Below, piece after piece: positions 1-64,000 of a DNA stretch of 64,000 bases. Each line of letters begins with the position of its first letter. The first letter of the stretch is position 1. The notes beneath the pieces are model-generated. The model saw only the letters and a list, made by a program, of their open reading frames with translations, did not search any database and was not told where the DNA came from. Location: assembly GCF_036250675.1 (NCBI RefSeq), contig NZ_CP109592.1, positions 5,642,001 through 5,706,000 on the forward strand. The letters run 5' to 3'. A program made the translations under genes and the position numbers. The DNA is from Streptomyces sp. NBC_01689. Its GTDB lineage: Bacteria; Actinomycetota; Actinomycetes; Streptomycetales; Streptomycetaceae.

Positions 1-344
1 GCCGGGTCACTCCCCGGTCGCCCGCCTGTCCGCCGCCCACAGTCGCTCCCCTTCCTTCCTCGCCGTCCGCGTACCGCCCCACCGGACCATACCCGGGCAG
101 GGTATCCCTGACCCGCGTCCCTCGCATCCGGAGTCACACACGGACGGTCCGCTCGCATCACCCGTCACCCACCACCCACCACGCGCATCAGCTAGGGAAA
201 CCGTGATCACCTGGGCGGTTCGATCACTGGTCAAGGTGAAAGGCCGTGGCGCGGCTTCGTCGGGCGCGGTCGCTTTCATCATGGTCCCCCGCTGTTCTCC
301 GATCGAGCTGGTGCGCTTCTCAGGTCCCCTTGGAACATCACCGA
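1..344. other. Left-edge stretch without a recognisable gene
   Basis: No reading frame here looks like a known protein or has a convincing ribosome binding site. The stretch lies directly upstream of the toxin-antitoxin operator at 345. Confidence 0.5.
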
Positions 345-368
345 CATGTTAACGCTTGCATTAACATG
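345..368 (+). promoter_or_regulatory. Inverted-repeat operator over the toxin start codon
   Basis: A perfect inverted repeat, CATGTTAA, eight spacer bases, TTAACATG, runs over the ATG of the toxin gene. HigA-type antitoxins bind palindromes of this kind at their own promoters, so it is the probable autoregulatory site of the pair. The repeat is seen directly; its function is inferred from position. Confidence 0.7.
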
Positions 369-752
369 GCGGCCGTGGCTCAATGGGAAGTGGTCCTTGT
401 CGGGGAGGTCGCGGCGTGGTTCGAGGCGCTGGCCGAAGCGGACTGGGACAGCGCTGAACAGGTAGAAGACGCTATCGACATGCTGACGGTCACGGGTCCT
501 ACGCTCGGCCGTCCCCTGGTCGATCGAATCAAGGGTGCCGAGAATCATCACCTGAAGGAGCTGAGGCCGGGATCGTCCGGGAGCAGCGAGATCCGCATCC
601 TCTTCGCCTTCGACCCGGTGCGCCGGGCGGTATTGCTGGTGGCCGGCGACAAGGCTGGGAACTGGCAGCGCTGGTACGACATCAACATTCCGCTCGCTGA
701 GGAGCGGTACCGGACGCATCTGGCCGATCTTGAAACAAGGGAGTACGAATGA
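366..752 (+). CDS. higB: HigB/RelE-type toxin (Gp49-like family)
   Basis: This 128-residue protein resembles the phage-derived Gp49-like branch of RelE/ParE toxins, which are ribosome-dependent mRNA endonucleases. The family core is visible at residues 47-110: LGRP, DRIKG, then HHLKELRPGSSG (residues 61-72), followed by a strand segment with LFAFDP and the end motif GDKAGNWQRWYD. The ATG at 366 gives the normal family length of about 120; upstream in-frame codons do not look like protein. The next gene is an XRE antitoxin overlapping by 4 bp, which is the toxin-first order typical of higBA. The start lies inside a palindromic operator, so transcription is probably repressed by the antitoxin. 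The pair sits on the 3' side of a tRNA-Arg gene, a common place for mobile islands. Confidence 0.85.
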   Translation: MAAVAQWEVVLVGEVAAWFEALAEADWDSAEQVEDAIDMLTVTGPTLGRPLVDRIKGAENHHLKELRPGSSGSSEIRILFAFDPVRRAVLLVAGDKAGNWQRWYDINIPLAEERYRTHLADLETREYE

Positions 753-1087
753 GTGCCGTGAGCTGGGAGGAGACCAAGCGCAAGGCGCGCGAGCGGCGTG
801 CGGCCACTGGGCTGCCGGTGCGGTCGGACCAGGAGAAGCAAGCGGCAATGGACCGGCTGACCGCTGAAGTGCGTGCTCACAAGCTCGCAGAGGTCAGGCG
901 TGAACAGGCGCTGACTCAGCGCCAAGTGGCCGCGTCGATGGGGGTCTCGGCACCTCGGGTCTCCGCGATCGAGCATGGTGAGCTGGATCGCGCGGAGGTC
1001 GCGACTCTCCGGGCCTACGTGGAAGCGCTCGGCGGTCGGCTGCGTGTGGTCGCGGACTTCGGGGACGCCGAATACACCGTCGCCTGA
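749..1087 (+). CDS. higA: XRE-family antitoxin (HigA-type)
   Basis: This 112-residue protein has a helix-turn-helix of the XRE/Cro class at about residues 56-77, with TQRQVAASMGVSAPRVSAIE as the HTH core. Its N-terminal half is charged and helical, and the C-terminus (LRVVADFGD) is typical of antitoxins that follow Gp49-like toxins. The ATG at 749 overlaps the toxin stop (ATGA), implying translational coupling. It should neutralise the upstream toxin and, together with it, repress the operon through the palindrome at 345-368. The assignment as antitoxin rests on the domain and the gene order. Confidence 0.85.
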   Translation: MSAVSWEETKRKARERRAATGLPVRSDQEKQAAMDRLTAEVRAHKLAEVRREQALTQRQVAASMGVSAPRVSAIEHGELDRAEVATLRAYVEALGGRLRVVADFGDAEYTVA

Positions 1088-1421
1088 GACGCTTGCCGCC
1101 GGCGGCCGTGGAGTTGGGTCCAGCGGAGGCCGACGCTCTCGATGAACAGGAAGGCTCGGGTCTGTGACCTGGCCCATTGCTCGTGACCCAGGTGTGGGAG
1201 CCCGGCGCGGTGTTGTCCGCCGCACGTAACCTCACCGGGCCCACCCGTCGACGCGCAACCAGATTGTCCTGCCGTCACGTCAGTCACGACTGATCCCCGC
1301 GCGGCCGTGGCCTCTGGCCGTCCTGTCGGTGCAACGTCCTGCTAGGCCGGATCGACGAGGCTGCCTGACCGAAAGTACGAGGCGTACGTCCGGCGCCACC
1401 TTGTGCCAGAAGTGAATGCCG
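1088..1421. other. Intergenic stretch between toxin-antitoxin pair and tRNA
   Basis: I see no gene here. If an island had integrated at the 3' end of the tRNA-Arg gene, this side would be its interior. No second copy of the tRNA 3' end is visible in the window. Confidence 0.4.
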
Positions 1422-1453
1422 AAGGCCCCGGACCACGATCGGTCCGAGGCCTT
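1422..1453 (-). terminator. Hairpin downstream of tRNA-Arg
   Basis: Thirteen-base arms, aaggccccggacc and ggtccgaggcctt, flank a six-base loop. The mismatch on the plus strand becomes a G-U pair in minus-strand RNA, so the hairpin fits termination of the tRNA transcript, whose 3' end is 8 bp away. Confidence 0.65.
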
Positions 1454-1461
1454 TCCCCATG

Positions 1462-1534
1462 TGCCCCCGGCAGGATTCGAACCTGCGACACCCGCTTTAG
1501 GAGAGCGGTGCTCTATCCCCTGAGCTACGAAGGC
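1462..1534 (-). tRNA. tRNA-Arg (anticodon CCU)
   Basis: The minus strand folds as a full cloverleaf of 73 bases. The acceptor stem GCCTTCG pairs with CGGGGGC using two G-U pairs. The anticodon stem CCGCT/AGCGG encloses the loop CTCCTAA with anticodon CCT, and the T arm contains GTTCGAATC. CCA is not encoded. This tRNA reads AGG codons. Its 3' end faces the toxin-antitoxin pair. Confidence 0.95.
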
Positions 1535-2069
1535 GGGGATCTGTCGGAAAACGTGTCTGAAAAGTCTACCGAGATCGGCGGACCGCTCAGGCCTGCTTGG
1601 CGACAGGTCGTGGTGGCAGCCGTGAGGGCGTAGCCACCGCGGTCAGTGTAGCGGGTGGTGTCTGATCCGAGGGAGGAGAGACGTGCGCACCGGCTCAGAC
1701 GACGAGCGCGTGGGTGGATCTTGGGTCGGGCGACGGAGTTGCTCAGCCAGGCGCAGCCGATGGGGGCCAGCAGCGCGACCTCTGGCCCGTCGGCAGGGAC
1801 TCTCTCGCGGGCGCAGCTCCGGTCGAAGCGGGAGCGCGGGACCTCGCTGTCCTGGCGGAAGTCCTTGAGCCGGCGGCCGGCACGGGTGTCCGCCGGTATC
1901 CGCCTCAGGCGCTCGGTGCGGTTGAAGCGCTCCCGCTCGGTCGAGAGGGCGGGTGCGAGCACTTCGATCGTCTACCGGGTCGGCACGGGAGCAGCCTCGG
2001 CCGGACCGTCGGGGAAGAGCGCGGGATGATCGCTGTTCCCGTCGCGGTTCGTCCCGGTCAGGGACGAGC
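1535..2069. other. Stretch without a recognisable gene
   Basis: Several overlapping open frames exist on both strands, as expected at this GC content. None resembles a known family or has a convincing start. Part could be the decayed remains of a gene following the lipoprotein, but nothing in the sequence proves it. Confidence 0.4.
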
Positions 2070-2993
2070 TCAGGCCATCTCGGTCTCCCCCGGCGCAACG
2101 GGTGATGTCACGGCGACACGCACGGTGCCGGTGTGCGACGGGGCGACCTGGGCCACGCTCTGGTCCTCGGCGTTGCGGGCGACGATCGCGGGCTCGCCGG
2201 TGCCCTCGAAATGCGTCCGTGCACGCGCCATCGCCTGGAACGTCTCCTCTCCCGTAAGAGGCTGGGTCGACCAGGCGTGGTGGATGTAGCGTCCCTCGGA
2301 GTCTTGGTGGATGCCGATTCCCTCACCGGTCCGGGGTGCGGCGTGCGGAGCTCGGAGAGCTTCGTAGATCCGGCTGGAATGGTCGAGGGCCCGGTGCTCG
2401 GCGCGCTCGTCGACCTGTGTGCGCCGGAGGGGGAGGGCTGCGGACTCGGCTGTGGATCCGCCGGCGCGGGCGAAACAGGGGGAGGTCACGGAGATGGCTG
2501 CGAGGCCCTCGCCCTTGGCACGGTCCACGACGCCGGTGAGGGCGGTCATCCAGAAGTCATCCGGTTCGGTCCGCATGCTCACCGAGGGAAAGGCTTCGGA
2601 CCAGTCGGCGTCCGATGACTGGAACTTGTAGCCCAGTTTCACCCAGGCGTCCCGAGCGTGCCGCACGAGGGCCTTGGCCTTGCTGCCCGGGACCCCGGTC
2701 AGCTGATAGGTGAGTCGGTATTGGACGCGGTCCTCCGCGCCGCCGTCGTCCCGGGCAACGCATGCGCCCAAGGGGCGGAGCCCGGTTCGTTTGAGGGCCG
2801 GCTCGGGCGACATGCCGTCCACCGCCTCGTGAACGATCTCCTCGGCCCGCTCGGCTGCTTGCTTCTCATTCATGGTGACCTGCTTGGATTTGGATGCGCC
2901 GTTCCCGTTTCCATCCTGTTGAGTCCCGCAGGCCGTGAGTGCGGCTGTCAAACACAACAGTGCAATGGCTGACATCATTCGGTTCGGTTTCAC
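2070..2993 (-). CDS. Putative lipoprotein of unknown function
   Basis: The 307-residue product begins with a basic n-region and a hydrophobic stretch, ending in a lipobox LTAC with Cys22 as the lipidated residue. It should be anchored on the outer face of the cytoplasmic membrane. A linker rich in Gly, Asn, Ser and Lys follows. The rest is soluble, with segments such as YRLTYQLTGVPG and AISVTSPC but no domain I can name. The GTG start at 2993 has GGAGG 7 bases upstream and overlaps the stop of the DUF1023 hydrolase by 4 bp, so the two are co-translated. Lipoproteins often follow DUF1023 hydrolases in Streptomyces, but their job is unknown. Confidence 0.8.
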   Translation of the reverse strand: MKPNRMMSAIALLCLTAALTACGTQQDGNGNGASKSKQVTMNEKQAAERAEEIVHEAVDGMSPEPALKRTGLRPLGACVARDDGGAEDRVQYRLTYQLTGVPGSKAKALVRHARDAWVKLGYKFQSSDADWSEAFPSVSMRTEPDDFWMTALTGVVDRAKGEGLAAISVTSPCFARAGGSTAESAALPLRRTQVDERAEHRALDHSSRIYEALRAPHAAPRTGEGIGIHQDSEGRYIHHAWSTQPLTGEETFQAMARARTHFEGTGEPAIVARNAEDQSVAQVAPSHTGTVRVAVTSPVAPGETEMA

Positions 2994-4424
2994 GTGGTTC
3001 CTCCAGTCGCGATCTTCGCCATGTCAGCCAGGGAATCCCCTTCCCAATACTGAGAATGAGCGGGCATGAGGCCGTCCGTGAGAGGAAACTTCCCGTCGGC
3101 GACGCCGAAAGTCCGGCCGCCGAACTCATCGGACGTCGGGTCGTTCCCGTACATGACCGAGTGGTCGTCGAAGAGGCGCCGGTAGGCCATGGGGTTCAAC
3201 GGTGCCCACTGCCCTGCCGGTGGCGGGGCCATGTTGACCAGATCGTTCTTCGCTGTCGCCGCCCAGACGTGGTCCGCGGGAATGTTCAGGTCCTTCGCGT
3301 GGCTGACCCCCACGCCCGGGCTCCCGACCAGGATCGCGTTGTCCACCGGCAGGTCCGGGTGATCGCGCATCGTCTCGCCGGCCACGAGGGTGCCGTAGCT
3401 GTGACCCAGAACCGTTGAGTTGACGTGTCCACCGTGAGCGGTGTCGATTCCGTTCAGGAAGCCGCTCAACGGCCCACGGGCGTGGTCGGCCCACGTGGCG
3501 TCGGTCGCGTCGCCCAGGAGGCTCTGCGGTGCGTCGTAACCGAGCCACATGACCGACGCCGTGGAATGCGTGGGGTCCGTGGTGGTCGCTTGGTCCTGCA
3601 GCAGTTCGGCTCTCGAAATATCACCGTCAATGCTGCTCAGTTTGCTCCCGGTTCCCGGAACATAAGTCACCACGTTGTCGGCGGTATCGGGATTTCCCAC
3701 GGACATGACGACATGCCCGAGTTTCTTGTCGTCGAACCAGAGAAGATATGGACGTGTGCTCTCATCCAGGTAGTTGTCGAAGCGGGACTGGATCGCGTTC
3801 ATACCGTCGAGAGGTTTCTGGAGTTCCCGGCCGGAGACCGTGAGATCGTCGTCGGCCTTCAGCGTCCGAAGCTTCGGCGCCCACTTCTCGTCGGCCTCCG
3901 TGGCCTCCTTGAGGGCATCCGCGATCTGGTCGGCGTACTCCTGCGCACGGCGGTGGTGCGGGTTGGGGTCGAAGCCGGCCGCTTGGCGGCCGACCGCCGA
4001 AGCCGTCGAGTCGGTCAGACCGGTCACCGTGCCACCCCCCAGGAAGTTTGCCGTCAACTTCCTGACCGCCGGACGGATAGCTGATCGAACCGTCGGAGTG
4101 CACGGTGATCTTCTCCGCCCGCGCGTTGCCGACCGCCGCGTCCAGCTTCTTCTTCGCCGCCTCCAGGTCGTACGCGAACCCGTCGAGTGCCGCACCGACC
4201 AGACCGCATTCCGCCTGGGTGTAATGGAAGTTCCGCGCCAGCTCGCGCAGTTGCTTCAGGGCCGCAGTCGCAGCCTCGCCCTGGTTGGCGTTGCGCATGG
4301 CAACAGTGATCTGTTGCTCGATACGTTCCTCGGCCGCACTGGCCATGTCGCGCATCCTGCGGTATCCGTCCGCCGAGTCCGAGAACTCCGACGGCTTCAG
4401 GGCCCTGAGGGTCGCGAAGTCCAT
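2990..4424 (-). pseudogene. Frameshifted DUF1023 alpha/beta hydrolase
   Basis: Two frames together encode one protein of about 476 residues. The first, from the ATG at 4424, is a helical N-terminal region beginning MDFATLRALKPSEF. At the six-G run (plus-strand C at 4035-4040) the coding sense moves to another frame, which carries the alpha/beta hydrolase part with the nucleophile elbow GHSYGT (Ser codon at about 3400), the downstream VGSPGVGV segment and HSQYW near the end. Removing one G restores a continuous LPGGGTVTGL. As written, the 4424 frame runs on to 3762 out of sense, and the downstream frame is open up to 4195 without a real start. The gene is either inactivated, switched by slippage, or misread in sequencing. 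Family members are thought to be lipases or esterases of unknown substrate. Confidence 0.8.
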
Positions 4425-4433
4425 GACTTCTCG

Positions 4434-4712
4434 TCACCGGCCCCCGGTCTGGCCGCCGACGGCGGGTGTGTCCGCGTACTGGACCTTCAGCTCGGCGATT
4501 TCGGCCTCGATCGCCTCATCAGTCCTCATCTGGTCGTTGCCCACCTTCTCGAACAACCCCGCCAGCGCGTCGCAGCGCGCGCTCACACCCTTGACGCAGC
4601 GCTCCCAGGAGTCGTGGACGTCCCGTTGCGCGGCGGCACTCAGACATCCGGAATCCTCGACCGGAACGTCGCACATGTTCGCAGCAGTCACATCGCCACG
4701 ACCGATACGCAC
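4434..4712 (-). CDS. Small helical protein preceding the DUF1023 hydrolase
   Basis: This is a protein of up to 92 residues (GTG at 4712), or 80 if the ATG at 4676 is used. It is predicted mostly helical, with a WERCVKGVSARCDALAGLF segment reminiscent of short WXG100-like proteins. It ends 9 bp before the hydrolase start in the same direction and so probably belongs to that operon. I do not recognise a named family. Another open frame begins at 4779 and overlaps it, so an upstream frameshift cannot be excluded; the start is the least certain part. Confidence 0.6.
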   Translation of the reverse strand: MRIGRGDVTAANMCDVPVEDSGCLSAAAQRDVHDSWERCVKGVSARCDALAGLFEKVGNDQMRTDEAIEAEIAELKVQYADTPAVGGQTGGR

Positions 4713-4892
4713 GGTAGCGGTCCTTCGCCGTGCGTCCCATCCGCTCCCACGACCAGGTCGGCTGAGTATCCGTACTCATGCAGCGTGAGGTTCCTGTGGC
4801 GCGCTGCTGTCAGTGAGTCGTGGGGATCAGGTCCGCTTTCCTCGGCTGGGCGGCCCGCCGTTGGCTGATTCGCTGGGACGGCGCACGAACGG

Positions 4893-5105
4893 CTAGTGGG
4901 AATAGAGCAGTTGATCCGCGGGAGTCGGAGATGCCGACAGTGATGCGAGGAGCCGCCGACGCTTCCGGGCGACGGCGAGGGCCGTGATCGCTCCTCCGAG
5001 GAGTACGGCGACGCCGATGCCCGGCCCGAGTCGGAGGGCGCCGTCGCCGCCACCGCGGCCGGACGTCGAGGCCGCCCCGGCCCACCGTCCCCTCACCCCC
5101 CTCAC
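4893..5105 (-). CDS. Possible small membrane protein after the IclR gene
   Basis: A 70-residue frame starts at GTG 5105, overlapping the IclR stop by 4 bp (GTGA), with a second GTG at 5096. It has a Gly/Arg-rich N-terminus, one clear transmembrane segment (GPGIGVAVLLGGAITALAVA) and then the basic RKRRR, suggesting an N-out single-pass protein with a short cytoplasmic tail. Codon third positions are mostly G or C. No family is recognised. The membrane segment and the coupled start argue for a real gene; the small size and random-looking N-terminus argue against. Confidence 0.4.
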   Translation of the reverse strand: MRGVRGRWAGAASTSGRGGGDGALRLGPGIGVAVLLGGAITALAVARKRRRLLASLSASPTPADQLLYSH

Positions 5106-6955
5106 CCCCGCGGAACCCGCCGGAACCGCCCCGCGACCCGCAGGTCCGCCTCGATGGCCGTCGCCGTGGTCAGCAGTTCCGGCAGGAGTTCGTCGACGCA
5201 TTGCGCGGAGGTGCGACGGCTGCTGTGCATCGCGACATTGACGGCGGCCACCACGCGCCCGCCGCGCCCCCGCACCGGGACGGCGATCGAGCGCAGCCCC
5301 TGCTCCAGCTCCTCGTCGACGAGGGCGTACCCCTCGACCCGTACGCGGTCCAGGACCGCTCTCAACCGGTCCGGGTCCGTGATCGTGTGCGGGGTCAGCG
5401 GACGCAGTTCGGGGAGCGGGGGCCCGGGCAGGTCCGCCAGCATCACCCGGCCCAGCGAGGTCGCGTACGCGGGCAGGCGGGTGCCGACCGTGATGTGGAC
5501 GCTCAGGATGCGGCTGGTGGTGAGGCGGGCCGTGTACTGGATCTCTTCGCCGGTCAGCACGGCCAGTGACACCGACTCGTGCAGACGCTGCGAGAGCCCG
5601 GTGAGATGCGGGGTCGCGATCTCGGCGAGCGAGGTGCGGGAGAGGGGCGGGAAGCCGAGGCCCAGCACACGCGGGGTGAGCCGGAAGACGTGCTCGTGCG
5701 CGGTGACGTAGCCGAGGTGTTCCAGGGTGATCAGCGCGCGTCGGGCCGTCGCGCGGGCCAGTCCGGTGGCCCGCGCGACCTCGCTGAGGGTCAGCGCGGA
5801 GCGGCCCTCGCCGAAGGCGGTGATCACCGTGAGGCCGCGGGCCAGCGATTCGACGAACTCCCGGCCCAGTTCCTGCTTGGATTCCCCGGTCCAGACGGCG
5901 AGGCCGGAAGGGGCGGCCGGCGCGGCGGACGCCCCTTCCGGGGTCTCGCGCAGTTCCCGCTCCATCGCGGCGACGGCCGCCCGCAGCCTCGGCAGCAGGG
6001 TGTCGCGCAGATCGGCGGCGGTGTGCCGGCTGGTGTGGCTCACCACGCTCACCACGCACGCGATCCGTCCCGCCTCCCGTACGGGCATGGCGAGGGCGAC
6101 CAGTCCCGGTTCGATCAGCTGGTCGTCCAGCGCCCAGCCGTCCTCCCGCGCCTCGGCCGTACGCCGCTCGAAGTCGTCGCCGAGCGCGGGGGGCGACGGG
6201 TCCGCGTCGGGGGAGGCGGGGCCCCGCACGTCCGTCTCGATCGGACGGCTGCGCGCCGGGACGGCAGGGAAGCCGCGGTCCTCGGGGTCCGCCGCGCGGC
6301 GCTCCCGCCACCGTGCCCATTCCGGCTCGCCCCATTCGGTGGCGAACAGCGGGCCCGGCGCGGTGCGTTCGGCGGGCAGCAGGTCGCCGATGCGGAAGCT
6401 CAGCGACATGGCGCGGCGCCGGGTCGCCTGGTGGATGAAGCGGACGCCGTCCTGGTCGCCGACCGCGAGGGAGACCGACTCGTCGAGCTCGTCGGCCAGG
6501 GCGTCGGCGTGCGCGTCGAGGAGCCGGGGCAGGCGCAGCGCGGCCAGGTAGGCGTTGCCGAGCTCCATCAGACGGGGAGCCAGTACGGCGTCCCGGCCGT
6601 CGAGGCGTACGTACCCCCTGCGCGCCAGGGTGGCCGTGATGCGGTCGACGGTGGACCGCGCGAGCCCCGTGGACCGCTCCAGGCCGCTGAGGCTCGACAC
6701 CCCGTCGGCCTCGGTCAGCCGCCGCAGCACCGCGATACCCCGGATCAACGGGGTGACGGCCTCGGCGGGCACGGTGGCCTCAGTGGCCTCAGTGGCCTCG
6801 GTGGGCACGGCGGAGAGGGTCGCTCCCTCGTCGCCGTCGAGGCCCCTGCCTGCCGCGCCTCGCGCCGGTCCGGCCCGCCCGTTCCGGGTCGGCTCGCCCC
6901 GGGCCCGCTCGTGCCCGGCCCCGCTGCCCGCGTCCGCCCCGACGTTCGATGGCAT
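5102..6955 (-). CDS. Tandem-domain IclR-family regulator
   Basis: The 617-residue protein holds two complete IclR units. The first winged helix is at about 66-127 (LSGLERSTGLARSTVDRIT) and its effector domain at about 140-335. The second winged helix is at about 367-425 (LSEVARATGLARATARRAL) with an effector domain at 440-610. Ordinary IclR proteins of about 260 residues have one of each. The ATG at 6955 is preceded by GGAGAG with good spacing; upstream in-frame codons lie in repetitive DNA and were not used. The N-terminal 60 residues are low complexity, including a TEATEATEA repeat. Paired IclR proteins such as PcaR types control aromatic catabolism, but no catabolic gene is adjacent, so the target is unknown. 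Confidence 0.85.
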   Translation of the reverse strand: MPSNVGADAGSGAGHERARGEPTRNGRAGPARGAAGRGLDGDEGATLSAVPTEATEATEATVPAEAVTPLIRGIAVLRRLTEADGVSSLSGLERSTGLARSTVDRITATLARRGYVRLDGRDAVLAPRLMELGNAYLAALRLPRLLDAHADALADELDESVSLAVGDQDGVRFIHQATRRRAMSLSFRIGDLLPAERTAPGPLFATEWGEPEWARWRERRAADPEDRGFPAVPARSRPIETDVRGPASPDADPSPPALGDDFERRTAEAREDGWALDDQLIEPGLVALAMPVREAGRIACVVSVVSHTSRHTAADLRDTLLPRLRAAVAAMERELRETPEGASAAPAAPSGLAVWTGESKQELGREFVESLARGLTVITAFGEGRSALTLSEVARATGLARATARRALITLEHLGYVTAHEHVFRLTPRVLGLGFPPLSRTSLAEIATPHLTGLSQRLHESVSLAVLTGEEIQYTARLTTSRILSVHITVGTRLPAYATSLGRVMLADLPGPPLPELRPLTPHTITDPDRLRAVLDRVRVEGYALVDEELEQGLRSIAVPVRGRGGRVVAAVNVAMHSSRRTSAQCVDELLPELLTTATAIEADLRVAGRFRRVPRG

Positions 6956-7508
6956 GTGCTCTCCGTTGCGGCTCTCGGGAGAGGCCCGGCGCGACCGGTC
7001 CCCGGGACCCGCTGCGGTTCTCGGGGAAGGTTCGCTCATTGCGGCCCTCGGCAGGATTCGGAACAGGGTTCGCTGTGGGAACGGGATTCGGCTCGGGACG
7101 GATTCGGTGCGGAACGGGGTCGACGGGGATCGGAGGAACGGAACTCGACCGGGACCGGAAGGGATCTGCGGAAGGTCGGCGCGGTATCGGCGGGGGATCG
7201 GCGGGGGATCGGACGGGGATCGAAGGCGACCGGCGGAGACCGGCGGAGACCGGCGGAGACCGGCGGGGCTCTCCGGACGCGGGGGACCCGGAAGAGACAC
7301 GGTAGTGCGTGACCGGTCGACTCAGCAGGTCGGCGGCCTCCGTGCCCGGTCCGGCCGGACGCTCCCGGACACCGGCCGGACGTGGGTGGAAGGCCGGCCG
7401 GACGTCGACGGGAGGCCCGCGCCCGCCCTCGACGCGCGCCCGGCACGGGCACTGGCGCCGGCGCGGATACGAGAACCCGGCACCCCCGCGCACGCCCCCG
7501 CGGCGGCC
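6956..7508. other. Repeat-rich intergenic region upstream of the IclR gene
   Basis: About 550 bp separate the IclR start from the end of the protease gene. The stretch contains many imperfect repeats of GATCGG and GGGATCGG words and a clean 10-bp tandem repeat at 7228-7269. Long open frames cross it only because of base composition. I see no gene. Confidence 0.5.
7228..7269. repeat. Four copies of a 10-bp tandem repeat
   Basis: The unit GACCGGCGGA is repeated head to tail almost four times and fades into GACCGGCGGG-like sequence. Function is unknown. Confidence 0.85.
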
Positions 7509-8780
7509 TCAGCTCCGTGTCACGGACACCTGGTAGTCCCCGGCGGAGTCCGTCCCCGTGACCGCCACCGTGACGCCGGTCCTCGGGTCCTTGAAGGACT
7601 CGCCGGGGGTGAAGGTCGCGTCGGAGAGTTCCGCGTGGACGTTGGGGCTGCGGGTGCAGCCGCCGCTGTTCTCGTGGGAGTCGTAGACGGTGATGGGGCC
7701 GCTCCCGGTGTCGACGCCCGCGTCGACCTTGTAGACGAGGATGCCGGGGCGGCAGACCGCGGTGTCGTTGCCCCCGCCGGTGCGCAGTTCGAGGGCGAAG
7801 CCCGTCCGGGCGCCGGTGGGGACGAAGACGAGCTTGGCGCCGCCCGGCCGGGACAGCGGGGTGAGCGTGTACCGCGTGGTCCCGGGCCGTGCGGCGCAGC
7901 CGACCTGCGTGTCGTCGAGCCAGCCCAGTTTCCATTTGTGCCAGCCGAGCAGATCGTTGTCGGCGCCCCAGTCCTCGCTCATGATGTCCCAGTGGCCGAC
8001 CGAGCCGCCGCCGTCCTGGGTGTAGAGGTCGGGCAGGCCGAAGGTGTGCCCGTTCTCGTGGGGGAGCACCCGGTAACCGGTGTCGGCGTAGGAGCCGGAG
8101 CCGTCGTCCTGGCGGCTGTAGACGAAGGACGCGTTGGAGACGGCGACGCCGTCGGCGACCGGGGCCTCGGCGTTGCCGGCGAAGGTGACGGACAGGACGG
8201 TGTCCAGGGCGGAGGGCCCGGCGTTCGGCGTCACCAGCACGTTCAGAAGGTCGTACGCGTGGAAGTCCACCTCGGGGTCGGCCGCCGCCACGATGTCCTG
8301 GACCAGGCCGCGGTACCCGGGATCGAAGGGGGCGCCGCGTTCTATGCCGTACGCGCTGAAGGGCTTCGGCATGCGCAGCCAGTGGCGTATCGGGGTCTCG
8401 GGGCGGTAGTCGAGGCGGCCGTAGGAGCTGGTGCGGAACCAGTCCTGGGTCTGCGGGAAGAACTCGCCCAGCCGGTCGAGCGCGCTGCCCTGACCGGGCG
8501 CGTCGGAGAAGTCGACCATCAGGGTGAGGGCCCGGACCGTGCCGGTGGAGCGGGCGTAGCCGGGCAGGGTGGGTATCCCTTCCCCCATCTGTACGCCCTT
8601 CGAGCCGCTGATCATGCAGGGACCGAGTGCTGTCGAGCGGCCCGCCGTGGAGCCCGCCGCCGTGGAGCCCGCCGTGAGGTGCCCGGTGCCGGCGGAGGTG
8701 CTGACCGCCAGCGTCAGAAGGGTCACCGTGGCCAGGGCGGCCACGCGGCGCCGGCGTATCCGGTGGCAGGTCGGCTCCAT
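7509..8780 (-). CDS. Secreted M6-family metalloprotease
   Basis: The 423-residue protein starts with a long basic signal peptide (RIRRRRVAALATVTLLTLAVS), followed by a Gly-Ser-Thr-rich linker. The catalytic zinc motif HENGH is at 241-245, followed by TFGLPDLY, which is characteristic of the immune inhibitor A-like M6 peptidases. WDIMSEDWG about 20 residues later is the conserved Met-turn region. It should be exported and act on extracellular proteins, probably as a zymogen. No anchor is visible at the C-terminus. It stands alone between the IclR gene and the divergent TetR gene. Confidence 0.9.
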   Translation of the reverse strand: MEPTCHRIRRRRVAALATVTLLTLAVSTSAGTGHLTAGSTAAGSTAGRSTALGPCMISGSKGVQMGEGIPTLPGYARSTGTVRALTLMVDFSDAPGQGSALDRLGEFFPQTQDWFRTSSYGRLDYRPETPIRHWLRMPKPFSAYGIERGAPFDPGYRGLVQDIVAAADPEVDFHAYDLLNVLVTPNAGPSALDTVLSVTFAGNAEAPVADGVAVSNASFVYSRQDDGSGSYADTGYRVLPHENGHTFGLPDLYTQDGGGSVGHWDIMSEDWGADNDLLGWHKWKLGWLDDTQVGCAARPGTTRYTLTPLSRPGGAKLVFVPTGARTGFALELRTGGGNDTAVCRPGILVYKVDAGVDTGSGPITVYDSHENSGGCTRSPNVHAELSDATFTPGESFKDPRTGVTVAVTGTDSAGDYQVSVTRS

Positions 8781-9047
8781 GCAGGGGTCCTTCGCTCACG
8801 GCAGCCGCCCGTTCACCGACTGCGCCCTGTGCGATCACCCTGTGTCTGCGGATGCGCGGGCGCTCGCTGGAGGAGCCCGATCGTGGGTTTCTCGGCGAAG
8901 GAGGTGTGACGCGGGTCACAGGAAATGGGGGGAGGTCGGGGAAATAACCGGGGATGGTTTCCCCGTTTGGCATAGGTGTCCGAGTGAAACGGGGAGCGAA
9001 TCCCCGGATCGCACCCAGATTCCCTACCTGCTTCCGAGGAGGACGCC

Positions 9048-9692
9048 GTGGAGACCGCCACCCCCGTGAAGCGTCGGATGCCCCGGCCCCGGGCCGATGC
9101 GCTGCGCAACCGGGAGCGGATCGTCGCCGCCGCACGCGAGATGTTCGTCGAGTTCGGCTCCGAGGTGCCGTTCGACGAGATCGCCCGCCGTGCCGGTGTC
9201 GGCAACGCCACGGTGTACCGCAACTTCCCCGACCGCGACGCGCTCGCGCGAGAGGTCGTCTGCTCGGTCATGGACCGCACGTCGGAGTGGATCGAGGCGG
9301 CACTCGCCGAGGGCGGCGACGCCTTCGACGCGCTGAGCCGCTTCGTGCACTTCGCGGCGGACGAGCGGATCGGCGCCCTGTGCCCCATGCTCTCCACGGC
9401 CTTCGGTCACAACCACCCGGATCTGTACGCGGCGCGGGAGCGGACCGTGCACCTGATCGAAGCGCTGATGAAGCGTGCCCGGGAGGCCGGCCAACTGCGC
9501 TCCGACGTGGAGTCCGGTGACCTGATGGTCGCCGTCAGCCAGCTCACCCGGCCGCTGCCCGGCACCGCGTGCCAGGGCATCGACCGGTTCGTACACCGTC
9601 ATCTGCAGCTGTTCCTGGACGGTCTGCGGGCACCGGCCCGCTCCGAACTGCCCGGAGTGGCGGCCACCATGGAGGGCCTGAGAACAGCCTGA
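9048..9692 (+). CDS. TetR-family repressor, probably of the adjacent MFS pump
   Basis: This 214-residue protein has an N-terminal TetR helix-turn-helix at about residues 20-66, including FDEIARRAGVGNATVYRNF. The ligand-binding C-terminal part matches the Streptomyces TetR class with CPMLSTAFGHNHPDL. The GTG at 9048 is preceded by GAGGAGG and is preferred to the in-frame upstream region. The next gene in the same direction is a 14-helix DHA2 multidrug exporter, so the likely role is repression of that pump until a drug binds. Confidence 0.88.
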   Translation: METATPVKRRMPRPRADALRNRERIVAAAREMFVEFGSEVPFDEIARRAGVGNATVYRNFPDRDALAREVVCSVMDRTSEWIEAALAEGGDAFDALSRFVHFAADERIGALCPMLSTAFGHNHPDLYAARERTVHLIEALMKRAREAGQLRSDVESGDLMVAVSQLTRPLPGTACQGIDRFVHRHLQLFLDGLRAPARSELPGVAATMEGLRTA

Positions 9693-9978
9693 CCGATCCC
9701 GAGCGACGAGTGCGGGGCGCGACACCGGTCGACAGTCCGGCCGCCCGGCCGTCCGACCGCCGGCCCGTGACCCGCGGCCCCCAGTCCATAGCCCGTAGTC
9801 CGTGATCCATGACCTCCCGTTCATGAGCCCGTAGTCCCAGGCGCGTAGTTCATGACGCACAGTCCGGCAGCCCGTGATCCGGGTTCCGGACGTCCCCGAA
9901 GCCTTCGGCCGTCGACGAGGACGAGCCGTCTCTTTCCCTCACCTTTTTTCACTGCGAAGTACCGGAGTGGGTATCCCC
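9693..9978. repeat. Spacer with degenerate 11-13 bp repeats
   Basis: The spacer between the TetR and MFS genes repeats words such as GCCCGTAGTCC, AGTCCATAGCCC and CCGTGATCC several times between 9765 and 9890. No gene is seen. The promoter of the MFS gene may lie at its right end, where the GC content drops around 9935-9960. Confidence 0.45.
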
Positions 9979-11520
9979 ATGTCTTCATCAGCAACACCGA
10001 CAGCGGCGGCGGCAGCGGCCGACGCGCATTCCAACCGCTGGAAGGCCCTCGCCTTCATCGCGCTCGCCCAGCTGATGGTCGTCCTCGACGCGACCATCGT
10101 GAACATCGCGCTGCCCTCCGCCCAGCGTGACCTGGGAATATCGGACGGCAACCGGCAGTGGGTCATCACGGCCTACGCCCTCGCCTTCGGCGGCCTGCTC
10201 CTCTTCGGCGGCCGCATCGCCGACCTGTGGGGCCGCAAGCGCACCTTCGTCACCGGCCTGATCGGCTTCGCCGGCGCCTCCGCGCTCGGCGGTGCCGCAC
10301 AGGGCGAGGCCCTGCTGCTCGGCGCCCGTGCCCTGCAGGGCGCGTTCGGCGCGCTGCTCGCGCCCGCCGCGCTCTCCCTGCTCGCCGTGATGTTCACGGA
10401 CGCCAAGGAGCGCGCCAAGGCCTTCGGCATCTACGGTGCGATCGCCGGTGGTGGCGGTGCCGTGGGTCTGATCCTGGGCGGATTCCTCACCGAGTACCTG
10501 AACTGGCGCTGGACGTTCTTCGTGAACATCCCGTTCGCGATCATCGCCGCGCTCGGCGCCTACTTCGTCATCCGTGAGCCGGCCGGCGGCCGCAACCGTT
10601 CGGCGCTCGACATCCCGGGCGTGGTCCTGTCCACCCTCGGCCTGGTCTCCCTCGTCTACGGCTTCACCCGCGCCGAGTCGGCCGGCTGGAGCGACTCCAG
10701 CACGATCGGCCTGTTCGTCGCCGCGGTGGTCCTGCTCGCCTCCTTCGTCCTCGTCGAGTCCAAGGTCAAGGCCCCGCTGCTGCCCCTGCGCGTGGTCATC
10801 GACCGCAACCGCGGCGGTGTCTACCTCTCCCTCGGCCTCGCGATCATCGCGATGTTCGGCCTGTTCCTCTTCCTGACCTACTACCTGCAGATCGTGAAGG
10901 GCTACTCGCCGGTGAAGACCGGCTTCGCCTTCCTGCCGATGATCGCGGGCATGATCACGGGCTCCACGCAGATCGGCGCCCGCCTGATGACCCGGGTCCC
11001 GCCCCGGCTGCTGATGGCCCCCGGCTTCCTGACCGCCGCGATCGGCATGCTGCTGCTGACCCAGATGGAGATCGGTTCCTCGTACGCGGGTCTGCTGCTC
11101 CCGGCCCAGCTGCTGCTCGGCCTCGGCATGGGTACGGCGTTCATGCCGGCCATGTCCCTGGCCACGTACGGTGTCCAGCCGCAGGACGCCGGTGTCGCCT
11201 CCGCGATGGTCAACACCTCGCAGCAGGTCGGCGGCGCGATCGGTACGGCGCTGCTGAACACGATCGCCGCCTCGGCGACCACCTCGTACATCGCCGACCA
11301 CATCGGTGGTGCCACCTCCAAGCCGCAGCAGCAGCTGGTCCAGCTGCAGGGTCTGGTGGACGGGTACACCAACGCGATCTGGTTCGCCGTCGGCATCCTG
11401 GTGGTCGCCGCCACGATCGCCGTGACCCTCGTCAACACCGGCCGCCCGGACATGTCGTCGACCGTCGGCTCCGGTGAGGGCAGCGAGGACGAGATCAAGG
11501 TGCCGGTGATCGCCCACTGA
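9979..11520 (+). CDS. MFS multidrug exporter, DHA2 family
   Basis: The 513-residue membrane protein has the 14-helix architecture of EmrB/QacA-type H+/drug antiporters. TM1 carries LAQLMVVLDATIVNIALPS, the DHA2 signature with the membrane-embedded Asp. The cytoplasmic loop 2-3 motif is GGRIADLWGRKRTF. The antiporter motif C lies around AIAGGGGAVGLILGG. The ATG at 9979 follows GGAGTGGG and starts just before TM1; the longer in-frame extension is not hydrophobic. It probably extrudes a toxic organic compound under control of the TetR gene upstream. Confidence 0.92.
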   Translation: MSSSATPTAAAAAADAHSNRWKALAFIALAQLMVVLDATIVNIALPSAQRDLGISDGNRQWVITAYALAFGGLLLFGGRIADLWGRKRTFVTGLIGFAGASALGGAAQGEALLLGARALQGAFGALLAPAALSLLAVMFTDAKERAKAFGIYGAIAGGGGAVGLILGGFLTEYLNWRWTFFVNIPFAIIAALGAYFVIREPAGGRNRSALDIPGVVLSTLGLVSLVYGFTRAESAGWSDSSTIGLFVAAVVLLASFVLVESKVKAPLLPLRVVIDRNRGGVYLSLGLAIIAMFGLFLFLTYYLQIVKGYSPVKTGFAFLPMIAGMITGSTQIGARLMTRVPPRLLMAPGFLTAAIGMLLLTQMEIGSSYAGLLLPAQLLLGLGMGTAFMPAMSLATYGVQPQDAGVASAMVNTSQQVGGAIGTALLNTIAASATTSYIADHIGGATSKPQQQLVQLQGLVDGYTNAIWFAVGILVVAATIAVTLVNTGRPDMSSTVGSGEGSEDEIKVPVIAH

Positions 11521-11543
11521 TCACCCGTCCCCCGGGTACTTCG

Positions 11544-11629
11544 CGTACGGGCGCGGGGTGGGGACGCCTCGCCCGTACGAATCCCAGGGTCCGCCCCGGT
11601 TCCGACCTCGTCGGAGCCGGGGCGGACCC
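11544..11629. terminator. Two hairpins between convergent genes
   Basis: A 9-bp stem (CGTACGGGC with GCCCGTACG, 11544-11579) is followed by a 20-bp stem with one G-U pair and a three-base loop (11587-11629). The second is strong and nearly symmetrical, so it probably ends transcription from both the MFS gene and the MarR gene. Confidence 0.8.
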
Positions 11630-11677
11630 GCGTCCGCGTCCGGTCCGCGCGCGTCCGGCGGGGCGTCGCCGCGGTGG

Positions 11678-12187
11678 CTACCGCAGCCAGGGCAGGTCCG
11701 CGCCCGCGTCCTTCGGCTGGAGTCCCTCGGCGATGACGCGCATGGCGTCGCCGAGGGCCTGGTGCTGTTCGGGGGTGAGCCGGTCGAAGAAGGCCTGGCG
11801 TACGGCGCTGACATGGCCCGGGGCGGCCTTGCGCAGCATCTCCCGGCCGTCGTCGGTGAGCACCGCGAACTGGCCGCGCTTGTCGGAGGGACAGTCCTCC
11901 CGGCGCACCCAGCCGTTCTTCTCCAGACGGGCGATCGCGTGCGAGAGCCGGGAGCGGGTGATCTTGGCGCTCATGGCCAGCTCGGTCATCCTCAGGCGCC
12001 GGCGCGGCGCCTCCTCCAGCTGGACGAGCAGACCGTAGTAGACGTGCGGCATTCCCGCGTCGCGCTGCAGCTGCCGGTCGAGATGGTCCTCGAGGAGGGT
12101 CGCGGCGTGCATGTAGGCACGCCAGGTGCGCTGTTCCTCGTCGGTGAGCCAGCGCGGCTCTTCGGCCGGTGCGGATGCCGTGTTCAT
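11678..12187 (-). CDS. MarR-family regulator
   Basis: This 169-residue winged-helix protein has the MarR core at about residues 45-140: LRMTELAMSAKITRSRLSHA forms the recognition helix and DKRGQFAVLTDDGREML the wing. The ATG at 12187 follows GTGGAG. An upstream ATG in frame (12265) would add residues encoded by the divergent promoter region and was rejected. It is divergent from a LigB-type dioxygenase gene, and the shared gap holds TTGAA/TTCAA repeats that suit MarR binding. It therefore probably represses itself and the dioxygenase and responds to a phenolic ligand. Confidence 0.88.
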   Translation of the reverse strand: MNTASAPAEEPRWLTDEEQRTWRAYMHAATLLEDHLDRQLQRDAGMPHVYYGLLVQLEEAPRRRLRMTELAMSAKITRSRLSHAIARLEKNGWVRREDCPSDKRGQFAVLTDDGREMLRKAAPGHVSAVRQAFFDRLTPEQHQALGDAMRVIAEGLQPKDAGADLPWLR

Positions 12188-12210
12188 GTACTCCACTGTA
12201 CGAGCCTCTT

Positions 12211-12265
12211 CTTGAATATTGAACAAGTCAGGGGTAGAGTCCGGGATAAAAGCTTGAGAGTTCAA
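12211..12265. promoter_or_regulatory. Candidate MarR operators in the divergent promoter
   Basis: Two repeat clusters lie between the divergent starts. The first, at 12211-12227, has TTGAA twice inside CTTG...CAAG. The second, at 12254-12265, is TTGA, four bases, TCAA. This AT-rich patch stands out in its GC-rich surroundings. Binding by the MarR product is inferred. Confidence 0.5.
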
Positions 12266-12315
12266 ACAACTGGCTGATCGGTCCTACGACGAATCCCCCG
12301 GAGGGAGTAGCCGCC

Positions 12316-13128
12316 ATGTCTGTCGCCCCGTCTGACGTCACCGAGGAGCGCGCCCCGCAGGAGCGCATGCCCGCTCTCTATCTCAGTCATGGCGCCCCGC
12401 CGCTGGCCGACGACCCGGTGTGGCCCGGCCAGCTGGCCGCCTGGTCCGCCGAACTGCCCCGCCCCAAGGCGATCCTGATGGTCTCCGCCCACTGGGAGGA
12501 GGCGCCGCTGGCGCTCGGCGCGGTGGAGACCGTACCGCTCGTGTACGACTTCTGGGGCTTCCCCGAGCACTACTACCGCGTGCGCTACGCGGCCCCCGGT
12601 GCTCCCCGGCTCGCCGAGTCCGTCCGCAAGCTGCTGCGCGCACCCGGTGTCCCCGTCCAGGACATCCCGGACCGGGGCCTCGACCACGGCGCCTACGTGC
12701 CCCTGGTCGAGATGTTCCCGGAGGCCGACATCCCCGTCCTGCAGATCTCGATGCCGACCCTCGATCCGGTGAAGCTGATGGACATCGGCCGCAGACTCGC
12801 CCCTCTTCGTGACGAGGGCGTCCTGATCGTCGGCTCCGGATTCTTCACCCACAACCTGGCGGCGCTGCGGCAGGGCGGCGTCCCGTCCTGGTCGGCGGAG
12901 TTCGACGACTGGGGCCACCGGGCGCTGGACGCCCACGACTGGGACGCGCTGCTCGACTTCACCCGCAAGTCGCCGGCCGGGCAGCTGGCCCACCCCCGGA
13001 CCGAGCACTTCGCCCCGCTGTTCGTGACGATGGGCGCGGCCGACGCCACGGGGGAGCTCGACGGTCAGAAGTCCGTGATCGACGGCTTCTGGATGGGGCT
13101 GGCGAAACGGTCGGTCCAGTTCGGCTGA
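12316..13128 (+). CDS. LigB-type extradiol (DODA-like) dioxygenase
   Basis: The 270-residue protein belongs to the class III extradiol ring-cleavage family that includes 4,5-DOPA dioxygenase and E. coli YgiD. Visible markers are LYLSHGAPP near residue 22 (metal-binding His), MVSAHWEE (second His), GLDHGAYVPL (conserved His) and GSGFFTHNL. A non-haem Fe(II) or Zn site is expected. The substrate is probably a catechol-like compound but cannot be read from sequence. The ATG at 12316 follows GGAGGGAG. It is divergent from the MarR gene that probably controls it. Confidence 0.88.
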   Translation: MSVAPSDVTEERAPQERMPALYLSHGAPPLADDPVWPGQLAAWSAELPRPKAILMVSAHWEEAPLALGAVETVPLVYDFWGFPEHYYRVRYAAPGAPRLAESVRKLLRAPGVPVQDIPDRGLDHGAYVPLVEMFPEADIPVLQISMPTLDPVKLMDIGRRLAPLRDEGVLIVGSGFFTHNLAALRQGGVPSWSAEFDDWGHRALDAHDWDALLDFTRKSPAGQLAHPRTEHFAPLFVTMGAADATGELDGQKSVIDGFWMGLAKRSVQFG

Positions 13129-13186
13129 GTCCGCCTCGGGCCCGGCGGCCCGGCCCGGGGGCGGGACCCGGTCGTCCTCGGACGGT

Positions 13187-13741
13187 TCAGAGGTCCTTCT
13201 CGTACCAGGCGACGTCCCAGTAGCGGCCGAACTTCCGGCCCACCTCCCGGTACGTGCCGACGTGCCGGAACCCGAAGCGTTCGTGCAGCCGCACGGACGC
13301 CTCGTTGGGCTGGGCGACGCCCGCGTACGCGCGATGCAGGTCCTCACCGGCGAGCGCCCTGAAGAGCGCCTCGTAGAGGAGCGTGCCGACGCCGCGGCCC
13401 CCGGCGCCGGGGGCGAGGTAGACGGAGACCTCCACCGAGGTCGCGTAGGCGGGCTTCGGGCGGAAGCCGCTGGACGTGGCGTATCCCAGAATCCGACCGG
13501 CCGGCCCCGCGCCCGCCGGTCCCGCGCCCCCCGGCCCTGGGGCCGTGTCCGTGGCAACCATCAGGCGGTGTGGGCCGTCTTGCAGGTGGGAGAGCAGCCA
13601 CGGACGGCGCTCCTCCGGTGTGAGGACCACGGTGTCGAACGTGCAGGGCGTCTCCCGTACGTAGTGGTTGTAGATCTCGGTGAGAGAGTCGAGATCGCCC
13701 TCGGTTCCGGCTCTGACCTGCACATCTGTACGTTCTGGCAT
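13187..13741 (-). CDS. pat: Phosphinothricin-type N-acetyltransferase (GNAT)
   Basis: This 184-residue GNAT protein matches the phosphinothricin/methionine sulfone acetyltransferase family. It has IYNHYVRETPCTFDT near the N-terminus, VEVSVYLAPGAGGRGVGTLL as the acetyl-CoA binding A motif, and NEASVRLHERFGFRHVGTYR near the end. It should acetylate the amino group of phosphinothricin-like amino acids and could give bialaphos tolerance. The ATG at 13741 was chosen because the longer frame crosses the hrdD promoter. It is divergent from hrdD; I recall the same arrangement of a bialaphos-resistance gene beside hrdD in S. coelicolor. A short Gly/Pro/Ala-rich insert at about 70-82 is unusual. Confidence 0.85.
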   Translation of the reverse strand: MPERTDVQVRAGTEGDLDSLTEIYNHYVRETPCTFDTVVLTPEERRPWLLSHLQDGPHRLMVATDTAPGPGGAGPAGAGPAGRILGYATSSGFRPKPAYATSVEVSVYLAPGAGGRGVGTLLYEALFRALAGEDLHRAYAGVAQPNEASVRLHERFGFRHVGTYREVGRKFGRYWDVAWYEKDL

Positions 13742-13804
13742 CGTCTGACCCCCTGCTGTGGCGGCATAGGGTACTGCATGGTCAGAAAAATAGGGGATCG
13801 GGTT

Positions 13805-13831
13805 GGGAATTCTGTCCGGATTCCAGTCGTT
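13805..13831 (+). promoter_or_regulatory. ECF-sigma-type promoter of hrdD
   Basis: GGGAAT at 13805-13810, exactly 18 bases, then GTT at 13829-13831. This is the SigR-type arrangement (GGAAT-N18-GTT) and is also close to SigE promoters. It lies 82 bp upstream of the hrdD start. From memory, hrdD of S. coelicolor has ECF-dependent promoters, which agrees. Confidence 0.75.
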
Positions 13832-13913
13832 GTTTCCTTCGGATGCCGGGCACTCGGATGAGTGGCCGATCCGCCACCAGGACCCGCAAGCCAACCATCG
13901 CAAGGGAGCACGC

Positions 13914-14915
13914 ATGGCAACCCGTGCCGTCGCCCGTCGTCAGTCCGCCACCGGCGAGACCGGCGACGCGGCCCGCAGTGTTCGCGCCGGAGGCGGCGAA
14001 ATCGCCGACCGCGACCTGGTCGGCATGTACCTCGACGAGATCGCGCGCACACCCCTGCTCGACGCCGCCAAGGAAGTCGAGCTGTCCCAGACCATCGAGG
14101 CGGGTGTGTTCGCGCGGCAGATCATCGACGGCGAGGTGGATGCCCCCAAGGCGGACGCGACCCGTGAGGAACTAGAGGCGCTCATCGCCGAGGGCGAGCG
14201 GGCCAAGGACGTCTTCATCCGCTCCAACCTGCGGCTGGTCGTCGCGGTGGCGCGCCGCTACCCGCGCAGCGGCCTCCCGCTGCTGGACCTGATCCAGGAG
14301 GGCAACGCGGGCCTGGTGCGCGCCGTCGAGAAGTTCGACTACCGCAAGGGCTTCAAGTTCTCGACCTACGCGACGTGGTGGATCCGTCAGGCCATCACCC
14401 GGTCCATAGCCGACCAGTCGCGCACGATCCGGCTGCCCGTGCACCTCGTCGAGGAGCTGGGCCGGATCCGGCGTGTGCAGCGCGAGTTCAACCGGAAGAA
14501 CGGACGCGAGCCCGATCACACGGAGATCGCCGCCGAGCTGGACTCGACCCCGGAGCGCGTCGGTGACGTCCTGGACTGGGCCCGCGACCCGGTCTCGCTG
14601 AACATGGCGGTCGACGACGACGGCGACACCCAGTTCGGCGACCTCCTGGAGGACACCTCCGCCGTGTCGCCCGAGCAGTCGGTGCTGACGCTGCTGCGCA
14701 GCGAGGAGCTGGACGACCTGATCGGCCGCCTCGACCAGCGCACGGCCTCGATCATCAAGATGCGGTACGGCATCGAGGACGGCCGCGAGCGCACGCTCAC
14801 CGAGGTCGGCAAGGAGCACGGTCTCACCCGTGAGCGCATCCGCCAGATCGAGAAGCACGCGCTGCTGGAGCTGAAGAAACTGGCCCGTGACACGGGCTTC
14901 GACGCGGCGGCCTGA
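13914..14915 (+). CDS. hrdD: Principal-like RNA polymerase sigma factor HrdD
   Basis: The 333-residue group 2 sigma-70 factor has region 1.2 (DLVGMYLDEIARTPLL) at about 35-50. Region 2 runs over about 98-168 and includes LDLIQEGNAGLVRAVEKFDY and the promoter-recognition part STYATWWIRQAI. Region 3 follows, and region 4 ends with the helix-turn-helix LTEVGKEHGLTRERIRQIE. The length and the neighbouring pat-type gene identify it as HrdD rather than HrdB (about 510), HrdA or HrdC. The ATG at 13914 follows AGGGAG. HrdD directs core RNA polymerase to housekeeping-type promoters and is dispensable in S. coelicolor. Its promoter has an ECF-sigma consensus, so envelope or thiol stress should raise its level. 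Confidence 0.93.
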   Translation: MATRAVARRQSATGETGDAARSVRAGGGEIADRDLVGMYLDEIARTPLLDAAKEVELSQTIEAGVFARQIIDGEVDAPKADATREELEALIAEGERAKDVFIRSNLRLVVAVARRYPRSGLPLLDLIQEGNAGLVRAVEKFDYRKGFKFSTYATWWIRQAITRSIADQSRTIRLPVHLVEELGRIRRVQREFNRKNGREPDHTEIAAELDSTPERVGDVLDWARDPVSLNMAVDDDGDTQFGDLLEDTSAVSPEQSVLTLLRSEELDDLIGRLDQRTASIIKMRYGIEDGRERTLTEVGKEHGLTRERIRQIEKHALLELKKLARDTGFDAAA

Positions 14916-15029
14916 CGAGGCCGGCGGGACGCGGGTGCCGTGACGGCGGTCACGTGACGAGAGCGACGTAATGAGGAGGCGCGGTTCGCGCGGTTCGTGC
15001 GGTTCATACCGGTCCGTTCCGCGTATGGT

Positions 15030-15307
15030 TCGTAGGGATCGAAGCACCCGCCCGGCAGGTCCGGGCGGTGCCACCGGTCCGTATCCGCTCGAGGGCGGCC
15101 ACAGCCGGCCGCACATGGCCGTGTAACGCCGCTTCAACACGCTGGGCCCGGGGCACAAGACCTCAGGGCCCAGGGTTCAGGGTCCCGGGCGCAGCCCCAG
15201 ACCCCCCAGAACCGAGTCCCGACGCACTCCCCCCCCGCGCCGGGACTCTTCCAGAGCCGAGCTTCGGCGCCTTCCCCCCCCTGGCGCCGGGGCTCGGCTC
15301 CTTTTTG
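15030..15307 (+). ncRNA. Possible structured small RNA downstream of hrdD
   Basis: The 560-bp gap after hrdD has no gene but several stable hairpins in a row: GCACCCGCCCGG with CCGGGCGGTGC (15044-15071), TGGGCCC with GGGCCCA (15143-15172), GAGTCCCG with CGGGACTC (15214-15248), and finally a terminator with a U run. A terminator about 340 bp past hrdD would suit either a long 3' UTR or a separate small RNA. A promoter is not clear, although TATGGT at 15024 could be a -10. The boundaries are guesses. Confidence 0.3.
15254..15307 (+). terminator. Strong rho-independent terminator with U run
   Basis: Eighteen-base arms starting at 15254 and 15283, with two G-U pairs and an 11-base C-rich loop, are followed immediately by CTTTTTG. 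This is one of very few terminators in the window with a real T run. Confidence 0.85.
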
Positions 15308-15476
15308 TCCTCGTGTCCGTCCTCGTGCCTGCCCTGTGTTCGTCATGACCGTCCTCGTCGCTGTCCTCGTGCGGGGGAGGCCGACGGGTTCCGGGCAGGC
15401 CGACGGGCCACCCCGTACCTGAACCCCGGGGTGACCCGGATGGCAGAGTCTGCCACAAAGGCATAACCTGCCGACC

Positions 15477-16319
15477 GTGACCGGTACCGAACGCACGGCC
15501 TCCGCCGCCCGTGCCTCTGCCGCCCACGCCGGGAACTCCCTCCACGAGGGTGCCGGTGCCGTCGCCGGTCTCTCGCTGACGGAGCGGCGGAAGGCCGCCA
15601 CCCGGATGGAGATCGCCCGCGCCGCGGCGGAACTCTTCATGAGGCACGGACTGCGGGCCACCCGCGCCGAGGACGTCGCCCGCGCCGCCGGGGTGGCGCC
15701 GCGCACCTTCTACCGCTACTTCGCCTCCAAGGAGGAGGCCCTCGGCCCGCTGTTCTCCGCGGGCGCCGAGAAGTGGGCCGAGGCGGTACGCGACGCCCCG
15801 GCCGGCCTGTCCGTCCCCGACGCGCTGCGCCACGCGGTCGTCCGGACCCTCACCCCCGGGGTCGGGGTGCGGCCTGAGTCCATGGAGTGGGTCCGCTCCC
15901 TGCTCCGCCTGGCCGAGGGGAGCCCCGCCCTGCGCAGAGTGTGGGGCGAGGCGTGCCAGGGGGCGGAGCGCACGCTGGTGGAGGTCCTGGCGGCGCGGCT
16001 CTCCGCGACACGGGACGCCGTGGAGGCCGGAGCGCGCGGCGGCGCGGTGCCGGCGGACGGGGAGGCGTCCGCAGGCGCGGTGTCCGGCGATGCGGCCTCC
16101 GGTGGGGCGGTGTTCGGTGGGGCGGTGTCCCGGGGCGCGGGCCCGTACGTGGCGGCCGCCGGGGTCCGGTTCGGTGCCGCGGTCGCCGGTGCGGCGGTGC
16201 GCGTGGCGGTGGAGACCTGGGCCGCCGGGGACGATCCGGCCGACGGCCCCGCCGGGCCGGTACCGCGAGCGCTGAGCCACCTCGAGGCGCTGCGCGACTT
16301 CCCCTGGGACGCCGCCTGA
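15477..16319 (+). CDS. TetR-family regulator with a Gly/Ala-rich insert
   Basis: This 280-residue protein has a TetR DNA-binding domain at about residues 38-85 (ATRAEDVARAAGVAPRTFYR). The C-terminal domain is interrupted at about 183-222 by a low-complexity Gly-Ala-Ser stretch (GAVSGDAASGGAVFGGAV), which makes it longer than the usual 190-220. The GTG at 15477 is preceded by a poor ribosome site, so the start is less sure. Its position next to hrdD corresponds to S. coelicolor SCO3201, whose overexpression I recall as blocking antibiotic production and sporulation. No obvious target is adjacent. Confidence 0.85.
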   Translation: MTGTERTASAARASAAHAGNSLHEGAGAVAGLSLTERRKAATRMEIARAAAELFMRHGLRATRAEDVARAAGVAPRTFYRYFASKEEALGPLFSAGAEKWAEAVRDAPAGLSVPDALRHAVVRTLTPGVGVRPESMEWVRSLLRLAEGSPALRRVWGEACQGAERTLVEVLAARLSATRDAVEAGARGGAVPADGEASAGAVSGDAASGGAVFGGAVSRGAGPYVAAAGVRFGAAVAGAAVRVAVETWAAGDDPADGPAGPVPRALSHLEALRDFPWDAA

Positions 16320-16476
16320 ACGGGCACGGCCCGGGACCGGCGTGTCGGCGCACCCCGACACGTCTCGTATCCCCGGCGAATCGGGCGCACTCGGCGCACG
16401 CGGCATGTCCGGCGCACTCGGTGTGCCCGGCCTGCCCGGCGTCCCCCTTGCCTCGCCGTGTCCGGGGAGCGGCATC

Positions 16477-17469
16477 TCACCCGACGACGTTCTCGTAGTC
16501 CTCCGCCCCGCCCGTCGCCCGCGTCAGGCGTTCGCCCAAGTCCCTTATGTGGCGCACCAGTTCCGAGGGCCGGTGGACCGTGAACTCGCAGTCGACCAGG
16601 GCGATCCGCACGGCCAGCCACTCCACCGAGTCGCCGGAGGAGGTCCGCAGCCGGCAGCTGTGCTCGTCGATCGGTTCGGGTGAGCCGAGCCACCGGGGCA
16701 GCCGGGCCGCGACGAACGCGGCGGGCGCGGCGAAGGTGACGTCGAACTCGTACGTCTCCTGGCGCCGGTACACCGACTGACGCAGATACTCCGCGGCGTT
16801 CCCGGTCGGCAGCTCGCGCGGTGTGAAGCGGACGCCCGTCGCGAAGGGTTCGCTGACGCGGTCGACGCGGAAGGTGCGCCAGTCGGCGCGGTCGAGGTCG
16901 TAGGCCACGAGGTACCAGCGACGGCCGGTGGACACCAGCCGGTAGGGCTCGGCCTGCCGCCGCGAGGCCGTCCCGTCCCCGGAGCGGTAGGCGAACCGCA
17001 GCCGCTCGTGGCCGGCCACCGAGGAGGCGATCACGGTCAGGGTCTCGGGTGCGATGCTCGCCCCGTCGCCGCTGGTCAGCGGGGTGGTCGCGGCCTGCAG
17101 GGTGGACACGCGGTGCCGCAGCCGGGACGGCAGCACCTGCTCCAGTTTGGCAAGGGCCCGTACGGACGCCTCGTCCACGCCCTCGACCGCGTGCCCGGCG
17201 CCCGCCCGCAGACCCACCGCGATGGCCACCGCCTCCTCGTCGTCGAGCACCAGCGGAGGCATCGCCTTGCCCGCCACCAGCCGGTACCCGCCGTCGGCGC
17301 CCTTCGTCGCCTGCACGGGATAGCCCAGCTCGCGGAGCCGGTCGATGTCGCGGCGAACGGTGCGCCGGGACACCCCGAGCCGCTCCGACAGCTCACCGCC
17401 GGGCCACTCGCGGGGCGTCTGGAGGAGCGAGAGCAGCTGGAGAAGCCGGGCGGGCGTGTCCGTCGTCAT
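16477..17469 (-). CDS. WYL-domain transcriptional regulator
   Basis: The 330-residue protein has an N-terminal winged helix (residues 1-62, GGELSERLGVSRRTVRRDID), then the linker GYRLVAGKAMPPLVLDDEEA and a WYL ligand-binding domain around 140-210. RRWYLVAYDLDRADWRTFRVDR is this family's typical core with Trp-Tyr-Leu. The C-terminal WCX part ends with SVEWLAVRIALVDCEFTVH. The ATG at 17469 is 21 nt into the longest frame and fits family length. It is divergent from an MFS exporter with a 62-bp gap, so it probably controls that pump in response to a small ligand or nucleic acid signal. Confidence 0.88.
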   Translation of the reverse strand: MTTDTPARLLQLLSLLQTPREWPGGELSERLGVSRRTVRRDIDRLRELGYPVQATKGADGGYRLVAGKAMPPLVLDDEEAVAIAVGLRAGAGHAVEGVDEASVRALAKLEQVLPSRLRHRVSTLQAATTPLTSGDGASIAPETLTVIASSVAGHERLRFAYRSGDGTASRRQAEPYRLVSTGRRWYLVAYDLDRADWRTFRVDRVSEPFATGVRFTPRELPTGNAAEYLRQSVYRRQETYEFDVTFAAPAAFVAARLPRWLGSPEPIDEHSCRLRTSSGDSVEWLAVRIALVDCEFTVHRPSELVRHIRDLGERLTRATGGAEDYENVVG

Positions 17470-17531
17470 GTTTCCCAGCGTGCCGCACATCTAGGACACG
17501 ATCTGGCCTAACGGGCCCTTACGTTTCTCCC

Positions 17532-19121
17532 ATGACCTCCACGGACACCCCTCCCCTCGGCGCGGCCGAGCAGACGCACGGCCCGGGCGGCGCGGCCGAC
17601 CGGCGGCGCTGGTTCGCGCTGGCCATCGTGATGACCGCGGCCTTCATGGACCTGGTCGACGTCACGATCGTCAACATCGCCATCCCCTCGATCCAGCGGG
17701 ACGAGGGTGCCTCGTTCAGCCAGATCCAGTGGATCACCGCCGGCTACGCGCTGGCCTTCGCCGCCGGGCTCATCACGGGTGGACGGCTCGGCGACATCCA
17801 CGGCCGCAAGCGGGTCTTCCTCCTCGGCATAGGAGGATTCACGGTCGCCTCGGCGCTGTGCGGCTTCGCCGCGAACCCGGAGATGCTGGTGGCCTCCCGG
17901 ATCCTCCAAGGCGGGATGGCCGCGATGATGGTGCCGCAGGTGCTGTCGATCGTGCACGCCACCTTCCCGGCGCACGAGCGGGGGAAGGTCTTCGGTCTCT
18001 TCGGTGCGGTCATCGGCCTGGGGGCCGTGTCCGGTCCGCTCCTCGGCGCGCTGCTCACCGAGTGGAACCTGTTCGGCCTGGAGTGGAGGCCGATCTTCCT
18101 GATCAACCTGCCGGTGGGGGTGGCCGCGCTGATCCTGGGACGGCGCTTCATCGGTGAGTCCAGGGCCCCGAAGGCCCTCAAGCTCGACCTCGTCGGCGTG
18201 GCCCTCGTGACGCTGGCCCTGCTGATGCTGCTCTACCCCCTGACCCGCGGGCGCGAGCTGGGCTGGCCGCTGTGGGGACATCTGTCGATGGCGGGATCCC
18301 TCGTCGTGTTCGGGGGACTGGTGATGTACGAGAGGCGGAAGGCCGCACGGGACGGGTCGCCGCTGATCGAGATGTCGCTGTTCCGGGTGAAGAGCTTCGC
18401 GGCCGGCATCGCGGTGCAGACCGTCTTCGGGGTGGCCCTCGGCGTCTTCTTCCTGGTCTGGACGCTGTACATGCAGGTCGGGCTCGGCTGGAGCGCACTG
18501 CGGGCGGGACTGACCGGGGTGCCGTTCTCGATCGCGGTCTCGGCCGCGGCCGGTATGTCGGTCCAGCTGCTCGTCCCGCGTTTCGGGCGCAAGGTGCTGC
18601 AGGCGGGCGCGCTGATCATGGCGGTCGGCGTCCTGCTCTACATCTGGGAGTCCGACCGGTACGGCATGTCCATCGCCTCCTGGCAGATGGCCCTTCCGCT
18701 GGTCGTCATGGGCGCGGGCATGGGCTTCATCGTGGCCCCGCTGACCGACGCGGTGCTGTCGGAGGTGCCGCGCGAGCACGCCGGTTCGGCCTCCGGTCTC
18801 ATCAACACCGTGCAGCAGATGGGCAACGCGCTCGGCCTCGGACTGGTCTCGGTCCTCTTCTTCGGCCGCATCGCCGACCGGCTCACCCCGCCTCAGGTTG
18901 GCCCGGCCTTCGGGAACGCCTTCGAGTACGCGCTGGGCTGGGTCGCGGCGGTCATGGCGGCCATCTTCCTGCTGATGTTCGCCCTGCCGAAGCGGCCGGC
19001 ACAGCACGTGGAGGGCATGGCCGAGGATTCCCCGGCCGACGCGCGGGACGGCGGGTCGGGTCCGGTGGGGGGTGCCGCGGTGTCCGACCCCGAGGACAGC
19101 CGGCCGGCGATGACGGGCTGA
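17532..19121 (+). CDS. MFS exporter, EmrB/QacA (DHA2) type
   Basis: This 529-residue, 14-helix exporter has TM1 with MTAAFMDLVDVTIVNIAIPS, the DHA2 signature. The loop 2-3 motif is GGRLGDIHGRKRVF, and the motif C region is FGAVIGLGAVSGPLLGALL. The C-terminal 40 residues are acidic and disordered. The ATG at 17532 is chosen because the upstream frame is antisense to the WYL gene. Its substrate is unknown; efflux of a drug or natural product is likely. The divergent WYL regulator is the probable controller. Confidence 0.9.
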   Translation: MTSTDTPPLGAAEQTHGPGGAADRRRWFALAIVMTAAFMDLVDVTIVNIAIPSIQRDEGASFSQIQWITAGYALAFAAGLITGGRLGDIHGRKRVFLLGIGGFTVASALCGFAANPEMLVASRILQGGMAAMMVPQVLSIVHATFPAHERGKVFGLFGAVIGLGAVSGPLLGALLTEWNLFGLEWRPIFLINLPVGVAALILGRRFIGESRAPKALKLDLVGVALVTLALLMLLYPLTRGRELGWPLWGHLSMAGSLVVFGGLVMYERRKAARDGSPLIEMSLFRVKSFAAGIAVQTVFGVALGVFFLVWTLYMQVGLGWSALRAGLTGVPFSIAVSAAAGMSVQLLVPRFGRKVLQAGALIMAVGVLLYIWESDRYGMSIASWQMALPLVVMGAGMGFIVAPLTDAVLSEVPREHAGSASGLINTVQQMGNALGLGLVSVLFFGRIADRLTPPQVGPAFGNAFEYALGWVAAVMAAIFLLMFALPKRPAQHVEGMAEDSPADARDGGSGPVGGAAVSDPEDSRPAMTG

Positions 19122-19175
19122 TCCTCCCGGGACGTCCGGCGGCGAGCGCCCGCCGAGGGTCCGCGCCCAGGTCAC

Positions 19176-19207
19176 GTGCCCGTTCTCCGTCACCGGAGGG
19201 CGGGCAC
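19176..19207 (+). terminator. Hairpin after the MFS gene
   Basis: GTGCCCG, two bases, CTCCG, a four-base loop, CGGAG, two bases and CGGGCAC form an interrupted 12-bp stem 55 bp after the stop codon. There is no T run. Confidence 0.65.
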
Positions 19208-19529
19208 GGGCCGTTGGGCGCGGGCGGTGTCCAGGTGCGAGCCTCGGACGCTCCCTCGGGTTCTGCCGATGCCTGCGTGAGCCCCCTGCGCTCTTCTCCG
19301 GTTCCGGTTCCGGCTCCGGCTTCTGTCCCTGGCGGACGCCCGCGGGACCGGACGGCCGTCGGTGAGAGCCCGGCACCGCGTGCCACTCCCTGCCTCCGGG
19401 CCGCCCCCTCACGAAGCATGGATGCCCGTTTGTGTCCGTCGCGTATCCGAACCTGTTTACTTTCCCGAAATCCAGGCGTAGCCTCCGATTGAAACCACAG
19501 ATTCGGGCACCAGTCGGAGGCGAACGGAC
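19208..19529 (+). promoter_or_regulatory. Promoter region of the fructose operon
   Basis: This gap has no gene. Its last 100 bp drop in GC content and include TTTACT near 19458 and TAGCCT near 19479, which could be -35 and -10 elements. AGTCGGAGGCGAACG precedes the fruR ATG as a ribosome binding site. The FruR operator is expected here, but I cannot mark it with confidence. Confidence 0.4.
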
Positions 19530-20291
19530 ATGTACGCACCGGAGCGGCAGCAGGAGATCCTCCGGCTGGCCCGCGACGGCGGACGGGTCGACGTCCTGTC
19601 GCTGGCCGAGGAGTTCCAGGTCACCGCGGAGACCATCCGGCGGGACCTGAAGACCCTCGACAGAGCGGGCCTCGTGCGGCGGGTGCACGGCGGTGCCATA
19701 CCCGCCGGGCGCCTGGACTTCGAGCCGGACCTCGCCGAGCGCGAGTCCACCGCAGCCGACGAGAAGGACCGCATCGCGCTGGCCGCCGTCGCCGAACTCC
19801 CCGGCGAGGGCACGGTGATCCTCGACGCGGGCAGCACGGTCGCCCGCCTCGCCGGTGATCTCCCGCTGGAGGCGACGCTCACCGTCGTCACCCACAGCCT
19901 GCCGATCGCGGCCCGCCTCGCGGACCATCCCGGCATCCAGCTCCACCTGGTCGGCGGCCGCGTCCGGCACCGTACGCGCGCCGCCGTCGACGCCTGGGCG
20001 CTGCGGGCGTACGGAGAGATCCGCGCCGACGTCCTGTTCATCGCCGCCAACGGCTTCTCCGCCGAGTACGGGCTGACCACCCCCGACCTCGCCGAGGCCG
20101 CCGTGAAGCGCGCGGCCGTCCGGGCGGCGCGCCGGGTGGTGCTGCTCGCCGACTCCTCCAAGCACGGCCAGGAGCACTTCGCCCGCTTCGGCGACCTGGG
20201 CGACGTGGACCTGCTGATCACCGACACGGGTCTGAGCCCGGAAGACGCCACCGCCATCGAGCGCGGGGGCACGGAAGTAGTACGCGCATGA
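19530..20291 (+). CDS. fruR: DeoR-family repressor of the fructose operon
   Basis: The 253-residue protein has an N-terminal DeoR helix-turn-helix at residues 6-57: RQQEILRLARDGGRVDVLSL, then VTAETIRRDLKTLDRAGLVR and VHGGAIP. The DeoR sensor domain has ILDAGSTVARLA, VTHSLPIAARLA and LLADSSKHG, the phosphosugar-binding loops. It is the first gene of the fruR-fruK-fruA operon and overlaps fruK by 4 bp. By analogy it represses the operon until fructose 1-phosphate accumulates. Confidence 0.92.
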   Translation: MYAPERQQEILRLARDGGRVDVLSLAEEFQVTAETIRRDLKTLDRAGLVRRVHGGAIPAGRLDFEPDLAERESTAADEKDRIALAAVAELPGEGTVILDAGSTVARLAGDLPLEATLTVVTHSLPIAARLADHPGIQLHLVGGRVRHRTRAAVDAWALRAYGEIRADVLFIAANGFSAEYGLTTPDLAEAAVKRAAVRAARRVVLLADSSKHGQEHFARFGDLGDVDLLITDTGLSPEDATAIERGGTEVVRA

Positions 20292-21241
20292 TCCTCACCG
20301 TCACCCCGAACCCCTCCCTCGACCGCACCTACGAGGTCCCCTCGCTCGACCGGGGCGAGGTCAACCGGGCCACCGGCGAGCGTGTGGACCCGGGCGGCAA
20401 GGGCGTGAACGTCTCACGCGCCGTCGCCGCGGCCGGACGCCGCACCGTCGCCGTGCTGCCCCTGGGCGGCGCGCCCGGAGCGCTCGTCGCCGAACTGCTC
20501 GACGCCCAGGGCATCGAGGTCGCGCCGGTCCCGGTCGCGGGAGCCACCCGGTCGAACATCTCGGTCGCCGAACCCGACGGCACCCTGACGAAGATCAACG
20601 CGCCCGGCCCCGAACTCTCCGCCGCCGAGGCCGAGGAGCTGCTGGAGACGGTGCGCCGGCAGTACCGTTCCGGCGACACCGACTGGATCACCTGCTGCGG
20701 CAGCCTGCCGCGCGGCCTCGGCCCCTCCTGGTACGCCGACCTCGTCTCCCGCGCTCACGCGGCGGGCGCCCGGATCGCCCTGGACACCTCGGGACCGGCG
20801 CTGCTCGCGGCGTTGCGCGAGCGGCCCGACGTGGTGAAACCGAACGCCGAGGAACTCGCGGAAGCCGTCGGCCGTCCCCTGATCACCGTGGGCGACGCGG
20901 TCAAGGCCGCCGAGGAGCTGCGCACGATGGGCGCGGGCACCGTGCTCGCGAGCCTCGGCGCGGACGGGCAGCTGCTCGTGGACGACTCGGGAGCCTGGTT
21001 CGGCAGCGCCCAGGTGGACGCCGTACGCAGCAACGTGGGCGCCGGTGACTCCTCGCTCGCCGGGTTCCTGATCGCCGGTGGCCGCGGACCGGAAGCCCTC
21101 GCCTCCGCCGTCGCCCACGGTGCCGCCGCCGTGCAGCTGCCCGGCAGCGTCATGCCGGGGCCGGGCGATCTCGACCCCTCCGCCGTGACCGTGACGACGG
21201 AGATCCCCGTGGACCGCGTCCTCAGGGAGCCGGTGTCATGA
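20288..21241 (+). CDS. fruK: 1-phosphofructokinase
   Basis: The 317-residue PfkB-family kinase phosphorylates fructose 1-phosphate to fructose 1,6-bisphosphate with ATP. Markers are NPSLDRTYEV at the start, GGKGVNVSRA at about 38-47, CCGSLPRG in the middle, and NVGAGDSSLAGFL near 255, the PfkB signature with the catalytic Asp. It overlaps fruR at the front (ATGA) and a small proline-rich ORF at the back (ATGA). It uses the product of the PTS permease encoded downstream. Confidence 0.95.
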   Translation: MILTVTPNPSLDRTYEVPSLDRGEVNRATGERVDPGGKGVNVSRAVAAAGRRTVAVLPLGGAPGALVAELLDAQGIEVAPVPVAGATRSNISVAEPDGTLTKINAPGPELSAAEAEELLETVRRQYRSGDTDWITCCGSLPRGLGPSWYADLVSRAHAAGARIALDTSGPALLAALRERPDVVKPNAEELAEAVGRPLITVGDAVKAAEELRTMGAGTVLASLGADGQLLVDDSGAWFGSAQVDAVRSNVGAGDSSLAGFLIAGGRGPEALASAVAHGAAAVQLPGSVMPGPGDLDPSAVTVTTEIPVDRVLREPVS

Positions 21242-21501
21242 CGGGTGCCGTCGCCGGCAGCGGGCCCACTCGCCCCGGCGCGCCTCCCGGGCCGCCGTCG
21301 CGGACGCCGGGCCGCGCTCCCGGCCCGGTTCCCGGGGGCCCTCCCGAGGTGCCTCCCGAACGAGCCCCGGAACGGCGGGACTTCCCCGGTCCCGCCCGCG
21401 CCACTTCCGTCCCCACCCCCCGCCCCGCCCCGGATTTCACCCCCGTCCCCACCCCCGCCCACTCCCCAGGGGCGATACGCGTGCGAAGGAGCCCGCGATG
21501 A
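21238..21501 (+). CDS. Proline-rich ORF bridging fruK and fruA
   Basis: An 87-residue frame starts in an ATGA overlap with the fruK stop and ends in an ATGA overlap with the fruA start, so it fills the gap between them exactly. It is about one-third proline (for example PVPGGPPEVPP) with no membrane or catalytic feature, and codon third positions are GC-rich. I do not recognise it. It may be a real small protein, or a translated linker that keeps ribosomes coupled from fruK to fruA. It could also be a chance open frame in C-rich DNA. Confidence 0.45.
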   Translation: MTGAVAGSGPTRPGAPPGPPSRTPGRAPGPVPGGPPEVPPERAPERRDFPGPARATSVPTPRPAPDFTPVPTPAHSPGAIRVRRSPR

Positions 21502-23699
21502 GCGAGATGATCACCGCGGACCTGGTCGATCTCGACCTGTCCGCCGAGACCAAAGAGGCGGCGGCACGCGCCCTCGCCGAGCGCATGGTTGCCGAGGGCC
21601 GGGTCACCGACCTCGACGGCTTCCTCGCCGACGTGGCCGCCCGCGAGGCGCAGATGCCGACCGGTCTCGACGGCGGCATCGGCATCCCGCACTGCCGGAG
21701 CGAGCATGTCACCGAGCCGACGCTCGCCTTCGGCCGCAGCGCCGCCGGGGTCGACTTCGGGGCGCCGGACGGACCCGCCGACCTGATCTTCCTGATCGCC
21801 GCTCCGGCGGGCGCCGACGACGCGCATCTGACGATCCTGTCGTCGCTGGCCCGCCAGCTCATGAACGCCGAGTTCACGACCGCGCTGCGTGGAGTCGACG
21901 ACGCGACGACGGCGGCCGCGCTCATCCGCGGCGACGAGGTCCCGGCGACCGCGGCTCCGGGCACCGGCTCGGCTTCGGCCTCGGCCACCGGTTCGGCCTC
22001 GGCCACCGGTTCGGCACCGGCCACCGGTTCGGCTCCGGCCGTCGACGCGGGCGCGCCCTCGGGGGCGACCGGGGGCGGCGCGAAGGGAGCCGACGCGGCC
22101 GATACCGCGAGGGCGGCCGGGGACTCCCAGGACTCCGTGGCGGTGTCGGCGGCGGCCTCCGCCGACACCGCCACGGGCACCAGCGGCGATCGTCCGTTCC
22201 GTATCGTCGCCGTCACCTCCTGCCCCACCGGTATCGCGCACACCTACATGGCGGCCGAGTCGCTGGAGAACGCGGGCCGCACCGCGGGCGTCGAACTCGT
22301 CGTCGAGACCCAGGGATCGGCCGGATTCACCCGGCTCGACCCGGCGGTCATCGCGGCCGCGGACGGCGTGATCTTCGCGCACGACGTGCCCGTACGGGAC
22401 AAGGACCGGTTCGCCGGGAAACCGACCGTGGACGTCGGGGTGAAGGCGGGCATCAACCGTCCCGCCGAGCTGATCTCCGAGGTCCGCGGCAAGGCCGAGC
22501 GCGGCGAGGTCACCGCGGGCTCCGCCGCGGGCACGCCGGTGGAGCGCGCCGGAGTCTCCGGCGAGGGCTACGGCACGATGCTCCGCAAGTGGCTGATGTC
22601 CGGCGTGAGTTACATGGTCCCGTTCGTCGCCGCAGGCGGTCTGCTGATCGCCCTCGGGTTCGCGATCGGCGGCTATCAGATCAACAAGGCGCCGTCCGTG
22701 ATGGACCACTTCGTGTGGACCCAGGCGGACAGCTGGGGCGCGCTGCTCTTCCAGATCGGCGGCGTCTCCTTCGGGTTCCTCGTCCCGGTGCTGGCCGGCT
22801 ACATCGCCTACGGCATGGCGGACCGGCCGGGTCTCGTGCCCGGCTTCGTCGGCGGGGCGATCTCCCTCACCATCAACGCGGGCTTCCTCGGCGGACTGGC
22901 CGCCGGTCTCCTCGCCGGTGGGGTGGTGCTCGGGATCCAGAAGGTGAGGATCCCGGCGGCGCTGCGCGGCATCATGCCGGTGGTGGTGATCCCGCTGATC
23001 TCCGCGGCGGTCGTCGGGTTCCTGATGTTCGTGGTCATCGGCAAACCCATCGCCTCCGCGCAGAAGGGCATGACCGACTGGCTCAACGGCCTCACCGGCT
23101 CCAACGCCGTCCTGCTGGGCGCGCTGCTCGGCCTGATGATGTGCTTCGACCTGGGCGGCCCCGTCAACAAGGTCGCGTACACCTTCGCCACCGCCGGTAT
23201 CGCGGTCGCGAGCCCCAGCGACTCGGCGATGAAGATCATGGCCGCCGTGATGGCGGCGGGTATGGTCCCGCCGCTCGCCATGGCCCTCGCCACGACGGTG
23301 CGCGGCAGGCTCTTCACCCCGACCGAACGCGAGAACGGCAAGGCGGCCTGGGTCCTGGGCGCCTCCTTCATCTCGGAGGGCGCGATCCCGTTCGCGGCCG
23401 CCGACCCGCTGCGCGTCATCCCCTCCGCCATGGCGGGCGGCGCGGTCACCGGAGCCCTGTCGATGATCTTCGGTGCCACGCTGCGGGCCCCGCACGGCGG
23501 CATCTTCGTGGTCCCGCTGATCGGCAACCCGTTCCTCTACCTGATCGCCATCGCGGCCGGTGTCTGTGTCACCACCGCCCTGGTGATCGTCCTGAAGGGC
23601 ATGCGGAAGCAGGTCTCCGCCGGCGCGGGCGCCGGCGCGGGCGCCGCGGAGGGCCCCATAGCGGCGAAGGCCGACACCACGGCGCCGGTCGCGGTCTGA
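21498..23699 (+). CDS. fruA: Fructose PTS permease, fused EIIABC
   Basis: The 733-residue protein takes up fructose and phosphorylates it to fructose 1-phosphate. Domain order is EIIA at 1-145, with the phosphorylated His65 in GIGIPHCRSEH. A flexible linker at about 150-230 includes the repeats ATGSASATGSAPATGSAPA. EIIB covers 232-340, with Cys242 in VTSCPTGIAHTYMAAE. EIIC covers about 355-710, with multiple membrane segments. The ATG at 21498 follows AAGGAG. It is the last gene of the operon and depends on general HPr and enzyme I encoded elsewhere. Confidence 0.95.
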   Translation: MSEMITADLVDLDLSAETKEAAARALAERMVAEGRVTDLDGFLADVAAREAQMPTGLDGGIGIPHCRSEHVTEPTLAFGRSAAGVDFGAPDGPADLIFLIAAPAGADDAHLTILSSLARQLMNAEFTTALRGVDDATTAAALIRGDEVPATAAPGTGSASASATGSASATGSAPATGSAPAVDAGAPSGATGGGAKGADAADTARAAGDSQDSVAVSAAASADTATGTSGDRPFRIVAVTSCPTGIAHTYMAAESLENAGRTAGVELVVETQGSAGFTRLDPAVIAAADGVIFAHDVPVRDKDRFAGKPTVDVGVKAGINRPAELISEVRGKAERGEVTAGSAAGTPVERAGVSGEGYGTMLRKWLMSGVSYMVPFVAAGGLLIALGFAIGGYQINKAPSVMDHFVWTQADSWGALLFQIGGVSFGFLVPVLAGYIAYGMADRPGLVPGFVGGAISLTINAGFLGGLAAGLLAGGVVLGIQKVRIPAALRGIMPVVVIPLISAAVVGFLMFVVIGKPIASAQKGMTDWLNGLTGSNAVLLGALLGLMMCFDLGGPVNKVAYTFATAGIAVASPSDSAMKIMAAVMAAGMVPPLAMALATTVRGRLFTPTERENGKAAWVLGASFISEGAIPFAAADPLRVIPSAMAGGAVTGALSMIFGATLRAPHGGIFVVPLIGNPFLYLIAIAAGVCVTTALVIVLKGMRKQVSAGAGAGAGAAEGPIAAKADTTAPVAV

Positions 23700-23793
23700 G
23701 ACGCGCCGCCACTGTCCGCCCGATTGGTGCGGTGGTGAGCCGTTCACCGCACCTGCGAGAGATCTGCGCCTTCGAGGCATCTGCGATATACGT

Positions 23794-23823
23794 CACGGTC
23801 CGGGGCCTAGGCCCCGGACCGTG
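23794..23823. terminator. Palindromic hairpin after the fructose operon
   Basis: Perfect 14-base arms, CACGGTCCGGGGCC and GGCCCCGGACCGTG, around a two-base centre lie 95 bp after fruA. It has no T run but is stable enough to end the operon. Confidence 0.75.
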
Positions 23824-23839
23824 GTGTCTACTGGAGCGT

Positions 23840-24097
23840 ATGCCTGAGCATGCCTCGATCTCCCAGCTGATAGGCCTGGCGGTCCTCGCCCTCGTGACCG
23901 TCATCTGGGCCGTGGGTCTGATCCGTCTGACGCGCCGGGCCCGCGCGGCGGGACTCCTGGGGCCGCGCCGGACCGTGCTGCGGGCGATGCCCGGCCAACG
24001 GCGCACCGGCCCCGTCGCCGAGTCCGTCGAGCTCACTCCCGAGGAGCGCGCCGCGTTCGCGGGCCTGGTACGTCAGTTCAGCGACAGCCGCCCGTAG
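23840..24097 (+). CDS. Small single-pass membrane protein, unknown function
   Basis: This 85-residue protein has one transmembrane segment at about 9-29 (IGLAVLALVTVIWAVGLIRL), a basic patch after it (TRRARAAG) and a soluble C-terminal tail containing ELTPEERAAFAGLVRQF. It should sit in the plasma membrane with the tail in the cytoplasm. The ATG at 23840 follows TGGAG. It starts 17 bp after the fru terminator hairpin, so it probably has its own promoter. I do not recognise a named family. Confidence 0.65.
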   Translation: MPEHASISQLIGLAVLALVTVIWAVGLIRLTRRARAAGLLGPRRTVLRAMPGQRRTGPVAESVELTPEERAAFAGLVRQFSDSRP

Positions 24098-24151
24098 CGG
24101 CGCGAACGCGGGGGAGTCGACGCCGGGTGCGCCGGGGCGGGGGCGGCTCTG

Positions 24152-24901
24152 TCAGCCGAGCCGTGCCGCCCGGCGTTCCATCGCGGCGCGGGCCGCGTCC
24201 TCCGTCGGGTAGACCTCGCACATGTGCCGCCCGTCCGGCGTCGCCGTGTGCTCGACCTCCCACAGGGAGATCTCCCGGCCGTCGCGGAGCAGGAACGCGT
24301 GCTCGTAGAGCGAGAAGCACAGGCCCACCTGCCCCGCCCGGCAGGGGCGGCCGAAGGCCTGGGTGATCTGGTGCGCGAACGCGGTCCGCAACAGTAAGGA
24401 CGCGAGCTCGGGACCGGGCAGGTCCACGTTCTCCGCGCGCCGCAGCAGACGCCGCGCGTGATCCGCCGAGTCGTCGGGCACGTACGCGTGGCGCGGCTCG
24501 GGGACCGGCGGCAGACCGACCGTCACCGGCAGCTCGAAGTCCGGCGCGTCCGGCGGCAACGGCAGCCGCGCCGTGGCCGCGCGCAGCTCCTCCTCGTCGG
24601 CGTACACCTCGTGCTGGGGCACGCTGCCCGGCGCGGTGTTGTGCACGAGCTCCCACAGCGTGACCGCGGAGCCGTCGGCGAGCAGCCAGGTGTGCCGGTA
24701 CGTCTCCCGGTGCAGGCCCGCGCTGTGGTGCGCGGAGTGCAGGGAACTGTCGTGCGCCAGCGCGCAGTCGAGCCGCCGTATCGCCTCGTCGGGCAGCTCG
24801 AAGGAGTTCAGGGCACGGCCGAGGAGTCGCGCGAGGTGCTCCTCCGGAGACTCGGGCGACTCGGGTGGTTCGTACGCTGCTGTCTCGTACGGAACGCTCA
24901 A
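24152..24901 (-). CDS. DUF6227-family protein with duplicated halves
   Basis: The 249-residue soluble protein belongs, as far as I recall, to the Streptomyces family DUF6227. It is an internal duplication. One half has TWLLADGSAVTLWELVHN followed by HEVYADEEELRAA; the other has FLLRDGREISLWEVEHT followed by CEVYPTEDAARAA. No catalytic residues are evident and no function is known. The ATG at 24901 has GGAGAA-like sequence upstream. It is convergent with the small membrane protein gene and alone on its strand, with the L,D-transpeptidase gene following. Confidence 0.75.
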   Translation of the reverse strand: MSVPYETAAYEPPESPESPEEHLARLLGRALNSFELPDEAIRRLDCALAHDSSLHSAHHSAGLHRETYRHTWLLADGSAVTLWELVHNTAPGSVPQHEVYADEEELRAATARLPLPPDAPDFELPVTVGLPPVPEPRHAYVPDDSADHARRLLRRAENVDLPGPELASLLLRTAFAHQITQAFGRPCRAGQVGLCFSLYEHAFLLRDGREISLWEVEHTATPDGRHMCEVYPTEDAARAAMERRAARLG

Positions 24902-25059
24902 GGTTTCTCCCGGCGTTGCTGCATGTCACCTTGTGGGTGCATACCGTAGCCCCTCGGTCCGACATCATTCCTGGGAACCGAGAAAACGTACGGACACAAA
25001 AACGAGCGGACCGCGCGGCAAGTTCCCACACGGTCCGCTCCGGCGTCAACGACGCCGTG

Positions 25060-26286
25060 TCACGCGGCGCTTCCCGCGGTCCACGCGCTCCACGACATGT
25101 TCCAGCCGTTCAGCCCGTTGTCGGGCGCGACCGTCTTGTCCGGCGAGTTCTTCACCGTCACGACGTCCCCGACCAGGGAGTTGTCGAAGAACCACTTCGC
25201 GGTCGTGTCCCCCTGCGCGCCCTGCACATCGGCCATCCCGACGCAGCCGTGGCTCGTGCCCTCGCGACCGAAGGGCGGATTCCCGCGGTTGTACCAGTAG
25301 TTGCCGTGCACGAACGTCCCCGACGTCGTCAGGCGCATCGCGTGCGGCACGTCCGGGATGTCGTACTCGCCGCCGTAGCCCACCGTCGAGCCGTTCATCC
25401 GCGTCTGCGTGAACTTCTCGGAGATGACCATCTGCCCGTTGTACGTGGTGTGCTCGGGGCTGCCCGCCGAGATCGGCACCGACTTGAGGGTCTTGCCGTC
25501 CCGCACCACGGTCATGGTCTGCGTGCCGACGTCGACCGTCGAGACCTGCGACCGGCCGATGGTGAAGGTGACGCTTTTCTTCTGCACGCCGTAGACGCCG
25601 TTCGCCCCCTCGACGCCGTCCAGGTCGATCTTCATCGTCACCTTGGAGCCGGCCTTCCAGTACTCCTCGGGCCGGAAGTCGAGCCGCTGCGCGCCGAACC
25701 AGTGCCCGACCACCTGCTGCCCGCTGCTGGACGTCACCTTGATGTGCGACTGCACGGCCTTCCGCTCGCTGATCGCCTTGTCGAAGGTGAAGGAGACCGG
25801 CATCCCGACCCCGACCGTGGTGCCGTTGTCCGGCGTGTACGTGCCGATGAAGCTGTTGCCCGTGGAGACCGTCGTGAAGATGGAGTTGGCGGCGGCCGTG
25901 CGCCCGTTGGCGTCCTTCGCGGTGGCGGAGATCCGGTACTTCGTCCCGCGTTCCAGCTGTGCCTCGGGCTGCCAGCTGCCGCCGTCCGCGGCTATCGCCC
26001 CCGGCACGACGGCCCCGCTCCCCGACACCGTCATCTTCACGTCGGTCAGTCTGCCGCCCCTGACCTTGACGCCGGTCGCGTTGATGGACGCGCTCGTCGA
26101 ACCGTCCTCGGCCGAGATGGCGATCTTCGCCGTGGACGTCCTGGCCGAGCCGCTGCCGTTCTTGCCGCCCTTGCCGTCGGTCTCGGCGTTGGCGTTGCCG
26201 CCGCAGGCGGTGAGGGCGAGGGCGCCGACCATCAGGGCGGCACAGGCCCCCAGTGCGCGCCGCGCTGCTGAGTTCGGCGTGTTCAC
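25060..26286 (-). CDS. L,D-transpeptidase lipoprotein
   Basis: This 408-residue cell-envelope enzyme forms 3-3 peptidoglycan cross-links. It starts with a signal sequence ending in the lipobox LTAC (Cys28), so it is anchored outside the membrane. Two Ig-like domains (about 50-145 and 146-250) precede a YkuD catalytic domain at about 250-390. The active-site Cys348 is in TSHGCVGM, and His327 is in FVHGNYW. This layout matches actinobacterial LdtMt2-type enzymes. The ATG at 26286 is followed by a typical n-region. A long repeat-rich gap lies upstream, so its promoter must be near 26290-26450. Confidence 0.92.
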   Translation of the reverse strand: MNTPNSAARRALGACAALMVGALALTACGGNANAETDGKGGKNGSGSARTSTAKIAISAEDGSTSASINATGVKVRGGRLTDVKMTVSGSGAVVPGAIAADGGSWQPEAQLERGTKYRISATAKDANGRTAAANSIFTTVSTGNSFIGTYTPDNGTTVGVGMPVSFTFDKAISERKAVQSHIKVTSSSGQQVVGHWFGAQRLDFRPEEYWKAGSKVTMKIDLDGVEGANGVYGVQKKSVTFTIGRSQVSTVDVGTQTMTVVRDGKTLKSVPISAGSPEHTTYNGQMVISEKFTQTRMNGSTVGYGGEYDIPDVPHAMRLTTSGTFVHGNYWYNRGNPPFGREGTSHGCVGMADVQGAQGDTTAKWFFDNSLVGDVVTVKNSPDKTVAPDNGLNGWNMSWSAWTAGSAA

Positions 26287-26449
26287 GGGCTTCTCCAGTT
26301 CTTCGAGGTGTGGGTGATCCGCTCCGGTGCGTGGGGAAAGAGCGCGCGGTGCGGGGAAGGGTTCCCGGCGTCCGCGCCTGACGCCGTCCGGTGACAGAAC
26401 CGGGACAATCGCCCCCGAGCGGGCACCCTCCGGGGCTCACCGGTCGTCG

Positions 26450-26554
26450 GCCGACGTCCACCGGCCACCGGCCGACGTCCACCGGCCACCGGCCGACGTC
26501 CACCGGCCACCGGCCGACGTCCACCGGCCGACGTCCACCGGCCGACGTCCACCG
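26450..26554. repeat. Heptamer-based tandem array (3 x 21 bp, then 3 x 14 bp)
   Basis: Three identical 21-bp units are built from the heptamers GCCGACG, TCCACCG and GCCACCG. Three 14-bp units then lack the last heptamer. Unit starts are 26450, 26471, 26492, 26513, 26527 and 26541. The step from 21 to 14 shows that slippage occurs in sevens. It lies upstream of the L,D-transpeptidase gene. Confidence 0.9.
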
Positions 26555-26631
26555 GCCGACGGCCGAGGCCCGACGGGCGAGGACCGACGGCCGGCAGGCC
26601 TGCGTTACACGGCCAGCGGGTGCCCGGCCCA

Positions 26632-26985
26632 GGGGGCACGGTGTCTCCGGCGCGTGGCCACCGGGCCTCCCGTGCGTGGTACCGGGGCCCCGGCGTGCGG
26701 TCACCCGTGACCCGGCGGGTGGTCATCCGGCTCGCGGGGCGTGGTCACCGGGGTTCCGGCGGGTGGTCATCCGGTTCGCGGCAGGTGGTCACCGGACCTC
26801 CGGCGCAGGGGACGAGGTCTCCGGCGCGCGGGCACCGGGGTTCCGGCGGGTGGTCATCCGGTTCGCAGCCCGTGGTCGCCGGGGTTCAGGGGCAGGACAG
26901 TCGGTCTTCGGCGTGTGGTCACCCGGCCTCCTGCGCAGGGCGCGGGGTCTTCGCCGCGCGGTCACCGGCCCTGCGGCACACGGTC
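26632..26985. repeat. Degenerate 22-bp tandem array, about 16 units
   Basis: The word GTGGTCA, or a close variant, recurs at 26632, 26654, 26676, 26697, 26719, 26741, 26763, 26785, 26850, 26872, 26915 and 26958, a spacing of 21-22 bp or a multiple. Two unit types alternate, GTGGTCATCCGG and GTGGTCACCGGG. Long frames cross it only because stops are rare in such repeats. Confidence 0.75.
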
Positions 26986-27111
26986 GTTGACCAACAGCTG
27001 TTGGCCAGCGCTGGTTGACCAACGGGCGTTGACCGACGGTCGTTGACCAGCGCCAGTTGACCGACGGCCGTTGACCAGCACCGGTTGACCAACACCCGTT
27101 GACCAACGACC
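26986..27111. repeat. Nine 14-bp tandem repeats
   Basis: Nine units of exactly 14 bp start at 26986, 27000, 27014, 27028, 27042, 27056, 27070, 27084 and 27098. The first ten bases are conserved as GTTGACCAAC (A/G variation) and the last four vary freely. A decayed tenth copy may begin at 27112. CAAC...GTTG across unit borders can pair, so the array may fold. Spacers of 4 bp rule out CRISPR. Confidence 0.92.
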
Positions 27112-27151
27112 GTCGGCCGGTAGGCATCCGCTGCGGACCACCGGCCGTCGA

Positions 27152-28183
27152 CTACCCCTTCCCATACAGCTCCTCGTACGACGGCCACGTCCCTCCCGGA
27201 CCGTCCACCGACTCCGCCGCGCGCACCGCCCGTACGATCGCCCGGGTCACCAGGTCCGCGCCGGCGGCCAGGATCTCGTTGAGCGCGAGGGGATCCCCGG
27301 CTGCCGGCGGGCGAGCGCCGGTGGCCAGGGCGAACACCGTGTCCCCGTCGTTGAGCAGATGCACCGGCCGGACCGCGCGGGCGATGCCGTCGTGTGCCGT
27401 CCCGGCCAGCTTGTGGGCCTGCGCCCGGGTGAGGGCCGCGTCGGTCGCGACGACGGCGAGCGTGGTGTTCAACGGCGGCGGCGTGTTCTTCGCGGCGGCC
27501 GCGGCGAGCCGCTCACGGGCCCTCTCGTGGACTCCGGGCGCGGGGTACTCCACCCGGCCGCCGCCCAGCAACTCCCCGTACAGCGCCCCCGTCCCCGGAT
27601 CCAGCGCCGATCCCGCCGCGTTGGCGACCACCAGCGCGGCCACCGTGATCCCCGAGTCGAGCACGGCGCTGGCCGTCCCGACCCCGCCCTTGACCGGCCC
27701 GACCGTCGCACCCGTGCCGGCCCCCACGCACCCCTCCGTCACCGGGGCGCCCGGCCCGCTCGCGTCGGCCGCCTCGACCGCGGCCCGGCCGGTGGCCGCG
27801 TCCGGGCGGGCCCGGAAGTCGCCGCCCCGGCCCAGGTCGAAGACACAGGCGGCGGGCACCACCGGCACGACGTGTGCCGGATCGACGCCCACCCGCACGC
27901 CCCGGCCCCGCTCCTCCAGCCAGGCCATCACTCCGGACGCGGAGTCCAGCCCGTACGCGCTGCCGCCGGTCAGGACCACGGCCTCGACCTTCTGCACCAG
28001 GTTGCGCGGGTCGAGCGCGTCGGTCTCCTTGGTGCCCGGCCCGCCACCGCGCACGTCGACGGCCGCGACGGCGCCGCCCGGGGGAGCGAGCACCACGGTG
28101 GTGCCGGTGAGCCAACCGCCGCCGGCACGTGTCGCGTGTCCCACGCGCAGCCCCACGACATCTGTCAGAGCGTCAACTGTCAT
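27152..28183 (-). CDS. P1-family aminopeptidase/esterase (DmpA-like)
   Basis: This 343-residue protein belongs to peptidase family S58/P1 (L-aminopeptidase/D-esterase). These are Ntn-fold enzymes that self-process into two chains. Visible family blocks are GLRVGHAT near the start, EAVVLTGGSAYGLDSASGVM, GCVGAGTGATVGPVKGGVG in the middle and PPLNTTLAVVATDAALT, where Thr/Ser at the chain junction serves as nucleophile. Its natural substrate is unknown; relatives cleave D-Ala or beta-peptides. The ATG at 28183 fits family length. Its C-terminus abuts the repeat array at 26.45-27.11 kb. Confidence 0.88.
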   Translation of the reverse strand: MTVDALTDVVGLRVGHATRAGGGWLTGTTVVLAPPGGAVAAVDVRGGGPGTKETDALDPRNLVQKVEAVVLTGGSAYGLDSASGVMAWLEERGRGVRVGVDPAHVVPVVPAACVFDLGRGGDFRARPDAATGRAAVEAADASGPGAPVTEGCVGAGTGATVGPVKGGVGTASAVLDSGITVAALVVANAAGSALDPGTGALYGELLGGGRVEYPAPGVHERARERLAAAAAKNTPPPLNTTLAVVATDAALTRAQAHKLAGTAHDGIARAVRPVHLLNDGDTVFALATGARPPAAGDPLALNEILAAGADLVTRAIVRAVRAAESVDGPGGTWPSYEELYGKG

Positions 28184-28231
28184 GAGTCCAGTCTTTCCCC
28201 CGCCGGACCCACGACGCTCGCCTCCCGTCCG

Positions 28232-29464
28232 CTATACGGCCGCCGCCGTCCCCCGCCCCCGCGGCGCGCTCCCGCGAGTCGTCAGGATCACTCCGAACGC
28301 CACCGCCAGGGCCGCCAGGATTCCCGCCACGAGCACCGCCCACTCGCCCAGGAAGGTGCAGAGGATCACCAGCAACGCGGTGACCGGCAGCACCAGTTGC
28401 TGAGTGATGCCCACCTTGAAGTGACGTGCGTGCAGGATCCACACCGTGAGGAGGTACAGCGCCGTCGGAAGCGTCACGGCGGCGGAGGCGGCGAGTGCCG
28501 AGATGTGTGCCTTGCCGACCGCCTGCTCGACCGCGACCTCCAGACCCGCGCCGATCGCGGCCGCCGACGAGAAGATCAGGTAGTGGCCGTATCCCCACAG
28601 GAACGACTGTCTGTTGGACCGCAGGAAGCCGTGGATCGGCACCGCGAAGTAGATCCACCAGGCGGCGAAGACGATCAACAGCCCGCCCACGGCGATCGGC
28701 AGCAGATGGCCCAGCGCGTCGTGCTCGTCCACACCCGTCTTCACGGCGACCGTGGCGGCCGAGACCGACTCGCCGAGCACGATGATCGTGAACAGTCCGA
28801 AGCGCTCGGAGATGTGGTGCGCGTGCCACGAGGTGACGTAGTTCCGCTCCGCGAAGAGCGGGACGCACATCTCCAGGGGTGCCATCACCAGGAAGACCCA
28901 GGCGCGCCCGGACTCCGGCAGGACCAGCAGCCCGAGCCAGCCGACCTGGCACAGCAGCACGCCGACCGCGTACCGCAGCGCCATCGTCCGCTCGGCACCC
29001 TCCGCGGAGCGCGCCGCCCGCAGCCACTGGGTGATCAGCGCGAGCCGCATGATCACGTAGCCGAGCCAGACGGCCAGGAAGACATGGTTCTCGAACGCCC
29101 GCGACACCCCGGCGGCGAGTACCAGCACACCGGCGATCTGTACCAGCGTGACCACCCGGAAGAGCGCGTCGTCGTTGTCGTACGCCGAGGCGAACCAGGT
29201 GAAGTTCATCCACGCCCACCAGATGGCGAAGAAGATCATCACGTAGTTGAGGATGCCCTCGCCCGCGTGGCCCTCGGCCATGAAGTGCATCAGTTCGGCG
29301 CCCGCCTGGGCGATCGCCACGACGAAGCACAGGTCGAAGAAGAGCTCGAGCGGCGTCGCGACCCGGTGCGCCTCGTCCCGCCCCCGGGCGGTCATCCTGC
29401 GCAGGGGTCCCGGCCGGGACCTGTCCGGCGGCGGGGCGGATTCGGAAGCGGAACTGGACGTCAT
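28232..29464 (-). CDS. LtrA-family membrane protein
   Basis: This 410-residue polytopic membrane protein matches the low temperature requirement A family. The N-terminal signature is TPLELFFDLCFVVAIAQAGA, followed by ISERFGLFTIIVLGESV in the middle. About ten to twelve transmembrane segments are apparent. The molecular function of LtrA is not known; the name comes from a Listeria cold-growth mutant. The ATG at 29464 was chosen over a much longer frame that is antisense to the gene at 29568. Confidence 0.88.
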   Translation of the reverse strand: MTSSSASESAPPPDRSRPGPLRRMTARGRDEAHRVATPLELFFDLCFVVAIAQAGAELMHFMAEGHAGEGILNYVMIFFAIWWAWMNFTWFASAYDNDDALFRVVTLVQIAGVLVLAAGVSRAFENHVFLAVWLGYVIMRLALITQWLRAARSAEGAERTMALRYAVGVLLCQVGWLGLLVLPESGRAWVFLVMAPLEMCVPLFAERNYVTSWHAHHISERFGLFTIIVLGESVSAATVAVKTGVDEHDALGHLLPIAVGGLLIVFAAWWIYFAVPIHGFLRSNRQSFLWGYGHYLIFSSAAAIGAGLEVAVEQAVGKAHISALAASAAVTLPTALYLLTVWILHARHFKVGITQQLVLPVTALLVILCTFLGEWAVLVAGILAALAVAFGVILTTRGSAPRGRGTAAAV

Positions 29465-29567
29465 GCGGCCAAGCACAGCAGAAAAGAACCCGGAACGCGC
29501 ACGCGGGGGGCCTGATCCGCAGGTCGTGGCGAGTGGGGCCGGCACGCCCCCGGCGTACCCTGGAGCC

Positions 29568-29798
29568 ATGAGTACGACCCCCGAGCCCGAGCCGGGCGAC
29601 GCCCCGGAGCCGAACGGCGAGCCCTCCGGGCAGGCACGACCCGCGCCCCGGAAGCCGACGCTGGTCTTCGACGACCCGCTGAACCGGCAGTCCTCCGACG
29701 ACACGGACCGGGGCTGGGGCGAGCGGCCGGACGGTGACGCCGACAGCGCGGCGGACCTGAGGCGCTTCCTCGACGAGAAGCCGCCCCACCACATCTGA
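29568..29798 (+). CDS. Small acidic conserved hypothetical protein
   Basis: The 76-residue product is rich in Pro, Glu and Asp at the front and has a conserved-looking core, KPTLVFDDPLNRQS, and end, DLRRFLDEKPPHHI. It is probably disordered. The ATG at 29568 has TGGAG 7 bp upstream. It is divergent from ltrA. I recall similar short proteins in Streptomyces but no function. Confidence 0.6.
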   Translation: MSTTPEPEPGDAPEPNGEPSGQARPAPRKPTLVFDDPLNRQSSDDTDRGWGERPDGDADSAADLRRFLDEKPPHHI

Positions 29799-29881
29799 AC
29801 CGGGCGGTGGCGCCGCCGGACGCGGCCCCACCGCCTTCGGGGCCGCCCCCCGGCCGTCCCCGGTCGCCGTGACGGCGGACC

Positions 29882-30352
29882 CTAGTCGGGCCGCTGCCCC
29901 GAACCGCGCTGAGCCAGCAGGGCGTCGCGGATCTCCTTGAGCACCTCCAGCTCGGACACCTCGATGATCTCCTGCGTGCCCTCCTTCGCCTTCTGGCGGG
30001 CCGCCTGCCGGGCGAGGAACTTCGACATCGGCAGGACCATCAGGAAGTAGACGACTGCCGCGGTGATCACGAAGCTGAGCGTGGCGCCCAGCACCGAGCC
30101 CCACAGGATGCGGACGCCCGTGGCGGTGTCCCCGGTGCCCTGGCACGGCTTCTTCAGACAGTAGCTGTAACTGTCCAGGTTCTTCGTGCCGATCGCACCG
30201 ACCAGCGGGTTGATGATGCCCTTCACCACCGAGTTGACGATATTGGTGAAGGCCGCTCCGATGACCACCGCGACGGCCAGATCGATGACATTGCCCCGCA
30301 TGAGGAAGGCCTTGAAGCCTTCCCAGACGCCGGGTTGCTGCTTCTCGCTCAC
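29882..30352 (-). CDS. mscL: Large-conductance mechanosensitive channel MscL
   Basis: This 156-residue protein forms the pentameric emergency-release channel that opens under membrane tension. The N-terminal helix and TM1 are FKAFLMRGNVIDLAVAVVIG with the gate-forming GAAF. TM2 is GATLSFVITAAVVYFLMVLP. The C-terminal bundle has KEIRDAL. The periplasmic loop is long and holds two cysteines (SYCLKKPCQG), unlike E. coli MscL. The GTG at 30352 (GTG AGC GAG) has AGGGG 7 bases upstream and is preferred over the GTG at 30370. Confidence 0.95.
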   Translation of the reverse strand: MSEKQQPGVWEGFKAFLMRGNVIDLAVAVVIGAAFTNIVNSVVKGIINPLVGAIGTKNLDSYSYCLKKPCQGTGDTATGVRILWGSVLGATLSFVITAAVVYFLMVLPMSKFLARQAARQKAKEGTQEIIEVSELEVLKEIRDALLAQRGSGQRPD

Positions 30353-30478
30353 CAAGAGGCCCCTCTGCACAGGTTGTGGAACAAACAGCTCCGCAACCTA
30401 CGCGAGGGCATGCCGGAGCTGTTCCCTCACCTACCTCCGGAACGGGACTTGACACCCATTCGATATCGGGCGGAGTCC

Positions 30479-31327
30479 TCAGCACAGCGTCACCGCCAGC
30501 TGTGACGTGATGCCCGCGCCCGCCAACCGTGCGGCGGTGGACCGGGGTACGGACAGGACGACCAGCGCGCCGGTCCCGGTCACCTCGGAGTCAGGGACGG
30601 CGCTCACCCGCGCCCTGCCCGCGACCACGCGTCCCTGTCCGCGGCCGTCCGAAGCGATCACGTCGACCCGGTCACCGGGCCTGAGCAGCCGCACCGTAGC
30701 CGCGTCGGCGATCCGCACGGCCGCCGTCACCTTCTCGGCCTCGTCGCCTGTCCGTACGGACGGAGAGGAGGGCCCGGAAGCTGAAACGGAGCCGGAGGAG
30801 GGGGAGGAGGCGGATCGGTGCGTGAACGACGGAGAGACCGGGGCCGAGGACGCCGGTCGGCCACGCGCCCGTTCGACGGCTCGGGGGCCGGCCGCCACGA
30901 GGACCGCCGCGGTGACCGCGAGACCCGCGGCCACGGCCCGCCGCCGGTGCCGGGTGAGAGGCCCCGGCCGCCATCGGCCGCCGTGGACGCGCACGGGCGG
31001 GAACCAAGGCACCTCGCAGGTCGGCGGCGCGTCCACGCCCGGCGGACGCGGACCGTCCCAGTCGTAGGGGTCCAGCGCGTCCGGCGGGCCCAGGTCCGGA
31101 CCCGCCGACGGGCCCGTGCACGAGCAGACGGACGGGCCGAGCGGCGGGCGGACAGGCGGCCCGACGGGTCGGTCCACCGGCACACCCACGGGGATCTCCG
31201 CGTGCCGGGCGAGAACCACGGAAGGGCCGGGGCCTGAGGTGAGGACCGCCCCCGTGGGGAGGGCCGCGTCCGTGGGCCGGACGGCGGCCGTGGCGAGCGG
31301 GTGGACGGAAGGGAAGTGCTGGAGCAT
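30479..31327 (-). CDS. SAF/RcpC-like membrane protein
   Basis: The 282-residue protein has a Pro-rich N-terminal region, a transmembrane segment at about 130-148 (AVAAGLAVTAAVLVAAG), a Ser-rich linker, and a C-terminal domain like the RcpC/CpaB family. RLLRPGDRVDVIAS and GALVVLSVPRSTAARLAGAG mark that domain. In Flp pilus systems such proteins sit in the envelope at the pilus base, but no other pilus gene is present. The ATG start at 31327 lacks a strong ribosome site, so the N-terminus is uncertain. Confidence 0.75.
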   Translation of the reverse strand: MLQHFPSVHPLATAAVRPTDAALPTGAVLTSGPGPSVVLARHAEIPVGVPVDRPVGPPVRPPLGPSVCSCTGPSAGPDLGPPDALDPYDWDGPRPPGVDAPPTCEVPWFPPVRVHGGRWRPGPLTRHRRRAVAAGLAVTAAVLVAAGPRAVERARGRPASSAPVSPSFTHRSASSPSSGSVSASGPSSPSVRTGDEAEKVTAAVRIADAATVRLLRPGDRVDVIASDGRGQGRVVAGRARVSAVPDSEVTGTGALVVLSVPRSTAARLAGAGITSQLAVTLC

Positions 31328-31483
31328 GGGGAACCACCACCTGTGACGAGGGACCGGGCTTGCGATCCCACGATGAGGCCTCGCCGGAGAACCCGCCGGA
31401 GCCGGTGGATCACCGACGGGTTGTGGACAACTCCCTCACCCGAACGGGAAGTTCCGAACCCGGTCGCTCCCCGCCGCCGGCCG

Positions 31484-32359
31484 TCAGGGCAGTTCGAACC
31501 CCGGGTCCATGCCCCCCATGGCCGTCGTGCACAGGCAGTCCCGCGTGCCGTTCCCCGGCAGCGCCGCGACCACGTCGAACAGCACGCCCCGCAGCCGGTC
31601 CACGTTGGCCGCGAACACCTTGAGGACATCGTCGTGCGAGACGCCCTCGCCGGCCTCCGCGCCCGCGTCGAGATCGGTGACCAGGGTCAACGACGTGTAG
31701 CAGAGCTCGAGTTCACGGGCGAGCGCCGCCTCGGGATGGCCGGTCATGCCGACCACGGACCAGCCCTGCGCCTGATGCCACAGCGACTCCGCACGGGTGG
31801 AGAACCGGGGACCCTCGACCACCACGAGCGTGCCGCCGTCCACCGGCTCCCAGTCCCGGCCGCGCGCCGCCTCCAGAGCGGCCTTGCGGCCGACGGGACA
31901 GTAGGGGTCGGCCAGGGACACGTGCACCACGTTCGGCACGGCGCCGTCCGGGAGAGGCAGTCCGTCGAAGTACGTCTGTGCCCGCGCCTTCGTCCGGTCG
32001 ACCAGCTGATCCGGCACGAGCAGGGTTCCCGGCCCGTACTCGGGGCGCAGACCGCCCACCGCGCAGGGCCCGAGGATCTGCCGGGCGCCGACGGAGCGCA
32101 GTGCCCAGAGGTTGGCCCGGTAGTTGATGCGGTGCGGCGGCAGGTGGTGGCCGCGGCCGTGGCGCGGCAGGAACGCGACCCGTCGTCCGGCGATCTCGCC
32201 GAGGAACAGGGAGTCGCTGGGCGGCCCGTAGGGGGTGTCCACCTGTATCTCGGTCACGTCGTCGAGGAAGGAGTAGAAGCCCGAGCCGCCGATGACGCCG
32301 ATCTCCGCGGCGGGCGGCTGCTTCCCGGCCGGGGTCAGTGGGTTCTCCGTGTTCGCCAT
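31484..32359 (-). CDS. mtnP: S-methyl-5'-thioadenosine phosphorylase
   Basis: This 291-residue cytosolic enzyme splits methylthioadenosine with phosphate to adenine and methylthioribose 1-phosphate, the first step of methionine salvage after polyamine synthesis. Family markers are IGVIGGSGFYSFL, LPRHGRGHHLPPHRINYRAN (phosphate and purine site) and VVGMTGHPEAALARELELCY. The ATG at 32359 is chosen over one three codons earlier. Some such proteins act on inosine instead; the MTGHPEA motif favours the MTA phosphorylase group. Confidence 0.92.
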   Translation of the reverse strand: MANTENPLTPAGKQPPAAEIGVIGGSGFYSFLDDVTEIQVDTPYGPPSDSLFLGEIAGRRVAFLPRHGRGHHLPPHRINYRANLWALRSVGARQILGPCAVGGLRPEYGPGTLLVPDQLVDRTKARAQTYFDGLPLPDGAVPNVVHVSLADPYCPVGRKAALEAARGRDWEPVDGGTLVVVEGPRFSTRAESLWHQAQGWSVVGMTGHPEAALARELELCYTSLTLVTDLDAGAEAGEGVSHDDVLKVFAANVDRLRGVLFDVVAALPGNGTRDCLCTTAMGGMDPGFELP

Positions 32360-32481
32360 GGACCGCACCCTAACCGGGCCCGGAACAGACCGAAGACCCT
32401 GTCGTCGGGTGACGGCAGGGTCCGGTGGGAATCGCGTCCGCGTGACGGACCGCGCGCGTGACGGACCGCGCGATCGACAGA

Positions 32482-32814
32482 CTACGCGGCGGAGCTGCTG
32501 GACGAACCGCTGCCCGACGACGAGCCGCCGCTCGACGACTTCGACTCCGAGGACGACGAGGACGTCGACGACGAAGAAGAAGCGGACGACGCCGAGGTCG
32601 TCGACGGCTTGGACGCCGGCGAGCTGGTCGACGAGGAGCCACGGCTGTCATTGCGGTAGAAGCCGGAGCCCTTGAAGACAATGCCGACGGCCGAGAACAC
32701 CTTCTTCAGGCGGCCACCGCAGTTGGGGCACTCGGTCAGGGCATCGTCGGTGAACTTCTGCACCGCCTCGAGGCCCTCGCCGCACTCGGTGCACTGGTAC
32801 TGGTAGGTCGGCAC
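32482..32814 (-). CDS. ruc: FmdB zinc-ribbon protein, Ruc-type redox chaperone candidate
   Basis: The 110-residue protein has an FmdB zinc ribbon at residues 1-36 (CTECG and CPNCG, four Cys) followed by a long disordered tail of almost only Ser, Thr, Ala and Lys. This is the layout of M. tuberculosis Rv0991c (Ruc), described as a redox-regulated holdase whose zinc cysteines switch with oxidation. The neighbours agree: in mycobacteria it also lies near mscL, 5-formyl-THF cyclo-ligase, galU, moeA1 and rimJ. The GTG at 32814 follows AGGAGGAAGACAA. A CIRCE element lies between promoter and start, so HrcA heat-shock control is expected. The function is inferred from the mycobacterial protein. Confidence 0.8.
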   Translation of the reverse strand: MPTYQYQCTECGEGLEAVQKFTDDALTECPNCGGRLKKVFSAVGIVFKGSGFYRNDSRGSSSTSSPASKPSTTSASSASSSSSTSSSSSESKSSSGGSSSGSGSSSSSAA

Positions 32815-32825
32815 TTGTCTTCCTC

Positions 32826-32852
32826 CTGGCACTCTCACTCAGTGAGTGCTAA
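32826..32852 (-). promoter_or_regulatory. CIRCE element (HrcA operator)
   Basis: CTGGCACTC, nine bases, GAGTGCTAA on the plus strand matches the CIRCE consensus TTAGCACTC-N9-GAGTGCTAA at 16 of 18 positions, one arm being perfect. It lies 12 bp upstream of the ruc start codon and just downstream of the predicted -10, where HrcA normally represses groESL. Confidence 0.85.
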
Positions 32853-32861
32853 CGACGGTCC

Positions 32862-32890
32862 ATACTGACGTATTCCGAGAGATCAGTCCA
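32862..32890 (-). promoter_or_regulatory. Predicted promoter of the ruc gene
   Basis: On the minus strand TGGACT (32890-32885), 17 bases and CAGTAT (32867-32862) suit a housekeeping promoter. Its start point would fall near the first arm of the CIRCE element. The -35 overlaps the end of the MFS gene upstream. Confidence 0.55.
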
Positions 32891-34145
32891 CTGTCACCGG
32901 CACTCGGTGACCGACGCCACGTGCGACGGTGCGGCCGGCGTGGGGTGCGGCGAGCCGTGAACGCAGGGCCACCAGGGTGATCAGCGCCAGGGCGGTACCG
33001 CCCATCGGCACCAGGAATCCGGCGCCGTCCCACAGGCGGTCCTCCAGTTGTCCGGCCACCGTGACGGCCGCGGCCTGGCCGAGCGCGACGGCGCCGGTCA
33101 GCCAGGTGAAGGCCTCGGTGCGGGCGCCGGCCGGCACCAGTCCCTCGACCAGCGTGTAGCCGGTGATCAGGGCCGGGGCGATGCACATGCCGACCAGGAG
33201 GCCGAGGCCGACGAGCACGGCCACGGAGTGGGCGGCCCACAGTCCGGAGGCGGTGAGCGTCAGGGCGGCGTACCCGACGACCAGGCGGCGACGCGGCGCG
33301 ACCTTCCACGCCACGGCGCCGCAGACGACACCGGACAGCATGTTGCCGGCGGCGAAGACGCCGTACAGGACGCCGTTCATGCCGGGCTCGCCGATGGACT
33401 CGCTGAACGCGGCGAGGGAGACCTGCATGCCGCCGAAGACGGAGCCGATGCCCAGGAAGGTCACGATCAGGACGCGCACCCCGGGGACGCGGAGCGCGGA
33501 GGCGTGCTCCACGCGCGCGTGCCCCTCGCCGGCGGTGGCGGGCTGGGTGCTCTTCTGCGCGGCGAAGAGAAGGCCGCCGACCAGGGTCAGCGCGGCTTCC
33601 GTCAGCAGGCCCGCCGAGGGGTGGACGGCGGTGCACAGGGCGGTCGCGAGGAGCGGGCCCACGACGAAGGTCAGCTCGTCCGTGACGGACTCGAAGGCCG
33701 CGGCGGTGCTCATCAGGGGTGAGTCCTTGAGCTTCACACCCCAGCGGGCACGCACCATCGGCCCGATCTGGGGTACCGAGGCGCCGGTCGGCACGGCGGC
33801 GAGGAAGAGGGCCCACAGGGGGGCGTCCGACAGGGCCAGGGCGGTCAGGCAGAGGGCGGCCAGGACGTGCACCAGGACGCCGGGCAGCAGGACGGCCCGC
33901 TGGCCGTGGCGGTCGGCGAGACGGCCCGTGAAGGGCGCGAACAGCGCCATGGAGACGCCGGTGGCCGCGGCGACGGCGCCGGCGGCTCCGTACGAGCCGG
34001 TGGTGTGCTGGACGAGGAGCACGAGGGAGATGGTCAGCATCGCGAACGGCTGGCGCGCCGCGAAACCGGGGAGCAGGAACGTCCAGGCGCCGCGGGTGCG
34101 CAGCAGCTGTCCGTACCCGGGGCGGGAGGTGACCGTGGATGCCAC
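32883..34145 (-). CDS. MFS transporter, 12-helix
   Basis: This 420-residue protein has about twelve hydrophobic segments and the MFS loop motif APFTGRLADRHGQR after TM2. A second, weaker motif is near SVPQIGPMVRARWG. It belongs to a group of actinobacterial MFS proteins of unknown substrate, often listed as sugar or drug efflux. The GTG at 34145 follows AAAGGC; the extra N-terminal residues of the longer frame are arginine-rich and unlike the family. It lies upstream of ruc in the same direction but separated by the ruc promoter. Confidence 0.85.
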   Translation of the reverse strand: MASTVTSRPGYGQLLRTRGAWTFLLPGFAARQPFAMLTISLVLLVQHTTGSYGAAGAVAAATGVSMALFAPFTGRLADRHGQRAVLLPGVLVHVLAALCLTALALSDAPLWALFLAAVPTGASVPQIGPMVRARWGVKLKDSPLMSTAAAFESVTDELTFVVGPLLATALCTAVHPSAGLLTEAALTLVGGLLFAAQKSTQPATAGEGHARVEHASALRVPGVRVLIVTFLGIGSVFGGMQVSLAAFSESIGEPGMNGVLYGVFAAGNMLSGVVCGAVAWKVAPRRRLVVGYAALTLTASGLWAAHSVAVLVGLGLLVGMCIAPALITGYTLVEGLVPAGARTEAFTWLTGAVALGQAAAVTVAGQLEDRLWDGAGFLVPMGGTALALITLVALRSRLAAPHAGRTVARGVGHRVPVTVD

Positions 34146-34557
34146 GGCCGTGCCTTTCTGCCGCCTGGTAGCGCGCCCGTGCGGGGGCGCCGAGAGCTGT
34201 CCTCTTGCGCGGAACTGCGGTAGATGCCGCGCCGCCCGCTGCGAGGGCACCGCGGCCGCCATACGGTCGCGCCAGCTCTGCGTCAGGCAGAGTTGGTTCG
34301 ATCAAAGTGTGCCTTGATGGTACAGGGGGAGCGGGGTGCGGTGCCTGTGAAAACGAGCACCACCGCGCCGCTCGCCTGTGAATCCGCAACGGGTGGATGA
34401 ACGGCGGATGTCCGCGGCTCCGACGCCCGCCGTCCTCGGGCCGTCCAGCGCCCACTGTCCCGGCGCGCGCCGGCCCTCGGCCGTCCGGGCGGGCCCCGCG
34501 CAGGCGGGCCCACCCCGGCAGGTGCCGCTCCCGCCCCCGGCGCCCCGCCCCGCCGGC
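34146..34557. other. Intergenic region upstream of the MFS gene
   Basis: No gene is seen. It includes ATCAA, eight bases, TTGAT (34301-34318) next to the small hairpin CTCTGC/GCAGAG (34276-34292). Both sit in a locally AT-richer patch about 150 bp upstream of the MFS start and may be its promoter or operator. Confidence 0.4.
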
Positions 34558-36063
34558 TCAGCGTCCGCTGCCGCCGCCCAGGGGGCCCAGCCAGTCCGCG
34601 AGCTTGCCGCCCTGGCCCACCGCGCGCAGCCGTCGCTCGGCGGCGTCGCGGACCGGGTCGGTGGCCACGACCAGCAGTTCGTCACCGCGTCGCAGCACCG
34701 TCGTGGGCAGCGGTACGAAGGAGGTCCCGTCGCGCACGACGAGGGTGACGGCGGCGCCCGGGGGCATGCGCAGCTCGGCGACCTCGACGCCGTGCATGCG
34801 TGACCCCTTGGGGATCGCCACGGACAGCAGGTGCCCGCGCAGCCGTTCCAGGGGCGCTGATTCGATGCCGAGGTCGGCGGGGCCGGTGGACTCGCCCAGC
34901 CGCAGGGTGCGGGCCAGCCAGGGCAGGGTGGGCCCCTGGACGAGGGTGTAGACGACGACCAGGACGAAGACGATGTTGAAGATCCGGCGGCTCTCCTCGA
35001 TGCCGCTGACCATCGGGATGGTCGCCAGGATGATGGGCACGGCGCCGCGCAGGCCCGCCCAGGACATGAGGGTCTGTTCCTGCCAGGGGACGCGGAAGGG
35101 CAGCAGGGCGGTGAAGACGCTCAGCGGCCGGGCCACCACGGTCAGCGCGAGGCCGATGACGAGCGCGGGCCAGATGTCGTCGCCCATCTCGTGCGGTGTG
35201 ACGAGCAGGCCGAGCAGGACGAACATGCCGATCTGGGCGATCCAGCCGAGTCCCTCGGCGAAGCCCCGGGTGGCGGGCCAGTGCGGCAGCCTGGCGTTGC
35301 CGAGCAGCATCGCGGCGAGATAGACGGCCAGGAAGCCGCTGCCGTGCGCGAGGGCGCCGGCCGCGTAGGCGGTGACGGCGATCGCCATCACCGCGATCGG
35401 GTAGAGGCCGGAGGCGGGCAGCGCGACGTGCCGCAGCCCCCAGGAGCCGAGCCAGCCGACCGCGAGCCCCATGGCCGCGCCGATCGCCAGCTCCAGGGCT
35501 ATCTCTCCCACCAGCACGTACCAGTGCTCCACGGGGCCCGCCGTGCTGAACGCGACGACGAGGATGACCACCGGGGCGTCGTTGAAGCCCGACTCGGCCT
35601 CCAGGACGGCCGTCACGCGGGAGGGGAGGGGGACCTTGCGGAGCACCGAGAAGACCGCCGCGGCGTCCGTAGAGGAGACCACCGCGCCGATGATGAGCGC
35701 CTGCCGCCACTCCAGGTCGATCAGGACGTGGGCGGCGGCGGCCGTGACCCCCACGCTCGCCGCCACACCGGCCACCGCAAGCGAGGCGGCGGCCGGAAGG
35801 ACCGGCTTGATCTCCTTCCACTTCGTGCCGAGGCCGCCCTCGGCCAGGATCACGACGAGGGCCGCGTATCCGATGACCTGGGTCATCTCGGCGTTGCTGA
35901 AGTGGATGTCGCCGACGCCGTCCTGGCCCATGGCCATGCCGATGCCGAGGTAGACGAGCAGGCTGGGGAGCCCGCTGCGGGAGGAGATCCGAACCGCCGC
36001 CACCGCGACGAGCAGGACGAGCGAGCAGACGAGCAGGAGCTGGTTGAGGTGGTGGACAGTCAG
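34558..36063 (-). CDS. K+/H+ antiporter, CPA1 (NhaP2/CvrA) type
   Basis: The 501-residue protein joins a CPA1 membrane domain of 12-13 helices to a C-terminal TrkA-C-like domain. Ion-binding residues are in VVSSTDAAAVFSVLRK and AVLEAESGFNDAPVVILV, the SGFND motif of this family. The tail at about 400-500 (LSVAIPKGSRMHGVEVAEL) resembles RCK/TrkA-C regulatory domains that bind nucleotides. It should exchange cytoplasmic K+ or Na+ for protons. The start is uncertain: CTG at 36063 follows AAGGGA with good spacing, while GTG at 36093 lacks a site and adds arginine-rich residues. Confidence 0.88.
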   Translation of the reverse strand: MTVHHLNQLLLVCSLVLLVAVAAVRISSRSGLPSLLVYLGIGMAMGQDGVGDIHFSNAEMTQVIGYAALVVILAEGGLGTKWKEIKPVLPAAASLAVAGVAASVGVTAAAAHVLIDLEWRQALIIGAVVSSTDAAAVFSVLRKVPLPSRVTAVLEAESGFNDAPVVILVVAFSTAGPVEHWYVLVGEIALELAIGAAMGLAVGWLGSWGLRHVALPASGLYPIAVMAIAVTAYAAGALAHGSGFLAVYLAAMLLGNARLPHWPATRGFAEGLGWIAQIGMFVLLGLLVTPHEMGDDIWPALVIGLALTVVARPLSVFTALLPFRVPWQEQTLMSWAGLRGAVPIILATIPMVSGIEESRRIFNIVFVLVVVYTLVQGPTLPWLARTLRLGESTGPADLGIESAPLERLRGHLLSVAIPKGSRMHGVEVAELRMPPGAAVTLVVRDGTSFVPLPTTVLRRGDELLVVATDPVRDAAERRLRAVGQGGKLADWLGPLGGGSGR

Positions 36064-36318
36064 CGGCCGTTCCCTTCTCGCCGATCCGGGCACGGGGTCC
36101 GAGCTTGTCGATCCGGGCGCCGGAAGTCGGTACAGCGATCCAAGTACTTCGTTACCTTACCTAACTCTTGACGCTTTCTTGACGCTCTCGGGGCCGAGAT
36201 CAAACGCTCGGCCGTCCGGGTACCCGACTCCGCGTCAAGGCGCGCCGGGCCCTGCGCCTATGGTTGCTCCAGCACTCCAGGACCGCCTGCCGCTCGCGTT
36301 AGGACAGCAAGGACAGCG

Positions 36319-39090
36319 ATGCCCCCGAACACCACCGCCTCTTCCGGCCAAAAGCCCGGCAAGTCCGGCAGGAAGAAGGGGCGCCGCGCCCGTCTGATCC
36401 TGATCGTCCTGGTTCTGGCCCTGATCGGGGGCGTGGCCTACGGGGGGTACTGGGGAGTCAGCACCGTCCGGGCCTCCTTCCCGCAGACCAAGGGCTCGCT
36501 CACGCTCGAAGGGCTCTCCGGGCCCGTCGACGTGAAGCGGGACGGCTACGGGATCCCGCAGATCTACGCGTCCTCCGACGCGGACCTGTTCATGGCCCAG
36601 GGCTACGTCCAGGCGCAGGACCGGTTCTACGAGATGGACGTGCGCCGGCACATGACCTCGGGCCGGCTGTCCGAGATGTTCGGCAAGGGCCAGGTCAAGA
36701 ACGACGAGTTCCTGCGCACCCTGGGCTGGAACCGGGTCGCCCAGCGGGAGTACGACGCCAAGCTGTCGGCCTCCACGAAGAAGTACCTGCAGGCGTACGC
36801 CAAGGGAGTCAACGCCTACCTGAAGGGCAAGGACGGCAAGGACATCTCCCTGGAGTACGCGGCCCTCGGTCTCACCAACGACTACAAGCCCGAGCAGTGG
36901 ACCCCGGTCGACTCGGTGGCCTGGCTCAAGGCAATGGCCTGGGACCTGCGCGGCAACATGCAGGAGGAGATCGACCGCTCCCTGATGACCAGCCGTCTGG
37001 GCCCGAAGCAGATCGCCGACCTGTACCCGGAGTACCCGTACGACCGGAACAAGGCGATCACGCAGGAGGGCGCGTACGACAGCGTCACGCAGTCGTACGT
37101 CCAGAAGGGGGCGCAGACCTCCGGGAGCACCGGGGGGTCGGGCGCGGGCACCGGACTGGCCGGGAACACGACGGCGCCGGACGGGCTGCAGAGCCAGCTC
37201 TCCAAGCTCTACGACGTCCTCGACGACGTGCCCACGGCCGTCGGCGTCAACGGCAACGGCATCGGCTCCAACTCGTGGGTCGTGGCGGGCGACCGCACCA
37301 TCACGGGCAAGCCGCTGCTCGCCAACGACCCGCACCTGTCGGCCTCGCTGCCCTCGGTCTGGTACCAGATGGGCCTGCACTGCACCGCGGTCTCCAGCAA
37401 GTGCCAGTACGACGTCTCGGGGTACACCTTCGCCGGTATGCCCGGCGTGATAATCGGCCACAACCAGAACATCGCCTGGGGCATGACCAACTCCGGGGTC
37501 GACGTCACGGACCTGTACCTGGAGAAGATCACCGGCGCCGGCTACCAGTTCGACGGCAAGGTGCTGCCCTTCACCACCCGCAAGGAGACGATCAAGATCG
37601 CGGGCGGTGGCAGCAAGACGATCGTCGTGCGCACCACCAACAACGGGCCGCTGCTGTCCGACCGCGACGACGAACTGGTCAAGGTCGGCAAGAAGGCGAC
37701 CGTCGACGCGGCGGCCCCCGACCGCGGCGACGGCTACGCGATCGCGCTGCGCTGGACCGCTCTGGACCCGGGCACCTCCATGGACGCCGTCTTCCGGCTC
37801 GACAAGGCGTCGGGCTGGGACGAGTTCCGCAAGGCGGCCGAGTCCTTCGAGGTCCCCTCGCAGAACCTGGTCTACGCCGACGGCAAGGGCGCCAAGGGCC
37901 ACATCGGCTACCAGCTGCCGGGCAAGATCCCGACCCGCGCCAAGGGCGACGACGGTTCGCTGCCCTCGCCCGGCTGGGACTCCAAGTACCGGTGGACCGG
38001 CTACATCAAGCAGTCCGAACTGCCCTACGAGTTCGACCCGGGGCGCGGCTACATCGTCACCGCCAACCAGGCCGTCGTCGACAAGGACAAGTACCCCTAC
38101 ACGCTCACCACGGACTGGGGCTACGGCGCGCGCAGCCAGCGGATCACCGATCTGATCAAGACGAAGACCGACGGCGGCGGCAAGATGTCGACCGACGACA
38201 TGCGGCAGATGCAGCTGGACAACAGCAGCGAGATCGCGAAGCTGATCGTGCCGAAGCTGCTCAAGCTGGACATCGCCGACAAGAACGTCCGCCAGGCGCA
38301 GAAGCTCCTGGAGGGCTGGGACTACACCCAGGACGCGGACTCCGCGGCGGCCGCGTACTTCAACGCGGTCTGGCGCAACATCCTCAAGCTCGCCTTCGGC
38401 AACAAGCTGCCCAAGGAGCTGCGGGTCAAGGGCCAGTGCCTGTACGTCGACCCGGTCGACACCACGGGTCCCGCGGACGACGACCGCAAGGTCGTCGAGT
38501 GCGGTCAGCGCGACGCCGACCAGGCGCAGCCGGACGGCGGCGACCGCTGGTTCGAGGTGGTCCGCAACATCATCGACGACGAGCACAACGACTGGTGGAA
38601 GGCGCCCAAGACGCGTCTCGACAAGGCGATCGACACCCGCGACGGGCTCTTCGCGCGGGCCATGAAGGACGCCCGGTGGGAGCTGACCGCCAAGCTCGGC
38701 AAGGACCTCGACAGCTGGAGCTGGGGCCGGCTGCACCGCCTGTTCCTGAAGAACCAGACCCTGGGCACCGAGGGCCCGTCCTTCCTGAAGTACATGCTCA
38801 ACCGCGGCCCCTGGAAGCTCAGCGGCGGCGAGGCGACGGTCAACGCGACCGGCTGGAACGCCGCGGGCGGCTACGGAGTGGTCTGGGTGCCGTCCATGCG
38901 GATGGTGGTCAACCTCGACGACCTCGACAAGTCGAAGTGGATCAACCTCTCCGGAGCGTCCGGGCACGCCTACAGCGCCCACTACACCGACCAGACGGAC
39001 AAGTGGGCGAAGGGCGAGCTGCTGCCCTGGGCCTTCTCGGCCAAGGCGGTCGACGAGAGCACGAGCGACACCCTGGTGCTCAAGCCATGA
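36319..39090 (+). CDS. Penicillin acylase family protein
   Basis: This 923-residue Ntn-hydrolase is anchored by one N-terminal transmembrane segment (residues 25-45, LILIVLVLALIGGVAYGGYW) and acts outside the membrane. The alpha chain precedes an autocleavage site at Gly316-Ser317 in GIGSNSWVVAG. Ser317 becomes the N-terminal nucleophile. NDPHLSASLPSVWYQ follows as in all family members. Some relatives hydrolyse beta-lactam side chains and others acyl-homoserine lactones; the substrate here is unknown. The ATG at 36319 fits. The upstream gap carries two copies of CTTGACGCT 11 bp apart (36167 and 36178). Confidence 0.93.
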   Translation: MPPNTTASSGQKPGKSGRKKGRRARLILIVLVLALIGGVAYGGYWGVSTVRASFPQTKGSLTLEGLSGPVDVKRDGYGIPQIYASSDADLFMAQGYVQAQDRFYEMDVRRHMTSGRLSEMFGKGQVKNDEFLRTLGWNRVAQREYDAKLSASTKKYLQAYAKGVNAYLKGKDGKDISLEYAALGLTNDYKPEQWTPVDSVAWLKAMAWDLRGNMQEEIDRSLMTSRLGPKQIADLYPEYPYDRNKAITQEGAYDSVTQSYVQKGAQTSGSTGGSGAGTGLAGNTTAPDGLQSQLSKLYDVLDDVPTAVGVNGNGIGSNSWVVAGDRTITGKPLLANDPHLSASLPSVWYQMGLHCTAVSSKCQYDVSGYTFAGMPGVIIGHNQNIAWGMTNSGVDVTDLYLEKITGAGYQFDGKVLPFTTRKETIKIAGGGSKTIVVRTTNNGPLLSDRDDELVKVGKKATVDAAAPDRGDGYAIALRWTALDPGTSMDAVFRLDKASGWDEFRKAAESFEVPSQNLVYADGKGAKGHIGYQLPGKIPTRAKGDDGSLPSPGWDSKYRWTGYIKQSELPYEFDPGRGYIVTANQAVVDKDKYPYTLTTDWGYGARSQRITDLIKTKTDGGGKMSTDDMRQMQLDNSSEIAKLIVPKLLKLDIADKNVRQAQKLLEGWDYTQDADSAAAAYFNAVWRNILKLAFGNKLPKELRVKGQCLYVDPVDTTGPADDDRKVVECGQRDADQAQPDGGDRWFEVVRNIIDDEHNDWWKAPKTRLDKAIDTRDGLFARAMKDARWELTAKLGKDLDSWSWGRLHRLFLKNQTLGTEGPSFLKYMLNRGPWKLSGGEATVNATGWNAAGGYGVVWVPSMRMVVNLDDLDKSKWINLSGASGHAYSAHYTDQTDKWAKGELLPWAFSAKAVDESTSDTLVLKP

Positions 39091-39112
39091 GGCGCTGACG
39101 GCGCATCGCCCC

Positions 39113-39146
39113 GAGGGGCCCTCCACGCACGCGTGGAGGGCCCCTC
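39113..39146. terminator. Palindromic terminator between convergent genes
   Basis: Arms of 16 bases (GAGGGGCCCTCCACGC and its complement) meet around two bases, so the real loop is probably larger. It separates the acylase gene from the convergent cyclo-ligase gene. Confidence 0.8.
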
Positions 39147-39182
39147 ACGCGTCCCGCGGGCGGCCTGGGGCGAGGGGTGACG

Positions 39183-39797
39183 TCATCGGAAGCGGCGTAC
39201 CCCCGAAGGCGTCACCACCGCGTGCACCGGACGGTCGTGCGGCTCGCGCGGCACGTCGTCCACGACCTCGGTGTCGTACAGGAGCACCACCAGGGCCGGA
39301 TCCGATCCCGCGCGCTCCAGGCGGGCCAGTACGCGGTCGTAGGAGCCGCCCCCGCGCCCCAGCCGCAGTCCGTGCCGGTCCACCGCGAGGCCGGGCAGCA
39401 GGACGGTGTCGGCCGCCAGTACGGCCCCGGGGCCCAGGCGTTCACCAGCGGGCTCCAAGAGGGCCATCCGCCCGCCGTGTCGGACACGGGTCAGCGAGCC
39501 CCCGCCCGCGTACGCGCCCCAGTCCAGGTCGTCGTCGGCCATGAGGACCGGCAACAGGACGCGTACGCCCCGGGCGTGCAGCGCGTCCAGGAGCGCGAGG
39601 GTGCCCGGCTCGCTCCCCACGGAGACGTACGCCGCGACGGTGCGCGCCCGCGCCAACTCGGGAAGCTCCAGCGCGCGCACGGCCAGCGCTTCGGCCGTCT
39701 CCCGCAGGTCACCGGCTGTCAACCTGCTTCTCACCGCGAGGAATCCCTGACGCAACATTCGCTTGTCAGGCTCTGCCTCACGTCCGACGTGGTTCAT
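39183..39797 (-). CDS. 5-formyltetrahydrofolate cyclo-ligase
   Basis: This 204-residue enzyme converts 5-formyl-THF with ATP to 5,10-methenyl-THF. The substrate and ATP sites are visible as KRMLRQGFLAVR near the N-terminus, AYVSVGSEPGTLALLDAL, VLLPGLAVDRHGLRLGRGGG (the main signature) and YDRVLARL. The ATG at 39797 follows GGGAGCG with good spacing. It is divergent from galU, and the shared gap contains the palindrome CTCATATGAG at 39825-39834. The same divergent pair occurs in mycobacteria (Rv0992c and Rv0993). Confidence 0.9.
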   Translation of the reverse strand: MNHVGREAEPDKRMLRQGFLAVRSRLTAGDLRETAEALAVRALELPELARARTVAAYVSVGSEPGTLALLDALHARGVRVLLPVLMADDDLDWGAYAGGGSLTRVRHGGRMALLEPAGERLGPGAVLAADTVLLPGLAVDRHGLRLGRGGGSYDRVLARLERAGSDPALVVLLYDTEVVDDVPREPHDRPVHAVVTPSGVRRFR

Positions 39798-39890
39798 GGA
39801 TCGCTCCCGTTGGTTCTTTATGCGCTCATATGAGAGCCAACTGACCGGAGCCACAGATTCTGCTCATAGCCACCGGATATGGTTACGGGC

Positions 39891-40802
39891 ATGACTGAGT
39901 CGCACCCCAGGATCAGCAAGGCTGTCATCCCCGCAGCGGGCCTCGGCACCCGGTTCCTGCCGGCCACGAAGGCCACTCCCAAGGAGATGCTGCCGGTCGT
40001 CGACAAGCCGGCGATCCAGTACGTGGTCGAAGAGGCCGTGTCGGCGGGTCTCGACGACGTCCTGATGATCACGGGACGCAACAAGCGCCCCCTCGAGGAC
40101 CACTTCGACCGCAACTACGAACTGGAGTCGGCCCTCCAGAAGAAGGGCGACGCGCGCAGGCTCGCCAAGGTCCAGGAGTCCAGCGACCTCGCGACCATGC
40201 ACTACGTGCGCCAGGGCGACCCCAAGGGCCTCGGCCACGCGGTCCTGTGCGCCGCCCCGCACGTCGGCCAGGAACCCTTCGCGGTCCTCCTCGGCGACGA
40301 CCTGATCGACCCCCGGGACCCCCTGCTCGCCCGCATGGTCGAGGTCCAGGAGCGGCACGGCGGCAGCGTCGTCGCGCTCATGGAGGTCGAGCCCGAGCAG
40401 ATCCACCTCTACGGCTCCGCCGCCGTGGAGACCACCGCCGAGAGCGACCTGGTCAAGGTGACCGGCCTGGTCGAGAAGCCGGACCCGGCGGACGCCCCCA
40501 GCAATTACGCGATCATCGGGCGCTACGTCCTCGACCCGCACATCTTCGACATACTGCGCAAGACCGAGCCGGGCCGCGGCGGCGAGATCCAGCTCACCGA
40601 CGCCCTCCAGCAGCTCGCCGCCGACGAGAAGGTCGGCGGCCCGGTGCACGGCGTCGTCTTCAAGGGCCGGCGCTATGACACCGGGGACCGCGGCGACTAT
40701 CTGCGTGCCATTGTCAGACTCGCGTGCGAACGTGAGGACCTGGGCCCGGACTTCCGTGCCTGGCTCCGCAGTTACGTAGCCGAGGAGATGCAGGGATCTT
40801 GA
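39891..40802 (+). CDS. galU: UTP-glucose-1-phosphate uridylyltransferase
   Basis: The 303-residue nucleotidyltransferase makes UDP-glucose. It shows KAVIPAAGLGTRFLPATKA (nucleotide-binding loop), EMLPVVDKPAIQYVVEEA, GLGHAVLCA, LLGDDLID (metal Asp) and VEKP. The product feeds cell-wall glycans, trehalose and galactose metabolism. The ATG at 39891 is 12 bp into the longest frame; a -10-like TATGGT lies just upstream, so the leader is very short. It overlaps the following moeA/glp gene by 4 bp, forming one operon. Confidence 0.95.
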   Translation: MTESHPRISKAVIPAAGLGTRFLPATKATPKEMLPVVDKPAIQYVVEEAVSAGLDDVLMITGRNKRPLEDHFDRNYELESALQKKGDARRLAKVQESSDLATMHYVRQGDPKGLGHAVLCAAPHVGQEPFAVLLGDDLIDPRDPLLARMVEVQERHGGSVVALMEVEPEQIHLYGSAAVETTAESDLVKVTGLVEKPDPADAPSNYAIIGRYVLDPHIFDILRKTEPGRGGEIQLTDALQQLAADEKVGGPVHGVVFKGRRYDTGDRGDYLRAIVRLACEREDLGPDFRAWLRSYVAEEMQGS

Positions 40803-42121
40803 GCAGCGCCGCCGCCCGCCCGACCGGCCAGGACCGCCTCTGGTCGGTGGACGACCACCTGGAGGACATCCTCGCCACCGTCCGCCCCCTCGAACCCATC
40901 GAGCTGCAACTCCTCGACGCCCAGGGCTGCGTCCTGGTCGAGGACGTCACGGTGCCGGTCTCCCTGCCGCCGTTCGACAACAGCTCGATGGACGGGTACG
41001 CGGTGCGGGTCGCGGACGTCTCGGGCGCCGGCGAGGAGTATCCGGCGGTCCTCACCGTCGTCGGCGACGTCGCGGCGGGCGGCGCGGAGCTTCCGCACGT
41101 GGGCCCCGGGCAGGCCGCCCGCATCATGACCGGCGCCCCGCTGCCGCCCGGCGCCGAGGCCGTCGTCCCGGTCGAGTGGACCGACGGGGGACTCGGCGAG
41201 GGCCCGGTCTCCGGGATGCGCGCCCACAGCGCCTCCCCCGAGGGCGCCTCCGGCCAGGTGCGGGTGCACCGCCCGGCGGAGGCGCGCGCCCACGTACGGG
41301 CCGAGGGCAGCGACGTCCGCGCGGGCGACCTCGCCCTTCGCGCGGGCACGATCCTCGGCCCCCCGCAGCTCGGCCTGCTGGCCGCGATCGGCCGCGGCAC
41401 CGTCCGGGTGCGCCCCCGCCCGCGGGTGGTCGTGCTCTCCACCGGCAGCGAACTGGTGCAGCCGGGCGAGCCGTTGGACACCGGCCAGATCTACGACTCC
41501 AACAGCTTCGCCCTGTGCGCCGCCGCCCGCGACGCCGGAGCCATCGGCTACCGGGTGGGCGCCGTCGCCGACGACGCCGAGACCCTCCGCTCCACCATCG
41601 AGGACCAGCTCATCCGCGCCGACCTGCTGGTCACCACCGGCGGCGTCAGCGTCGGCGCGTACGACGTCGTCAAGGAGGCCCTCTCCTCGGTGGGTGACGA
41701 GGACGAGGAGGGCGGCGGCGTGGACTTCCGCACCCTCGCCATGCAGCCCGGCAAGCCCCAGGGCTTCGGCTCCATCGGCCCCGACCACACCCCGCTGCTC
41801 GCCCTGCCGGGCAACCCGGTGTCGTCGTACGTCTCCTTCGAACTGTTCGTCCGCCCCGCGATCCGCACCCTCATGGGCCTGAGCGACGTCCACCGCCCCA
41901 CCGTGCGCGCGACGCTCGACGCCGAAAAGGCGCTGACCTCGCCCTCGGGACGCCGGCAGTTCCTGCGGGGGACGTACACGGACGGCGCGGTGACGCCCGT
42001 CGGCGGCGCCGGGTCCCACCTGGTCGCGGCGCTCGCGCACGCCGACGCGCTGATCGTCGTACCCGAGGACACCACGTCGGTCGAACCCGGCACCGAGGTC
42101 GAAGTGGTCCTGCTCGGCTGA
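40799..42121 (+). CDS. glp: MoeA/gephyrin-like protein, probable division factor Glp
   Basis: The 440-residue protein has the complete MoeA fold: domain with [15 protein letters not shown], the swivel domain with [17 protein letters not shown], the MPT-binding domain with [20 protein letters not shown] and [17 protein letters not shown], and [16 protein letters not shown]. In E. coli MoeA an acidic residue follows GVSVG; here it is Ala. MoeA inserts molybdate into adenylated molybdopterin. However, in Corynebacterium a gephyrin-like Glp in this same galU-rimJ-glpR setting binds FtsZ and a membrane receptor. The sepX/glpR gene two kilobases downstream supports the division role here. A TTG start overlaps galU. 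Both roles are possible. Confidence 0.85.
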
Positions 42122-42240
42122 GCCGAGGCGGTCGTGCCCGGCCGCCCGACCGGGGCCCGGGAGGGTCCTGCCCGGCTGCCCGCCCCGAGTTGGCGGTACC
42201 GTGTCGCGCACAACAGGCCCGACCGGGAGCGCTGCCGCAC

Positions 42241-42720
42241 ATGAGTACGCAGGACCGACTGACCCACATCGACGAGGCGGGCGCCGCCCGCATGGTCGAC
42301 GTCTCCGGGAAGGACGTGACCGCGCGCACCGCCCGCGCCAGCGGCCGGGTCCTGGTCTCCCCCCGTGTGGTCGAACTGCTGCGCGGTGGGGGAGTGCCCA
42401 AGGGCGACGCCCTGGCCACCGCGCGGATCGCGGGCATCATGGGCGCCAAGCGCACCCCGGATCTCATCCCCCTGTGCCACCCGTTGGCGGTGTCGGGTGT
42501 CGAGGTCGGCCTGACCGTCGCGGACGACGCCGTCGAGATCCTCGCGACCGTGCGGACCACCGACCGCACGGGCGTCGAGATGGAGGCGCTCACGGCGGTC
42601 AGCGTGGCCGCCCTCACCGTCATCGACATGGTCAAGGCGGTCGACAAGGCGGCGGTCATCACGGACGTGCGCGTCGAGGAGAAGACCGGCGGGAAGTCGG
42701 GCGACTGGAGCCGGGCATGA
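42241..42720 (+). CDS. moaC: Cyclic pyranopterin monophosphate synthase
   Basis: This 159-residue enzyme works with MoaA in the first step of molybdenum cofactor synthesis. Family blocks are [38 protein letters not shown] and [18 protein letters not shown], with KAVDK before the last helix. The active-site Lys and Asp lie in [13 protein letters not shown]. The ATG at 42241 fits the family length. The gene overlaps mog by 4 bp. Confidence 0.95.
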
Positions 42721-43229
42721 CGTCCCCCTCCTACCGGGCCCTCGTGGTCACCGCCTCCAACCGGGCCTCCGCGGGCGTCTACGCGGACCGGGGCGGCCCG
42801 CTGATCGCCGAGGGGCTCACCTCGTACGGCTTCACGGTCGACGGCCCCCGGGTGGTTCCCGACGGCGACCCGGTCGAGGCGGCGCTGCGCGCCGGTGTCG
42901 AGGCCGGGTACGACGTCATCGTGACCACCGGCGGCACCGGGATCTCGCCCACCGACCGGACGCCCGAGGCGACCAGACGGGTGGTCGATCACGAGGTGCC
43001 GGGCATTCCTGAGGCCATCCGGGCGTTCGGAAGGGAGAAGGTCGCCACGGCGGCCCTCTCCCGGGGGCTCGCCGGAGTCGCGGGACGGACGCTCATCGTC
43101 AACCTGCCGGGTTCCACCGGCGGGGTGAAGGACGGTCTGGCCGTCCTGGAGCCCCTCTTGGTCCACGCCGTGGAGCAGATCCGCGGCGGCGACCACCCCA
43201 GACCCAGCAGCAATGGGGGTGCGAGCTGA
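42717..43229 (+). CDS. mog: MoaB/Mog family molybdopterin protein
   Basis: This 170-residue protein of the MogA/MoaB fold adenylates molybdopterin before metal insertion. The N-terminus is [20 protein letters not shown], the binding loop [19 protein letters not shown], and the end [19 protein letters not shown]. It overlaps moaC (ATGA) at its start and the rimJ-like gene at its end. With moaC and the MoeA homologue it makes a compact cofactor cluster. Confidence 0.92.
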
Positions 43230-43864
43230 ACAGCCCGTCCTGGCCCGTCGAGCTGGCGGACGGCGATGTCGTCCTCCGGCCGATAAAGGTGCGCGACCAG
43301 CGGGCCTGGCGCGAGGTGAACCGGCGCAACCGCGACTGGCTGCGGCCGTGGGAGGCGACCATTCCGCCGCCCACACCCAGCGGGCCGATAGCGCACCGGC
43401 CGACGTACCGGCAGATGGTCCGCCATCTGCGCGCCGAGGCGAACGCGGGCCGCATGCTGCCCTTCGTGATCGAGTACCAGGGCCGTCTGGTGGGTCAGCT
43501 GACCGTCGCCGGGATCACCTGGGGCTCGATGTGCTCGGGGCACGTCGGCTACTGGGTGGACCAGGCGGTGGCCGGACGCGGGGTGATGCCGACGGCCGTG
43601 GCGCTGGCGACCGACCACTGCTTCCGTACGGTCGGACTGCACCGGATCGAGGTGTGCATTCGCCCGGAGAACGGTCCCAGCCGCCGCGTCGTGGAGAAAC
43701 TCGGATTCCGTGAGGAAGGGCTCCGGCCGCGTTATCTCCACATCGACGGGGCCTGGCGCGACCATCTCGTCTTCGCACTCACCGCGGAAGAGGTGCCCGA
43801 AGGGCTTCTCGGACGCTGGCAGCGGGCACGCTCCCAGAACCGGAGCAGGCCGAGTACCCAGTAA
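43226..43864 (+). CDS. rimJ: RimJ/RimL-type GNAT acetyltransferase
   Basis: The 212-residue GNAT protein has the RimJ layout: VVLRPIKVRDQRAWREVNRR at the front, then GHVGYWVDQAVAGRGVMPTA (acetyl-CoA loop), LHRIEVCIRPENGPSRRVVE and KLGFREEGLRPRYLHIDG. Such enzymes acetylate N-termini of ribosomal or other proteins. The real start seems to be CTG at 43226, overlapping the mog stop, since the frame before GTG 43289 already reads like the family (WPVELADGDVVLRP). The gene also precedes GlpR in mycobacteria and corynebacteria, so its place here is ancestral. Confidence 0.85.
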   Translation: MNSPSWPVELADGDVVLRPIKVRDQRAWREVNRRNRDWLRPWEATIPPPTPSGPIAHRPTYRQMVRHLRAEANAGRMLPFVIEYQGRLVGQLTVAGITWGSMCSGHVGYWVDQAVAGRGVMPTAVALATDHCFRTVGLHRIEVCIRPENGPSRRVVEKLGFREEGLRPRYLHIDGAWRDHLVFALTAEEVPEGLLGRWQRARSQNRSRPSTQ

Positions 43865-44085
43865 ATGAAATGCGTGTTCGAAATTGATCGGCCGGCGATC
43901 ACCTCGGAACCATCTCGGGATCATCTCGATGTCTCTCGGAGTCGTCCCACGGCATTAAATTCACGGGTCTCGGCGGCCTGCTGATCGCATCGGTCACAAA
44001 AAAAGCTCGAAATATCAGCCAGATCGTGCGACACACCGGCTCAATTGGCAGATGGCCTCACGCAAACCCCTCTACCGTGTGAGGC

Positions 44086-45324
44086 GTGAGCAGCAGCGGC
44101 CTCATCTACGCAGTCATCGTCGGGGCCTGGGCCGCCTACTTGGTGCCGATGTGGCTCCGTAGGCAGGACGAGCTGAACGAAGCCCGTCCGACGGAACGCT
44201 TCAGCACCGCCATCCGGCTGCTGTCCGGACGGGCGGGAATGGAGCGCCGGTACGCCAAGGACCTGCGGGCGCGCTCCACCGAAGAGGGGGAGCCCAGCGC
44301 CGACCCGGGCGGCGTCACCGATTCGGTGGACGTCCGGGCCTTCGCCATGCCTCCGGCCCGGGAACACACCAAGGCCCAACTCCCGCAGTCCGCCGACCCG
44401 GAGCCCCGGCAGGCACCCCAGCCGGGCACCCGGCACAGTGCCCCGCAGGGCTCCGCGGCGACCGCCAGACCGGTGCCGCCGCAGTCCGCGCACGACGAAC
44501 ACCCGGCGGCGCCGAACGCGCCCGCGGCCTCGCGGCTTCCCGCCGAGCGGCGGGTCTCCGCGGCGGAGGCCGCAGCACGCGCCCGGCGCACCAAGGTGCT
44601 CGCGCGCCGTCGGCGCACGACCGTCCTGATCTTCCTCGCGTTCACCTGCGGCGCGATCGTGGCGGCCGTCGGCGGACTCGCGTTCCTGTGGGCCCCCGGG
44701 GTCCCCGCCGTGATGCTGAGCGCGTACATCGTCTATCTGCGGGCCCAGGAACGTCGGCGCTTCACCTACGTCATGGACCGCCGCCGGGCCGAGGCCGCGG
44801 CGCAGCGGCTGCGCGAGCGGCAGCCGCGCCGCCGGGCGGCCGGGCTCGACCAGAACGCCGAGGACCAGGAAGAGGGCCCCGAACCGGAGACCGACACCGG
44901 GATCTCCACGCTCGCGGCCGACCGGCGTGCCCTCGTCGAGCAGACCGACCACGCCGAGTGGGTCGACCAGCAGCGCGAGCGCCGGCAGGGCCCCGGCCGG
45001 GGTGACAGCTGGGACCCGGTCCCGGTGCCGCTGCCGACGTACGTGACCGCCCCCGTCGCACCGCGGGCCACCTCCAGCGTCGACCTGGGGGCGCCGGACG
45101 CGTGGAGCTCCGCGCGCTCCAGCGCCGTGGAACCGGCCGAACCGGAGGCGGAGCCCGCGGACGAGGGCCACCCGGCCGAGGCGGCCGACGAGGCCGGGGC
45201 CGAGTGCGACGGCCGCAGCGACGCCCGGCGCGCCGCGTCCGCCCGGCGGGCCCGCGAGCGCGGACGCACCCCGCTCTTCGACCAGTACGAGGACGGCGAA
45301 CGGCCGCGCGCGGCCAACGAGTGA
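44086..45324 (+). CDS. sepX: SepX/GlpR-type cell-division membrane protein
   Basis: The 412-residue protein has one N-terminal transmembrane segment (residues 6-22), a proline-rich cytoplasmic region at about 90-150, two adjacent transmembrane segments at about 179-201 and 203-220, then a charged helical part and an acidic tail. The motif SGLIYAVIVGAWAAYLVPMW followed by LRRQDEL opens the protein. Topology and locus match SepX of Streptomyces and GlpR, the Glp receptor of Corynebacterium. It should act at septa together with Glp. The GTG at 44086 has GAGG closely upstream, and that site can pair with CCTCAC at 44056. A tRNA follows. Confidence 0.82.
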   Translation: MSSSGLIYAVIVGAWAAYLVPMWLRRQDELNEARPTERFSTAIRLLSGRAGMERRYAKDLRARSTEEGEPSADPGGVTDSVDVRAFAMPPAREHTKAQLPQSADPEPRQAPQPGTRHSAPQGSAATARPVPPQSAHDEHPAAPNAPAASRLPAERRVSAAEAAARARRTKVLARRRRTTVLIFLAFTCGAIVAAVGGLAFLWAPGVPAVMLSAYIVYLRAQERRRFTYVMDRRRAEAAAQRLRERQPRRRAAGLDQNAEDQEEGPEPETDTGISTLAADRRALVEQTDHAEWVDQQRERRQGPGRGDSWDPVPVPLPTYVTAPVAPRATSSVDLGAPDAWSSARSSAVEPAEPEAEPADEGHPAEAADEAGAECDGRSDARRAASARRARERGRTPLFDQYEDGERPRAANE

Positions 45325-45453
45325 CCCGGCACCCTCGGCGCCCGGCCCGCTCCGTACGGGCCGGGCGGCCGTCTCTCCGGGAGCGGCGGCTGACCAGCCA
45401 GGAACGGATTTCCAAGCACCCGGATCGGGATGCTAGAGTTTCACTCGTTGCAA

Positions 45454-45527
45454 GGGCCTGTGGCGCAGTCTGGTAGCGCACCTCGTTCGCATCGAGGGGG
45501 TCTGGGGTTCAAATCCCCACAGGTCCA
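45454..45527 (+). tRNA. tRNA-Ala (anticodon CGC)
   Basis: The 74-base cloverleaf has acceptor stem GGGCCTG/CAGGTCC and D-loop GTCTGGTA. The anticodon stem CCTCG/CGAGG has loop TTCGCAT (anticodon CGC), and the T arm contains GTTCAAATC. The discriminator is A and CCA is not encoded. It reads GCG, a very common codon in this genome. Confidence 0.92.
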
Positions 45528-45538
45528 CCGCAATTCAG

Positions 45539-45566
45539 AACCCCGCCGGATTCGTCCGGCGGGGTT
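45539..45566 (+). terminator. Terminator of tRNA-Ala
   Basis: AACCCCGCCGGA, loop TTCG, TCCGGCGGGGTT, then TCTG. The stem is perfect with a stable UUCG tetraloop and starts 11 bp after the tRNA. Confidence 0.9.
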
Positions 45567-45620
45567 TCTGTATGCCCGGATGTTCCGGCGCGCACGCGGA
45601 GGGAACGCGGCGCGCCCGGC

Positions 45621-46106
45621 TCAGGAGGCGGACAGGGGCTTGGCGAAGCACATGCTCAGGTCGTGGAACCGGTAGTAGCCGAACTTGACGCAGGGCTCGT
45701 AGCCGCTGGACGTGTAGAGGGCGACCGCCTCGGGCTGCTTGGCGCCGGTCTCCAGGACCATACGGGTGCGGCCGGCCGCGCGGGCGTCCTCCTCCAGGGC
45801 GGCCAGGACGCGGCGGGCGAGACCGAGACCGCGGGCCTCCGGGACGACGTACATGCGCTTGAGCTCGGCGTCGCCGTCCGCGTATCCCTCCTCGTTCTCG
45901 TCCTGGGTGCGCCAGCCGCCCGTGGCGACGGGCCGGTCCCGCTCGTCGTACGCGAGGAGGTACAGGCCGAGCGGCGGCCTGAACATCGACGCGTCCAGCG
46001 GTGTGACGTCGCCCTCGTCTCCATAGCGCTCGGCGTACTCGGCCTGCACCTGGTCGTTGAGTTTGACGGCGTCGGGGTGGTCGAAAGGGACCGGACGGAT
46101 ATGCAT
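45621..46106 (-). CDS. GNAT-family acetyltransferase
   Basis: This 161-residue protein has the acetyl-CoA binding segment MYVVPEARGLGLARRVLAAL at about 95-114 and LETGAKQPEAVALYTSSGYE further on, a typical GNAT pattern. Its substrate is unknown. The ATG at 46106 has no ribosome site. TACGAT lies about 7 bp upstream as a possible -10, suggesting a leaderless mRNA. It is divergent from the exonuclease gene. Confidence 0.85.
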   Translation of the reverse strand: MHIRPVPFDHPDAVKLNDQVQAEYAERYGDEGDVTPLDASMFRPPLGLYLLAYDERDRPVATGGWRTQDENEEGYADGDAELKRMYVVPEARGLGLARRVLAALEEDARAAGRTRMVLETGAKQPEAVALYTSSGYEPCVKFGYYRFHDLSMCFAKPLSAS

Positions 46107-46164
46107 GCCGAATATCGTACATGTATGCATGCGGCGACCGGAGTCGATTAAGTATCGTGCCCGG

Positions 46165-46968
46165 GTGCTGACTGTCACCTCTGTGAATGTGAACGGGCTC
46201 CGTGCCGCCGCGAAGAAGGGTTTCGTGGAGTGGCTCGCGGAGACCTCCGCGGACGTCCTGTGCCTCCAGGAGGTGCGGGCCGAACCCGGGCAGCTGCCCG
46301 AGGAGGTGCGGGCACCGGACGGCTGGCACGTCGTGCACGCGCCGGCCGCCGCCAAGGGCCGCGCGGGCGTCTCCCTGTACACCCGCCGCGAACCCGACCG
46401 GGTCCGGATCGGGTTCGGGTCCGAGGAGTTCGACTCCAGTGGCCGGTACGTCGAGGTGGACCTCCCGGGCGTCACCGTCGCCAGCCTCTATCTGCCCTCC
46501 GGGGAGGTCGGTACCGAGCGGCAGGACGAGAAGACCCGGTTCATGGACGAGTTCCTCACCTACCTGAAGGACTTGCGCGAACGGGCGGCCGCCGACGGGC
46601 GCGAGGTCGTGGTCTGCGGCGACTGGAACATCGCCCACCAGGAGGCGGACCTCAAGAACTGGCGGGCCAACAAGAAGAACTCCGGCTTCCTGCCCGAGGA
46701 GCGCGCGTGGCTGGGCCGGGTCCTGGACGCGGCCGACGGCGGATACGTCGACGTCGTACGCGCCCTGCACCCCGGCACGGAGGGCCCGTACACGTGGTGG
46801 TCGTACCGGGGACGGGCCTTCGACAACGATTCAGGTTGGAGGATCGACCTGGTCGTCTCGACCCCGGGGCTCGCGCGACGCGCGGTCAAGGGGTTCGTGG
46901 AACGGGCCGCGAGCCACGGGGAGCGGTGGTCGGACCACGCGCCCGTCACCGTGGTCTTCGAGAGCTGA
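46165..46968 (+). CDS. xth: Exodeoxyribonuclease III / AP endonuclease
   Basis: The 267-residue EEP-fold enzyme nicks DNA at abasic sites and trims 3' ends in base excision repair. Markers are VNVNGLRAA, the metal ligand Glu in LCLQEVRA, VCGDWNIAH (catalytic Asp and Asn) and the C-terminal WRIDLVVST and WSDHAPVTV. The GTG at 46165 gives family length. No separate ribosome site is obvious, so a leaderless or very short leader is possible. It is convergent with the MerR gene. Confidence 0.92.
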   Translation: MLTVTSVNVNGLRAAAKKGFVEWLAETSADVLCLQEVRAEPGQLPEEVRAPDGWHVVHAPAAAKGRAGVSLYTRREPDRVRIGFGSEEFDSSGRYVEVDLPGVTVASLYLPSGEVGTERQDEKTRFMDEFLTYLKDLRERAAADGREVVVCGDWNIAHQEADLKNWRANKKNSGFLPEERAWLGRVLDAADGGYVDVVRALHPGTEGPYTWWSYRGRAFDNDSGWRIDLVVSTPGLARRAVKGFVERAASHGERWSDHAPVTVVFES

Positions 46969-46980
46969 TCCGGCCGCCCT

Positions 46981-47014
46981 CCGGGTGCCGTGCCCGGCCG
47001 GGCACGGCACCCGG
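46981..47014. terminator. Perfect 34-bp palindrome between convergent genes
   Basis: Seventeen-base arms (CCGGGTGCCGTGCCCGG and its complement) meet without a spacer, so in RNA the loop will open by a few bases. It lies 12 bp after xth and 23 bp before the end of the MerR gene, so it can stop both. Confidence 0.8.
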
Positions 47015-47037
47015 GGACACGAAGCCGGACCGGGTGG

Positions 47038-47691
47038 TCACGCCCCCGGTCGTCGGCTGAGCCGGCGGTCCAGGGCCATCGAGAGTTCCGCCTCCACCAC
47101 GCTCTTGGCCAGGGGGCGCAGCCGGGTCAGGTCCTCCGGGGTGCGGTTCTCGGTGAGGACGAGGGCGGTGAAGAGCGTGGCGAGCGCCTCGGCGTGGTCG
47201 CGGACGCGGCGGGCCGCGGTCAGGACGTCGGCGAGCGGGACGCCCTCGCGGACCAGGGCCGCCGAGACGTCGAGCAGGCGGCGGCTGATGTGGACGATCT
47301 CCCCGCCGTCGGTGCCGAGGTAGCCGAGGTCCAGGGCGGCGGCGAGGTTCTCCGGGGTGGCCTGGCCGGCGAAGACGTCGGCCAGTTCCTCCGGGGAGAG
47401 GCGGACCGGGGTCTCCTCGGTGGGCTCGCCGAGGCCGAGGAGTTCTCCCACGTCGCGGCCGTGGTCGAAGGCCTCGGCCAGTTCCGCGATGCCGCTGAGC
47501 GTGTGACCGCGCTCCAGCAGTGCCGAGATCGTGCGCAGACGGGCCAGGTGCGTGTCGTCGTACCAGGCGATACGGCCCTCGCGGCGGGGCGGCGGTATCA
47601 GCTTGCGCTCGCGGTAGAAGCGCAGGGTGCGCACCGTGATGCCGGCCTCCTCGGCCAGCTCCTCCATCCGGTACTCACGCTTCTCCGCCAC
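47038..47691 (-). CDS. MerR-family regulator
   Basis: This 217-residue regulator has the MerR DNA-binding domain at residues 6-75: YRMEELAEEAGITVRTLRFY, ERKLIPPP and GRIAWYDDTHLARLR. The C-terminal ligand region has no cysteines, so a metal sensor is unlikely. The start is GTG at 47691. It is divergent from the Baeyer-Villiger monooxygenase gene, with a 130-bp gap, and probably regulates that operon in response to a hydrophobic compound. Confidence 0.87.
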   Translation of the reverse strand: MAEKREYRMEELAEEAGITVRTLRFYRERKLIPPPRREGRIAWYDDTHLARLRTISALLERGHTLSGIAELAEAFDHGRDVGELLGLGEPTEETPVRLSPEELADVFAGQATPENLAAALDLGYLGTDGGEIVHISRRLLDVSAALVREGVPLADVLTAARRVRDHAEALATLFTALVLTENRTPEDLTRLRPLAKSVVEAELSMALDRRLSRRPGA

Positions 47692-47821
47692 GTGCGCACC
47701 CTACGTCGTACCCCGGGTAACTTTCCCGGACGCGACCCCTACCCATCAGTACGGAGCTGCTCTACGCTCCCATTGCGCCAGTGTTCACTGGCAGGGTCGT
47801 GCGGGCTAGGGAGGCGTCGGG

Positions 47822-49363
47822 ATGACCGAGCACGAACATGTACGTGTGGCGGTGGTCGGGTCCGGGTTCGGGGGTCTGGGCGCGGCGGTGCGGCTGCGCC
47901 GCGAAGGGGTCACCGACTTCGTCGTCCTGGAACGGGCCGGCGGCGTGGGCGGCACCTGGCGTGACAACAGCTACCCCGGGTGCGCCTGCGACGTGCCGTC
48001 CCATCTGTACTCGTTCTCGTTCGCGCCGAACCCCGACTGGCCCCGCACCTTCTCCGGGCAGGAACACATCCGGGCCTATCTGGAGCACGTCACCGACGTC
48101 TTCGGGCTCCGCCCCCATCTGCGCTTCGACTCCGAGGTGAAGCGGATGACCTGGGACGGCGAGAAGCTGCGGTGGGACATCGAGACCAGCAGCGGGTCCC
48201 TCAGCGCGGACTTCGTGGTGTCCGCCACCGGGCCGCTGTCGGACCCGAAGATCCCGGACATCCCGGGGATCGACTCCTTCCCGGGCAAGGTCTTCCACTC
48301 CGCCCGCTGGGACCACGACTACGATCTGCGCGGCAAGCGCGTGGCGATGGTCGGGACCGGCGCCTCGGCCATCCAGATCGTGCCCGCCGTCCAGCCCGAG
48401 GTCGCCCGCCTCACCCTCTTCCAGCGCACCCCGCCCTGGGTGATGCCCCGCGTCGACCGGGCCATCAGCGGGCTCGAACGCGGGCTGCACCGCGTCCTCC
48501 CGTTCACCGCCCAGGCCCGTCGTGGCTTCCTCTGGGGCATCAGGGAGCTGCAGGTCCAGGCGTTCACCAAGCGGCCCGACGAACTGGGCCTGGTCGAAAG
48601 GCTCGCCAGGCGGAACATGGCGCGGGCCGTGAAGGACCCCGCGCTGCGCGCGAAGCTGACGCCGGACTACCGGATCGGCTGCAAGCGGATCCTGCTCTCC
48701 AACACCTACTACCCCGCGCTCACCCGCCCCAATGTGGACGTGGTGGCCTCCGGGCTCGACCGGGTCGAGGGGTCCACGCTCGTCGCGGCCGACGGCAGCA
48801 CGGCCGAGGCCGACGCGATCGTCTTCGGTACGGGCTTCCACGTCACGGACATGCCGATCGCCGACCGTGTGGTGGGCGCTGAGGGCAGGACCCTCGCCGA
48901 GGCGTGGGAGGGCGGGATGAGCGCCCTGCGCGGAGCGTCCGCGGCCGGCTTCCCCAACTGGATGACGATCATCGGGCCCAACACGGGGCTCGGGAACTCC
49001 AGCATGATCCTGATGATCGAGTCCCAGCTCAACTACATGGCCGACTTCGTACGGCAGTTGGACGTGCTCGGCGGACGTGTGGCGCTCGACGCGCGGCCGG
49101 ACGCGGTGGCGGACTGGAACCGCAAGGTCCAGGAGCGCATGAAGCGCACGGTGTGGAACACCGGGGGCTGCACCAGTTGGTACCTCGACGCACAGGGCCG
49201 CAACACGACGGTCTGGCCGGGTACGACGACCGAATTCCGCACGGCCACCCGCCGGTTGGACCTCGGGGAGTACGAGGTGCTGAGGCCCCCGGGGCAGGAA
49301 CGGCAGGACCGGCGGCCGGGAGAGCGGCCGGGGAACCGGACGAAGTTGGAGGCAGGGGCGTGA
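47822..49363 (+). CDS. Flavin-dependent Baeyer-Villiger-type monooxygenase
   Basis: The 513-residue enzyme binds FAD at GSGFGGLGAAVRL (residues 13-25) and NADPH near GTGASAIQIVPA. The fingerprint FPGKVFHSARWD matches the Baeyer-Villiger pattern FxGxxxHxxxW. Such enzymes turn ketones into esters with oxygen. The overlap with the next gene (GTGA), which encodes a hydrolase, and the SDR after it make a ketone pathway likely: oxidation of an alcohol, insertion of oxygen, cleavage of the ester. The gene set resembles mycobacterial mymA, lipR and the following SDR. The physiological substrate is unknown. Confidence 0.88.
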   Translation: MTEHEHVRVAVVGSGFGGLGAAVRLRREGVTDFVVLERAGGVGGTWRDNSYPGCACDVPSHLYSFSFAPNPDWPRTFSGQEHIRAYLEHVTDVFGLRPHLRFDSEVKRMTWDGEKLRWDIETSSGSLSADFVVSATGPLSDPKIPDIPGIDSFPGKVFHSARWDHDYDLRGKRVAMVGTGASAIQIVPAVQPEVARLTLFQRTPPWVMPRVDRAISGLERGLHRVLPFTAQARRGFLWGIRELQVQAFTKRPDELGLVERLARRNMARAVKDPALRAKLTPDYRIGCKRILLSNTYYPALTRPNVDVVASGLDRVEGSTLVAADGSTAEADAIVFGTGFHVTDMPIADRVVGAEGRTLAEAWEGGMSALRGASAAGFPNWMTIIGPNTGLGNSSMILMIESQLNYMADFVRQLDVLGGRVALDARPDAVADWNRKVQERMKRTVWNTGGCTSWYLDAQGRNTTVWPGTTTEFRTATRRLDLGEYEVLRPPGQERQDRRPGERPGNRTKLEAGA

Positions 49364-50283
49364 GCCGGCCGACCCCCGTGGCCGACGGCCCCTACGCGCC
49401 GCCCGCCGCCGCACATGAGCTGACCGCGGTCTCCGCCGACGGCGCCCGGCTCCATGTCGAGGTGCACGGACCCGAGGGCGCCACGGTGCCCACCGTCGTC
49501 CTGGCCCACGGATGGACCTGCTCGACCGCCTTCTGGGCGGCGCAGATACGGGACCTCGCCGTCGACCACCGGGTGATCGCGTACGACCAGCGCGGGCACG
49601 GACGCAGCCCCGCGGGCGCCGGGTACGGCACGGAGACCCTCGCCGACGACCTGGAGGCGGTGCTCGCGGCCACCCTCCGGCCGGGCGAGAAGGCCGTGCT
49701 GGTGGGGCACTCCATGGGCGGGATGACGCTGATGGCGGCCGCGGCGAGACCGCGGTTCCGGGAGCACGCGGTGGCGGCCCTGCTGTGCAGCACGGGCAGT
49801 TCGCGGCTGGTGGCCGAGGCGCGCGTGCTGCCGTTCCCGCCGGGACGCCTGCGCACCGGGGCCACCCAGCGGATCCTCGGGTCGCGGGCGCCGCTCGGTC
49901 CGGTCACGCCGGTGGCCCGCAGGATCCTCAAGTACGCGACGATGGGCGCCGGTTCGTCGCCGGGCATGGTCGAGGCATGCGCGCGGATCGTGCACGCCTG
50001 CCCGCGCGCGGTGCGGCACGCCTGGTCGAAGGTGCTCGACGCGCTCGACCTCGACCACGGCGTACGGGAGTTGTCGGTGCCGACGGCCGTGGTGGCGGGG
50101 TCCGCGGACCGGCTGACGCCGCTCGTGCACGCGCGGGCCCTGGTCGCCATGCTGCCGAACTGCGTCGGTCTCACCGAGCTGGCGGGCCTCGGGCACATGA
50201 CACCCATGGAGGCACCGGACGTGGTCACCGCACGGATTCGCGGACTCGTCACCGACTACGCACAGATCAAGGAGGGCGCATGA
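49360..50283 (+). CDS. Alpha/beta hydrolase (esterase)
   Basis: This 307-residue alpha/beta hydrolase has the oxyanion region VLAHGWTCSTAFW, the nucleophile elbow VGHSMGGMTL, an acid residue in AGSADRLTP and the final His in LAGLGHMTPMEAP. It is coupled to the monooxygenase at its start (GTGA) and to the SDR at its end (ATGA). It is therefore best seen as the esterase that opens the ester made by the monooxygenase. A cap domain between strands 6 and 7 is long and hydrophobic, which suits a lipid-like substrate. Confidence 0.88.
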   Translation: MSRPTPVADGPYAPPAAAHELTAVSADGARLHVEVHGPEGATVPTVVLAHGWTCSTAFWAAQIRDLAVDHRVIAYDQRGHGRSPAGAGYGTETLADDLEAVLAATLRPGEKAVLVGHSMGGMTLMAAAARPRFREHAVAALLCSTGSSRLVAEARVLPFPPGRLRTGATQRILGSRAPLGPVTPVARRILKYATMGAGSSPGMVEACARIVHACPRAVRHAWSKVLDALDLDHGVRELSVPTAVVAGSADRLTPLVHARALVAMLPNCVGLTELAGLGHMTPMEAPDVVTARIRGLVTDYAQIKEGA

Positions 50284-51158
50284 GCAGGGTGAGCCTGGAG
50301 GGGCAGGTCGCGGTCGTCACGGGGGCCGCGCGGGGCGTGGGTGAACTCCTGGCCCGCAAGCTGTCCGCACGGGGTGCCAAGGTCGCGCTCGTCGGTCTGG
50401 AGGCGGACGCGCTCAAGCAGGTCTCGGAGCGGCTGCTCGGTGAGAGCGACCACTGGTACGCCGATGTCACCGACCACGAGGCGATGACGCGGGTCGCGGG
50501 TGAGGTGAAGGAGCGGTTCGGGAAGGTGGACATCGTCGTCGCCAACGCCGGTGTCGCGAGCGGCGGTCCGTTCATGGACTCCGATCCGGTCGCCTGGCGC
50601 CGGGTGATCGAGGTCAATCTGATCGGTTCGGCCGTCACCGCCCGTGCGTTCCTGCCCGTACTCACGGAAAGCCGGGGGTACTTGCTGCAGATCGCGTCGC
50701 TCGCGGCGATCACGCCGGCGCCCATGATGACGGCGTACTGCGCCTCCAAGTCGGGGGTGGAGGCGTACGCGCACAGCCTGCGTGCGGAGGTCGGGCACAG
50801 GGGTGTGCGCGTGGGCGTCGGATACCTGTCCTGGACCGACACCGACATGGTGCGCGGGGCCGATCAGGACGACGTGATGCGGGAGTTGCGGCAGCGGCTG
50901 CCCTGGCCGTCGAACAAGACCTATCCGCTGGGACCGGCCGTCGACCGGATCGTCGCGGGGATCGAGCGCCGGTCGAGCCATGTGTACGCGCAGTGGTGGC
51001 TGCGCGGGATGCAGGGGATCCGCGGTTATCTGCCCGGAGTCATCGGGGCGGTGGGGCAGCGGGAGATGCGGCGCTTCGAACCACGGCTGGGAAGTGTCGC
51101 CAAGGGGCTCGTCGGGGCCGGCGGGGCGGCCGACGACAGACGCGGAGAGGGCGTCTGA
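50280..51158 (+). CDS. Short-chain dehydrogenase/reductase
   Basis: The 292-residue SDR has the cofactor motif TGAARGVGELLA (residues 15-26), NAG in VVANAGVASGG, the catalytic Ser in LLQIASLAAI and the YxxxK pair in YCASKSG. The Asp after strand 3 appears as YADVTD. It is the third gene of the operon and would interconvert an alcohol and a ketone. The C-terminal 60 residues extend beyond the standard SDR and contain WWLRGMQGIRGYLPG, possibly a membrane-associating helix as seen in mycobacterial relatives. Confidence 0.9.
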   Translation: MSRVSLEGQVAVVTGAARGVGELLARKLSARGAKVALVGLEADALKQVSERLLGESDHWYADVTDHEAMTRVAGEVKERFGKVDIVVANAGVASGGPFMDSDPVAWRRVIEVNLIGSAVTARAFLPVLTESRGYLLQIASLAAITPAPMMTAYCASKSGVEAYAHSLRAEVGHRGVRVGVGYLSWTDTDMVRGADQDDVMRELRQRLPWPSNKTYPLGPAVDRIVAGIERRSSHVYAQWWLRGMQGIRGYLPGVIGAVGQREMRRFEPRLGSVAKGLVGAGGAADDRRGEGV

Positions 51159-51273
51159 ACAGGGGTTATTCTGCCTGCGTCACCGTGTGTGACTGATCGA
51201 AATGCGTGCGTAGTGTCCCCGTGTAACTCTGGTCGAGCCCGATCCCCTCACCCACACATGGGAGTGAAACAGC

Positions 51274-51606
51274 ATGGGCAAGAAGGACCAGATGCAGAAC
51301 AAGGCGGAGAACATGAAGCAGCAGGGCAAGAAGAGGATGGACCAGGAGATGAGCGAGCCGGGACGGCGTTCTCCGCAGCAGCCCGGTCAGCACGCTCCGC
51401 AGGGGACGGGCCACCGGGCCCCGCAGGAGGGCTCGGCCCAGCGCTCGGCGCAGGGCTCGGCGCAGGGTTCCGCCCAGCGCTCGGCGCAGGGCTCGGCCCC
51501 GCGTTCGGCTCAGGGCCCCGCGTCGGAGCGTGACCGCTCCATCCCCGAGAACGAGCGTGTGCGCCGTGAGGCGCAGGACCGCTTCGACCAGGACCACGAC
51601 GCCTGA
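51274..51606 (+). CDS. Small low-complexity hydrophilic protein
   Basis: This 110-residue protein begins with MGKKDQMQNKAENMKQQGKK and is very hydrophilic and probably disordered. Its centre is a run of SAQ/GSAQRSAQG repeats, and it ends with PENERVRREAQDRFDQ. It might be a stress-related or desiccation-like protein, but that is a guess from composition. A promoter upstream is likely (GTGTAAC near 51222). A terminator follows 24 bp after the stop. Confidence 0.65.
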   Translation: MGKKDQMQNKAENMKQQGKKRMDQEMSEPGRRSPQQPGQHAPQGTGHRAPQEGSAQRSAQGSAQGSAQRSAQGSAPRSAQGPASERDRSIPENERVRREAQDRFDQDHDA

Positions 51607-51629
51607 CGTCACGGGTCCGCTTGAAGTCT

Positions 51630-51663
51630 GAGTGGGGCGCCCCTGCTTGGGGGCGCCCCACTC
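51630..51663. terminator. Bidirectional terminator between convergent genes
   Basis: Fourteen-base arms (GAGTGGGGCGCCCC and its complement) enclose a six-base loop, TGCTTG. It sits between the low-complexity protein gene and the end of the tricorn gene. Confidence 0.85.
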
Positions 51664-51689
51664 GCCTGAGTGTCCCGCGCGTCCGCCGG

Positions 51690-54600
51690 TCAGCGGCTGC
51701 GCGGCGGCAGCTTCGGGCGGGTGCGGTCCGGTACGTCCGAGAGATCGGGCGGGGAGGCAGCCGGATGGGTGCCCAGCAGATCGAGGGCCAGCTGGATCGC
51801 GGTGTCCATCTCGGCGTGACGGCCCTCCGCCCAGTCCAACGGGGTACGCAGGACCTCCAGATCGGGGGAGACGCCCCGGTTCTCGACGGACCAGCCGTAC
51901 GCGTCGAACCAGGCCGCGTTCATCGGGACCGTGATCACCGTGCCGTCGCCCAGCTGGTGCCGGCCGGTCATGCCGACGACGCCGCCCCAGGTGCGCTGGC
52001 CGACCACGGGACCGAGCCCGAGCAGTTTGAAGACGGCGGTGATCATGTCGCCGTCGGAGGAGGTCGCCTCGTCGGCGAGGGCCACCACCGGGCCGCGCGG
52101 CGCGTTCGAGGCGTACGAGACCGGCTGGGCGTTGCGCGTCAGGTCCCAGCCCAGGATCCTGCGCGTCAGCTTCTCGACGACGAGTTCGCTGATGTGGCCG
52201 CCCGCGTTGCCGCGTACGTCGACGAGCAGTGCCGGGCGCGAGACCTCCAGACGCAGGTCGCGGTTGAACTGCGCCCAGCCGGAGCCGCCCATGTCCGGGA
52301 TGTGGAGGTAGCCGCACCGGCCGCCGCTCAACTCCCTGACCACGTCGCGTCGTTTGGCCACCCAGTCCTGGTAGCGCAGCGGCCGCTCGTCGATCAGCGG
52401 CACCACCGCCACCCGGCGCGAGGGCCCCTCGCCGCCCGGCGGGACGAACGTCAGCTCCACCGTCGTACCGCCCGCGCCCGCGAGCAGCGGGTACGGGCCC
52501 GTCACCGGGTCCACCGGTCGGCCGTCGATGTGGGTGAGCACCGCGCCCTCGCGGATGCCGGTGCCCGCCAGCGGTGAGCGGGCCTTGGAGTCGGAGGAGT
52601 CGCCGGGCAGGATCCGCTTCAGGGTCCAGCAGCCGTCGCGCCGGACGAAGTTGGCGCCCAGCAGGCCCTGCCAGCGCTGGTAGTGCCCAGGTCCCTCGTT
52701 CCGGCGGGCCGCGGCGACATAGGCGTGGGAGGTGCCCAGTTCGCCGAGGACCTCGCGCAGCAGGTCCGCGAACTCGTCCGGGGACGCGACCCGTTCGACC
52801 AGCGGGCGGTACTGGGCGAGCACGGCGTCCCAGTCGATGCCGCACATGTGGGGTTCCCAGAAGTAGGCGCGGATGATGCGGCCCGCCTCGTCGTACGCCT
52901 GGCGCCATTCGGCCGGCGGGTCCACCTCGTGGAGGATGCGGCGCAGGTCGATCCAGACCGTGGAGTCGCTGTCGCCGATCTCGGTGGAGGGCACGGCGCG
53001 CAGGTCGCCCTCGTCGACCACGACCAGCCGGGAGCCGTCGCCGCTCACCGCGAACCAGTCGAGGTGGCCGACGAGTTCGGACTTCTTCGCTCTGCTGATG
53101 TTGAAGTGCTCCAGGGTCGGACGCCCCGAGGTGTCGTCGGGGTTGACGAAGGTCTCGCCGAGCGCGCCGGAGATCGGCCAGCGCAGCCAGACCAGGCCGC
53201 CGCCCGCGACGGGACAGAGCGCCGAGTACTTGGAGGCGGTGACGGGGAAGGGGGTGACGCGGCTCTCCAGGCCTTCCAGTTCGACACTGACCGCGCCGTC
53301 GGCGCCCTCGTCCTCGACCGGGTCCAGGCCCCCGGCGACCGGCCGCCCGTCCGGGTTCAGGGCGAACGGCGAGGGCGTGGCGGAGGACAGGGGCACGAGG
53401 TACGGCCGGCACCCCAGGGGGAAGGAGAGGTCGCCGGTGTGGACGTCGTAGACGGGGTCGAAGCCGCGCCAGGAGAGGAAGGCCAGATAGCGGCCGTCCC
53501 GGGTGAAGACCGGGTTCTCGTCCTCGAAGCGGCCGTTGGTGACGTCGACGACGAGCCCGTCCTTTATCCGCGCCATCTTGATCTGGCGCAGGGAGCGGCC
53601 GATCCCCGGGTGCGACCAGGTCAGCCAGGCCCCGTCCGGGGAGAAGGCGAGATCCCTGACCGGTCCGTTGAGGGAGTGGATCAGCTCGGTGACCTCGCCG
53701 CCCCGGTTCGTCGCCCGCCCGGTCCCGCCGGAGTCCGGCGCCTCCCCCGCGTCCGCCTCCGCCTCCTCGCTCCCGCCCTTCGCCGTCCCGGTCGTTTCCG
53801 TCGTTCCGCTCGCAGCGCTCGCAGCGCTCGCAGCCGTCGCAGCCGTCGTCCCGGTGGTCTCTTCCGAGACCTCCGTCTCCTCCGTCTCCTCCGCCTTTCC
53901 CCTCTCCTCCGCCGAGTCCGCCGTCGTCTCCGTCCCCGCCGAACCCGCTGTCTCCTCCGGCTCCTCCGTAACCCCCTCGTCCTCCGTAGCGTCGAGGAGC
54001 AGGAGCCGTCCGTCGTTGGAGGCGATCGCCAGGCGTTCCCCCTGGGGGTCCGCCACCAGTTCCAGGACGCATCCCAGCTCGCCGGAGGCCAGCCGGCGCG
54101 GTTCGCGGGCGCCGGAGGCCCGCGGCAGATAGGCGATCTCGACGGCGTCCTCGCCGTCCGCGTCGGTCACATAGGCGACCTGGCCGCCCGAGCCGAGCAT
54201 CTCGGGGAGCCGGACCCGGACCCCGGGGGTGTCGGCGATGGTGCGGGCGGGTCCGTCGCGGTGGGTGAGCCAGTACAGGCTGCCGCGGACGACGACCGCG
54301 CCGGCCCGTCCCGTCTCGTCCACGGAGATGGCGTCCACGTGCTGGGCCGCGGGCACCTGGTAGGGCCGCCGCCCCGCGCGCTGTCCGCCGAGCCGGACGT
54401 CGAGCCGGCGCGGGAGCGAGTCGGGGGACAGGTCGTCGACGATCCACAGGTCCCCGGCGCACTGGTACACGACCCGGCTGCCGTCGCTGGAGGCGTTGCG
54501 TGCGTAGAACGCGTCGTGGTCGGTGTGCCGGCGCAGGTCGGAGCCGTCGTACGCGCAGGAGTACAGGTTGCCGATGCCCTCGTGGTCGGAGAGGAACGCG

Positions 54601-55244
54601 ATCCGGCCGCCGACGAACATGGGGGAGTCGAGGTGGCCGCCGATGTCGGCGAGCAGACGGCGGCCGTGCAGCCACAGCCGTCCCATGGCGCCGCCCCGGT
54701 AGCGTTTCCAGGCGGCGGGGTCGTGCGGTGGGGTGCCGGTGAGCAGCAGGGTCTTCCGTTCGCCGTCGATGTCGGCGACCGCGATGTCCGAGACCGGTCC
54801 CCAGGGAAGGTTGCCGCCGGGGTCCCCGTCGGTCGGGACGCTGTGGGCCCAGGTGAAATAGGAGAAGGGCTGCCCGTGCGAGGCGACGGCGAGGATGTCG
54901 CCGTCGGGGGACCAGCCGCAGACCCGGGTGTCCGCGCTGCCCCAGTAGGTGAGGCGCCGGCCCGGGCCGCCGTCCACCGGTGTCAGGTGGATCTCCGGCA
55001 CCAGGCTGCGCCAGCTCGTGTACGCGATGTCCCGCCCGTCGGGGGAGAAGCGCGGGTGTCCGACCTTGGTGCGGTCCACGGTGAGCCGCCAGGCCCGCCC
55101 CGGCCCGTCCAGCGGTGCCACCCACAGATCGTCCTCGGTCACGAAGCACAGCCGGTCGCCGCTCAGGTGCGGCAGGCGCAGATATCCGGATGCGCGGTCG
55201 GTGGTGTCCTGGTCCGTGGTCGCCTTCTCGTGCTCGTCGCTCAC
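51690..55244 (-). CDS. Tricorn-type S41 protease with an acidic insert
   Basis: The 1184-residue protein has two N-terminal beta-propeller parts (about 20-700; repeats such as PRFSPDGRDIAYTSWR and LAFSPDGAWLTWSHP), a core with His840 in GTSHAYV, a PDZ-like domain (AGTGIREGAVLTHIDGRPV), and an S41 domain with Ser1063 in TSSDGDM. It should degrade oligopeptides released by the proteasome or other proteases. Unusually, residues about 417-518 form a Glu/Thr/Ala-rich insert with tandem repeats (GTTAATAASAASAASG), probably an exposed loop inside the propeller. The GTG start at 55244 begins a soluble protein without a signal peptide. Confidence 0.9.
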   Translation of the reverse strand: MSDEHEKATTDQDTTDRASGYLRLPHLSGDRLCFVTEDDLWVAPLDGPGRAWRLTVDRTKVGHPRFSPDGRDIAYTSWRSLVPEIHLTPVDGGPGRRLTYWGSADTRVCGWSPDGDILAVASHGQPFSYFTWAHSVPTDGDPGGNLPWGPVSDIAVADIDGERKTLLLTGTPPHDPAAWKRYRGGAMGRLWLHGRRLLADIGGHLDSPMFVGGRIAFLSDHEGIGNLYSCAYDGSDLRRHTDHDAFYARNASSDGSRVVYQCAGDLWIVDDLSPDSLPRRLDVRLGGQRAGRRPYQVPAAQHVDAISVDETGRAGAVVVRGSLYWLTHRDGPARTIADTPGVRVRLPEMLGSGGQVAYVTDADGEDAVEIAYLPRASGAREPRRLASGELGCVLELVADPQGERLAIASNDGRLLLLDATEDEGVTEEPEETAGSAGTETTADSAEERGKAEETEETEVSEETTGTTAATAASAASAASGTTETTGTAKGGSEEAEADAGEAPDSGGTGRATNRGGEVTELIHSLNGPVRDLAFSPDGAWLTWSHPGIGRSLRQIKMARIKDGLVVDVTNGRFEDENPVFTRDGRYLAFLSWRGFDPVYDVHTGDLSFPLGCRPYLVPLSSATPSPFALNPDGRPVAGGLDPVEDEGADGAVSVELEGLESRVTPFPVTASKYSALCPVAGGGLVWLRWPISGALGETFVNPDDTSGRPTLEHFNISRAKKSELVGHLDWFAVSGDGSRLVVVDEGDLRAVPSTEIGDSDSTVWIDLRRILHEVDPPAEWRQAYDEAGRIIRAYFWEPHMCGIDWDAVLAQYRPLVERVASPDEFADLLREVLGELGTSHAYVAAARRNEGPGHYQRWQGLLGANFVRRDGCWTLKRILPGDSSDSKARSPLAGTGIREGAVLTHIDGRPVDPVTGPYPLLAGAGGTTVELTFVPPGGEGPSRRVAVVPLIDERPLRYQDWVAKRRDVVRELSGGRCGYLHIPDMGGSGWAQFNRDLRLEVSRPALLVDVRGNAGGHISELVVEKLTRRILGWDLTRNAQPVSYASNAPRGPVVALADEATSSDGDMITAVFKLLGLGPVVGQRTWGGVVGMTGRHQLGDGTVITVPMNAAWFDAYGWSVENRGVSPDLEVLRTPLDWAEGRHAEMDTAIQLALDLLGTHPAASPPDLSDVPDRTRPKLPPRSR

Positions 55245-55346
55245 CTCCCCATGCTTTTCCCCTCGGAGGGCCCCGGCAACTCGTGCGGGGGCCCGGCCTG
55301 GTGCGGGGAGGTCTCCGGTGGGCGCGTGCGTGACTCAGCACACGTA

Positions 55347-55359
55347 CGAAACGGTTTCG
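55347..55359. promoter_or_regulatory. TetR-type palindromic operator
   Basis: CGAAACGGTTTCG is a perfect palindrome around a central G. It lies about 110 bp upstream of the tetR start in an AT-richer patch containing a further TTTCG. Its likely ligand is the TetR protein encoded next; inferred from position only. Confidence 0.55.
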
Positions 55360-55466
55360 TTTCGCTCTTCTCCGGGGTATGTTGAGACACGTACGACGAC
55401 GAAGAAGATGCCGTACGACGACGACCAGCAGAACCGAGTCGTTCTGAGCGGGAGATGGTGAGTGGG

Positions 55467-56054
55467 ATGACTGAAGTCGCAACGGTGCGCCGCAGTCGGA
55501 TCACGCCCGAGCGCGAGGCCGAGCTGTACCGGGCCGTGCTCGACCTGCTCAGGGAGGTCGGCTACGACGCCCTGACCATGGACGCCGTCGCCGCCCGCAC
55601 CAAGTCCAGCAAGGCCACGCTCTACCGCCAGTGGGGCGGCAAGGCCGAACTGGTGGTGAAGGCGCTGCGGCACGAGAAGCCGAGCGCCGGCGACGTCGAC
55701 ACGGGATCCCTCGCAGGTGACTTCCACGCGCTGGTGCTGCGTGAGGACGACTGCCGGATGGAGCAGAACTCCGCGCTGATGCGGGGTCTGGCCATGGCAC
55801 TGCACGGGAACCCCGATCTGCTGAAGGCCTTCCGGGAACTGATCATCGAACCGGAGACCGTAGAGCTGCGCCGCATACTGGAGCGTGCCGTCGCCCGGGG
55901 TGAGATCCGTCCGGACAACCCCGCGCAGGAGTACGTGCTGCACATGCTCATCGGTGCCTTCGCGGTGCGTGGTGTCGTCGACGAGCTGCCACCGACCCGT
56001 GCCTTCCTCACCTCGTACGTGGATGCCGTGATCCTCCCCGCACTCGGCGCCTGA
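55467..56054 (+). CDS. TetR-family regulator of the MMPL exporter
   Basis: The 195-residue regulator has a TetR helix-turn-helix at about residues 17-60: YDALTMDAVAARTKSSKATL and YRQWGGKAEL. The C-terminal domain is the TetR_C type common in AcrR-like proteins. The ATG at 55467 is chosen; the ATG at 55455 has a ribosome-like GGGAG too close. It precedes an MMPL exporter in the same direction with a 141-bp gap, so it likely controls that gene and itself through the palindrome at 55347. Confidence 0.87.
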   Translation: MTEVATVRRSRITPEREAELYRAVLDLLREVGYDALTMDAVAARTKSSKATLYRQWGGKAELVVKALRHEKPSAGDVDTGSLAGDFHALVLREDDCRMEQNSALMRGLAMALHGNPDLLKAFRELIIEPETVELRRILERAVARGEIRPDNPAQEYVLHMLIGAFAVRGVVDELPPTRAFLTSYVDAVILPALGA

Positions 56055-56195
56055 TCCCGCGTCACCGCGGGACGAACGAACCTCTGTATCCGTACCTGAC
56101 GCGACCGCTCACGTCGTCGGGCTGATCTCCCCTGCCCCCACCGGGTGATCTCACCAGCCCCTGCCGTCCCACGACCTGACCGGGAGTACGCCCTC

Positions 56196-58418
56196 GTGGC
56201 CACGTTCCTCTACAAACTCGGCCGACTCGCCTTCCGGCGACGGCATTTCGTCGCCCTGATCTGGGTGGCGCTGTTGACCCTGGCGGGAGTCGGCGCGGCC
56301 AACGCCCCGACGGCCGGTGCCAGCTCCTTCTCCATCCCCGGCACCGAGGCGCAGAAGGCCTTCGACCTGCTGGAGCAGCGCTTCCCCGGCATGAGTGCCG
56401 ACGGGGCGACCGCGCGGGTCGTCTTCAAGGCGCCCGGCGGCGAGAAGATGGCGGACAAGGCCAACAAGGCCACCGTCGAGAAGACCGTCAAGGCGCTCGA
56501 GGACGGCTCGGAGGTCACCTCCGTCACCGACCCGTTCAAGGCCAAGGCAGTCAGCAAGAACGGTTCGATCGCCTACACGTCGGTGAAGTACAAGGTCTCC
56601 GGAATGGAGCTGAAGGACTCCTCGAAGGAGGCCCTGGAATCGGCCGCGCAGCAGGCGCGGGACGCCGGGCTGACCGTCGAGGTGGGCGGTGACGCTCTCC
56701 AGGCCACGCCGGAGACCGGTTCCACCGAGGTCATCGGCATCGCGATCGCGGCGGTCGTCCTCGTGATCACCTTCGGTTCGCTGATCGCCGCCGGGCTGCC
56801 GCTGCTGACCGCGCTGATCGGCGTCGGCATCGGTGTCTCCACCATCACCGCCCTCGCGAGCGCGCTCGACCTGGGCACCACCACCTCCACGCTGGCGATG
56901 ATGATCGGCCTCGCGGTCGGTATCGACTACGCGCTGTTCATCGTCTCCCGCTACCGGGCCGAACTCGCCGAGGGCCGCGAGCGCGAGGAGGCGGCCGGGC
57001 GGGCCGTCGGCACGGCGGGCTCGGCGGTGGTCTTCGCGGGTCTGACGGTCGTGATCGCGCTCGTCGGGCTGTCGGTCGTGAACATCCCGATGCTGACGAA
57101 GATGGGCGTCGCGGCGGCCGGCACGGTCGCCATCGCCGTCCTGATCGCGCTCACGATGATCCCGGCGCTGCTGGGTTACGCGGGCCGCAAGGTCCAGCCG
57201 GCCGGCCAGAAGAGCAGGCTGCTCGGCGGCGGCCGGGCCGCGAAGAAGGCGGGCCGGCCCAACATGGGCACCCGCTGGGCGAGCTTCGTCGTCCGTCGCC
57301 CGCTCGCCGTGCTGCTGCTCGGCGTGGTCGGTCTGGGCGCCGCGGCGGTCCCGGCGGCCTCGCTGGAACTGGGTCTGCCCGACGACGGTTCGCAGCCGGC
57401 CTCGACCACCCAGCGCAGGGCCTACGACCTGCTGTCCGACGGTTTCGGGCCCGGTTTCAACGGCCCTCTGATGCTGGTCGTGGACGCCAAGGGGAGCGAC
57501 GACCCCAAGGGGGCGGTCACCCGGGTCACCGACACGGTCAAGGACCTCAAGGGCGTCGTCTCGGTGACGCCGGCGACGTACAACAAGCCCGGGGACACCG
57601 CGATGATCACGGTGATCGCGGACTCCAAGCCGTCCTCGGTGAAGACCGAGAACCTGGTGCACACCATCCGGGACGCGGGCGGCGGCATCACGGCCGGCAC
57701 CGATGCCAAGGTGCTGGTCACCGGCAGCACGGCGATGAACATCGACTTCTCGCAGAAGCTCAACGACGCGCTGATCCCCTACCTGGCGCTGGTGGTCGGC
57801 CTGGCCTTCCTGCTCCTGATCGTGGTCTTCCGCTCGGTCCTGGTCCCCCTGAAGGCGGCGCTCGGCTTCCTGCTGAGCGTGATGGCGGCGCTCGGCGCGG
57901 TGGTCGCGGTCTTCCAGTGGGGCTGGCTGGCGAACCTCATCGGTGTCGAGCAGACCGGCCCGATCATGTCGATGATGCCGATCTTCATGGTGGGCGTCGT
58001 CTTCGGCCTGGCGATGGACTACGAGGTCTTCCTCGTGACCCGGATGCGCGAGGCGTACGTGCACGGGGAGAAGCCGGGCCAGGCCGTCGTGACCGGCTTC
58101 AAGCACGGCGCGCGGGTGGTGACGGCCGCGGCCGTCATCATGATCGCCGTCTTCTCCGGTTTCATCGGTTCCAGTGAGTCGATGATCAAGATGATCGGCT
58201 TCGGTCTCGCGATCGCCGTGTTCTTCGACGCGTTCGTCGTCCGGATGGCGCTCGTCCCGGCGGTCCTGGCGCTGCTCGGCAAGAAGGCCTGGTGGCTGCC
58301 GAGGTGGCTGGACCGGGCCCTGCCGAACGTGGACGTCGAGGGCGAGGGGCTGCGCGGGCTGGGCGCCGGGGCGAGGAACCCGGACGAGGACGACGACCGC
58401 GAACTGGCACGCGTCTGA
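56196..58418 (+). CDS. MMPL/RND-family exporter
   Basis: This 740-residue membrane protein has the double MMPL layout. TM1 is at about 15-35, a large extracytoplasmic loop runs to about 170, then TM2-6, the second half repeats the pattern from about 360, and the tail is acidic. GLAVGIDYALFIVSRYR is the MMPL signature with the proton-relay Asp, and the second half has FGLAMDYEVFLVTRMRE. It probably exports a lipid or hydrophobic antibiotic. The GTG at 56196 follows GGGAG; the longer frame adds non-hydrophobic residues. Confidence 0.92.
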   Translation: MATFLYKLGRLAFRRRHFVALIWVALLTLAGVGAANAPTAGASSFSIPGTEAQKAFDLLEQRFPGMSADGATARVVFKAPGGEKMADKANKATVEKTVKALEDGSEVTSVTDPFKAKAVSKNGSIAYTSVKYKVSGMELKDSSKEALESAAQQARDAGLTVEVGGDALQATPETGSTEVIGIAIAAVVLVITFGSLIAAGLPLLTALIGVGIGVSTITALASALDLGTTTSTLAMMIGLAVGIDYALFIVSRYRAELAEGREREEAAGRAVGTAGSAVVFAGLTVVIALVGLSVVNIPMLTKMGVAAAGTVAIAVLIALTMIPALLGYAGRKVQPAGQKSRLLGGGRAAKKAGRPNMGTRWASFVVRRPLAVLLLGVVGLGAAAVPAASLELGLPDDGSQPASTTQRRAYDLLSDGFGPGFNGPLMLVVDAKGSDDPKGAVTRVTDTVKDLKGVVSVTPATYNKPGDTAMITVIADSKPSSVKTENLVHTIRDAGGGITAGTDAKVLVTGSTAMNIDFSQKLNDALIPYLALVVGLAFLLLIVVFRSVLVPLKAALGFLLSVMAALGAVVAVFQWGWLANLIGVEQTGPIMSMMPIFMVGVVFGLAMDYEVFLVTRMREAYVHGEKPGQAVVTGFKHGARVVTAAAVIMIAVFSGFIGSSESMIKMIGFGLAIAVFFDAFVVRMALVPAVLALLGKKAWWLPRWLDRALPNVDVEGEGLRGLGAGARNPDEDDDRELARV

Positions 58419-58437
58419 CCCCCGGACGCCGGTCGGG

Positions 58438-58794
58438 TCAGTGAGCCACCGGGGTGGCGGCCGCGTAGGTACGGCGCAGGAAGCGCATCAGGGCTTTCGA
58501 GTCGACCTGCACGACCGCCACCCCTTTGGCCGAGTGGAACTCCATGACGGCCTGCACCCGGCCGCACGGCCAGACGCGTACGTCGCCGCTGCTGACCGGG
58601 ACCCGCAGCCCCTGTTCCAGCACCTCGCGGGGGAAGACCCACTCGTTCGGGCCGGGCAGGGTGATGCGCACCTGGCGGGGGTCGGACTCGGGGTCGTAGT
58701 GGAAGGCCACCGGAACGGCTCTGCCTTCGTCCTCGGGGGAGTCGGCCGTGTCCGTGACGATATGGGCGCGTGCGTACTGTTCGACGGCAGACAT
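58438..58794 (-). CDS. ssgE: SsgA-like protein (SsgE) for sporulation
   Basis: The 118-residue protein belongs to the SsgA-like proteins found only in morphologically complex actinobacteria. Family blocks are VPVAFHYDPESDPRQVRITL, GPNEWVFPREVLEQGL, GDVRVWPCG and VVQVDSKALMRFLRRTY. SsgE in S. coelicolor is involved in spore separation and autolysis. I identify it as SsgE by its place next to the cobalt/nickel transporter and penicillin-binding protein genes. The ATG at 58794 follows AAGGAG. Confidence 0.88.
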   Translation of the reverse strand: MSAVEQYARAHIVTDTADSPEDEGRAVPVAFHYDPESDPRQVRITLPGPNEWVFPREVLEQGLRVPVSSGDVRVWPCGRVQAVMEFHSAKGVAVVQVDSKALMRFLRRTYAAATPVAH

Positions 58795-59044
58795 GTACCG
58801 ACTCCTTACGCTGCGTTACCTGTGCGGAATCTACGAATCCGTCACCTTTCCAATGTCGCACATTCCGTGGAATCCGCTCTCGGACATCCGGGTACCCCTC
58901 CGCGGCCGTCGTGACACGGAGTTGTGGGCCACGACACGTCAGGGGACGTGCGGCGGACGCCCCCGGGTGACGTTCCGCCGGACGTCCCGGCGGCCCGTCC
59001 GGCGGGCTCGCCGGGCTCCCGCACTATTCATGAGCGCATCGCTC

Positions 59045-59075
59045 TTGCAAGCCATTCGCAACAAGGCGCTATCAT
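59045..59075 (+). promoter_or_regulatory. Nur-box-like operator and -10 of the cbiM operon
   Basis: TTGCAA, five bases, TCGCAA (59045-59061) fits the nickel-regulator box that I recall as tTGCaa-N5-ttGCAA. TATCAT at 59070-59075 is a good -10, six bases before the GTG start, so transcription should begin at or next to the start codon. The repeat covers the -35 region, as a repressor site should. Confidence 0.7.
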
Positions 59076-59081
59076 CGAACG

Positions 59082-60131
59082 GTGCATGTGCCTGACGGAT
59101 TCATCAACGCCCCGGTCTCCGCCGCCACCGGACTCGTCGCCGCAGGCGCCGTCGCGGTGAGCCTGCGAGGCGCCCGCCGCGAGCTCGACGAGAGGACCGC
59201 GCCGCTGGCCGGACTCGTCGCCGCCTTCATCTTCGCCGTACAGATGCTGAACTTCCCGGTCGCCGCCGGGACCAGCGGACATCTCCTCGGCGGCGCGCTG
59301 GCGGCGATACTCGTCGGCCCCTTCACCGGGGTCCTGTGCGTCTCCGTGGTCCTGCTGATGCAGGGCATCCTCTTCGCCGACGGGGGCCTCACCGCGCTCG
59401 GCGTGAACATCACCGACATGGCGATCGTCACCACCGTCGTCTCGTACGCCGTCTTCCGCGGCCTGCTGAAGGTGCTCCCCAGGAGGCGGCGTTCGATCAC
59501 CGCGGCCGCCTTCGTGTCCGCGCTGCTGTCCGTACCGGCCGCCGCCGTCGCCTTCACCCTCATCTACGCGCTCGGCGGCACCACCGACGTCGCGATCGGC
59601 AAGGTCGCCACCGCGATGATCGGCGTCCACGTCCTCATCGGCATCGGCGAGGCCGCGATCACCGCCCTCACGGTCGGCGCGGTCGTCGCCGTACGGCCGG
59701 ACCTCGTGTACGGAGCGCGCGGCCTCCAGCAGCGGCTCAAGCTGCGGGTGGGCGGCGAACTGGTCGACGCGGCCGCCCCCGCCGCGCCCGGCGCCGCGCC
59801 GGTCTCCCGCCGCAAGGTGTGGATCACCGGTCTCGTCACCTCGCTCGTCCTCGCGGGCTTCGTCAGCTTCTACGCCTCCGCCAGCCCCGACGGCCTGGAG
59901 AAGGTCGCCAAGGACCAGGGCATCGACCAGCGCACCAAGAAGCACCACACCGAGGACTCCCCGCTCGCCGGGTACGGCGTCAAGGACATCTCCGACGCCC
60001 GGATCTCCGGCGGCCTCGCGGGCGTGATCGGCGTGGGTGTCACGGTCGTCGCGGGCACCGGCGTCTTCTGGGCGGTGCGCAGGCGCCGTACCGCCGGCAC
60101 GTCGCCCGCCTCCCTCCCCGAAGGCGTCTGA
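59082..60131 (+). CDS. cbiM: Nickel/cobalt ECF transporter substrate component CbiM/NikMN
   Basis: This 349-residue integral membrane protein begins MHVPDG; in CbiM/NikM the N-terminus, with His2, binds the metal directly, so the GTG at 59082 must be the start. About seven membrane segments follow, with HLLGGALAAILVGPFTG in the middle. After a loop at 245-265 comes the extra CbiN/PDGLE-like part (FVSFYASASPDGLE, then ISGGLAGVIGVGV). This makes it a fused M-N protein as in NikMN. The -10 lies so close that the mRNA is probably leaderless. Together with CbiQ and CbiO it imports Ni2+ or Co2+; the Nur-like box favours nickel. Confidence 0.9.
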   Translation: MHVPDGFINAPVSAATGLVAAGAVAVSLRGARRELDERTAPLAGLVAAFIFAVQMLNFPVAAGTSGHLLGGALAAILVGPFTGVLCVSVVLLMQGILFADGGLTALGVNITDMAIVTTVVSYAVFRGLLKVLPRRRRSITAAAFVSALLSVPAAAVAFTLIYALGGTTDVAIGKVATAMIGVHVLIGIGEAAITALTVGAVVAVRPDLVYGARGLQQRLKLRVGGELVDAAAPAAPGAAPVSRRKVWITGLVTSLVLAGFVSFYASASPDGLEKVAKDQGIDQRTKKHHTEDSPLAGYGVKDISDARISGGLAGVIGVGVTVVAGTGVFWAVRRRRTAGTSPASLPEGV

Positions 60132-60132
60132 G

Positions 60133-60894
60133 ATGGGAGCGGGCCACGCCCACCGCCTCTACCGGCACGGGCACTCACCGGTGCACTCCCTGCCCCCGCA
60201 CACCAAACTCGCCGCGTCCTTCGGCTTCGTCGTCGTGGTCGTGTCGACCCCGCGCGAGGCGATGTGGGCGTTCGCGCTGTACGCCGTGCTGCTCGCGGCC
60301 GTCGCGTGGCGGGCCCGGGTGCCGGCCGGGTTCCTGCTCAAACGGCTGCTGATCGAGGTCCCGTTCGTCGCCTTCGCGGTGCTGATGCCGTTCGTCGCCG
60401 AGGGCGAGCGGGTGGACGTCCTCGGCCTGTCCCTCAGCGTCAACGGCCTGTGGGGCGCGTGGAACGTGCTCGCCAAGGGAACGCTGGGCGTCGCGGCCTC
60501 CGTGCTGCTGGCCTCGACCACCGAACTGCGCGAACTGCTCCTCGGGCTCCAGCGGTTGAGGCTGCCGCCGCTCCTCGTCCAGATCGCGTCCTTCATGATC
60601 CGCTACGGCGACGTCATCACCGACGAGATGCGGCGGATGCGGATCGCCCGGGAGTCGCGCGGCTTCGAGGCGAGCGGGGTACGGCACTGGGGCGTCCTCG
60701 CCAAGTCCGCGGGCGCGCTCTTCATCCGCTCCTACGAACGCGGGGAGCGGGTCCATCTCGCCATGGTGAGCCGGGGATACGCCGGTTCGATGCCGGTCAT
60801 CGACGAGGTGACCGCGTCCCGGGCGCAGTGGTCGTACGCGCTCGCCCTGCCCCTCGCCGCCCTGCTCGTCTGCCTGTTGGGATGGACCCTGTGA
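60133..60894 (+). CDS. cbiQ: ECF transporter transmembrane component CbiQ
   Basis: This 253-residue membrane protein joins the ATPase to the metal-binding unit. After an N-terminal His-containing stretch (HAHRLYRHGHSP) it has several membrane helices. The coupling helices near the end hold the signatures RESRGFEAS and MVSRGYAGS, the Ala-Arg-Gly-like motifs that dock into CbiO. It begins 1 bp after the cbiM stop and overlaps cbiO. Confidence 0.9.
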   Translation: MGAGHAHRLYRHGHSPVHSLPPHTKLAASFGFVVVVVSTPREAMWAFALYAVLLAAVAWRARVPAGFLLKRLLIEVPFVAFAVLMPFVAEGERVDVLGLSLSVNGLWGAWNVLAKGTLGVAASVLLASTTELRELLLGLQRLRLPPLLVQIASFMIRYGDVITDEMRRMRIARESRGFEASGVRHWGVLAKSAGALFIRSYERGERVHLAMVSRGYAGSMPVIDEVTASRAQWSYALALPLAALLVCLLGWTL

Positions 60895-61649
60895 CCCCTG
60901 CACCCTCCTTGGAAGTGGCCGGACTGGCCTTCGCCTACCCCGACGGCCACCAGGCCCTCTACGGCGTGGACTTCACCGTCGGCCGCGGTGAACGCGTCGC
61001 GCTGCTCGGCCCGAACGGCGCCGGCAAGACCACCCTCGTACTGCACCTCAACGGCATCCTGACCGGCGGCGCCGGGACCGTGACGGTGGCCGGACTCCCG
61101 GTCGGCAAGCGGCACATGGCCGAGATCCGGCGCAAGGTCGGCATCGTCTTCCAGGACCCGGACGACCAGCTCTTCATGCCGACCGTGCGCGAGGACGTCG
61201 CCTTCGGCCCCGCCGCGGCCGGGATGAAGGGCGCCGCGCTGGAGGAACGCGTCCGCACCGCCCTGGAGCAGGTCGGCATGGCCGCCTTCGCCGACCGGCC
61301 CCCGCACCACCTCTCGTTCGGCCAGCGGCGCCGGGTGGCGGTGGCGACCGTACTCGCGATGGAACCGGAGATCCTGGTCCTGGACGAACCCTCGTCCAAC
61401 CTGGACCCCGCCTCGCGCCGTGAACTCGCCGACATCCTGCGGTCCCTGGACGTCACCGTCCTCATGGTCACGCACGACCTGCCGTACGCGCTCGAACTCT
61501 GCCCCCGGGCACTGATCCTGAGCGACGGCGTGATCGCGGCGGACGGCGCGACGGGCGAACTCCTCTCCGACGACGCCCTGATGCGCGCCCACCGGCTGGA
61601 ACTCCCCTTCGGGTTCGACCCGCGCGCCGTGGCCGTCGGCACCCCGTGA
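60891..61649 (+). CDS. cbiO: ECF transporter ATPase CbiO
   Basis: The 252-residue ABC ATPase has Walker A GPNGAGKTT, Q-loop VFQDPDDQLF, the signature segment LSFGQRRRVAVA, Walker B ILVLDEPSS and switch His in VTHDL. GTG at 60891 overlaps cbiQ (GTGA); an ATG nine bases earlier is possible but lacks a ribosome site. It powers the CbiMQO importer. Confidence 0.92.
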   Translation: MTPAPSLEVAGLAFAYPDGHQALYGVDFTVGRGERVALLGPNGAGKTTLVLHLNGILTGGAGTVTVAGLPVGKRHMAEIRRKVGIVFQDPDDQLFMPTVREDVAFGPAAAGMKGAALEERVRTALEQVGMAAFADRPPHHLSFGQRRRVAVATVLAMEPEILVLDEPSSNLDPASRRELADILRSLDVTVLMVTHDLPYALELCPRALILSDGVIAADGATGELLSDDALMRAHRLELPFGFDPRAVAVGTP

Positions 61650-61700
61650 CGCCCGGTACGTCGTGACGCCTGGTACCTGGTGGTGCCCGGTACCTGGTGA

Positions 61701-61730
61701 TGAGCGCGCGGCGGGGGTGCCGCGCGCTCA
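61701..61730 (+). terminator. Hairpin after the cbi operon
   Basis: TGAGCGCGCGGC and GCCGCGCGCTCA form a 12-bp stem with a GGGGGT loop 52 bp after cbiO. No T run follows. Confidence 0.7.
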
Positions 61731-62037
61731 GCTCGCGGCGACGGGACTGGACGGCGACACGGCGACACGGTGACACGGCGGCGGGGCGACACGGCGGCGG
61801 GGTGACACGGCGGCGCGGATGCGGGACGAACCGCGGGCGCCGGCCGCGCGGGCCGAGTGGGCGGGCCGCGCCGGCCGAGCGGGCCGCCGCGCGGGCCCGC
61901 TGACCTGGCCCGCGGCCGATCCGCCGGGGCTACCGGCGGTCTCCTCCCCCTGCCGGTTCCAAGATCCGTACCGGCCGGTATCTTGTGCACGATGTACTTG
62001 TGCACTCCTGTTTTCTCCGTCCTGGGGGAGGTCCGCC
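61731..62037. repeat. Spacer with 8/16-bp GACAC repeats
   Basis: At 61753-61816 the words GGCGACAC or GGTGACAC repeat as three 8-bp units, then as two 16-bp units that include GGCGGCGG. Further right there are imperfect GGGCCGAG repeats up to about 61905. No gene is seen. The ohr promoter region follows from about 61970. Confidence 0.75.
61982..62005 (+). promoter_or_regulatory. Direct repeat in the ohr promoter
   Basis: CTTGTGCAC occurs at 61982 and again at 61997, each containing the palindrome GTGCAC, about 40-60 bp upstream of the ohr start. A regulator of peroxide response could bind here; I do not recognise the site as the classical OhrR box. Confidence 0.4.
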
Positions 62038-62484
<447 letters not shown>

Positions 62485-62546
62485 GAATCCGGACCGTCGT
62501 ACGCGTGTTGCAGCCACCGGTAAGGACGAGTGGACGGAGTGCGGAC

Positions 62547-63743
62547 GTGAACGTGGACGGCACGGTGGCCGAGGGCTTCGAGCCGGTCGGGGCGGCCTTC
62601 CTGCGCAACTTCGAGACGCTCGGGGAGCAGGGTGCGGCGGTCGCCGTGTACCGGGACGGGCGCAAGGTCGTCGACCTGTGGGGCGGCGTGAAGAACGCCA
62701 CCGCCGCGGACGGTACCGGGACCGGCGGTGACGGGAGCGACGCGGCACCCTGGGAGCACGGCACCGCGCAGATCGTGCGCTCGGCGACGAAGGGGGTGGC
62801 CGCCGCCGCCCTGCTGCTGCTCGCCCAGCGCGGGGAGCTGGACCTGGACGCCCCGGTCGGCCATTACTGGCCCGAGTTCAAGGCACGCGGCAAGGAGCGT
62901 GCCCTGGTACGGCACGTGCTCGCGCACCGGGCCGGGGTTCCGGTGCTCGACCGTCCGCTCACCCCGGCCGAGGCCGCGGACCCGGACGTGACGGCCGCCG
63001 CGGTGGCCGCGCAGACGCCGGCCTGGGAGCCGGGGACCGATCACGGGTATCACGCGCAGACGTACGGCTGGCTCACGGCCGAGCTGGTGCGCCGGGTCAC
63101 CGGGCGCTCGATCGGTACCTGGATCGCCGAGGAGATCGCGGGGCCGCTCGGCCTCGACCTGTGGGTCGGGCTGCCCGCGGCGGTGGCGGACCGGGTGGGC
63201 CGGGTCGCCCCGATCGAGGCCCCGGCGACGGGCGGTGGCCTGCGGCTGCGGCCGAAAAGGGCGGTCTCCGAGGCGTACGCCGACCCCTCGTCGCTCACCC
63301 GCCGCGCGTTCGCGGCGATCACCCCCCAGCCGGACGAGAACGATCCGGCCTACCGGGCCGCCGAACTGCCCGCCTCCAACGGCGTCGCGACGGCGGACGC
63401 CCTGGCCCGCTTCTACGCTTCGCTGACCGGGGAGGTGGACGGCGTACGGCTGTTCACCCCCCGGAGCGTCGAACTCGCCCGCACCGAACAGTCCGCGGGG
63501 CCCGACCGGGTCCTGGTCGTGCACACCCGCTTCGGCCTCGGCTACATGCTGCACGGCAGCGCCTCCCCCCTGCTGGACGAGGGCTCCTTCGGACACCCGG
63601 GCCGCGGCGGCTCACTCGGCTTCGCCGACCCCGGCTCGGGGATCGCCTTCGGCTACGTGACGAACGGCTTCCGCAAAAGCGTCACGGCCGACCCACGTGC
63701 CCAGGCGCTGGTACGGGCGGTGAGGGAGTCGGTCGGGGGGTGA
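62547..63743 (+). CDS. Serine beta-lactamase-like esterase (EstB type)
   Basis: The 398-residue soluble protein belongs to the class C-like beta-lactamase family, in which most members are esterases. The nucleophile is Ser79 in SATK (SxxK motif), the second motif Tyr is in GYHAQTYGWL (about 169), and the third is HPGRGG near the C-terminus in place of KTG. VAVYRDGRKVVDLWGG near the start is typical of esterase members such as EstB. No signal peptide is apparent, so it acts in the cytoplasm. Its substrate is unknown. The start is GTG at 62547. Confidence 0.87.
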   Translation: MNVDGTVAEGFEPVGAAFLRNFETLGEQGAAVAVYRDGRKVVDLWGGVKNATAADGTGTGGDGSDAAPWEHGTAQIVRSATKGVAAAALLLLAQRGELDLDAPVGHYWPEFKARGKERALVRHVLAHRAGVPVLDRPLTPAEAADPDVTAAAVAAQTPAWEPGTDHGYHAQTYGWLTAELVRRVTGRSIGTWIAEEIAGPLGLDLWVGLPAAVADRVGRVAPIEAPATGGGLRLRPKRAVSEAYADPSSLTRRAFAAITPQPDENDPAYRAAELPASNGVATADALARFYASLTGEVDGVRLFTPRSVELARTEQSAGPDRVLVVHTRFGLGYMLHGSASPLLDEGSFGHPGRGGSLGFADPGSGIAFGYVTNGFRKSVTADPRAQALVRAVRESVGG

Positions 63744-63886
63744 CCCGGGCCGGGGCGCGGGGCGCCTGCGCACTGAGGGGCCCACGCGTGTGCTCCCGTC
63801 CGGCGGGTCCGCGGGGGTGCCCCTGAGGGGCGGGTGCCCGAGCGGTCCGCGCGGGACGGTGCCCCGCGGACCCCGGGCGGGCCGCG

Positions 63887-64000
63887 CTAGCTCCCCGCCT
63901 TCAGGAGGGCCGCCACGATCGGGCCCGCGGTGTCGCCGCCGTGGCCGCCCTGCTGGACCACGCCCGCGGCGGCGAGGTCGCCCTTCCACGCGGTGAACCA
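63887..64000 (-). CDS. C-terminal end of a penicillin-binding protein (partial)
   Basis: The last 37 codons of a minus-strand gene are inside the window. They read WFTAWKGDLAAAGVV, then GGHGGDTAGPIVAALLKAG and a stop. WFTAW followed by an Ala-rich helix is the usual end of transpeptidase domains of class B penicillin-binding proteins. Next to ssgE and the cbi genes this agrees with the PBP genes I recall around SCO3156-3157. The rest lies beyond the right edge. Confidence 0.75.
   Translation of the reverse strand, partial: WFTAWKGDLAAAGVVQQGGHGGDTAGPIVAALLKAGS

Follow-up and report, generated by a model that had tools for sequence, protein, structure and literature searches.

The closest described counterpart of the gene considered here is Ruc (Rv0991c) of Mycobacterium tuberculosis, reported in 2020. 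In that report, Ruc is a redox-regulated chaperone whose gene is repressed by HrcA and induced by SigH through overlapping SigH and HrcA sites; its four cysteines bind zinc, it acts as a holdase when oxidised or zinc-free and has little such activity when reduced, its C-terminal tail is required, and it aids refolding by DnaK (PMC7448276). According to the same source, a ruc null mutant has no strong virulence defect, and the gene is not indispensable for withstanding several oxidants (PMC7448276). Other papers list Rv0991c in a table of SigH-dependent genes at 40.3 +/- 12.2 (PMC4803200), cite Stewart et al. 2002 for its control by HrcA (PMC8223512), and include an FmdB-family gene of M. intracellulare, with values of 3.44 and 2.16, beside groEL and groES in a list of genes that change in acid stress as well as in oxidative stress (PMC11022373). 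The consensus for M. tuberculosis SigH is GGAAYR-N17-GTT (PMC4803200), and that for Streptomyces coelicolor SigR is GGAATN18GTT (PMC2375139, citing Paget et al.). Hsp33 is likewise a redox-activated Cys4 zinc holdase, off when zinc-bound and on when oxidised, as in the model for Ruc; however, it has no sequence relation to Ruc according to PMC7448276, and the FmdB protein described below is not an Hsp33 member. Within the openly available literature, outside which most subscription papers lie, we found no text joining FmdB with HrcA, nor, looking by gene name, any published Streptomyces expression or HrcA-binding data for the fmdB gene.

The gene in question lies at 32482..32814 on the minus strand of a 64,000-nucleotide stretch of the Streptomyces sp. 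NBC_01689 chromosome (the window), with a GTG start at 32814 and a product of 110 residues. We consider it likely that this is the Streptomyces orthologue of Ruc, encoding an oxidation-activated holdase behind a two-input HrcA/SigR promoter; the kind is thus already known, and the Streptomyces gene can fairly be labelled a new member of it. The protein matches both the Pfam Zn_ribbon_8 profile (PF09723; 58 bits against a cut-off of 34.4) and the NCBIfam FmdB family (TIGR02605; 75 bits against 31.3), which bears out the original prediction of an FmdB zinc-ribbon protein with a Ser-rich tail. Its ribbon, C8-X2-C11-N17-C29-X2-C32, fits the N-terminal Cys4 ribbon of about 50 residues typical of the Ruc/FmdB family and has its cysteines at the same residue numbers as those of the M. 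tuberculosis protein. These four cysteines are invariant across 18 aligned FmdB-type proteins, as are the columns of a VFKGSGFYRNDSR motif. Beyond residue 55 the protein is mostly Ser, in a tail some 52 residues long, where the family is characterised by a hydrophilic C-terminal region of roughly 7-61 residues without secondary structure. The median Ser fraction of this tail is 0.59 over 31 proteins of the genus, the window's included, and the tails of the mycobacterial relatives that were read are Ser-rich too; it is the composition that is kept and not the sequence, and from that composition the tail is probably disordered. A profile search of the PDB with the protein returned nothing resembling a relative of Ruc, the matches being four zinc fingers and one TRAP inhibitor with E-values up to 0.1. 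The same chromosome encodes a second FmdB-type protein (L012, G000:C1:6660369-6660488), of 78 residues with a Gly/Cys-rich tail; we set it aside as a member of the system, the best CIRCE score within 300 nt upstream of it being 10 of 18.

The genomic context is also shared with mycobacteria, as had been proposed for mscL, cyclo-ligase, galU, moeA1 and rimJ. The order in the window is mscL (29885..30370, minus strand; PF01741), a SAF/RcpC-like gene (20.3 bits, below the cut-off), MTAP, fmdB, an MFS gene, an NhaP-type gene, a large penicillin-amidase family gene (36319-39087, on the strand opposite to fmdB), 5-formyltetrahydrofolate cyclo-ligase (39186..39854, minus strand; PF01812), a galU-type gene (39879-40799), moeA (40799-42118), moaC (42190-42717) and a GNAT/rimJ-type gene (43289-43861). 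In M. interjectum (L259), from which the mycobacterial order was taken, it is GNAT, moeA, galU-type, cyclo-ligase, fmdB, SAF, mscL, MoCF and an HtrA-like gene. The two arrangements hence have the cyclo-ligase, galU-type, moeA, GNAT and mscL genes in common, and differ in the MTAP, MFS, NhaP-type and amidase genes interposed in Streptomyces.

By orthology with Ruc, the Streptomyces protein should possess chaperone activity. Alternatively, it might be a zinc-ribbon regulator, or a metal or ribosome accessory, that is merely co-induced with chaperones and has no holdase activity of its own. An FmdB record carries the name 'putative regulatory protein' in PMC11022373, conservation across the alignment of 18 proteins is much stronger in the ribbon than in the tail, and the penicillin amidase gene is situated nearby. 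However, the cysteine positions, the type of tail, the regulatory sites detailed below and the neighbours all match those of a protein with demonstrated oxidation-dependent holdase activity, and the amidase gene, encoded on the opposite strand, is separated from fmdB by two genes and absent among the ten genes scanned beside fmdB of M. interjectum. We therefore regard such a purely regulatory or accessory role as unlikely.

The putative HrcA site upstream of the gene, a CIRCE operator that had been predicted to agree with the consensus at 16 of 18 positions, was located at 32826..32852 on the minus strand (TTAGCACTC-ACTGAGTGA-GAGTGCCAG), ending 11 nt before the GTG start. Scored against TTAGCACTC-N9-GAGTGCTAA, with 18 arm positions, it agrees at 16 and is the sole match in the 64 kb at up to three mismatches, with none in 100 dinucleotide shuffles. 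The left arm, TTAGCACTC (32844..32852, minus strand), is invariant in all 88 upstream regions of the genus that were compared. The right arm runs into the Shine-Dalgarno sequence (CCAGGAGGA), which we read as AGGAGGA at 32821..32827 (minus strand), its first two bases being the last two of the arm. It is plausible that the two departures from the consensus, both in the right arm, arise because this arm ends in the Shine-Dalgarno sequence. The spacer, ACTGAGTGA (32835..32843, minus strand), has a genus form of roughly AYYGAGTGA from column counts, GAGT being present in 80-84 of the 88 regions per column. This conserved spacer amounts to an extra GAGTG half-site placed 3 nt from the left arm, for which RNA folding offers no explanation. 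An HspR (HAIR) half-site in it was considered and rejected, by eye only, on finding TCGAGT in many relatives where TTGAGT is needed. The spacer of the first groES CIRCE is conserved too and contains TTGACC or TTGACT, which resembles a -35 element.

In the whole genome (9.96 Mb), which encodes a single HrcA (PF01628, 199.2 bits), we counted seven exact cores (GCACTC-N9-GAGTGC): a pair ahead of groES, one each ahead of groEL2, hrcA-dnaJ and fmdB, and two within unrelated ORFs. The latter (dehydrogenase-like and TetR-like by eye) were treated as chance, as were the other genomic CIRCE-like matches, the genome-wide count at up to one mismatch being 39 against 40 in a reversed control; groEL2 has, beyond its exact CIRCE, a second one with a mismatch. 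The presence of the operator at fmdB, groES, groEL2 and hrcA-dnaJ in one genome constitutes a regulatory link of fmdB to the chaperone genes. The fmdB operator shares its core with the rest of the Streptomyces HrcA/CIRCE regulon (groES-groEL1 and groEL2) but differs in being a single CIRCE that adjoins the Shine-Dalgarno sequence and is fused to a SigR-type promoter, a motif that the three other CIRCE operons lack: none was found on the coding strand at the CIRCE of the groES, groEL2 and hrcA loci of this genome. Among 15 groES upstream regions of the genus, one (L228) has a match to the SigR motif, well upstream of its CIRCEs. The same pattern searches gave mirrored matches at the two ends of the chromosome (G000:C1; 61164, 90741 and 130858; 9778820, 9818937 and 9848514), which suggests that it has terminal inverted repeats about 131 kb long or longer.

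The original prediction placed CIRCE between a predicted promoter and the start. A degenerate and weak candidate for a housekeeping promoter, TGGACT-N17-CAGTAT (32862..32890, minus strand), does lie upstream, with conserved columns and overlapping the end of the MFS gene; a sigma-70 promoter scan upstream of the gene reported no site. A better promoter, which had gone unremarked, overlaps CIRCE itself: GGAATA-N17-GTT at 32876-32851 is an exact GGAAT-N18-GTT, the SigR/SigH consensus. Its -35 element, GGAAT (32872..32876, minus strand), is identical in 83 to 87 of the 88 genus upstream regions per column and agrees with the consensus in PMC2375139 and PMC4803200. Its -10 element, GTT (32851..32853, minus strand), is placed 18 nt from GGAAT and consists of a G followed by the first two bases of the CIRCE left arm (G + TTAGCACTC), so that two of its three bases are shared with the operator. 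The fmdB promoter is thus like those of the S. coelicolor SigR regulon in its exact consensus and 18-nt spacing (PMC2375139), and differs from them in having its -10 inside an HrcA operator. The genome also encodes the cognate machinery, with sigR (TIGR02947, 358.4 bits) adjoining rsrA (TIGR03988, 102.7 bits). The earlier suggestion of an oxidation-responsive gene accordingly gains cis evidence of its own, in the form of a SigR-type promoter overlapping CIRCE in a genome with both SigR and RsrA.

A first scan of relatives found the SigR motif in 29 of 30 fetched upstream regions as well as in the window. Over the 88 regions of the genus, which are related to each other and not independent events, it is present in 84, against 0.3-0.5% of shuffles, and in 83 of those 84 its offset is identical to that in the window. 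The motif occurs in 30 of the 31 regions chosen by their CIRCE (the window and 30 strict matches) and in 54 of the 57 not so chosen. Moreover, the six columns preceding GGAAT reach at most 61 of 88, compared with the 83 to 87 for GGAAT. The exact motif is missing from four regions, one of which (L152) has GGAAA; in the other three (L024, L081 and L146) the fmdB CIRCE is kept, the sequence further upstream looks replaced and there is no SigR-type -35.

The original prediction hinged on the repeat being conserved upstream of orthologues, and it is indeed kept in 196 of 199 genomes of the genus, in 76 of 93 loci sampled elsewhere in the class, and in 77 of the best 80 of 591 named loci. The 196 are all the genus genomes in which the gene was found, the three without a hit by protein search being G001 (79% complete), G032 (99%) and G050 (82%). 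A strict pattern, requiring the exact CIRCE core 5-35 nt before an FmdB start, matched 138 of the 199 (reversed control, 0), and protein search recovered the gene in 58 of the 61 misses. The 56 of these whose upstream regions were read, a reading that also took in G551 from the class sample, all have a CIRCE at 16 of 18. For the two left over, G056 and G088, both the fused-element pattern and the strict one used in the phylum scan gave a match. The strict-pattern misses hence seem to stem from codon choice in the start region rather than from loss of the operator.

Confining the proposal to Streptomyces proved too narrow, with the operator present in most of the class families sampled and in some phylum genomes outside the class. 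FmdB-type genes are found in 168 of 178 class genomes, a near-universal distribution; yet the chaperone activity reported in the literature consulted comes from one pathogen (PMC7448276). One upstream region per genome was taken from 94 genomes outside the genus, of which one (L118) had no recognised start, leaving the 93 loci. The 76 with CIRCE score at least 14 of 18 and span 29 of 34 families and 60 of 72 genera, while the other 17 score 8-11; shuffles of these 93 regions never rose above 13, and over all shuffled upstream regions 14 was reached once in 1810. A strict phylum scan, which is a lower bound in that reading of the class upstream regions finds many more, matched 18 of 296 genomes: 9 of 9 in the genus, 2 of 17 in the rest of the class and 7 of 270 outside the class, with none in the reversed control. 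The named set, the best 80 of 591 loci from a mycobacterial query and mostly from Mycobacterium, Nocardia and relatives, has CIRCE at 13 of 18 or better in its 77 when N8-N10 spacers are allowed and in 75 with N9 alone, together with a sigma motif in 55.

The SigR motif has a more restricted distribution than the operator. It is present in 11 of the 93 class loci outside the genus, all 11 with CIRCE, leaving 65 of the 76 CIRCE-bearing loci without it; 6 of the 11 have it either abutting CIRCE, at 3 or 7 nt, or with the -35 placed inside the spacer, and the other 5 have it 18-76 nt ahead of the operator. Because most CIRCE-bearing loci lack the motif and only these six have it against or inside the operator, oxidation control at the promoter is not general. 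In the named set, again as the best 80 of 591, the register, counted from the first base of GTT to the left arm of CIRCE, is constant inside lineages and different between them. It is 1 in Nocardia (11/11) and Rhodococcus (5/5), the same as in Streptomyces, 3 in Mycobacterium (17/21, with one at 2 and three without the motif), Mycolicibacterium (6/6) and Mycolicibacter (4/4), and 7 in Pseudonocardia (2/3); in Gordonia (4/4) the -35 GGAAT falls within the CIRCE spacer with the -10 downstream, and Saccharothrix, Amycolatopsis and Nocardioides (8/8 together) have CIRCE without a sigma motif. Set beside M. tuberculosis ruc, the Streptomyces gene has the same pair of overlapping sites before its start, but its GTT begins 1 nt before the left arm instead of the 3 nt of most Mycobacterium loci, and the left half of its operator is GCACTC instead of the GCACTT of most mycobacteria read, both among the best 80 of 591. 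These register differences may reflect independent assembly; drift of an old element is another reading.

Further evidence comes from a class-wide scan for the fused element made without requiring FmdB, which found it in 67 of 394 genomes. Of these, 39 are from the 40 genus genomes, each with a single match, and 28 are spread over nine further genera; the reversed control gave none. The 28 loci fetched outside the genus do not include two more matches from those genomes. Their downstream genes were confirmed by Pfam in seven cases and otherwise identified by eye; they comprise 20 before groEL, 1 before groES, 5 before hsp20, 1 before fmdB, and L044, which lies between groES and groEL with its sigma match in the wrong orientation. 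In the genus the downstream gene was read as fmdB in L072 and L073, and the other matches, not all of which were followed, have fmdB-type sequence. Where followed, then, the fused element marks chaperone genes and fmdB. We put at about even the chance that actinomycetes have repeatedly fused an HrcA operator with a SigR/SigH promoter at chaperone genes (fmdB, groEL and hsp20), with lineage-specific overlap, giving a coincidence gate, reached by convergence, that responds to oxidation together with misfolding and has fmdB/ruc as one of its main clients. Specialists may not expect the two sites to be fused in such a lineage-specific manner. The hsp20 cases (L045, L046, L069, L070 and L071) have a fused GGAA-N-GTT/CIRCE and come from four other families. 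The groEL cases of L048 and L050-L068 belong to small-genome actinomycetes (family f25, 1.3-1.8 Mb), in which the four fmdB upstream regions read are all without CIRCE.

These distributions bear on a rival explanation, in which HrcA alone controls a heat-shock chaperone gene and GGAAT-N18-GTT is incidental and unused by SigR. It would accommodate the many class loci that have CIRCE and no motif, and the partial coincidence of GTT with a constrained CIRCE arm. It fits poorly with the conservation of the -35 GGAAT in its own right beside variable bases, with the recurrence of the motif at lineage-fixed positions in Mycobacterium, Nocardia, Rhodococcus and Gordonia (among the best 80 of 591), and with the SigH dependence of M. 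tuberculosis ruc in PMC4803200; we accordingly hold it to be improbable. That the inverted repeat acts mainly in RNA, forming a hairpin or thermometer in the 5' UTR close to the Shine-Dalgarno sequence, is very improbable. In its favour are the position of the repeat, downstream of the likely start site and ahead of the Shine-Dalgarno sequence, its ability to pair and its conserved spacer bases; but its predicted folding is no better than that of shuffles (z 0.39; 120 of 200 as good), and some other lineages have a CIRCE that begins 80-136 nt ahead of the gene.

Regulation of fmdB by both HrcA and SigR is well supported by sequence, and the binding, occlusion, induction, zinc release and holdase activity proposed for the Streptomyces system can be put together as follows. 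In a reducing cytoplasm the zinc ribbon would keep Ruc off. The activity of HrcA depends on GroEL, and while GroEL capacity is ample HrcA on CIRCE would cover the -10 and the start region and block transcription. Thiol oxidation would free SigR from RsrA, whereupon SigR would drive the GGAAT-N18-GTT promoter, whose -10 reaches into the CIRCE left arm. Since CIRCE covers the -10 and likely the start, HrcA should dominate at this promoter, and full output would need both SigR activity and release of HrcA; the weak TGGACT-N17-CAGTAT promoter would probably yield a heat-only response. Once its four cysteines are oxidised, the protein would bind unfolded proteins with the help of its putatively disordered tail. 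The combination of a widely kept HrcA operator and a SigR-type promoter in Streptomyces, a harmless and genetically tractable model, makes it directly testable whether FmdB is a general redox chaperone standing in for Hsp33, and the promoter would itself be a natural two-input system worth studying.

The operator at fmdB also shows variation of its own. Two named loci, of M. ahvazicum (L268) and M. montefiorense (L293), have CIRCE arms matching at 18 of 18 with a 10-nt spacer. All 76 class loci that have CIRCE outside the genus share the right half GAGTGC, while the left half is GCAGTC in 36 of them, GCACTC in another 34 and some other variant in the last 6; the GCAGTC form, surveyed over the fmdB upstream regions L104-L133 and L161-L224, is spread over 11 families. 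We found groES in 13 of 15 genomes of the GCAGTC type, and all 13 keep at least one groES CIRCE with GCACTC. The change thus goes with fmdB and not with HrcA sites at large, and GCAGTC has the look of a half-site tuned for this gene in particular, and perhaps a weaker one.
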